Shown: piece after piece, positions 1 through 32,834 of the stretch | How positions within the stretch are numbered: the first letter of the stretch is position 1 | Layout: the number at the start of each line of letters is the position of its first letter | Origin: an uncultured Chlorobiaceae bacterium | GTDB taxonomy: Bacteria > Bacteroidota > Chlorobiia > Chlorobiales > Chlorobiaceae | Direction of reading: 5' to 3' | DNA length: 32,834 nucleotides | Assembly (NCBI GenBank): GCA_903843305.1 | Contig: CAIMPI010000047.1 | Location: 1 to 32,834 of the forward strand | Translations under genes and position numbers: made by a program | Notes under the pieces: model-generated | The model's input: only the letters and a program-made list of their open reading frames with translations | What the model was told of the DNA's origin: nothing | Database searches by the model: none

Positions 1-1605
1 CACGCCTGTGGGGAAGACACCCCCTTACCCCCCTCTCCAGCCGCTGGAGCAGAAACACCCCCACGCCTGTGGGGAAGACATCAAGGACTACTCCACACAA
101 TCGACAGATACGGAAACACCCCCACGCCTGTGGGGAAGACCAGTATACCATTTAGCCAGAGTATACTGATGAAGAAACACCCCCACGCCTGTGGGGAAGA
201 CCTCTAGACCTCATTACCAAGGCAGTGCAGATCAGAAACACCCCCACGCCTGTGGGGAAGACCTCAAAAGGGCAGATGGCTATTGCAAAGGTCGAGAAAC
301 ACCCCCACGCCTGTGGGGAAGACTCACTCTTTCACCGAGCACGGGTTTGTTGTTGGGAAACACCCCCACGCCTGTGGGGAAGACGACCGCAAGCGCTTTG
401 ACAACGACCCCGGGCAGGAAACACCCCCACGCCTGTGGGGAAGACTAGAGATCGCAAAGCTGCCGATTTTGACCTTGAGAAACACCCCCACGCCTGTGGG
501 GAAGACTTACCTCCTTGCCTGTCCTTGGCCAGACTTTCAGAAACACCCCCACGCCTGTGGGGAAGACGAAGAGGCGGAACGTGATAACGTCTACATGCAA
601 GAAACACCCCCACGCCTGTGGGGAAGACCCTTCAGCCGCAGTCAGTTGCTCACGAGCATCAGAAACACCCCCACGCCTGTGGGGAAGACCCGCATTAATC
701 CTTGAGAGCTTTTCCGCCAGCGGAAACACCCCCACGCCTGTGGGGAAGACTGTGCTTTTGAGCTGCACGGTGCCTGAGACTGAGAAACACCCCCACGCCT
801 GTGGGGAAGACTGCCTCCTTAATTGAGGCCATCATCATCAAATAGAAACACCCCCACGCCTGTGGGGAAGACCCGCCACCGATGGACATATCACCACTTG
901 ATATAGAAACACCCCCACGCCTGTGGGGAAGACTAGGTGACACCACGTTTTAATTACTTTATTTGGGAAACACCCCCACGCCTGTGGGGAAGACTCATCA
1001 AAATGCTGATCAATAGATGCAATACGAGAAACACCCCCACGCCTGTGGGGAAGACTGGTAAACAATAGCGGTCGCGGACTGTACGCCAGAAACACCCCCA
1101 CGCCTGTGGGGAAGACATCGCCGATTGATTTGAACAGGTCAGTCCACTGGAAACACCCCCACGCCTGTGGGGAAGACCTGATGTAAGGAGTTGACCAGAC
1201 CGTGTTACCTGGAAACACCCCCACGCCTGTGGGGAAGACAATAACGATGGGAGTACGACCACCACCAAGATAGAAACACCCCCACGCCTGTGGGGAAGAC
1301 GGCGCCCCGTTATACTCTGAGCTGTAACTCATAGAAACACCCCCACGCCTGTGGGGAAGACCTTTTTATAGCCCGAAATTTGCCGGAATTAACGGAAACA
1401 CCCCCACGCCTGTGGGGAAGACTTTGCCCTATCAAGACACTCAATGTCGATCTGGGAAACACCCCCACGCCTGTGGGGAAGACCAGCCTGCACAGCGACA
1501 AGTTTCACAATCTCGAGAAACACCCCCACGCCTGTGGGGAAGACCGGCGACACGTTGACGGTCTACGCTGGATGTGAGAAACACCCCCACGCCTGTGGGG
1601 AAGAC
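1..1605 (-). CRISPR. Type I-E CRISPR array, 26 full repeats plus one partial, 26 spacers
   Basis: The 28-bp repeat reads on the plus strand from GAAACACCCC to GGGGAAGAC. Full copies start at 52, 113 and every 61 bp to 1150, then at 1212 and every 61 bp to 1578. Positions 1-18 are the end of one more repeat, so the array continues outside the window. The repeats look identical, with no degenerate end copy. Spacers are 33 nt, except the one at 1178-1211, which is 34. Read on the minus strand, the repeat runs from GTCTTCCCC to GTGTTTC and can form a CCCCAC/GTGGGG stem with an AGGC loop, as type I-E repeats do. The cas operon runs towards the array on the minus strand, so the transcribed strand is probably minus and the leader end is at 1605. 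Because the period is 1 mod 3, the array gives false ORFs in many frames. Confidence 0.98.
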
Positions 1606-1650
1606 CCTGACATTTAAAGGGGTTATAAGCCGTCATTCATGGTTTTTGAA
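1606..1650 (-). promoter_or_regulatory. Short CRISPR leader with promoter-like sequence overlapping the cas2 3' end
   Basis: Only 27 bp separate the last repeat (ends 1605) from the cas2 stop codon (1633). On the minus strand a TTCAAA box (1645-1650) and a TATAAC box (1622-1627) are 17 bp apart, a good sigma-70-like spacing. Transcription would then begin about 8 nt before the first repeat. The -35 box and part of the spacer lie inside cas2. No convincing IHF site was seen. The promoter is an inference from two hexamers; cotranscription of the array with the cas operon is the alternative. Confidence 0.4.
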
Positions 1651-1947
1651 TGGCTGCTCTGGTTCCGTATACTTCTCAATAACCAGTTGCATCCCGGAAA
1701 GTTCGATTATCTCTTTTCGGGTATCACCCAAGCCATAAATCTCATATCCCGGTGGCAAATTGCTGCTCTTGAAAACCATCAGACCGGATTCTGAAGGACA
1801 ATGGTTGTGCAGATATTCAACCACTTTTTTTGCAACAGAATCTTTTACGCCGGAGACAAATATATTTGCCCGTGGTTCGGCAAACCAAAGCTTCATTCTG
1901 CCTCGTACTGCTGGAGGAATATCATTCGCAATAACAACAAGCATCAT
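1633..1947 (-). CDS. cas2: CRISPR-associated endonuclease Cas2, type I-E
   Basis: This 104-aa protein is the Cas2 subunit of the Cas1-Cas2 spacer integration complex. The N-terminus MMLVVIANDIPPAVRGRM, followed by WFAEPRANIFVSG, is the ferredoxin-like pattern of the short type I-E Cas2 (about 95-105 aa). In this subtype Cas2 acts mainly as the structural dimer that bridges two Cas1 dimers. The first ATG at 1947 overlaps the cas1 stop by 4 bp (ATGA), which suggests coupled translation; a second ATG follows at once. It is the last gene of the cas operon, and its 3' end appears to hold the promoter of the CRISPR array 27 bp downstream. Confidence 0.96.
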   Translation of the reverse strand: MMLVVIANDIPPAVRGRMKLWFAEPRANIFVSGVKDSVAKKVVEYLHNHCPSESGLMVFKSSNLPPGYEIYGLGDTRKEIIELSGMQLVIEKYTEPEQPFKNHE

Positions 1948-2825
1948 GACCTCCCAAGCATTTCTTCGATATCCGGTCCAATGCGTGCCAAGAGATCTAT
2001 AGCGATTACCCTTCTGCGGAATTCGGTGGCAATTTTGTGTCTATCATACTCCCCTGCCATCAGTGCCGTCAGTGCAAATGCAAGATCAATAGAGAGATGT
2101 TCTTTGTAGAGGTCTGCAATATCATAAACAAATGGCAGAGGACTTCCGGCATGAATAAAACCTATATGTGGGGAATATCCCATACTGTGAACTGCCGAAG
2201 AAATAATTCCGTATAGAGCAGCGTTCGCTGATGTCAGGATTCTGTTGGTTATATCACCCATCTCAAACTTGCCTGGGGTAAATTGCCTCCCTTTCCAGCC
2301 TACCTTGTACTCTTGAGCTTTTGTTTCATAGAGTTGTCGAACACGCAAGCCTTCCATACCCATCATCTGTTTAAGGTTTTTGTTTTCCAGTTTTGCCTCA
2401 GGGAACCTGCGAGTAAACATTCGTGTAGCAACCTTGAGCGAAGCATCAGGATCAGCGGAGAGAATCAGTTGCCGATGAAAGTTACGAGTATCACTTGTCG
2501 GTGTCTGACCCGCTGCATAAAAAATAAGAGCGTCTTCACCAACCCAGCAGACTCCACAATTCGCCGCAGCCATAACCTTCACCGCTTCGTGAGTAACAGC
2601 CGTGCCTGGCCCAAGAAGCAAACAATTGAGCATCGCAACGGGTAATCTGACAACATTATTGTCACAATCAATCCATTTGACACTGCTGTCATCAATTTCA
2701 AGCCGCCCCCGTTCCAAATAGATAAATGGATATTTATCCTTGACCTGCGGCAACGTGTCTCGCGTAATTTTTATCAGCAATCGGGATGGTGTGTTATCGT
2801 GTACAGGTGGTTCAGGCATCGTCAT
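1944..2825 (-). CDS. cas1: CRISPR-associated integrase Cas1, type I-E
   Basis: Cas1 is the metal-dependent integrase that joins new spacers to the leader-proximal repeat. From the ATG at 2825 the protein has 293 aa, slightly shorter than E. coli Cas1. The three active-site residues are visible: Glu158 in GMEGLRVR, His225 in GFIHAG and Asp238 in YDIADLY. The N-terminal beta domain precedes an alpha-helical catalytic domain. The frame can be opened one codon earlier at a TTG (2828), but the ATG at 2825, or the one at 2819, is more likely. The start region overlaps the end of cas5e, and the stop overlaps cas2, so adaptation genes are tightly coupled to the Cascade genes. Confidence 0.97.
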   Translation of the reverse strand: MTMPEPPVHDNTPSRLLIKITRDTLPQVKDKYPFIYLERGRLEIDDSSVKWIDCDNNVVRLPVAMLNCLLLGPGTAVTHEAVKVMAAANCGVCWVGEDALIFYAAGQTPTSDTRNFHRQLILSADPDASLKVATRMFTRRFPEAKLENKNLKQMMGMEGLRVRQLYETKAQEYKVGWKGRQFTPGKFEMGDITNRILTSANAALYGIISSAVHSMGYSPHIGFIHAGSPLPFVYDIADLYKEHLSIDLAFALTALMAGEYDRHKIATEFRRRVIAIDLLARIGPDIEEMLGRS

Positions 2826-3543
2826 CAATAGTTAGAATACTTACCCTTCGTTCTCTGTAAACCTTATTTTCTCCAAATTGAATGGGCACATCATTCAGTA
2901 TGATTGTCTCCCCTGCGCCCTCGCCATCAACTACCCTGAAGTCCTCCACCCTCCCTTTCCCATCCGCAATTTCAAGGGCTTTTTCCAATGCAGAAGGTGC
3001 TGATTCAAAACATCCACGATAAATGAAGTCAGTAGGGGCACAACATTTTCTGCCAAAATAGATATCCCAGTATGGGTTTTCCAGAGCATTTGCAAAGGTC
3101 GCTGCTTTTTCGGCTGGAACTTCCAGTATGGCAGCAAATGCTTCACCCTGAAGATAGTAGCGGTAGGTTATTTTTGAGCCCCCATTGACTGCCGCCGTTC
3201 CATCGCTTTTTTTAGGAATAAGAAGGGTTTCCCACGGATTTTTCTCATCATAGCCACTGCCGACCATCTGGAAATCACGCAGTAGAGGTTCTCGGCCAAC
3301 TTTTTGCCACTCTCCCCTACTGTTTTCCCTTTTTCTGCCAAATGAGATAACGCTCTGGGTCAACGGCGCCATCTCTTCAAGCAGCTCCCGCTGTTCTCCA
3401 CCAGCCCCAAGAGCGCAACACAACAAACCAAGAATTCCTGATTTGGTCGGAAACTCAAGGGTACCCCTCCTCCCGAATCGCGAATCGGCTCCCCACGATT
3501 GCAATGGCGCTTCAAGCCACAGCAAAAGATAAACATTACTCAT
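2812..3543 (-). CDS. cas5e: Cascade subunit Cas5e (CasD)
   Basis: Cas5e caps the 5' handle of the crRNA at the foot of the Cascade complex. The 243-aa protein starts with LLLWLEAPLQSWG, followed by FPTKSGILGLL, the typical Cas5e beginning, in which an RRM-like fold opens with a strand and a glycine-rich helix. Length matches the family (about 220-250 aa). The ATG at 3543 overlaps the cas7e stop by 4 bp. The C-terminal part contains VYRERRVSIL, also common in this family. In type I-E it does not process RNA; that task belongs to Cas6e in the same operon. Confidence 0.96.
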   Translation of the reverse strand: MSNVYLLLWLEAPLQSWGADSRFGRRGTLEFPTKSGILGLLCCALGAGGEQRELLEEMAPLTQSVISFGRKRENSRGEWQKVGREPLLRDFQMVGSGYDEKNPWETLLIPKKSDGTAAVNGGSKITYRYYLQGEAFAAILEVPAEKAATFANALENPYWDIYFGRKCCAPTDFIYRGCFESAPSALEKALEIADGKGRVEDFRVVDGEGAGETIILNDVPIQFGENKVYRERRVSILTIDDDA

Positions 3544-4583
3544 AGGCCCTCCGCCACATAGCTTGTTAATTCTGAGACAAGGTTGTCGATGTTGAAACTG
3601 CTATCCTGTCCAAAGGTATACTCCTTTTGCTTCCCAAAAAGTGATCCTGCCAACTTCTCTTTATGGGTAAGATAGTCGGTGAGTGCAGTTATGCTTGGTT
3701 GAAGATAGCCGCCATCTTTTGATTTAACAGCAGTTTCAAAGGGAACCTGCAAACGCTGCCCCTTGCGGATGTAAATCTTTGCAAACTCCCAGGGTGATGC
3801 TCCTGACTGTGTTGTCTGCCGTGCACTCGGTACAGCCACAAAAAGTGCTTTGGTAAATGCCTCAATGGCTTTTGCAAGCCCTTCTCCCAAAAGAGAATCC
3901 CATAGTTGACCGAGGTCGAGACTGATGTAGCGGTAATAGGTTGCGGAATTGAATTCAAGACTACCCATATGTGCGGAACCCGTCTCTTCGCTCAAATCGT
4001 CAAGGGCAGTGAAGAACTCCACCTCGTTGCTCACTTTGTGAGTGGAAATGGCATGGGAGAACGAAGAGGCAGCTTCGACATTGAGTTCACTTGCCTGAGC
4101 AACCATACGCCCAAACAGGGCAATATCAAGCCCATCAATAGCAGTGTTCAAATGTTTTTTGGCTACTTTCTGAAGCTCTTTATCGTTAAGCTTGGTACTG
4201 TCAAAACCTTTTTCCTGCGCATAATCTGCAAATGCTTGAGCTTCGGATGCAGTGAAAAAAAACAGAGTATCCTTGCTGAAAGAATCAGAAACAACCTTAC
4301 CACACGCTGTTGCCTGCTCATCCAATGCTCCGCTTTCGATACAAGCTTTGGCAACAAAATCCGCAATTTTTTTCGAACGAATTCCGAGCTTGATGCCAAA
4401 ATCCTGCATGGCAAGTCGCACCTGACGTTTCCAGCATTGAGAGCTGACACGAGCACGGGTGTTTCCGCCAACTATAGCTGTTTTTGGAGCACCAACATCG
4501 TCACGGTTTAAACAGGTGACTGGGAAGGATTGGAGAATGTGATATTCAATGCGAGTGTTTCTGAATGGATTTGTGGGGCTCAT
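3540..4583 (-). CDS. cas7e: Cascade backbone subunit Cas7e (Cse4/CasC)
   Basis: Cas7e polymerises (six copies in E. coli) along the crRNA spacer and forms the Cascade backbone. The 347-aa protein begins with the family signature: IEYHILQSFPVTCLNRDD, then GAPKTAIVGG and TRARVSSQCWKRQVR. Length agrees with known type I-E members (about 345-370 aa). The ATG at 4583 is 11 bp downstream of the cas6e stop. Its stop overlaps the cas5e start by 4 bp. Cas7e follows cas6e here, whereas in E. coli it directly follows cse2. Confidence 0.97.
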   Translation of the reverse strand: MSPTNPFRNTRIEYHILQSFPVTCLNRDDVGAPKTAIVGGNTRARVSSQCWKRQVRLAMQDFGIKLGIRSKKIADFVAKACIESGALDEQATACGKVVSDSFSKDTLFFFTASEAQAFADYAQEKGFDSTKLNDKELQKVAKKHLNTAIDGLDIALFGRMVAQASELNVEAASSFSHAISTHKVSNEVEFFTALDDLSEETGSAHMGSLEFNSATYYRYISLDLGQLWDSLLGEGLAKAIEAFTKALFVAVPSARQTTQSGASPWEFAKIYIRKGQRLQVPFETAVKSKDGGYLQPSITALTDYLTHKEKLAGSLFGKQKEYTFGQDSSFNIDNLVSELTSYVAEGL

Positions 4584-4594
4584 GATGATAAATA

Positions 4595-5221
4595 TTAATT
4601 GATGATTGAAAATTTTATGGGCGCTATCTGAAGCAGACCAAAACCAAAAGCTTTGCCGCGTCCAATACCATGCTGAAAACTTTTAATGAAAAGAGATCGG
4701 TCGATCACTTCAAGCTCACCTGACAGTTCTGCTCCTCCATGCGTAACGCTGTGAGTTTGCTTGACGAATTGCTTCACTTGAAGGCTTTTGACCTGAAGAG
4801 TTGCAGGATTGACTGTAAAGCCCCACGATGCCGGTGCCTTTTCAATAAACCACAGACCAATCTCATCCCGCTCCTTGATGGCTAAGAGTTTACGGCTTCT
4901 GCTATCACGTTTGGTGGGGTTGATGACTAACTCAAAACGATAACGATCAAAGGTCAAAAATTTATCATCAATCGGCTTTGATTCCAGAACTCCATGCTCC
5001 GGTTTACGAGGCTCCCTGTCTGACAGCAACAGTATAAGCCGACCGTTCTTGTCACCTCCCTTGTCGGCATAGAGAAAACCGCTTGGAACACTGGCGTTTT
5101 TCTCTGCATCAGTTCTCCGATCTTCAAAAAGGCTGTAGACAACCCTATGCAACGAGTAGTCATCAGTAATGCGCAACGCTTTTATCTCCTTTGGGCCCAG
5201 CCTGAGAATACTTGCTATCAT
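4595..5221 (-). CDS. cas6e: crRNA-processing endoribonuclease Cas6e (Cse3/CasE)
   Basis: Cas6e cuts within each repeat of the CRISPR transcript and stays bound to the 3' hairpin of the crRNA. The start at 5221 is chosen because MIASILRLG is the family N-terminus and because its ATG overlaps the cse2 stop (ATGA). The upstream extension is therefore not used, and the protein has 208 aa. Tyr22 and His25 (in DDYSLHRVVYSLF) match the catalytic Tyr/His pair known from the Thermus homologue. The glycine-rich C-terminal loop GIGRGKAFGFGLL is present. Its place between cse2 and cas7e differs from E. coli, where it follows cas5e. Confidence 0.95.
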   Translation of the reverse strand: MIASILRLGPKEIKALRITDDYSLHRVVYSLFEDRRTDAEKNASVPSGFLYADKGGDKNGRLILLLSDREPRKPEHGVLESKPIDDKFLTFDRYRFELVINPTKRDSRSRKLLAIKERDEIGLWFIEKAPASWGFTVNPATLQVKSLQVKQFVKQTHSVTHGGAELSGELEVIDRSLFIKSFQHGIGRGKAFGFGLLQIAPIKFSIIN

Positions 5222-5751
5222 ACCGCCTCCTTTGTAGCGAAACTCTGAGTATGCCGGTAAAACTCTTGTGCCCACTCAGTCTTGACTCTCTGGCTATCCC
5301 AATAAAATTTAAGCAGTTGCTCAAGCAAACGGGCGTAATCAACAGCAGCACCCACTCTTGCATCAATCAGACTGAAGAGTGGACGGAGAATTCGGCACAC
5401 TTCTTCGATGGAGTCGCAGGCAAGCAGTCGACGCAGTTTAGCTTTTGCCTGATCACTCTGATTCCCATCATCATAACAGCGGGCAATGGCGTTGCCTATG
5501 CCAATTGAGCCGTTTTGCTCAATTTTGGCTTTTGCAATTGCTGCTGTAACTGTTGCATAGGGTAACCGCACCCAAGGTTTGTCCAGATCAATATTGAAGG
5601 CTGCCAGATACTCCCAGCTCTGATATTCTGTTGCCGGGTTGTCCGCTCGTCGTAATGCCGCAGCAACCCCCTTGTTTAGCTTGATCCGCTCAATAATGAA
5701 CAGTACAAATGCCAGAGACCTGCTGGTTTTCGTTTCAGGTGCATTAGTCAT
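5218..5751 (-). CDS. cse2: Cascade small subunit Cse2 (CasB, Cas11e)
   Basis: Cse2 forms the dimeric belly of type I-E Cascade and stabilises the R-loop on the non-target strand. The 177-aa, mostly helical protein has typical segments such as NKGVAAALRRADNPATEYQ near the N-terminus and RFHR-like basic helices later (AKAKLRRLLAC). Length fits the family (160-200 aa). The ATG at 5751 lies 12 bp after the cse1 stop and is preceded by a modest GGAAAG element. The stop overlaps the cas6e start. Confidence 0.93.
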   Translation of the reverse strand: MTNAPETKTSRSLAFVLFIIERIKLNKGVAAALRRADNPATEYQSWEYLAAFNIDLDKPWVRLPYATVTAAIAKAKIEQNGSIGIGNAIARCYDDGNQSDQAKAKLRRLLACDSIEEVCRILRPLFSLIDARVGAAVDYARLLEQLLKFYWDSQRVKTEWAQEFYRHTQSFATKEAV

Positions 5752-5763
5752 AGGTTCTTTCCG

Positions 5764-7317
5764 TTACGGATTGAGATAGTTGATAAGATTCGGTCTGTTT
5801 TTTGCCCATGCATCAATCTGTCTGGCGCTCTCTTTTGGACAAAAGGTGTCGTAGGCTTTTATCGCAAATTGGGCAAATGCTTTTCTTACTTTATTTGTCG
5901 CATAGGGTGGCTCACAAGCATCAACAAGTTCCTGAAAACGACGTTCACAGAGTTGCCAAAAAAGAGTTGATGCCTGATCAGCAAGAGCGGTATCACTCAT
6001 ATTCTGCGCTTTAAAAAAGCCATTTGTTGAAGCAAAGACAGTTTTCGATAGCTTGTCAAGAGCCTCCATTTCGATTTTGAGCTGATTATACCATAGCTCT
6101 CCAAGCATAACAGTCTCAAGAAAAACAAGGGACTCAACAAAGTCATTATCCTGCTTTACCGACTGATCGCCAGCATTCGGGCTTACCCGGAGCCCTCCTG
6201 ACCAGACACCAAGTTTTTTGTATCGTTGACGAAAACGGTTAAAACCATTTTTTATAAATTGGCATTCATAACCTGAAGAAACATCCGTACCCATAAAAGC
6301 AAGTAAAGAAACAAGTTCTCGCCAAGGACGCTTGTTCGGGTCAATCCACTTTATTTTAGGTGTGGCGGCATCTGTGTTTACCGCCATGCTCGGTTCACGC
6401 CAGCCTTCCTTATGGCTGGGGTAGTGGATACCCTCGACATAATAGATTCCATCTCCTTCCAGCAGAACAAAACGTGACAAGGCGACAAGTGTCGCCATAT
6501 AAGAACTTTTTAAATTTATGGCTGCCGGACAGGCAACACCTGTCGGCATCTCCTCCCAGGGGGCAGTTCCAAGACCGGTCGTCCAGTATGCGTTCTCTTT
6601 TATTCTTTCCTGCGAGAACAGGTTGAGGAACAATGTGTCAATAAGAGTTTCACCAACAAGCATGGAGTGGAGATATCCGACATAATTACCAAGACTTGGA
6701 GCCGATTTTGCTGAAGGAGTTTTTCCGACATAACCAAGTATCAACTGATCTTCAAGGTTTTTCTCGACTCGTTTCCCTCCCAGAGCAAAGTTCATAAGGG
6801 ATACAATGAAAATAGCTTTGTCGGCATCAGCCAACACCTTTGGAATTTGATACTGGGTCAGGATGGTGTTGTTGTCGGAAGGCATGTCTGGATAAAAGCC
6901 CATACCAAGAGACTTGGGCTTAGCATTGGCTTCAGCATTGCTTCGATCAGATTCCTTTTTAGCTTCTTTGAGATCTTTCCGTTTCCTTCGCTCAATAAGT
7001 CCTTGAAGAGCGGGCATTTGCAAAAACGGTTTTTCTCCGTAAAGCCAAAAGCGATCGTGCCATTTATCGAGATAGTCAAGGCACTTGCTGGAAAGCTCTG
7101 AACTCTCCATTGCTTCGAACGCCTCATCGTCTGCCGGGGTACATGCGGCCTGAGCAATGGCAAGTAACAGCTTTGTCACAGCCATTTTCTGAAGGGCATT
7201 GCCACCAAGAGCTCGATTGTCGAGTTCGCTGAATACCTGACGGAGGCTCAACCGGCCTTTGTCTATAACAGTTATCCATGGTTCATCAATCAAGTTAAAA
7301 CGATTTTCAAGATTCAT
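5764..7317 (-). CDS. cse1: Cascade large subunit Cse1 (CasA, Cas8e)
   Basis: Cse1 recognises the PAM, opens the target DNA and recruits Cas3. I place the start at 7317 because MNLENRFNLIDEPWITV is the standard N-terminus of the family. The open frame continues 42 codons upstream, but that part overlaps the end of cas3 and has no family character. The protein is then 517 aa, close to the usual 500-520. FNLIDEPWI at the start and FYPDMPSDNN near residue 150 support the call. The start is 19 bp after the cas3 stop in the same operon, so Cascade and Cas3 are probably made from one message. Confidence 0.95.
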   Translation of the reverse strand: MNLENRFNLIDEPWITVIDKGRLSLRQVFSELDNRALGGNALQKMAVTKLLLAIAQAACTPADDEAFEAMESSELSSKCLDYLDKWHDRFWLYGEKPFLQMPALQGLIERRKRKDLKEAKKESDRSNAEANAKPKSLGMGFYPDMPSDNNTILTQYQIPKVLADADKAIFIVSLMNFALGGKRVEKNLEDQLILGYVGKTPSAKSAPSLGNYVGYLHSMLVGETLIDTLFLNLFSQERIKENAYWTTGLGTAPWEEMPTGVACPAAINLKSSYMATLVALSRFVLLEGDGIYYVEGIHYPSHKEGWREPSMAVNTDAATPKIKWIDPNKRPWRELVSLLAFMGTDVSSGYECQFIKNGFNRFRQRYKKLGVWSGGLRVSPNAGDQSVKQDNDFVESLVFLETVMLGELWYNQLKIEMEALDKLSKTVFASTNGFFKAQNMSDTALADQASTLFWQLCERRFQELVDACEPPYATNKVRKAFAQFAIKAYDTFCPKESARQIDAWAKNRPNLINYLNP

Positions 7318-7336
7318 GTAAGTGGTGTTGCCCTGT

Positions 7337-9910
7337 TTATAGTTTGATTGAACGATACCCTGTTCGTGGATGATAACTGAGCCTGTATTTTGCTGATGCA
7401 GTGCCACCGTTAAGGGATACAAGCTCTCCATCCTGCCCAACAACAGCTACACGAAGAAGACTCTCGTCATGAGCGCTATCTCCAAGATAGAAATAACTCT
7501 TCAGCCACATGAGGTTTGTAAGAGAGATAGCTTCAGGAGCAAGATAATCAGCAACATGCAACGTATAAGAGAGAAGAGTGGCAGCAAGTGCGCGTTGCTC
7601 TTTTTTACTCTTCCGTAAATTTGCCGACGGCAGAAAAAGAGAACTTCCGTCAAGCAGTTTTACGACGGCTCCATGTTGATCAAGGCGAAAAGAGCGCAAC
7701 AGCAAAACTTCAACATTTTCCTGTTCGCTGTAACGGGTGGTCGCCTTGCTTTCAGGTAAAGTTCTGCTTCCTTCCGAAACACCACCCAAAGCAAGCCGTT
7801 CAAGCTTTTCCTTTTCCTGTTGGAGCTTCTTTTTATGTCCTAACATAACGGCACTCTCTTCACGCTCTCGATAGGTTGCTTCGATTAGAGTACGTATCTG
7901 GTCAGGAAGAACAATCTCGGTCAGAGCGTCCCACACGGCAAGGGTACGCAGAAGAACATAAGGGCTGTAAACCTTGGAGGTCGGCCCGAATTCCTTCTCA
8001 GGGTTTAACAATGCACTGTTATAATCTGGCTTCAAAATCCACACTTCGCAACAGGTACCAGCCGGACGGAAAGTTTCGCTATGTCGCCACAGTCGGCCAA
8101 TTCGTTGCAGCAACATATCTGTGGGGCAAATTTTTGTCACCAGAAAGTCTGCATCAATATCAAGAGACTGCTCTAAAACCTGAGTACCAACAAGTATCCG
8201 ACCACTTATCAGCCTGAGTTCAGGGCTTCCCTTCCCATAGCGGGTGACCCAGTACTCCTCGTTGCGTTCACGGTCAGCTTTAATGAAACGCGAATGAAGC
8301 AAACCACACTCAATTCCCAATCCTGCAGCACGTGCAGCAAGAATGCTGAAAGAGTCTTGTGCTTCCATAACCGTATTTTCTATCCAGAGAACCTGCTGAC
8401 CACCTTCTGCCCGTTTCAGAACCTCCTCCATAGCCATGTCGAGAGATGAAGAAGATTGAATGTTCACAACGGTTTTACCTGTCACAATGGCCGTTGCTTC
8501 TATCGGAAATTCACCATGATTTCCACTGACTGTTATAAGCGGATAGGAAATATCATGCACTTGTTGTTTCAGAATCCGCATCCGGCGTTCTCTGGTGAGG
8601 GTGGCACTAAGGATAATCACAGTACACTGGAGACCGCGAAGTGTTTCAACAAGTTTATCGAGTATGGTTCCTGTATAGGCATCATAAGAGTGTACCTCAT
8701 CGAGAATAACAACTTTCCCTGCAAGGCCGAAAGCCCTCACAAAGCCATGCTTGACATTCATCACCGCCATCAGCGCCTGATCAATCGTGCCAACCGCGAA
8801 AGGGGCAAGAATACCTCGTTTACCCACACTGAACCAGCTTCCTCCCGCTCCACCATCCTCACCCATTTCAATCTCTTTCAACCAAGCATTGCTGTGAAGC
8901 AAAAGGGCATTACGATGGATGCTCTCTGGCTTGACTATTTTTTTCAGAAAATCATTGACCCGATCATGAATTTTATTTGATGTCAACTGTGTCGGCAGAG
9001 CAAAGTATAATCCTGTCGCACCACCAGCAGCGATTATGGAATATGCGGCATAGAGTGCCGCTTCCGTTTTACCGATACCCATTGGAGCTTCGAGAATATA
9101 AACACCCGGTTTTGCTGCCTGCTGAATCAGCAACTGCTGAATTTCTCTTGGTTTAAACTTGAATATATCGCTGAAGCCAAGACCTTTGACCAGATCAGGC
9201 CATACAAACCCAGCGGCATCAACAGCTTGTTGGATGAGTGGTTGCCAATCCTCATCTGGATTATCAAAATAATTGCCCGATCCAATCCAATCGGCAACGG
9301 TGGTAAGGCCAGCAACCGCTTTTGCCTGGAAAGCATTTTCGATGGCAGGAAATGGTGTGTTCATCAAATCCTTCAGGCTGTGCAAGAGTTCCCCTCTCTT
9401 CTCCAGCCAAGGGTGCCCTCCAAAAACCTCATCATCAGCGACACGTCCACCTAATTCAGATGAATATCCATGATGTTGACCGATAATTTCAGGGATGTAT
9501 TTCCCTATACGCAGGGTTTGTGCTGTTGCCATACTGACACCTGCATGACCACCCCAATTTCGTTCCTGGGCTGGATTGGCATGAGAAAGGCATTCAAGCG
9601 AATTCCAGATATAACCATCTGTTCCCCGATAAATTTTCTCCTGAAATGTTGGACTCACTTTGCCTATGTCATGAACAGCAGCAATCAGTTCTGAACCAAC
9701 AGGAAAAAGTGCTGTCCGCAAAAAGGCTGGCATTCGAGCAAGAAGTTCCTTTGCAATCTCACCAACGATGCTGCAATGATCAATAACACCTCTCCCTGCA
9801 ACATGTCGATCATTCTCCAAACGAGTTTTTGCGAGGCAAGCATCGAGCGACAGGGGCTGACTTTGCCGAAGAGGAGGGCTTGAATTGTTTTTTACTTTAG
9901 GCGTGCGCAT
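7337..9910 (-). CDS. cas3: CRISPR-associated helicase-nuclease Cas3, type I-E
   Basis: Cas3 is recruited by Cascade and degrades target DNA by coupled HD nuclease and 3'-5' helicase action. In this 857-aa protein the HD domain shows His45, the His80-Asp81 pair in AAVHDIGK, and His146-His147. The SF2 helicase follows: Walker A APMGIGKT (275-282), DEVH box (404-407), SAT motif (435-437) and QRIGRLWRH (602-610). All catalytic motifs seem intact. The ATG at 9910 has no clear Shine-Dalgarno site, and the stop of a 49-codon ORF lies only 6 bp upstream, so translation may be coupled. It is the first full-length gene of the operon. Confidence 0.97.
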   Translation of the reverse strand: MRTPKVKNNSSPPLRQSQPLSLDACLAKTRLENDRHVAGRGVIDHCSIVGEIAKELLARMPAFLRTALFPVGSELIAAVHDIGKVSPTFQEKIYRGTDGYIWNSLECLSHANPAQERNWGGHAGVSMATAQTLRIGKYIPEIIGQHHGYSSELGGRVADDEVFGGHPWLEKRGELLHSLKDLMNTPFPAIENAFQAKAVAGLTTVADWIGSGNYFDNPDEDWQPLIQQAVDAAGFVWPDLVKGLGFSDIFKFKPREIQQLLIQQAAKPGVYILEAPMGIGKTEAALYAAYSIIAAGGATGLYFALPTQLTSNKIHDRVNDFLKKIVKPESIHRNALLLHSNAWLKEIEMGEDGGAGGSWFSVGKRGILAPFAVGTIDQALMAVMNVKHGFVRAFGLAGKVVILDEVHSYDAYTGTILDKLVETLRGLQCTVIILSATLTRERRMRILKQQVHDISYPLITVSGNHGEFPIEATAIVTGKTVVNIQSSSSLDMAMEEVLKRAEGGQQVLWIENTVMEAQDSFSILAARAAGLGIECGLLHSRFIKADRERNEEYWVTRYGKGSPELRLISGRILVGTQVLEQSLDIDADFLVTKICPTDMLLQRIGRLWRHSETFRPAGTCCEVWILKPDYNSALLNPEKEFGPTSKVYSPYVLLRTLAVWDALTEIVLPDQIRTLIEATYREREESAVMLGHKKKLQQEKEKLERLALGGVSEGSRTLPESKATTRYSEQENVEVLLLRSFRLDQHGAVVKLLDGSSLFLPSANLRKSKKEQRALAATLLSYTLHVADYLAPEAISLTNLMWLKSYFYLGDSAHDESLLRVAVVGQDGELVSLNGGTASAKYRLSYHPRTGYRSIKL

Positions 9911-9916
9911 AAAGAT

Positions 9917-10066
9917 TTAAAGTTGTAGAGAAATGAGGCGATGAGCAGCAAATTGAGCAGCTTGTTCAGCAACATGGATGAGATGATCTTTCAGGTGGTG
10001 TACTTCCCATGAGCCATCCGACTTTTCCAGAAGATGGGCAACCGGTTGTATTAATTGTGACGCCAT
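9917..10066 (-). CDS. 49-aa ORF like the start of a Cas3 HD domain, directly before cas3
   Basis: This ATG-started ORF ends with TAA 6 bp before the cas3 ATG. Its protein contains WEVHHLKDHLIHVAEQAAQF, which resembles the first HD-domain helix of Cas3 proteins (pattern W..L..HL..VA..AA.FA). It then stops after HRLISLQL, well before any HD dipeptide. The Cas3 next to it has its own first histidine (VIDHCSIV), so this is not its missing start. The frame stays open about 23 codons upstream of the ATG without a better start. No strong ribosome site is seen. It may be a remnant of a second cas3-type gene or a small coupled peptide; similarity is judged by eye only. Confidence 0.45.
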   Translation of the reverse strand: MASQLIQPVAHLLEKSDGSWEVHHLKDHLIHVAEQAAQFAAHRLISLQL

Positions 10067-10356
10067 AAGAAATGAGTGGCACTGAAATTCAATAAACCGC
10101 CAGCCAAAACATGAAATTGATTTTAAACAATTATTTTACTAATAGCAAAGTATTCTTATTATGGGATTGACGTATTCATTCAACAGACGGCACAGTATCC
10201 TCGTATTATTCTGGCATCAGGAAGAGAACAATTGTTAATCACGTTCATTAAAGAATTATATAATCCGAACTCTATCCTTTATCTTGAAAGCACACTGTAT
10301 AGAGAACAGAGCTTCCCCTATCAGCTCATTCCAAGAAATCCTAACCCTCTATAGCT
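10067..10356. other. Divergent intergenic region between the cas operon and uspA
   Basis: No gene was seen in these 290 bp. The region is AT-rich and must carry the promoters of the leftward cas operon and probably the rightward uspA gene. A perfect TATAAT lies at 10259-10264 on the plus strand, but no convincing -35 box stands at the right distance. No clear minus-strand promoter could be chosen. Confidence 0.4.
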
Positions 10357-10806
10357 ATGTTCAAGATCCACACCATTCTTTGCCCAATTGACTTTTCTGA
10401 TGCATCGCGTAAAGCTGTACGTTATGCGCATGAATTTGCCGTCACTATGCGTGCACAAATATTTCTGCTCAATGTTGTCGACATCCCGATTGAATCTATA
10501 TTGAACAATGTGCAGCTTGACGAAGATCTTGAAAAATCAGCGCAGGAGAATCTTGATGTTGTCAAGAATGAACTACTTTCTGAAGGGTTAAGGGTCGAGA
10601 GTGCGGTTAAGATAGGCGACCCTGCCGAGGTGATTATTGATCATACTGCAAAACTCGATGTGAATCTCATTATTATGGGTTCGCATGGCAAGAAAGGGCT
10701 GAGCCGCCTTATAATGGGAAGTGTTGCTGAAACGGTATTGCGCAATGCTGACTGCCCGGTACTTATTGTTAAGAAACATGAAAAGGAATTTATCGACGAA
10801 CAGTAA
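10357..10806 (+). CDS. Universal stress protein, UspA family
   Basis: This 149-aa cytoplasmic protein has the UspA fold. It begins with KIHTILCPIDFSDASRKA and ends with the nucleotide-binding pattern G-2x-G-9x-G-S (Gly108, Gly111, Gly121-Ser122), followed by CPVLIVKK. The pattern places it with ATP-binding Usp proteins, which help cells survive stress and growth arrest; the exact role is unknown. It is a full-length single-domain member. The ATG at 10357 has no evident Shine-Dalgarno site. The patatin-like gene follows 38 bp later on the same strand, so the two may share a transcript. Confidence 0.93.
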   Translation: MFKIHTILCPIDFSDASRKAVRYAHEFAVTMRAQIFLLNVVDIPIESILNNVQLDEDLEKSAQENLDVVKNELLSEGLRVESAVKIGDPAEVIIDHTAKLDVNLIIMGSHGKKGLSRLIMGSVAETVLRNADCPVLIVKKHEKEFIDEQ

Positions 10807-10844
10807 ATTCGTAAGAGAACGCTTCTAACCTTAATAATAGCATC

Positions 10845-13800
10845 ATGGACACTCTTGCATCTCCTCATTCAAGTACTATTACAAAGGAAATCCGTTTCGC
10901 GGTGGTGATGTATGGAGGCATATCATTAGCCATTTACATGAACGGCATAGCCCAGGAGCTTCTTGCACTTGTTAAGGCTACAGCAGATAGTTCCGGCAAT
11001 AAAGAGCTGAAAGGGAGCGAAAAAGTCTATAAGGAGATTGCTGACTATCTGACGGAAATAACCCCTGCATTCAACCATAAATTTGTTGTTGACATCATAT
11101 CCGGCACTTCAGCAGGCGGAATAAACGGCGTCTGCCTGGCAAAAGGACTTGTTCGCGGGCTTGACGACCTTAAGGTTCTTGAAAGAATCTGGCTGAATGA
11201 AGGAAACATTGACACATTGCTCAACGACTCCAATTCACAGCCCCGCCTCTATCCATCAAAAGAGCCGAAAACTTCCCTGTTTAACAGCCAGAGAATGTAT
11301 GCAAAACTGCTCGGAGCATTTAAAGAGATGGAGAAGGGAGTAAAAGCAGAACCGAATCCCCATATCTACTCCATGGATTTGTTTGTTACCGCTACTGACC
11401 TCAGGGGTTTACAGGTACCGATTCAGTTAAGCGACAGCACCGCTAATGAGCACATACATAAACATGTTTTCCCGTTCAAATATCGTGAAGATGAATCGCT
11501 TCGGGACAAACCACTGAATCACTTTCTCGGAGATTTCGACCCCATGCTTGCCTTTGCTTCCAGATGCACCTCATCAATTCCTCCAGCATTTGAACCAGTA
11601 AAAATCAGGGAAATACTCGACTACCTCCAGGAGCGTGAACCTAAAGATTACGAAAACGTTGCAAAGCATTTCGATGAATGGGAAGCCAGTTTTTTTCAGA
11701 CATACTTCATGCTCAATGGCAATGAAAATGACGGCATTTCACTGAAGGAAAGGGAGTTTGCCGATGGCGGTTACCTCGACAACAGGCCTTTTGGTTATGC
11801 TATCAATGCCATTCATGAACGCCAGGCTGACTGCCCTATTGACAGGAAACTTCTCTTTATCGATCCATCTCCAGAAGATAAAGATATAAAAGAGAGAAGA
11901 AAAGAGATCTCTTTTGTGCAAAACAGTGTTCTTGCTTTCACCCTGCCGAGATATGAAACTATTCGGGAAGAACTCAAAGCTTTACAAAAAAGAAACGAAT
12001 GGATTAATAAAGTTCACCATATTCTCGAAGAAAAATTGGTGGACAATAATCGGGAACATCTGAAACAACGAATAGTAAACAGTGAGTCCTATGAATTTAT
12101 AATTGCTTCACAAATAAATAGTATCGGGAATATCTCTGAAAAACTTTTTTCGATACCACTGGTTGCTATTCAGCAATCAGAACCATTGGCATCTCAACAA
12201 ACGTTTACATCAGAAGAGATACTTGTCAAAAAATTCTGGAAGGAAATCGCTAATCCGAAAAAAGAGAACAGCAAATACGATACTGAAGTGAAGGATTTCA
12301 ACAGTATGTTCAAACTTCTTGGAGGCGCTTATCCGGCATATCATTATACCAGAATGAATCTTTTGACAGATCAACTGGCATTAATCATTGCAAGAGCGGG
12401 AATGGTCGATGAAAACTCTGAAATTTTTAAAACCATCCGTATTAATCTTAAAAAATGGAGAACAAAACATTATAATGCCTTTAAGGAAGGGATTTCAGAT
12501 TTCGGGGAAATGAAAACGGAAAACATGTTTTTCCGTGAATTTGATATTGATTTTCGAATCCGCAGACTTAGTTATTTCCGAAAAATCCTGGAAAAAGCAA
12601 TATCGGAAAACAACGTTGCATACCTCTGCTTTGGCATGGTAAACGACGAACCCGGGACGCAAAATCCAGAAACCATATCCTGTAAAAAATGGAACAATGA
12701 CTTTTCTACCGCTATAAATATTTTTTATAACGAGCTCTGCAAAAATCTCAAGTCATACTACCTGCTCAAAGAACAACTGTTCTGCTATGGAGACGAAAAT
12801 CCTCTCTATAAAAAGCTCAATGAAGGAGTGGTGAGCGATTCAAAAGAACCGCACAAATTTTCTCATGAAAAAATAAAAAGTTTTTTTAGCCGGCAATATA
12901 ATAGTGGCAGCGAATTGGACGATTTCAAGAAGGATTTTGATACTCTGATGGATGATCTGCATGACTTTATCGCAGACTTTGATCAAAATCATCAGCATGG
13001 TACCACGCAAGCAAGTGAGCTGCTGAGCAATTCGTTCAGTAAACTCAGTGAAAACTATCCTGAAATTGCTGGTCGATTGAGATTCATGTACGATTATGGA
13101 TATGACCTTTATGATGCAACAACGTTTCAGTTGCTTGCTGGGGGTGATTATGGCGAAGGTAACGTCGTTGACATCCTGAGGATAAGCCCAGCCGATGCCC
13201 CAAGCCTATGGAATGAAAGTGAAAAAAAGAAATCAAAACTTGCAGGAACTGCTCTTGGTGCCTTTGGTGGATTTCTTGACCGGGAGTGGCGCAGAAACGA
13301 CATTATGTGGGGAAGGCTTGATGCCGCAGAAAGAATTATCACTGCCCTGCTGCCAGACGCATTATCAGCACAAAGCAAAGAGAAAAAAGCTGCATTTATT
13401 GAAAAGGTGCAGGAAATAATTCTCAGAGAAGCTCTGAATGAATGGATCGCTGAACTTGCATCGACGCAATTTACCGTATCAAAAGATGAAGAGCAATACA
13501 ACCGGCTTTTGAGCATCCAGAAAAGCTTTGATTCTTCCGGGGTTCAGGGAAATGGAAAAGGAGAACCCGCATGGAAGCAACAGTTCAAGAACGCTTATGA
13601 TTTTCACCGAGAACTTGAACCCGAGCCAACCCTGAGACGCCTTGGACGGGGCTCTGGAATTCTCTCTTCCATGATTGACAGACTTGATCCGGGAAAAGGA
13701 ATGATAGCGAAAATCAGCGGCTACCTGAAAAAGCTCAACTGGATTTTGCTCAGTATGCTTGATTTTTCTACACCAAAAACCATGACGGGTGTTCTTTTGG

Positions 13801-14015
13801 GTTACTGGCTGCAGTTACTGGTTCTTGTTTCGGTTATATTGATTGCTATGGGAATATTTCTGAACACCTATGCAGCCAAATCGGGTATAGGTGATCCAGT
13901 AAGAAATCTTGGACTGCTTCTCCTTTGCATAGACATCATTGTGATGTTGATTAAAAAGTCTTTGTTAACCCATATTCATAGAATAAAAAACAGGCAAGCT
14001 ACCATGAGGGATTAA
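10845..14015 (+). CDS. Large patatin-like phospholipase-related protein
   Basis: The 1056-aa protein has a patatin-type lipid acyl hydrolase domain at its N-terminus. The glycine-rich oxyanion region is MYGGISLAIYMNG (22-34), the nucleophile elbow is GTSAGG with Ser89, and the catalytic Asp is in DGG (307-309). A long middle region of about 600 residues is helical and of unknown role. Two membrane segments near the C-terminus (around 975-1000 and 1015-1035) probably anchor it. Size and architecture fit the large patatin-related family that I know as TIGR03607. The MOSC gene starts within its stop codon (TAATG), which indicates coupled translation. Substrate is unknown. Patatins also act as effectors in some phage-defence systems, but no cyclase or sensor gene is next to it. 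Confidence 0.9.
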   Translation: MDTLASPHSSTITKEIRFAVVMYGGISLAIYMNGIAQELLALVKATADSSGNKELKGSEKVYKEIADYLTEITPAFNHKFVVDIISGTSAGGINGVCLAKGLVRGLDDLKVLERIWLNEGNIDTLLNDSNSQPRLYPSKEPKTSLFNSQRMYAKLLGAFKEMEKGVKAEPNPHIYSMDLFVTATDLRGLQVPIQLSDSTANEHIHKHVFPFKYREDESLRDKPLNHFLGDFDPMLAFASRCTSSIPPAFEPVKIREILDYLQEREPKDYENVAKHFDEWEASFFQTYFMLNGNENDGISLKEREFADGGYLDNRPFGYAINAIHERQADCPIDRKLLFIDPSPEDKDIKERRKEISFVQNSVLAFTLPRYETIREELKALQKRNEWINKVHHILEEKLVDNNREHLKQRIVNSESYEFIIASQINSIGNISEKLFSIPLVAIQQSEPLASQQTFTSEEILVKKFWKEIANPKKENSKYDTEVKDFNSMFKLLGGAYPAYHYTRMNLLTDQLALIIARAGMVDENSEIFKTIRINLKKWRTKHYNAFKEGISDFGEMKTENMFFREFDIDFRIRRLSYFRKILEKAISENNVAYLCFGMVNDEPGTQNPETISCKKWNNDFSTAINIFYNELCKNLKSYYLLKEQLFCYGDENPLYKKLNEGVVSDSKEPHKFSHEKIKSFFSRQYNSGSELDDFKKDFDTLMDDLHDFIADFDQNHQHGTTQASELLSNSFSKLSENYPEIAGRLRFMYDYGYDLYDATTFQLLAGGDYGEGNVVDILRISPADAPSLWNESEKKKSKLAGTALGAFGGFLDREWRRNDIMWGRLDAAERIITALLPDALSAQSKEKKAAFIEKVQEIILREALNEWIAELASTQFTVSKDEEQYNRLLSIQKSFDSSGVQGNGKGEPAWKQQFKNAYDFHRELEPEPTLRRLGRGSGILSSMIDRLDPGKGMIAKISGYLKKLNWILLSMLDFSTPKTMTGVLLGYWLQLLVLVSVILIAMGIFLNTYAAKSGIGDPVRNLGLLLLCIDIIVMLIKKSLLTHIHRIKNRQATMRD

Positions 14016-14482
14016 TGGATTGGTCTTTTAGTCAACAAAGTATGGGAATTATTGAAGCGGTTTGTATCAGTACTGAAAAAGGCATTGTAAAAACAGCCGT
14101 TGGCCAGATAACGCTCAGATCTGACTGGGGAATAGAGGACGATGCTCATGCAGGAAACTGGCATCGGCAAGTCTCAATTCTTGCTGGAGAGAGTATCGAC
14201 CGGATGCGCAGCATAATTCCTGATCTTGATCACGGCATGTTCGCTGAAAATATTGTGACCAGAGGCATGGATCTTTCGTGTCTCACAATAGGCGACTCTT
14301 TATTGGTCGGCGATGGTATCGTTCTTGAGATTACCCAGATCGGCAAAGAGTGTCACCATGAAGGATGTGCTATACAGAGTGCAACAGGTGATTGCATTAT
14401 GCCAAAAGAAGGCATTTTCTGCCGGGTCTTACAGGGTGGAACGATCAGGCCGGGGATGGCTGTCGGAACTGCACCTGTGTAA
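14015..14482 (+). CDS. MOSC domain protein
   Basis: The 155-aa protein is a stand-alone MOSC domain, a beta-rich fold found in molybdenum cofactor sulfurase C-termini and in proteins that handle sulfur or hydroxylamino compounds. The segments DDAHAGNWHRQVSIL, FAENIVTRG and IGDSLLVG are typical. Cys113 and Cys118 in KECHHEGCAIQ mark the presumed sulfur-carrying site. The ATG at 14015 shares a base with the patatin stop; MGIIEAV at 14042 is an alternative start closer to the usual family N-terminus. Function with the patatin partner is not known, and no molybdopterin gene is in the window. Confidence 0.88.
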   Translation: MDWSFSQQSMGIIEAVCISTEKGIVKTAVGQITLRSDWGIEDDAHAGNWHRQVSILAGESIDRMRSIIPDLDHGMFAENIVTRGMDLSCLTIGDSLLVGDGIVLEITQIGKECHHEGCAIQSATGDCIMPKEGIFCRVLQGGTIRPGMAVGTAPV

Positions 14483-14617
14483 ACCGTGCTGGTTCTTATG
14501 AATATCAGACGGAGTCAAAACCATTTGGATTCATACTGACAAAATGTTAAAATATAAGTCTTGAACGATTCAAATAATCCACCCCTTCCCCTAACAAAAA
14601 ATAAAGGAACTCCGACT

Positions 14618-14959
14618 ATGTCTCGTTTCGTTTCAGCAGCCTTTTGTGCTCTCTTTGTTTTTTCAATGAGCTCTGCAAATGCCAGTGCCGCCACTACCTA
14701 TAATGCTTCAGCAGGTAAAGCCGTATATGACGTAAGCTGTACCAACTGCCACAAAATGGGCATTATGGGAGCCCCGAAACTCGGTGATAAGGCCGCATGG
14801 GCCCCTCGTATCGCTCAGGGCATGGATATTCTTGTCAGCAAATCAATCAAAGGATTTCAGGGTAAAAAAGGAATGATGATGCCAAAAGGCGGCAATCCGA
14901 AACTCACGGATGCAGAGGTTGGCAATGCTGTTGCTTATATCGTTCAACAGAGCAAGTAA
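14618..14959 (+). CDS. Cytochrome c-555, soluble class I cytochrome c
   Basis: The 113-aa precursor has a signal peptide of about 25 residues (SRFVSAAFCALFVFS, then ASA). A mature domain of about 87 residues follows. Heme is bound at CTNCH (41-45), and a methionine ligand is expected in the MMM run (86-88). The mature sequence (AGKAVYDVSCTNCH, GAPKLGDKAAWAPRI, KGGNPKLTDAEVGNAVAY) closely matches what I recall of cytochrome c-555 from Chlorobium, the periplasmic carrier linked to the P840 reaction centre and sulfur compound oxidation. I start at the ATG at 14618 because an AAAGGA site lies in front; a TTG start at 14561 would add an unlikely extension. A strong terminator follows. Confidence 0.92.
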   Translation: MSRFVSAAFCALFVFSMSSANASAATTYNASAGKAVYDVSCTNCHKMGIMGAPKLGDKAAWAPRIAQGMDILVSKSIKGFQGKKGMMMPKGGNPKLTDAEVGNAVAYIVQQSK

Positions 14960-14982
14960 GCACTGAAGTTTCATGATAATTG

Positions 14983-15009
14983 AAAGGCGGGAGAAGGTTT
15001 CCCGCCTTT
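14983..15009 (+). terminator. Rho-independent terminator after cytochrome c-555
   Basis: A perfect 10-bp stem (AAAGGCGGGA pairing with TCCCGCCTTT) with a 7-nt loop lies 23 bp after the cytochrome stop and is followed by an AT-rich tract. It touches the stop codon of the convergent yqhA-like gene (15008), so it may serve both directions. Confidence 0.85.
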
Positions 15010-15562
15010 ATTTATGGGTATTATTTATTTGTTGTATATGCGTCAAAAATAAAGCTCCGGAAATAAGAATAATTCCAACACCCAAATATAAAAGATCTAA
15101 CGAGCTATGATACTGGATATCTAAAGAATTCTCAAAGAAAGAAACAATTAAGATCATCAGAATTACTTTTCCGAGAGCTGCTTTAAGATCATCAAGACTC
15201 TTGACATTTAACCAATTTGGTCGAGATTCAGGCGTACGACTTGCAGGGTCTATTTTACTAATAAATAATTCATAAATACCCATACTGAAAATGAGTAAAA
15301 CTGTTGCAAACAGGTAATTATCAACCGAGGAAATTAACAGGGGAACAAGTGTCGCAACTTCATGTTCATTGATAGTATTAAAGTTAAGTAATTGTTTAAT
15401 GAACAACATTAACCCATTATAAACTAAAAGTGTCCCGTTGAGATACATAATAAAAGATGCAACGAAAGAACCTAACACAGCAGTTAAGACAATAAAACGA
15501 GTGTTAAACAGCAGCGTCTCAAAAACATTTTCTATTTTTTTCTCTATTTCTATTTTGTTCAT
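15008..15562 (-). CDS. YqhA/UPF0114 family membrane protein
   Basis: The 184-aa protein has about four membrane segments. They lie near residues 18-42, 67-90, 125-145 and 155-172. The pattern FNTRFIVLTAVLGSFVASF near the N-terminus, the middle helix YLFATVLLIFSMGIYELFISKID and the linker RPNWLNVKSLDDLKAALGK are those of the YqhA (UPF0114) family of inner-membrane proteins. Biochemical function is not established. It starts at ATG 15562 without a clear Shine-Dalgarno site and lies 63 bp downstream of an unknown membrane protein gene on the same strand. Confidence 0.85.
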   Translation of the reverse strand: MNKIEIEKKIENVFETLLFNTRFIVLTAVLGSFVASFIMYLNGTLLVYNGLMLFIKQLLNFNTINEHEVATLVPLLISSVDNYLFATVLLIFSMGIYELFISKIDPASRTPESRPNWLNVKSLDDLKAALGKVILMILIVSFFENSLDIQYHSSLDLLYLGVGIILISGALFLTHIQQINNTHK

Positions 15563-15625
15563 CGTATTGTTTACGCTGGAATAATTACAAAAAATTGTGT
15601 TTGAGGCCGATTGTCTTGTATTAGT

Positions 15626-16351
15626 CTAAACAAGTGTCTTAATGGCTTTCTTTTCAGGTTCCCCCGCTATTGACCATTTAATGGAATCTTGATGAAGCGA
15701 AGCATAAAAAGAATGAAATTGTGCATAAGAAATCAACGAGGTGACAGCCACAGAACCTACAAGCTTTTCAAATATGGTAAATAACCACATTTGTGTTTGG
15801 TTACTGTGATCTCTGAATGGCCAGGGATAGGTTAGGATCAGGAGGACAACAAAAACTACAAGCCCAATAACGCCAATAGAATACTCAAGTTGCCTCTGTT
15901 TCTTTGCATATAAAAGACGATCTTTTTTTGATGCCAGTATCTTGCCTTCAATGATCGGATCTTTACGATTTCGTTCAACAAGCTGAACGGGGTTTTCATT
16001 AAATTTAATCTTGTTCTGCATTTGATTGGCATATTTAATGCATTTGTGTACAAAAACCTGACAATCAAGCTGCAAGAGAGAAAGGTTCGGATTTAGAAGT
16101 CGGAGAACCCAAGAGTTACGTTCATACGATAGCGTTCCGTGTGTTTCTGTTATGGCACTTAATAGAACAAATTTTTTACTTTCCAGAAAAAGAGGAATGT
16201 CACTTTCTTTAACAGACCCTTTCATCTCGGTAATAATTTTCTCTGCTTCACTGGACGCCTGGTCATAGGTAGGCCACCATTGATTGCCTTTAAGAATTAT
16301 TATGAGAGATTCATCTTCAAAGTCACTTGTAAACACGATTTTTGCATGCAT
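15626..16351 (-). CDS. Membrane-associated protein of unknown function
   Basis: I do not recognise this 241-aa protein. The first 150 residues look soluble, with mixed charges and a segment QWWPTYDQASSEAEKIITEMKG near residue 24. A strong membrane segment follows at about 160-178 (IGVIGLVVFVVLLILTYPW), and a weaker hydrophobic stretch at 195-213. The basic stretch before the membrane segment (KKDRLLYAKKQRQ) suggests a cytoplasmic N-terminus. Its start overlaps the end of a possible 56-aa ORF, and a ParB-like gene lies just upstream on the same strand. The four minus-strand genes here may form an accessory operon. Confidence 0.7.
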   Translation of the reverse strand: MHAKIVFTSDFEDESLIIILKGNQWWPTYDQASSEAEKIITEMKGSVKESDIPLFLESKKFVLLSAITETHGTLSYERNSWVLRLLNPNLSLLQLDCQVFVHKCIKYANQMQNKIKFNENPVQLVERNRKDPIIEGKILASKKDRLLYAKKQRQLEYSIGVIGLVVFVVLLILTYPWPFRDHSNQTQMWLFTIFEKLVGSVAVTSLISYAQFHSFYASLHQDSIKWSIAGEPEKKAIKTLV

Positions 16352-16470
16352 AGTTGGTACTTCTCTTCAATGTTATGACGGTTTTTCATGCAAATAAGTT
16401 CTGCTTCCCGTTCATTTAGTACATTATCATTGTATTCGTAAACAGGGATCGGGGCTAAATAATCTTGCAT
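16300..16470 (-). CDS. Small ORF between the ParB-like and membrane protein genes
   Basis: This 56-aa ORF starts with ATG at 16470, overlapping the 3' end of the ParB-like gene by 16 bp, and ends 52 bp inside the next gene. It fills an otherwise empty gap of about 100 bp. Its protein (MQDYLAPIPVYEYND, then LNEREAELI) is polar and matches no family I know. The overlap at both ends suggests an operon member, but the length is short enough for chance. Confidence 0.35.
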   Translation of the reverse strand: MQDYLAPIPVYEYNDNVLNEREAELICMKNRHNIEEKYQLCMQKSCLQVTLKMNLS

Positions 16471-16832
16471 GGGATAACACAATCTTCAAAAAATAAATAA
16501 ATCGCGCACAACCGATGATATCCATCAGCAATAATGACCCTGCCATGCGTTGAATCTCTCACTAAAAGCAGCGGCGAAAGTTCTTGTCCCGATTCTATTT
16601 TCGCTTTATCTATTTCAACGTGTGAATTACTTACGCCAAGGAGCGATAGCCCGGAAGCCCGGAAAATATCCTTCGCCTTGAATTGCGAAATGGGGGCCTC
16701 TTTCAATTTCTTCACCATTGCTTTTGCTGAAGCTTCATCATAATGAAGGCTTAAATAAGATTTCGCCGCTGGATAATCATGATCTTCCGGCTCTTTCAGC
16801 CACTTGATCGCTTCAAGATTATTATTCGCCAT
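16455..16832 (-). CDS. ParB-like nuclease domain protein, stand-alone
   Basis: The 125-aa protein has the core of the ParB/Srx-type domain: SPLLLVRDSTHGRVIIADGYHRLCAIY (about 84-110), where ADGYHRL corresponds to the DGxHR nucleotide-binding motif. The N-terminal half (YPAAKSYLSLHYDEASAKAMV) is helical. Such short ParB-like proteins are not chromosome partition factors, as they lack the DNA-binding domain; some of this fold are CTPases or nucleases. It begins with ATG 16832, preceded by AAGGAGAATAACC, a good ribosome site. It appears to be first in a minus-strand group with a small ORF and an unknown membrane protein. Confidence 0.8.
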   Translation of the reverse strand: MANNNLEAIKWLKEPEDHDYPAAKSYLSLHYDEASAKAMVKKLKEAPISQFKAKDIFRASGLSLLGVSNSHVEIDKAKIESGQELSPLLLVRDSTHGRVIIADGYHRLCAIYLFFEDCVIPCKII

Positions 16833-16864
16833 AGGTTATTCTCCTTATTAAAATGATACATTAA

Positions 16865-17096
16865 ATCTTGTTTCAAGGACTCAAAACCGTCTGTATATGA
16901 GCATTACCCCAGGCTATGGCTTTGAGGTATGATATCACGCAGGTAAAATAATAATAATGATACAGATAAAGACCATAAATACCAACGCCGTCATATATAC
17001 GATATCAGCAATACGCTCTATTTGCTGCACTCACGTTCATACTCTCCTTCTCATTGCCCAACAGGATAAAAGGCACGAAATAAGGAAGAAAAGAAT
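16865..17096 (-). pseudogene. Decayed copy of the small membrane protein gene found at 21176-21571
   Basis: The stretch aligns by eye over about 225 bp with 21168-21391 in the same orientation. Examples are ATACAGATAAAGACCATAAA, CAATACGCTCTATTTG against CAATTCGCTCTATTTG, and GGATAAAAGGCACGAAATAA against GGATAAAAGGCATGAAATAA. Translated on the minus strand it gives ALVFMVFICI and AWGNAHIQTVL, matching the intact gene's C-terminal half, but with frame shifts and stop codons between them. The 5' half is missing. The DUF2723 gene begins just beyond it, so its promoter probably lies in or near this relic. Confidence 0.85.
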
Positions 17097-17123
17097 GATA
17101 TACCTATTGACAACGATTTTTCT

Positions 17124-19769
17124 ATGACACAACGGACGCTTAACCGCATACTTGCAGCAGTTATTTTTCTTGCGGCGGAAATTTTGTATCTCACCACCAT
17201 GGCACCCACACTTTCCTTTTGGGATTGTGGGGAATCAATCGCTGCAGCCTACACCCTCGGAATTCCTCATCCTCCTGGTGCGCCTCTTTTTCTCCTGTTT
17301 GGTCGCCTGTTTTCCCTGATTCCTTTTTTCAGTGATCCTGCAGCTCGGATTAATCTGATTAGTACTCTTGCAAGTGCTTGTACGGTGATGCTGACTTATC
17401 TGATTACTGTACGTTTTGTCATACTGTATCGTCGTTCTGATCCCGACAGTTGGAGCCTGGCTGAAAAAATATCTGCCTATGGTGGAGCTGTTATCGGGGC
17501 TTTAAGCCTTGCCTTCTCAGATAGTTTCTGGTTTAACGCCGTTGAGGCCGGGGTGTGGTCATCTTCATCGGTTTTTACTGCCATCGTTATCTGGCTCAGC
17601 CTTAGATGGTATGACGAAGCTCCAAAGCCAGGGCACGAACGGTGGCTGATGGTCATAATGTATGTGATTGGACTTTCAATTGGCGTGCACCTACTCAGCC
17701 TTTTAGCTGTTTTTGCCGTTGCCCTTGTCTACTACATTAAAAAATATGAGATTACATTCAAATCCTTTGCTTTCTTCACTATTGCCGTTGTAGGATTGTT
17801 TTTTCTGATCTATATCGGGATAATCAAGGGACTTCCTATACTCCTTCAGCTCACCTCCTGGTCAGGTTTTATTCTTCTTGTCGCGTTACTCGTCTATGGC
17901 ATCTGGTACTCGCATAAACACAGGATGCCGCGTCTGAACACCCTGCTGATATCGTTTTTTCTCATCATTATCGGTTATACCTCTTACGGTTTGATCTATG
18001 TGCGTGCACAGGCAGGGCCGTCCATCAATGAAAACAATCCTTCAACTCCGACGGCTTTTTTCTCATACGTTAATAGAGAGCAGTATGGGGAAATGCCTCT
18101 CTGGCCGAGGCGGTGGTCGCCCGAGCCGGTGCATCAGTATTTCTACCAGCAGTATTCGAGTGATCTCGATTATTTTCTCTCGTATCAGATGCAGAAAATG
18201 TACTTCCGCTACGTGGGTTGGCAGTTTATTGGCCGAGAGCATGATATGGAAGGCGCAGGGGTGGACTGGTCGGTACTTTGGGGAATTCCTTTTCTTGTCG
18301 GACTTGTCGGAGCAGTTACCCATTTCAGACGGCAGTGGAAGATGGGGCTTGTCGTTACTGCGCTTTTTGTTCTTACCGGTGCTGCTCTTGTTATCTATCT
18401 CAACCAGACTGAACCTCAGCCGAGAGAGCGTGATTATAGTTATGTCGGAAGCTTTTTTGCTTTTGCCCTTTGGATAGGCATTGGGGTTGAAAGTATCTGG
18501 TACTGGTTGAGCAATCAGTTGAAAGGTACCAGTCCGGGTGGCAAGCTTATTTTAGCAGCATTTACGATTACAGCAAGCTTTCTTTTGATTGATGGCCGGA
18601 TGCTGCAGGCAAATTACCGTACTCATAACCGGTCGGGTAACTTTGTGCCATGGGATTTGGCCTGGAATATGCTGCAGAGTTGTGAAAAAAATGCAATTCT
18701 GTTTACCAATGGCGACAATGACACCTTCCCCCTCTGGTATCTTCAGGAAGTCGAGCATATCCGTTCCGATGTGCGAGTGGTCAATCTCAGCCTTGCCAAT
18801 ACCGGGTGGTATCTCGATCAGTTGAAAAATACCAGCCCAAGGGGGGCGAAACCGATTGCATTCAGCCTGAGTGATGCAGACATTGCAGATATTACCTACG
18901 TTCCAATTGATTCGGTTGAAGCGGTTCTTCCTTCGTCTACGGCCCGGCGGCAGCTTTATCGGGAGTCCCGTCTTCATCGTCTTGAACTTCCGGCTGAGCC
19001 ACAGGATACTATGACGTGGTTAGTGAAACCCGGACTTACCTACAATGGCCAAGGGTACCTGCGTCCACAGGATATTGCTGTTTATGAGATTCTGATGAAT
19101 AACTTTTCCAGTCGGCCGATCTATTTTGCCTTGACGGTCGATGCTGAAAGCATGATCGGCATTGAACACTATCTTCGTCTTGATGGACTGGCTTACAAAG
19201 TCGTCCCGATGAAAAGCGTAGATCCGATGAGTTATGTCGATCCGGTGGTACTCTACAGGAATCTTGTTGATGTTTACCGTTACAGAAACCTCAATAACCC
19301 AAAGGTCTTTCTTGATGAGACCTCCAGGCGTCTTTGCGGCAACTATACGCCTCTTTTTATCAGACTTGCTCTTGATCTGGCCGATCATCCTGACGAGGAG
19401 ATCAACATCCCTGATCCGTCAGGTTCCTTGCACACTATAGGAAGAGGAACACTTGCCCTGCAGCTCCTTGATACCTCATCGAGACTTCTGCCTCTGAGTC
19501 AGTATCCCTTGAATCCTGAACTTGCCGGTTCAGTCGTTACACTCTCTGTCCGACTTGGCCAAAAGCAAAAAGCCTCTTTGTATATCAGCTATCTTGAGAA
19601 GCTGGGGTGCCAGTCATCGCCTGAGTCCGATCCTCGTCTATTTTATGTTCTTGCAAAGGCATACCGCGATGTCGGCCAAGAGGATAAAGCAAAACAGATT
19701 ATCGAATTGCTTTCAAGGGAGCCGAATCTGTCTGGTCTGAAGGAACAGTTTGAAACAATGAAGAAATAA
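17124..19769 (+). CDS. DUF2723 membrane protein, GT-C-like glycosyltransferase
   Basis: The 881-aa protein has a membrane half (to about residue 500) with some ten hydrophobic segments and a soluble C-terminal half. The N-terminal signature is SFWDCGESIAAAYTLGIPHP with Asp34 and Glu37, which resembles the acidic motif in the first loop of GT-C glycosyltransferases. DUF2723 is common in Bacteroidota and Chlorobiota and is thought to transfer sugar from a lipid carrier to proteins; the substrate here is unknown. The end (about 800-875) has helical TPR-like repeats with YVLAKAYRDVGQEDKAKQI. The start at 17124 has no Shine-Dalgarno site. A 33-bp copy of its last codons recurs at 22372-22404. Confidence 0.88.
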   Translation: MTQRTLNRILAAVIFLAAEILYLTTMAPTLSFWDCGESIAAAYTLGIPHPPGAPLFLLFGRLFSLIPFFSDPAARINLISTLASACTVMLTYLITVRFVILYRRSDPDSWSLAEKISAYGGAVIGALSLAFSDSFWFNAVEAGVWSSSSVFTAIVIWLSLRWYDEAPKPGHERWLMVIMYVIGLSIGVHLLSLLAVFAVALVYYIKKYEITFKSFAFFTIAVVGLFFLIYIGIIKGLPILLQLTSWSGFILLVALLVYGIWYSHKHRMPRLNTLLISFFLIIIGYTSYGLIYVRAQAGPSINENNPSTPTAFFSYVNREQYGEMPLWPRRWSPEPVHQYFYQQYSSDLDYFLSYQMQKMYFRYVGWQFIGREHDMEGAGVDWSVLWGIPFLVGLVGAVTHFRRQWKMGLVVTALFVLTGAALVIYLNQTEPQPRERDYSYVGSFFAFALWIGIGVESIWYWLSNQLKGTSPGGKLILAAFTITASFLLIDGRMLQANYRTHNRSGNFVPWDLAWNMLQSCEKNAILFTNGDNDTFPLWYLQEVEHIRSDVRVVNLSLANTGWYLDQLKNTSPRGAKPIAFSLSDADIADITYVPIDSVEAVLPSSTARRQLYRESRLHRLELPAEPQDTMTWLVKPGLTYNGQGYLRPQDIAVYEILMNNFSSRPIYFALTVDAESMIGIEHYLRLDGLAYKVVPMKSVDPMSYVDPVVLYRNLVDVYRYRNLNNPKVFLDETSRRLCGNYTPLFIRLALDLADHPDEEINIPDPSGSLHTIGRGTLALQLLDTSSRLLPLSQYPLNPELAGSVVTLSVRLGQKQKASLYISYLEKLGCQSSPESDPRLFYVLAKAYRDVGQEDKAKQIIELLSREPNLSGLKEQFETMKK

Positions 19770-19812
19770 CCACTAAATCATTATCTATTTAACTGACGGA
19801 AGCCTAATACAC

Positions 19813-20934
19813 CTATCTCGGTATGCTGAAACGACCTTGAATGCCGTTTTTGGAAAGCAGCACTTGCCATAACTGGTTAGTTCTCGACCTGAACCCACCA
19901 GTGCAGCTCAGCAGGTAGTATCGCCACATTCGTTGAAACTCTTCGTTGTACCGTGGCTGAAGCATTGGCCACTTGTTCTCGATGTTCTCATACCACGCCA
20001 TAAGCGTCTGGGCGTAATCTTCATGGGTAAAAACATGCCAGTCCTCAAGTGTAAACAGCCCTTCATAGTTTGCGGTAATCTGGCGGGCTGAAGGGACGTT
20101 TGAGTTCGGAAAGATGTATTTGTTGGCCCATGGTTCAACACTGGAGGTTGACTTGTTTCCTCCGATGGTGTGCAACAAGGTCAAGCCGTCCTCTTTCAGA
20201 CATTGGTGGACAATTTTGAAATAGGCCCGATAATTCTTGTCTCCCACGTGCTCGAACATGCCGATGGAATAGATCCGGTCGAAGGAGCCTTGCAGTTTTC
20301 GGTAGTCTGTAACTTCGATGGTAACTGGCAGGCCTGCGCAATATTCCCGTGCAATAACAGCCTGTTCTGTTGACACGGTTATGCCATGCACCGATACTCC
20401 GTAGTGTTCAGCAGCAAATTGTGCGGCACCACCCCACCCGCATCCGATATCAAGTACTCTCATTCCAGGTTTAAGCTGCAACTTCTGAAAAATCAGGTGG
20501 AGTTTCTTTTCCTGTGCTTCCTCAAGGTTTTTGGCCTCTTTCCAGTAGCCACAACTGTAAAGCATTCGCTTGTCGAGCATCGCTTTAAACAGGTCGTTGC
20601 CAATATTATAATGTTTTTCTGCCACCTTGAATGCTCTTGAAGGACGCTGCATATTGTAGAGCTTGCTGATTACCTTGCCAAAAAACATTACAGGGGGAGA
20701 AACTTTATCCTCTGCCCTGGAGCCGATAATTCGGTAAAAAAACTCATCAAGCCGTTCACAGTCCCACCAACCTTCCATATATGCCTCACCCAACCCAAGG
20801 TTTCCCTGGGTTATAGCGCGACGGTAGAGTTCCGGCCTATGGACATGAATGTCCCACTGCCGGTTACCTCCTATTTTGATATCGGCATCATCAAGGATGC
20901 GCTCAAGCTGCTTTTTATAAACGTCGTTCAACAT
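19813..20934 (-). CDS. cfa: Cyclopropane-fatty-acyl-phospholipid synthase
   Basis: The enzyme adds a methylene group from S-adenosylmethionine to the double bond of membrane phospholipid acyl chains. The 373-aa protein shows HYNIGNDLF (108-116), LYSCGYW (125-131), the SAM-binding loop LDIGCGWGG (161-169) and the C-terminal YYLLSCTGGFRSR, whose Cys344 matches the conserved cysteine of E. coli Cfa. Length agrees with the family. It is convergent with the DUF2723 gene, 43 bp apart, with no obvious terminator between. It starts at ATG 20934, and no partner gene is close on its strand. Confidence 0.95.
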   Translation of the reverse strand: MLNDVYKKQLERILDDADIKIGGNRQWDIHVHRPELYRRAITQGNLGLGEAYMEGWWDCERLDEFFYRIIGSRAEDKVSPPVMFFGKVISKLYNMQRPSRAFKVAEKHYNIGNDLFKAMLDKRMLYSCGYWKEAKNLEEAQEKKLHLIFQKLQLKPGMRVLDIGCGWGGAAQFAAEHYGVSVHGITVSTEQAVIAREYCAGLPVTIEVTDYRKLQGSFDRIYSIGMFEHVGDKNYRAYFKIVHQCLKEDGLTLLHTIGGNKSTSSVEPWANKYIFPNSNVPSARQITANYEGLFTLEDWHVFTHEDYAQTLMAWYENIENKWPMLQPRYNEEFQRMWRYYLLSCTGGFRSRTNQLWQVLLSKNGIQGRFSIPR

Positions 20935-21045
20935 ACTGCGATGATTCAGTAATCTTTAACAAGTCACTATGACATAGGATTATTAGTATACCCTGAATTA
21001 TAAACACTTGCATAAGCAGGAAGTTCCCCAAAAAAGGCTCGAGTT

Positions 21046-21123
21046 ATGAGTGAAGAGAACCGACAAAGCTTCAGCCCTGAATTCCAGACCAACATTAATG
21101 AGCTGAATGATGAAGACCTATAA
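21046..21123 (+). CDS. Possible 25-aa acidic peptide ORF
   Basis: A 26-codon ORF in the 240-bp gap between cfa and the next gene starts with ATG after AAAGGCTCGAGTT, a fair ribosome site. The peptide MSEENRQSFSPEFQ and its tail NELNDEDL is acidic and has no hydrophobic part. It could be a small protein, a leader, or a relic of a longer gene. Length alone gives little support. Confidence 0.25.
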   Translation: MSEENRQSFSPEFQTNINELNDEDL

Positions 21124-21175
21124 CGATTTACCGTTGAAAAACAGTGATCTTAAACAGTGCACAGCAATTCTTGTT

Positions 21176-21571
21176 TCAAGCATTTAAAGCCGTTTGAAGA
21201 TGGCCATTAACCCAAGCAATGGCTTTGTGGTATGATATTTCATACGTAATAACGATACAGATAAAGACCATAAATACCAACGCCGTAATAAATACTGTAT
21301 CAGCAATTCGCTCTATTTGATGCATTCGGTTTAGTCCTCCACGTCTCATTGCCCAATAGGATAAAAGGCATGAAATAAGGAAAAATAATGCATCAAGCGC
21401 AAGAAAATCATCTGCAAGAGTAGTAAGTCCCTGAGATTTGGTTACAATTTGGATAATACCAATTACTGTCAGACATACACCGACCATCGCTGAAGAGACT
21501 GTGAAAATATGAACACAGATATTCTCTTCCAGATGCACTTTTTGTTCCTCACCAAAGCGATCATTGCTCAT
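21176..21571 (-). CDS. Small integral membrane protein of unknown function
   Basis: From the ATG at 21571 the protein has 131 aa, with three membrane segments near residues 23-42 (TVSSAMVGVCLTVIGIIQI), 57-74 and 95-113 (TVFITALVFMVFICIVITY). The open frame runs 49 codons further upstream, but that part is basic, low-complexity and overlaps AT-rich spacer, so I prefer the start MSNDRFGEEQK. A segment RRGGLNRMHQIERIAD lies between the second and third helices. I know no function. A broken copy of its 3' part lies at 16865-17096, so the gene has been duplicated in this neighbourhood. Confidence 0.65.
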   Translation of the reverse strand: MSNDRFGEEQKVHLEENICVHIFTVSSAMVGVCLTVIGIIQIVTKSQGLTTLADDFLALDALFFLISCLLSYWAMRRGGLNRMHQIERIADTVFITALVFMVFICIVITYEISYHKAIAWVNGHLQTALNA

Positions 21572-22006
21572 AAGGTTTAATGCGTAAAATTGACAATATT
21601 TACTATGGGGATGTGAAAAAATTAGAGCGGCTGATTTTAAATACAGTAGCCATACAGTAGCCACTTTCTTTCTTAGGTAGGACGTCTTTTTTGAAAAAAG
21701 CTTGCAGAACAACATCAAAAAAAAATTTTGGTCGTGTATACCTTGGTCTGGTTATAAGTTGAGCGGACCGATGTAATCCAAAAAATACCCGGCGTAGCTG
21801 CCTTGTTGGCAGGGCAGGAATAATCACCATGTCTTCACCCAGGTTGCCTCTACATGCGTCAATTCGCTTGATTCGTTTTATGAGACTTCCTCCAAAAATT
21901 TTTCAGGCATCATATGAAAAATCATATTTTAGTTCTTAAATTCTATAGATAGTATATTTTGAAAGGTTGAAGATTATAATGATATCTAACTTGAGGGAGA
22001 TCCGCT
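21572..22006. other. 435-bp region without a recognised gene
   Basis: The region is AT-rich near both ends. A short plus-strand frame around 21768-21822 reads VIQKIPGVAALLAGQE, then stops, without a start of its own; it may be gene debris or chance. Near tatA a TATAAT hexamer (21975-21980) could be the -10 box of the tatA promoter, but no good -35 box is at 16-18 bp. Confidence 0.4.
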
Positions 22007-22252
22007 ATGTTTGGCTTAGGTGGACAAGAGTTGCTTTTGATCCTGTTTGTTGTCCTGTTATTCTTTGGTCCGCAAAAACTGCCCGAATTGATGAGAGGCC
22101 TCGGGAAAGGAATGAAGGAGTTTAAAAAGGCACAGGCTGATTTTGAAGATGAAATCAACAAAGCAGTTGAGACTCCAACACCAAAAAATAAGCCGGTTGA
22201 GACTGCAACTGCAAAAAATCAACAGGAAGGTTCAGCCGGAAAAACATCTTGA
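22007..22252 (+). CDS. tatA: Twin-arginine translocase subunit TatA/TatE
   Basis: TatA oligomers form the passage through which the Tat system exports folded proteins. The 81-aa protein starts with MFGLGGQELLLILFVVLLFFGP, the single membrane helix of TatA, followed by the FGP hinge, KLPELMRGLGKGMKEFKKA as the amphipathic helix, and a charged tail rich in Lys, Glu and Thr. A ribosome site GAGGGAGA precedes ATG 22007. Neither tatC nor another tat gene is in the window. A 14-bp perfect hairpin follows 52 bp downstream. Confidence 0.95.
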   Translation: MFGLGGQELLLILFVVLLFFGPQKLPELMRGLGKGMKEFKKAQADFEDEINKAVETPTPKNKPVETATAKNQQEGSAGKTS

Positions 22253-22303
22253 CACCGTGAGACCCCTAAAAAAAACAAGCTTCCCTATCATTTTTATAAC
22301 AAG

Positions 22304-22336
22304 TTCACAAACCAGAACACGTTTCTGGTTTGTGAA
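22304..22336. terminator. Perfect 14-bp hairpin downstream of tatA
   Basis: TTCACAAACCAGAA (22304-22317) pairs exactly with TTCTGGTTTGTGAA (22323-22336) around a 5-nt loop. The plus strand lacks a T-run after it, so it may be a weak terminator or a 3' stabiliser of the tatA message. Confidence 0.5.
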
Positions 22337-22371
22337 TCAGATAGCTTTCAAGGAAGCTAAAGCAGTCTGAA

Positions 22372-22404
22372 CTGAAGGAACAGTTTGAAACAATGAAGAA
22401 ATAA
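22372..22404 (+). repeat. 33-bp copy of the DUF2723 gene 3' end
   Basis: These 33 bases are identical to 19737-19769, the last codons and stop of the DUF2723 gene, in the same orientation (from CTGAAGGAACAG to GAAGAAATAA). Similarity continues weakly a few bases upstream. Together with the relic at 16865-17096 it points to an old duplication that included both genes. Confidence 0.9.
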
Positions 22405-22487
22405 ACTCTGCATGTCTGGCTGGCTGGCATAAATGCTTATTTTATTGAGAACCTTCACAACTATTATCAGCTTTAAATATTTTTATC

Positions 22488-25433
22488 ATGTGGGGTGATC
22501 TGCAGGTATTCAGGAACAGGAGTATCCCGATGCTCGTCATCGGGATACTCTTTTTGCATGTAATGTCCTGTTCGCCCATGATAAAAGAACTCAAACCGTA
22601 TCCCTATACCACAGTTCAGGGAGACTCTCTCCATACAAGAATCTATACCCTGAAAAACGGTCTTACCGTCTACATGAGCCCATACAGGGACGCGCCAAGG
22701 ATCTATACCTCAATTGCTGTCCGTGCAGGCAGCAAGAATGACCCTGCCGAAACCACCGGGCTTGCGCACTATCTTGAGCATATGCTTTTCAAGGGAACTG
22801 ATTCCCTTGGCTCGCTTGACTATTCAAAAGAACGCATTGAACTTGACAAGATCACGGAGCTTTACGAAAAGTACCGTTCGACCTCCGACATCAAGAAAAG
22901 AGCGGCAATCTACAAGGATATCGACAGCATTTCCAATGTTGCCGCGCGCTTTGCCATTCCCAATGAATATGACAAATTACTCAGCTCCATCGGAGCCCAC
23001 GGCACCAATGCCCATACCAGCGTAGAGGAGACCGTCTATGTCAACGATATCCCCTCCAACAAGCTCAACCAGTGGCTGACCATTGAAGCTGAACGGTTCC
23101 GCAATCCGGTCATGAGGCTCTTTCATACGGAACTTGAAACCGTCTATGAAGAGAAGAACATGGGCATGGACAGTGACCAGCGCAAAATATGGGAAAACCT
23201 CTTTGCCGGATTGTTCAAAAAACACACTTACGGAACCCAGACCACTATCGGCAAGACCGAGCATCTGAAAAATCCCTCGATCAAAAATGTCGTCGACTAT
23301 TACCACGCCTACTATGTGCCAAACAACATGGCGCTCTGTATTGCAGGAGATTTCGATCCCGACGCCACAATAAAACTGATCGACGAGAAGTTTTCGGTGC
23401 TTCAGCCGAAGGAGGTCCCCCACTTTACGCCTGCCGTCGAAGAGGCCATTACCAAGCCAACCGTCATTAAGGCAAAAGGCCCGGAAGCAGAAGAGATCGT
23501 CATCGGATTCCGCTTTAACGGCGTCAACACCACCGACGCTGATTACCTGACACTGATCGACAAGATCCTGTTCAACCAGCGGGCCGGGCTGATCGACCTC
23601 AACCTGAACCAGCAACAGAAAGTGCTGGATGCTGGTTCGATGCTGATCATGATGAAAGATTACTCCGTCCATACCCTCAGTGCAAAGCCAAGGGAAGGAC
23701 AGAGCCTCGACCAAGTCAAAACGCTTTTACTTGACCAGCTCGAATTACTCAAGGAGGGAAAGTTTCCTGACTGGCTGATAGAGGCGGCAATCAATGACCT
23801 GAAAAGAGAGGAGCTGAAACAGTACGAAAGCAATCAGGGCAGAGTCGCCGCATTTGTCGAAACATTTGTCTGGGGCATGCCGTGGCCGAATCAGGTACAC
23901 CAGTTCGAACGACTCGAGAAGATTACAAAGGAAGAAATCGTGGCGTTTGCGAGAAAACACTACAGTTCGAATTATGTCGCAGTCTACAAGGAGCATGGTA
24001 CTGCAGAGAGTGAGATCAAAATACAGAAGCCTCCGATCACACCGATCAAGATGAACAGGAACACCTCGTCTACTTTTGCAACAAAGCTTTTAGCCAGGAA
24101 ATCAGAAAAAATAGAGCCATCTTTTGTCGACTACAGCAAGGATATCATCTTTCTCGATGTCAACCCTTCGGTCAAGCTACACTATCTGCAAAACCGGGAA
24201 AACGATCTTTTCTCGCTCTATTACGTTTTCGATATCGGAAAAAACAACAGCCGGAAAATCGGTCTTGCGCTTGATTATCTCTCTTATTTAGGCACTTCGA
24301 AGCTCACACCCGCAAAGTTCAGCCAGGAGCTTTACAAGATCGGGGCAAACTTTTCGGTTTTCACCTCCGAGAACTACGTCTACCTGCAGCTTTCTGGCCT
24401 CGGCAAAAACGCACCGGAGGCCATCAGAATGCTTGAAAATCTGTTGACCGATGCCAGACCTGACGCAGATGCTCTTGAAAAACTCAAGGCAAGTGTCCTG
24501 AAAAATCGGGCTGACGACAAACTCTCGAAGGAGAAGATACTCTTCGAGGCAATGACGAATTATGGAAAATACGGTCCGTTGTCTCCATTTACGAATGTGC
24601 TCAGCAATGAACAACTGAACAAACTGAGTCCAAAGGATTTGATCGATGAAGTACATAATCTCCTGCAATATCGGCACAGGGTACTCTACTTTGGACCGGC
24701 GTCTTCGACAGAGGTGCTCAGCGAACTACATTCGGTGCGCCACTATCCGGAATCGTTCAACACCCCTCCACTCTTGAATCCTTTTCCTGAACTGGAACAG
24801 CCTGACAATCTTGTCTATATTGTAGATCACGAAATGACCCAGGCAGAGGTTATTCTGCTGACCAGGGATGAAGTGTACGATCCGTCGATGGTGCCGCTGG
24901 TCACTCTCTTCAATGAATATTATGGCGGCGGGATGTCCTCTGTAGTCTTCCAGGAACTGCGAGAGGCCAAAGCCCTTGCCTATTCGGTTTTTTCGGTCTA
25001 CAAAGCCCCGAAACAGAAAGGAAAGCACAACTATATTATCAGTTATATCGGCACCCAGGCAGACAAGCTGCCTGAAGCACTCGAAGGGATCAATAAACTG
25101 ATGATGGATCTGCCGAAATCACCCGAACTGTTTGCCGCGACCCGTAACGGTATTCTGCAGAAGATTTCAAGCGAACATCTGACAAAAACAAAAGTCCTTT
25201 TCAATTATGAAGATGCAGTCAGGCTCGGTCACAGCTATGACATTCGAAAAGACATTTACCGAGATGCTGCAACAATGAGCCTCGACGATGTCGAAAAATT
25301 TCACAAGGCACATTTTGGAGAGAGGCACCATGTTATGCTGGTGCTGGGCAAAAAAGGCAATCTTGACATAAATACTCTTAAAAAATATGGCACTGTCAAG
25401 GAACTGACGCTCAAGGATATTTTCGGCTATTGA
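22488..25433 (+). CDS. M16 family zinc metallopeptidase, lipoprotein
   Basis: The 981-aa protein is a two-unit insulinase or pitrilysin family peptidase. The N-terminal unit holds the inverted zinc motif HYLEH (His94, Glu97, His98), and acidic residues in ELETVYEEK (215-223) probably give the third ligand. The C-terminal unit (about 530-970) lacks the motif, as usual. The start has a hydrophobic stretch [14 protein letters not shown] ending in a lipobox-like site with Cys28, so it is probably a lipoprotein acting in the periplasm. With start 22488 the signal peptide has two arginines. The ATG at 22530 has a better ribosome site (AGGAG), but no basic residues would precede the hydrophobic core, and a hairpin would cover it. 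I keep 22488, with doubt. Confidence 0.93.
22518..22552 (+). promoter_or_regulatory. Terminator-like hairpin over the AGGAG/ATG region of the M16 gene
   Basis: AGTATCCCGATG (22521-22532) pairs perfectly with CATCGGGATACT (22538-22549) around the loop CTCGT. Three more pairs (one G-U) extend the stem to 22518 and 22552, and TTTTT ends at 22555. The stem hides both an AGGAG box (22518-22522) and the ATG at 22530. It could end transcription, block translation from 22530, or simply be coding sequence if translation starts at 22488. Confidence 0.65.
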
Positions 25434-25531
25434 AGCGCTTGAACGTCAGTTTATATGAAAATCGTTAACGGCCTCTTTCATGAAACCAGTTTTCCCTCTG
25501 GATCTGATTTCAAGGATCATCCCAGGCATTC

Positions 25532-26284
25532 TCAGGACGTCACTTGATGTATCCTGTGATATTTTTTCTCCCAACCCTGTATTGAGAGCGCCTGAAATGA
25601 TCGCTTGCCGGTTTTTATTCCCGTTATTTTTAAATAGTTTCCAGGAGCCATCTGCGTACCCGACCGCACCTCGGCCTTCTTTATATCAACCAACCAGTAA
25701 CACTTTCTGAAATCTTTTATCACAATATTACCTAAACGTCTGTTGTCCTGAATAACCTTTCCTCCAAGCAGCCCTTTTTCCGAGTTGGTCCATCGATGTT
25801 CATTGGCGTAGATCAGATTGTTGTACACATGAACATTCTCAATGAGATAACGATGGATATATCCACCAACGTCCACCGTATTCAGGCCGGCACTGATCAG
25901 GATGCTCGCAAGTATTGACCCGAAAATAACCCTCGCCGTAGGATAGCGGTACCCTTTTTTTGTATGCCGAAATCCGAAATAAGCAACCAGTGTAAAGAGT
26001 AGAAGGGCAAACAGCCATAAATACGGAATGCTGGCAACGACCTCGGCTATGCCTGGCTGCTCTGTAAAATAACGGTTGATGTAGTCTTTATCGGCAATAA
26101 AATCGTTGTCGATAAAGACGTAAATGGCTGTTGCCATGGCAATGCTGCCAGTCAGAACAGAAACTGTGGCAAGAAGCCAGAAACCAGCCTGTCGGAAGAG
26201 AAAGTGCCAGCGCGGAATAGGCACAACTTTTCTCTTTTCGATTTCATCCAGGATAGTCTCTGATCTCTCCTTGAGCATATTCAT
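25532..26284 (-). CDS. Membrane protein of unknown function, downstream of prc
   Basis: The start at 26284 (MNMLKERSETILDEIEKRK) is supported by AAGGAGAATCATT in front; the open frame continues upstream into prc, but that part is shadow. The 250-aa protein has three membrane segments, about residues 31-52, 73-93 and 106-124. A C-terminal domain of about 120 residues follows, containing VDVGGYIHRYL, then NNLIYANEHRW and NRRLGNIVIKDFRKCYWLVDIKKAEV. I do not recognise the family. It lies 28 bp after the prc stop on the same strand, so it probably shares its transcript and may act in envelope quality control; that is inference from position. Confidence 0.7.
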   Translation of the reverse strand: MNMLKERSETILDEIEKRKVVPIPRWHFLFRQAGFWLLATVSVLTGSIAMATAIYVFIDNDFIADKDYINRYFTEQPGIAEVVASIPYLWLFALLLFTLVAYFGFRHTKKGYRYPTARVIFGSILASILISAGLNTVDVGGYIHRYLIENVHVYNNLIYANEHRWTNSEKGLLGGKVIQDNRRLGNIVIKDFRKCYWLVDIKKAEVRSGTQMAPGNYLKITGIKTGKRSFQALSIQGWEKKYHRIHQVTS

Positions 26285-26312
26285 AATGATTCTCCTTGAC
26301 AACCCTTGCTCT

Positions 26313-28349
26313 CTACTTCTGACGGGACTTGAGCACAGCAAGATCTTCGACAACTCCTGCAGACTCGCTGAGAAGCAAATCCGTGCTGGTATTATTTGCT
26401 GCATCTGCGTCCTGAGACCACTTCTTCTCAATCTGCTTAATCGTCTCTATTTCTGACTTGAAAACCGAGTCCTGGAGCGACACAACCTTATTTTTGCGCA
26501 TCATGTCAAGGATGTTCAGGTCTTGCATATAGGCTTGATAGAGCGGATTCTTTGCGGAACGCTCCTGCTCTTTTTGGAAGAGCACTACTATATCTTCTGA
26601 TGAAACATCAAGTGTTTGCTGGTAATCAGCCTTTGAAAGAGTAGTCCAGGGGAGACTGCTGGTATAGGTATCTTCACCGATGGTTGAGGTATCAATCATG
26701 GATGGTATTACAATATCGGGAACAACACCTTTGAGCTGCGTGCTGCCGCCGGATATCCGGTAAAACTTCGCAATCGTGAGCGTTATCTCTCCCAGCTCGG
26801 GCTTCTTTCCTTTGGTAGTAACGGGCCTTGAGAGTTTGATAATGTTCTGGACTGTGCCTTTGCCAAAGGTCCGATCTCCAATGATAACGCCCCTGCCATA
26901 ATCCTGGATTGCCGCAGCAAAAATCTCGGAAGCAGATGCGCTGTAACGGTTTACCAGCACTGCAAGGGGCCCGGTATACAGTTCCCTGCTGTCTTCGTCC
27001 ACTAAAACCGTATTTTCACCTCTTGAATTATCAACCTGTACGACGGGACCACTCGGAATAAAGAGTCCTGTGACTTTGACGGCCTCCTCGAGAGAACCAC
27101 CGCCATTGTTACGGAGATCGATGACGATGCCAGCAACATGCTCTGTGTTCAGCTCGCTGAGGATACGCTTGACGTCACGGCTGGTACTGTTGTAGTGGCC
27201 GGTGTTCTTCTGTTGAGCCTCGAAATCGAGGTAGAACGATGGAATGGTGATGACTCCAATTTTTTGGCCGTTCTGCAGGATGATGCTTTTTTTCGCTGCC
27301 TGCTCCTCCAGATTGACCGTATCCCGCCGAAGCTCGACAATTTTTGCCGGGCCCCTGCCGCCCTGATTAACAGGAAGGATTTTCAGGCGAACTATGGAAT
27401 CTTTCCTGCCGCGGATCTTCTTTACCACATCATTGATCCTCCATGCAGTGACGTCAATAATCTCATCGTTTTTCCCTTGTCCGACACCGATGATCTTGTC
27501 TCCTTTTTTCAGGAGGTTACTTTTGAAGGCCGGTCCTCCGGGAATGATCTCGTTGACGACCATATTCTCCCCTTCAGTCTGGACCGTGGCGCCGATACCC
27601 TCAAGCGATCGGCTCATATTGATCTGGAAGTTTTTGTACTCGTCAGGCGAAAAGTAACTGGTATGTGGGTCGAAAGAGGTCGTCACCGCATAGATATAGG
27701 CTTGGAATGCATCATCCGGTTTCTCGCGGTTCAGGAGATTCAGTCGGCTGGTAAAGCTTTTTCCAAGAGTTGCCCTGATGGTGGTGCTGGGCTCGCCGGA
27801 ATATTTCAGGTTGAGCCACTGGTACTTCAGCTCTTTTTTCCATACATCCAGGAGTTCTCGCCTGTCTTTCGGCCAAGGGTCAGCCTTGCGGTCAAGATCA
27901 ATAGTTTCCAGCTTTGAAAAGTTGAACTTGATGGTATCAGCCGCAGCCTTCATTAAGCGCATCTTTTCTTTCGCACGCCTCATGAAAAAGTTATAAATCG
28001 CGAATCCGGCGTTTGTTTTGCCGTCAAGAAACTCTTCACCAAGCCTTTTCCCGTAAAACTTTTGGAGATTTTCGACCTCACTTGCAACAAAACAGCTCCG
28101 GCTGCCGTCCAGATTGTCGAGGTATCGCTTGAATATCTGCTGCGACAGGGAGTCATTGACCGATATTTTTCTGTAGTGGTTTCGCAGAAGATACTGTCTG
28201 ATATATTTAGCGGCATCGATCTCGGCTTCAGTCGGTCGAAGCCTGACGACGGCAGAAGATGCTGTTGCTGCAGCCAGGGGAGTAATTGCCAGTAGTGGAG
28301 ATATGCTCCATAAGAAAACTACGATGACGAACAGTTTTTTTCTGAGCAT
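26313..28349 (-). CDS. prc: Tail-specific (C-terminal processing) protease Prc, family S41A
   Basis: Prc is a periplasmic serine protease that trims or degrades envelope proteins from their C-terminal tails. The 678-aa protein starts with a signal peptide (LRKKLFVIVVFLWSISPLL). A long N-terminal domain follows, then a PDZ domain with SLEGIGATVQTEGENMVVN at 248-266, and the S41 protease core. Ser472 in ASASEIFAAA, Asp483 and Lys497 in TFGKGTVQ keep the 25-residue Ser-Lys spacing of E. coli Prc. The substrate strand region VIDLRNNGGGSLEEAV is intact. The C-terminal helical part is like the E. coli protein. It starts at ATG 28349 and is followed by an unknown membrane protein gene. Confidence 0.95.
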   Translation of the reverse strand: MLRKKLFVIVVFLWSISPLLAITPLAAATASSAVVRLRPTEAEIDAAKYIRQYLLRNHYRKISVNDSLSQQIFKRYLDNLDGSRSCFVASEVENLQKFYGKRLGEEFLDGKTNAGFAIYNFFMRRAKEKMRLMKAAADTIKFNFSKLETIDLDRKADPWPKDRRELLDVWKKELKYQWLNLKYSGEPSTTIRATLGKSFTSRLNLLNREKPDDAFQAYIYAVTTSFDPHTSYFSPDEYKNFQINMSRSLEGIGATVQTEGENMVVNEIIPGGPAFKSNLLKKGDKIIGVGQGKNDEIIDVTAWRINDVVKKIRGRKDSIVRLKILPVNQGGRGPAKIVELRRDTVNLEEQAAKKSIILQNGQKIGVITIPSFYLDFEAQQKNTGHYNSTSRDVKRILSELNTEHVAGIVIDLRNNGGGSLEEAVKVTGLFIPSGPVVQVDNSRGENTVLVDEDSRELYTGPLAVLVNRYSASASEIFAAAIQDYGRGVIIGDRTFGKGTVQNIIKLSRPVTTKGKKPELGEITLTIAKFYRISGGSTQLKGVVPDIVIPSMIDTSTIGEDTYTSSLPWTTLSKADYQQTLDVSSEDIVVLFQKEQERSAKNPLYQAYMQDLNILDMMRKNKVVSLQDSVFKSEIETIKQIEKKWSQDADAANNTSTDLLLSESAGVVEDLAVLKSRQK

Positions 28350-28896
28350 TATGAAGAGTAAAAAGTTTTGAGATATTCACTATGCACAACTTCATCGCGG
28401 TTTTTTGGCGAAGATGATGGCTCTTTATAATTCATAAGACGATCATTTATTGTGATTTCTTGCTCGACTTTTTTTAAATAATTGAACGCCATTCAATTAT
28501 ATAGTCTTTCCTGCCTTTGCCTTATCTTATTTTTCAACTCAGCGCTGGCCTAACCGACTGCTTAAGTCGAGTTATCTTAAAAAATTGCAGTGTATTCGTG
28601 ACTGGAAGAGATTGCTTGAGCTGGCGCTCAGCATAAGATTGCGATGGCTATGGAGGGAATGGTAACGACACTGGCCAAGTGTGTTCAAAATGGTTGGTCG
28701 AGCTTAGTTGCGCTGGCAAAGATTACGCGGCTACCAACTGATTTCCAAGGTTTTTGAATGCGTTAATTTTATCGGCGGGGTAGAAAAAGCACTTGCTGCT
28801 TAGAATTCTCTGAATACTCAAAAATGGTTGTTCGTTTTGATCCCTTTGATAAATTCCATGCACTGTATATACAAGCCAATCAACAAGTTATGGTGT
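28350..28896. other. 547-bp region without a recognised gene
   Basis: The region holds the promoter of prc on its left side, but no clear hexamers could be fixed. A plus-strand frame near 28600-28665 reads DWKRLLELALSIRLRWLW, then stops; it has no start and I cannot match it to a family. It may be debris of a mobile element. No repeat or RNA gene was seen. Confidence 0.4.
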
Positions 28897-29283
28897 TTAA
28901 TGTCCTGACTCTTTCAGTTTTCGGTAATTCTCACACCCACGTGGTAAGCCGTTATCACACGCTTTGCTGTACCAATATTTTGCCTGAGAATAATCTTGAC
29001 TAAGACCCAGTCCATATTCATACATAACTCCAAGACCGTTTTGTGCCCCAGCACTTCCATGTGTTGCTGCCAATCGCCACCACTTTACGGCTTCTTCATA
29101 ATTTTTCTTAACTCCCCAACCGGCGAAGTATATCTCTCCAAGATGGAATTGTGCATCAGCCTCGTCTTTCGCCCCATTTTTCCGTAGTTCTTCTAATAAT
29201 TGAGTAGCTTGTGGCTCGCAAAATACCTTTACAGGTGAAAATATCAGTACCAATGCAAGTATGCAATTGAAGTAGTGTTTCAT
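28897..29283 (-). CDS. Secreted Sel1-repeat protein
   Basis: The 128-aa protein has a signal peptide (MKHYFNCILALVLIFSPVKVFC) and two to three Sel1-like repeats. AQFHLGEIYFAGWGVKKNYE (about 44-63) and AQNGLGVMYEYGLGLSQDY (about 80-98) show the spaced Ala, Leu, Gly and Tyr positions of the repeat; a partial third repeat follows. Sel1 repeats form helical protein-binding scaffolds. The binding partner is unknown. It is a short member and probably periplasmic; the cysteine near the signal end could alternatively be lipidated, but the preceding residues do not form a good lipobox. Confidence 0.88.
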   Translation of the reverse strand: MKHYFNCILALVLIFSPVKVFCEPQATQLLEELRKNGAKDEADAQFHLGEIYFAGWGVKKNYEEAVKWWRLAATHGSAGAQNGLGVMYEYGLGLSQDYSQAKYWYSKACDNGLPRGCENYRKLKESGH

Positions 29284-29377
29284 GGAGTTGTTTATTTATT
29301 CCCTTCTGAGATTTTATAATTCCTAAACGTAGAGCTCCATAGCAATCCGGATTTTCAGAGCGTATGGTTGCTTCCAT

Positions 29378-29605
29378 TCAATCGTGACCGGGATAGGCCA
29401 GCGCCCATACCAGAGCAACGATCCAGCCAATACCGCTCCATCCGAGAAGGATATTCAAGGTAAGAATCGCCACTTTGCTGTGATGTGTTCGCCAGAAAGC
29501 GACAACGGATGGAATGAAATACACGGCCCATAACAATACCATTACCAGAAAGGATACTACTGGTGAGGAATTAGACCAATACCAAGAATAAAAATGATTC
29601 ATCAT
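29378..29605 (-). CDS. Superinfection-immunity family membrane protein
   Basis: The 75-aa protein consists mainly of two membrane segments. The first ends in WAVYFIPSVVAFWRTHHS, and the second contains ILTLNILLGWSGIGWIVALVWA. This FIPS-x-A-F-x-R-x-H, then N-x-L-x-GW-x-GIGW-x-x-AL-x-WA, pattern is that of the family named after the T4 Imm protein, which blocks DNA injection by superinfecting phage. Many bacterial genomes carry such genes without known phage links, so an anti-phage role here is not shown. Two ATG codons stand at 29605 and 29602. It lies 94 bp upstream of the Sel1 gene on the same strand. Confidence 0.88.
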   Translation of the reverse strand: MMNHFYSWYWSNSSPVVSFLVMVLLWAVYFIPSVVAFWRTHHSKVAILTLNILLGWSGIGWIVALVWALAYPGHD

Positions 29606-29962
29606 CTACCGTTTTGTTCACTAATAGCTATAGGGAGCCTAAATCGGCTGCCAGCTACATTACATAATCGTCCCTGCATTATCAAGTGATCCCTTTCAAA
29701 AAAAAATGAACCAGATAAAAGTAAAATATTCTTGCTGTATTCTACTGAAAGTACTTTTGCGATACAAAAAGCTCTTTCTCCGTTCAAATAAAACGAGATA
29801 GCCGTAGATATTCTCCTTCTCAACAAGTTTTAAAAAAATTCATGCGCTGGAAAGAAAAAAAATTATCGTCGAATTAGAGAAAGGTGATTACATACGATTT
29901 CGATGAAAAACAGCAGAAACCGGGAAATAATCAGGCCCGGTTTCTTTAACAGGAGAAAACCG
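29606..29962. other. 357-bp region without a supported gene
   Basis: A minus-strand frame of 74 codons (29602-29826) overlaps the immunity-family gene by 4 bp but begins only with TTG and matches nothing I know. Promoters of the divergent genes on both sides should be here. The plus-strand reading frame of the next gene is open back to 29903, but the preferred start is 29963. Confidence 0.4.
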
Positions 29963-30493
29963 GTGAAAAAGAATATCTGTTTAGCAGCAGGAGTTGCAGG
30001 AATACTTCTTGCCACCGTTCCCTCTGTTGTTCAGGCGGACGGTAGATTTCATAATCGTGGATGGGGAGTAAGGCCATATTGGGGAGGACGGCCATGGGGA
30101 TGGAGAGATCCATATTGGGGATGGAACGGAGGGTATTTGGTCATCGATACACGACCAAGTTTTATCGTTCTGCCGGAATACGGGTTTTCAGTTTCTCTTG
30201 GAATTCCTTATGACATAATCTACTACGACAATCTCTACTATATTTATAATAACAATTACTGGTATTCTTCTTCGTTTTACTCCGGACCGTGGGTTGTTAT
30301 TCAGGAGAACAATCTTCCAGATATCATAAGAAAAAATCGCATTGAGGACATAAGAAACACGCGCGATATTGAGTCTCGCAATAATGCACATCAGGATAGC
30401 AGGGGTCATCATGGCGATATCAATGGCAGCAGAAATCTAAATAATACTCATAGTGATAATCATTCAAATGATAGCGATAAAAAAGATAACTGA
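29963..30493 (+). CDS. Secreted Tyr/Asn-rich protein of unknown function
   Basis: I choose the GTG at 29963 because AGGAG stands 7 bp before it and a good signal peptide follows (KKNICLAAGVAGILLA to VVQA, about 24 residues). An ATG at 29903 would put 20 basic residues in front. The mature protein of about 150 residues opens with Gly/Trp/Arg-rich sequence (RGWGVRPYWGGRPWGWRD) and has a Tyr-rich middle (SLGIPYDIIYYDNLYYIYNN). Its tail is rich in Asn, Asp and His. Similar small secreted proteins of unknown role are common in Bacteroidota and Proteobacteria. An envelope or surface location is inferred from the signal peptide. Confidence 0.7.
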   Translation: MKKNICLAAGVAGILLATVPSVVQADGRFHNRGWGVRPYWGGRPWGWRDPYWGWNGGYLVIDTRPSFIVLPEYGFSVSLGIPYDIIYYDNLYYIYNNNYWYSSSFYSGPWVVIQENNLPDIIRKNRIEDIRNTRDIESRNNAHQDSRGHHGDINGSRNLNNTHSDNHSNDSDKKDN

Positions 30494-30576
30494 CTTATTC
30501 GTGCCAATATGCACAGTAAAAGAGCTTGTCTAAAAGGGATTATAAGCACCTGAAATGTAATGAATAAACTAATGAA

Positions 30577-31314
30577 ATGATGAAAAAGAGACTAATGACA
30601 TTATTGGTTGCCGGGGTTGGGATGTGGGCAATACCAGCTTCAGCCGAAAATGTTGGGGATAGCAGAAAAGCAATACCAGATTCGGCTATAGAAACTGGCA
30701 ATGGCGTGTGGTCACCAGCACCTTCAGTTGTTTATACTCGCCGAGGCAGGTTGATGGCAGCACCTTCATCAACTTCAGGCGCATACGTTAGTGTACATAT
30801 TGGTGATGCAGAAATAGATAATGTTGATTATTTCGGAAACTATAACGATTACCGACACTCTAACTCTGGCTTCACCATGCTTGGCGCTGTTGGCTATGGC
30901 TTCAAAAACAACTGGCGAGTTGAGGGAGAACTTGGCTATCAGACGGACGACAGTAATAATGCATATTGGCTAAATGAAAATCGGAATATTTCAGTGCTCT
31001 CTTTTCTGGCCAATGGCTACTATGATATCCCTGTTTTTGGTACTGTTCAACCATATATCACTGCTGGCTTAGGCGTGGCTAATGTCGATAGCAACGGCCT
31101 CACCGTATCGGGTGGACTGCATAACTTGCCCTCGATCAATGAAACCGCATTTGCTTACCAAGTTGGCTTTGGTTTTACCTTCCCTATCAGCAATAGCATC
31201 AAGCTTGATGCCCGTTACCGCTACTTTGCAACAAATGTCACTGTTGATACTGCATTTGAAAATAACAGATTATCAAGCAACAGTCTGCTCCTTGGCTTAA
31301 AAGTTGGCATCTGA
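30577..31314 (+). CDS. Outer membrane beta-barrel protein
   Basis: The 245-aa protein has a signal peptide (KKRLMTLLVAGVGMWAIPASA). A linker follows, then from about residue 66 an eight-strand-type barrel, seen as alternating hydrophobic and polar residues: GAYVSVHIGDAEI, TMLGAVGYGFKNNWRVEGEL, FGTVQPYITAGLGVA, YQVGFGFTFPISNSIKLDAR. The last strand ends NSLLLGLKVGI, similar to OmpA-like and OmpW-like small barrels (outer membrane beta-barrel domain family). No peptidoglycan-binding domain is present. It follows the secreted protein by 83 bp on the same strand. Confidence 0.88.
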   Translation: MMKKRLMTLLVAGVGMWAIPASAENVGDSRKAIPDSAIETGNGVWSPAPSVVYTRRGRLMAAPSSTSGAYVSVHIGDAEIDNVDYFGNYNDYRHSNSGFTMLGAVGYGFKNNWRVEGELGYQTDDSNNAYWLNENRNISVLSFLANGYYDIPVFGTVQPYITAGLGVANVDSNGLTVSGGLHNLPSINETAFAYQVGFGFTFPISNSIKLDARYRYFATNVTVDTAFENNRLSSNSLLLGLKVGI

Positions 31315-31411
31315 GTGCTCAAGTAAAAGTACCTCTGGGAGTAATGTTTTAAGGGTGGTCAACAATTAATAATTGTCTTGAAAAATATAGGGGTCCACTG
31401 GTGTCCAACTG

Positions 31412-31446
31412 TTGAAAAAATAAAACCCTTTTAATTATTATATAAT
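31412..31446 (+). promoter_or_regulatory. Probable transposase promoter near the left end of the insertion sequence
   Basis: TTGAAA (31412-31417) and TATTAT (31436-31441) are 18 bp apart; an overlapping TATAAT begins at 31441. The stretch GGGGTCCACTGGTGTCC (about 31390-31406) just before it may belong to the left inverted repeat, but no partner was found on the right. Confidence 0.35.
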
Positions 31447-31500
31447 AATATGATACGGCGATATTTTGCCGTTACCGATTTGAAAATGGCTGCTATCTTT

Positions 31501-31533
31501 GATCATTTCATAATACTCCGAAAAGAAATGATC
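31501..31533 (+). promoter_or_regulatory. Hairpin directly before the transposase start
   Basis: GATCATTTC (31501-31509) pairs exactly with GAAATGATC (31525-31533), loop 15 nt, and the transposase ATG begins at 31535. A stem in the ribosome-loading region is known from several insertion sequences to limit translation of transposase from outside transcripts. Confidence 0.6.
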
Positions 31534-31534
31534 T

Positions 31535-32728
31535 ATGAATACAGGAAAAACCGTTTTCGCTCAATTGCAGGAACATTTGCCGCTCCATCAATTTCGCCGG
31601 TGCGTCAATCGTTACAAGGGGAATTATAAGGTTCAGTCGTTCACGTGTCTCGATCAATATCTTTGCCTGTTTTTTGCTCAGCTAACCTATCGGGAAAGCC
31701 TTCGTGATATCACAACCTGCTTGCTCGGTATGCAAAATAAACTCTATCATATGGGCATCAGAGGTACGATAGCACGAAGTACTTTGGCTTATGCTAACGA
31801 AACTCGGGACTGGCGCATTTATCAGGACTTTGCGCATATCCTGATTCATCACGCAAGAGAACTGTACAGCAAAGACTCCTTTGGTGTCACGTTGCAGGAA
31901 ACGGTCTATGCCTTGGATTCAACCACGATCGATCTTTGCCTGGCGCTGTTTCCATGGGCAAAGTTCAGAACTCATAAGGGTGCGGTTAAACTGCACACTT
32001 TAATGGATTTACGGGGTAATATCCCGTCGTTCATCGCTATCACGAATGGTAAGGTTCATGATGTCAACATCCTTGATTTGCTCGTTATTGAACCCGGCTC
32101 ATTTTACATCATGGATCGTGGTTATATCGATTTTCAACGATTGTATACTATTCATCAGGCACGGGGATTCTTTGTAATTCGAGGAAAATCCAACCTCTCA
32201 TTTCGGCGGATATACTCTCATTCTGTTGATAAATCGATAGGGATACAATGTGATCAAATCATTAAAATGACGGGGAAAGACACTGCTGTATACTATCCAG
32301 AGCCTCTGAGGCGAATCAAGTATAGTGATCCAGAAACCGGCAAGATATATGTGTTCCTGACAAACAACCTTGATCTTGCTCCGAAGGTGATTGCCGACCT
32401 TTACAAAAGCAGATGGCAGATTGAGTTGTTCTTCAAATGGATAAAACAGCATTTACGAATCAAGGCATTCTATGGCACATCAGAAAACGCAGTAAAGACG
32501 CAAATATGGATAGCTATTTCGGTATATGTACTTATTGCATTGGTGAAAAAGAGACTCAATTTGGATATAACTCTCTACACTTTTCTACAGATTCTGAGTG
32601 TTAGTGTGTTCGAGAAAGTCGATATTTTACAATTAGTTACGAACTCTGCTGGCACAATTAAGGATACCTATGCCTGTAACCAGTTGAATTTATTTCCTGA
32701 GTTGCGCCACTTAGTGCGAAAGTTCTGA
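31535..32728 (+). CDS. IS4-family transposase (DUF4372 plus DDE domain)
   Basis: The 397-aa protein has the N-terminal helical DUF4372-type domain (GKTVFAQLQEHLPLHQF) and a DDE transposase core. The first Asp is in ALDSTTIDLCL, the second in IMDRGYIDFQRL, and the Glu is in YKSRWQIELFFKWIK. That last segment fits the IS4 signature Y-2x-R-3x-E-6x-K exactly. All catalytic residues are present, so the enzyme could be active. Related proteins that I recall end close to NQLNLF; here nine more residues follow (PELRHLVRKF), and no right inverted repeat is visible, so the 3' end may be cut or fused to flanking DNA. Confidence 0.93.
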   Translation: MNTGKTVFAQLQEHLPLHQFRRCVNRYKGNYKVQSFTCLDQYLCLFFAQLTYRESLRDITTCLLGMQNKLYHMGIRGTIARSTLAYANETRDWRIYQDFAHILIHHARELYSKDSFGVTLQETVYALDSTTIDLCLALFPWAKFRTHKGAVKLHTLMDLRGNIPSFIAITNGKVHDVNILDLLVIEPGSFYIMDRGYIDFQRLYTIHQARGFFVIRGKSNLSFRRIYSHSVDKSIGIQCDQIIKMTGKDTAVYYPEPLRRIKYSDPETGKIYVFLTNNLDLAPKVIADLYKSRWQIELFFKWIKQHLRIKAFYGTSENAVKTQIWIAISVYVLIALVKKRLNLDITLYTFLQILSVSVFEKVDILQLVTNSAGTIKDTYACNQLNLFPELRHLVRKF

Positions 32729-32833
32729 ATCCAAGAGACTACCGAGCACGCTGCCCGCAAATTCACTGGCATCCATCTGCATCACGAGCACCTCGCCGGT
32801 TTGTTCATTACGAATATGAGCTTCATGAACCTG
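32711..32833 (-). CDS. Possible 3' end of an unknown gene at the window edge
   Basis: A minus-strand frame enters at the window edge and stays open for 40 codons to a TAA at 32711-32713. It reads QVHEAHIRNEQTGEVLVMQM, then DASEFAGSVLGSLLDSELSH, with GC-rich codons unlike the AT-rich insertion sequence. It overlaps the last 18 bp of the transposase gene. It may be the tail of a host gene into which the insertion sequence landed. I cannot name the protein. Confidence 0.4.
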   Translation of the reverse strand, partial: QVHEAHIRNEQTGEVLVMQMDASEFAGSVLGSLLDSELSH

Positions 32834-32834
32834 C

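Follow-up and report, generated by a model that had tools for sequence, protein, structure and literature searches.

A truncated subtype I-C cas3 start in front of a subtype I-E operon: a very probable gene-replacement scar in a Chlorobiaceae bacterium

Why does a frame of 49 codons that resembles the beginning of a Cas3 HD domain stand directly in front of a cas3 gene with an HD domain of its own? The window, a stretch of 32,834 nucleotides from an uncultured Chlorobiaceae bacterium (genome G000), carries such a mini-ORF at 9917-10066 on the minus strand. It opens with ATG, runs for 49 codons, ends with TAA and reads MASQLIQPVAHLLEKSDGSWEVHHLKDHLIHVAEQAAQFAAHRLISLQL in the program-made list of open reading frames. 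Its distance from cas3, given as 6 bp in the preliminary description, is confirmed: the ATG of cas3 lies at 9910 and the gap covers 9911-9916.

The cas3 gene itself (7337-9910, minus strand) is intact, encodes 857 aa and belongs to subtype I-E (PADLOC Cas3e, E = 8e-155). Its HD domain is complete, as had been stated, with Pfam Cas3_HD covering positions 2-204 of 207 and TIGR01596 positions 3-177 of 178. The rest of the I-E operon, cas8e to cas2 (1633-7443, minus strand), is delimited by its ORFs and aligns with the I-E operon of genome G028, whose Cse1/CasA was confirmed; the true start of its first ORF may be downstream of 7443. A CRISPR array of I-E type, with repeats CACCCCCACGCCTGTGGGGAAGAC and a self-similar blast pattern, occupies the contig end (1-1606, strand unassigned).

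The mini-ORF is the start of a subtype I-C cas3

We searched 86 genomes of Chlorobiaceae with the mini-ORF peptide as query. The best match, in Chlorobium sp. G035, shows 80% amino-acid identity over residues 1-40 (E = 6e-16), and about 20 further hits in the family include many at 55-68% identity. The matches are N-termini of a cas3 gene, MAAQSIQPVAHLRENSDGLWEVHDLKDHLIHVAEKAALFADEFGNGDWAKAAGVLHDLGKYNPQWQ..., and share start and frame with the mini-ORF, whose peptide contains WEVHHLKDHLIHVAEQAAQF. In G035 this gene heads the operon cas3-cas5c-cas8c-cas7c-cas4-cas1c-cas2 with an array, assigned to subtype I-C by curated Cas5c, Cas8c, Cas7c and Cas1c profiles. A search of the 49-mer alone against Pfam, NCBIfam and PADLOC profiles, one of the checks proposed earlier, gave no significant match because the peptide is too short; the best hit, DNAJ_related at E = 0.083, was dismissed as chance. 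The same check succeeded with a profile built from 12 I-C cas3 N-termini, which matches the mini-ORF over positions 1-41 of 84 (E = 1.9e-12). The proposed likeness to the Cas3 HD N-terminus thus holds.

Homology to I-C cas3 codons 1-41 covers 9944-10066 (minus strand) and stops within the first helix of the HD domain, just 5' of the DEFGNGDW found in almost all intact copies. Nine non-homologous codons and the stop follow, so the mini-ORF is a truncated 5' end of the upstream frame (ORF A) of I-C cas3, as the ORF list, the family search and the profile match indicate. It was rightly described as stopping short of the HD dipeptide, which occupies residues 56-57 in ORF A of G035, whereas the mini-ORF ends after residue 49. 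The helicase is missing as well, and the first-helix histidine is the sole ligand of a functional Cas3 HD nuclease that is present. The peptide therefore cannot be a nuclease.

Homology with G035 extends beyond the coding part. Window positions 9948-10175 match the I-C cas3 start of that genome at 73% (blastn), so that about 110 bp upstream of the mini-ORF (10067-10175, minus strand) are retained I-C cas3 upstream DNA, promoter region included. The alignable part holds a promoter-like site, TTGCTA-N17-TAAAAT (10120-10148, minus strand), found by a consensus scan with 9 of 12 matches, a score that by itself does not exceed the chance expectation from shuffled sequence.

Further to the right, the flank is common with the intact I-C locus of G035. 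The MOSC-like and cytochrome c-like genes (14015-14959, plus strand; named from sequence reading) lie within a segment, 14038-15011, that matches G035 at 75% (blastn, locus L036) about 1.1 kb from the I-C cas3 start. Likewise, the divergent uspA-like neighbour of the mini-ORF (10357-10806, plus strand) also adjoins I-C cas3 in G025 and G026 (blastn, 68% to L048 and L049). A complete I-C operon thus occupies the same chromosomal address in G035, and from the shared MOSC/cytochrome c flank together with the divergent uspA we conclude that an I-C operon formerly sat here. Between the uspA-like and MOSC-like genes the window has a gene for a patatin-like protein of 1056 aa (10845-14015, plus strand; identified by eye), missing from the corresponding place in G035. 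On the left, the I-E locus runs into the contig end and the junction observed is the right one only; the gene after the I-C array of G035 was found on contig C48 of G000, behind other genes and with no array beside it.

Together the results make it very probable that the mini-ORF is a gene-replacement scar, the 5' end of an I-C cas3 whose operon was swapped for an I-E operon. That the I-E operon had displaced another, different cas3 and left a remnant of it was one of two earlier suggestions; it is now strongly supported, with the donor subtype, a syntenic intact locus and parallel scars identified. In the proposed course of events, an ancestor would have carried an I-C operon reading left from the promoter near 10120-10148. 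Recombination, possibly at a microhomology of a few bases, would have fused I-C cas3, at about codon 41, with an arriving I-E operon. The joint would lie in the leader of that operon, about 25-45 bp ahead of its cas3 ATG, and the remainder of the I-C operon would have been lost. Alignments to I-C relatives and to native I-E leaders place the junction in a zone, not at a base (9920-9952, minus strand), with AATTT(G/A)CTGC as possible microhomology.

The DNA upstream of I-C cas3 is still in place, together with the first 40 codons of the gene, and I-E DNA starts within about 45 bp of the end of homology. At most about 45 bp of native I-E leader are kept in G000, versus about 65 bp in G028. Since this remnant is too short for a full promoter, the I-E operon is probably now transcribed from the old I-C promoter, as the layout of the locus suggests.

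The genome holds another cas3, unsplit, on contig C50 (L031), where it belongs to a second type I system with a Cas7/Csp1 of type I-PGING. An origin of the mini-ORF from that gene was rejected: the gene adjoins the type I-PGING Cas7, and no second match to the mini-ORF was found in G000.

Alternative readings of the mini-ORF

The other earlier suggestion was a small peptide that regulates I-E cas3 or couples its translation. The stop-to-start distance of 6 nt suits re-initiation and recalls translationally coupled short upstream ORFs, and where the I-C locus is intact, the counterpart of the mini-ORF, ORF A, overlaps the following ORF in the manner of coupled genes. Furthermore, the I-E cas3 of G000 has no Shine-Dalgarno site, as the preliminary description had noticed. 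This is no peculiarity of the locus, however, because no clear site was found within 20 nt of the I-E cas3 start in the relatives examined, scarred or scarless, and the scarless genes manage without an upstream ORF. In G063, G059 and G051, native I-E cas3 genes stand behind a leader of their own, with no I-C frame. The expected conservation of the frame upstream of I-E cas3 is likewise absent among the relatives examined; the G028 version is independently truncated and has a different tail. Unlike coupled upstream ORFs, the scars conserve neither peptide nor spacing: the tails after the junction are unrelated, each unique to its genome, and stop and start are 42 or 58 nt apart in other scars versus 6 nt in G000. 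The position of the mini-ORF is explained by the recombination junction.

Substitutions give a mixed picture. A comparison of 32 codons of the scar with G035 gives 9 synonymous and 6 non-synonymous differences. The pN/pS of 0.19 counts against a scar but is mostly a legacy of the time before the replacement, when the gene was intact in both lineages. Polarised with 13 relatives, non-synonymous to synonymous changes are 4:3 on the G000 branch versus 1:4 on the G035 branch, which hints at relaxed constraint on the scar and is not significant (Fisher p about 0.29, hand calculation). The four G000-branch amino-acid changes strike positions conserved in the 13 relatives, an argument against a working peptide. 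We therefore consider a functional leader peptide improbable. In the replacement scar, the truncated frame would simply end at a stop codon 6 bp short of the I-E ATG, and ribosomes ending there might restart on cas3; no sign of selection for such a restart was found, and incidental translational coupling in this one genome is possible.

Insertion instead of replacement would mean that the I-E operon arrived from elsewhere already fused to an I-C cas3 5' end. G028 also has an I-C 5' end followed by I-E, and one could imagine a fused cassette common to both, part of which G000 later lost. Yet the two scars lie at different addresses, their breakpoints differ on both sides, and the upstream DNA of each fits its own local I-C lineage (G000 with G035, G028 with G042). 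Such an insertion is very unlikely. Finally, the idea that a random short ORF happens to resemble an HD-domain helix, which the failed direct profile searches of the 49-mer might suggest, is refuted with near certainty by matches at E = 6e-16 and 1.9e-12, by DNA homology reaching into the non-coding upstream region and by synteny.

Other junctions and a split HD domain in the family

An I-C cas3 5' end precedes something else in five other genomes of the family (G028, G054, G042, G038 and G079). In G028, I-C codons continue to GNGDWV, beyond the breakpoint of G000, and are followed by an I-E operon at an address shared with G042. In G054 they continue to LHDLGKYN, and an I-F operon follows (Cas1f, Cas3f, Csy3, Csy4). 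In G038 and G079 ORF A is complete; of the second frame, ORF B, the initial ~12 codons are fused in frame to another I-C-type cas3 with its own complete HD domain. The fused ORF B lies at 9170-11467 in L041 (G038) and at 5578-7947 in L047 (G079), both on the minus strand, with the intact ORF A upstream. G042 has two truncated I-C 5' ends with no adjoining cas operon; these copies are near 1110-1223 and 2933-3043 of L039 (minus strand), and the block around them looks duplicated. An upstream flank is common to G054 and G079. Moreover, the DNA upstream of the I-E loci in G070 and G060 is shared (88-90%) with the I-C loci of G075 and G033, with no mini-ORF there.

These parallel cases show that cas operons have been exchanged recurrently behind upstream DNA that stayed in place. 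The search was baited with the I-C 5' end, and the frequency of junctions elsewhere is outside its reach. We tentatively put forward, as a possibility that we would not yet favour, that the I-C cas3 5' end (promoter plus first 40-85 codons) serves as a retained expression platform. Incoming operons of other subtypes would be joined behind it repeatedly and would survive through expression from it, and promoter capture would thus bias where subtype switching leaves junctions.

A palindrome-like element of 19 bp, CCTCAGACRGCTTTTGTCC, was observed in 13 of the 86 genomes, with no matches for a reversed control. It precedes I-C cas3, I-E cas3, I-F cas1, another cas3 type and other defence-like genes, with sites at L043:2950-2968, L046:735-753, L070:1078-1096, L059:2730-2748, L130:74-92 and L106:147-165, and is absent from G000. 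Its placement makes it a candidate that could be a shared defence operator. In G019 and G027, a gene for a WYL-like regulator (identified by eye) stands just upstream of I-C cas3.

In 18 of 18 intact loci of the family, spread over two genera, the HD domain of I-C cas3 is split between two overlapping ORFs; the count includes G056 as well as G038 and G079 with their fused ORF B. ORF A has 79-84 aa. ORF B lies in the +1 frame, and its conserved ATG overlaps the stop of ORF A and is usually preceded by a GGAGG-like site. In G035 (L036) the two frames occupy 10720-10974 and 8736-10733 on the minus strand, and TIGR01596 is divided between them, positions 1-61 on ORF A and 64-177 on ORF B. The gene is likewise split in G020, G025, G019 and others. 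In other families of the phylum, most homologues consist of one ORF of about 744-804 aa. Of the apparent exceptions to this unsplit state, G283 proved to run off a contig end and G131 to have the HD domain in one frame, while G318 has an internal stop.

Judged from sequence alone, re-initiation would likely yield two polypeptides that jointly form the HD site. A programmed +1 frameshift is less likely than re-initiation: there is no conserved slippery site, and the ATG is conserved, usually with the GGAGG-like site. The split suggests a Cas3 variant that is open to nuclease assays.

Cas turnover at one address

That one cas subtype has replaced another at a single address is, as a rule, deduced from trees or synteny. 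In the present locus the joint can be seen directly, and in several relatives independent joints follow the same gene start, likewise retained.

In Escherichia and Salmonella, one location repeatedly received cas systems by transfer, and a deletion left a cas3 pseudogene behind (Touchon and Rocha 2010, PMC2886076). The locus described here resembles that turnover in that cas clusters are exchanged or lost at one address and a cas3 remnant stays. Unlike there, the remnant is only the promoter-proximal cas3 end of another subtype, directly before the new operon, and the scar recurs with I-E, I-F or another I-C-type cas3 as new occupant. Compared with a genuine I-C cas3, the mini-ORF has homologous codons 1-41, the homologous upstream region and the I-C address of G035, but it is truncated, lacks the helicase and gives way to an I-E operon. 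Green sulfur bacteria are known to differ in CRISPR subtype; of two Chlorobium species, for instance, one has I-E and the other I-C (PMC8620254). Our literature search found neither such scars nor a divided I-C HD domain reported for Chlorobi, and the main text of the GeneTack paper mentions neither CRISPR nor Cas3.

The scar is a new and unusually clear case of a known process, cas replacement at one address. Visible joints of this kind make subtype switching datable, and promoter capture by an incoming operon directly testable.
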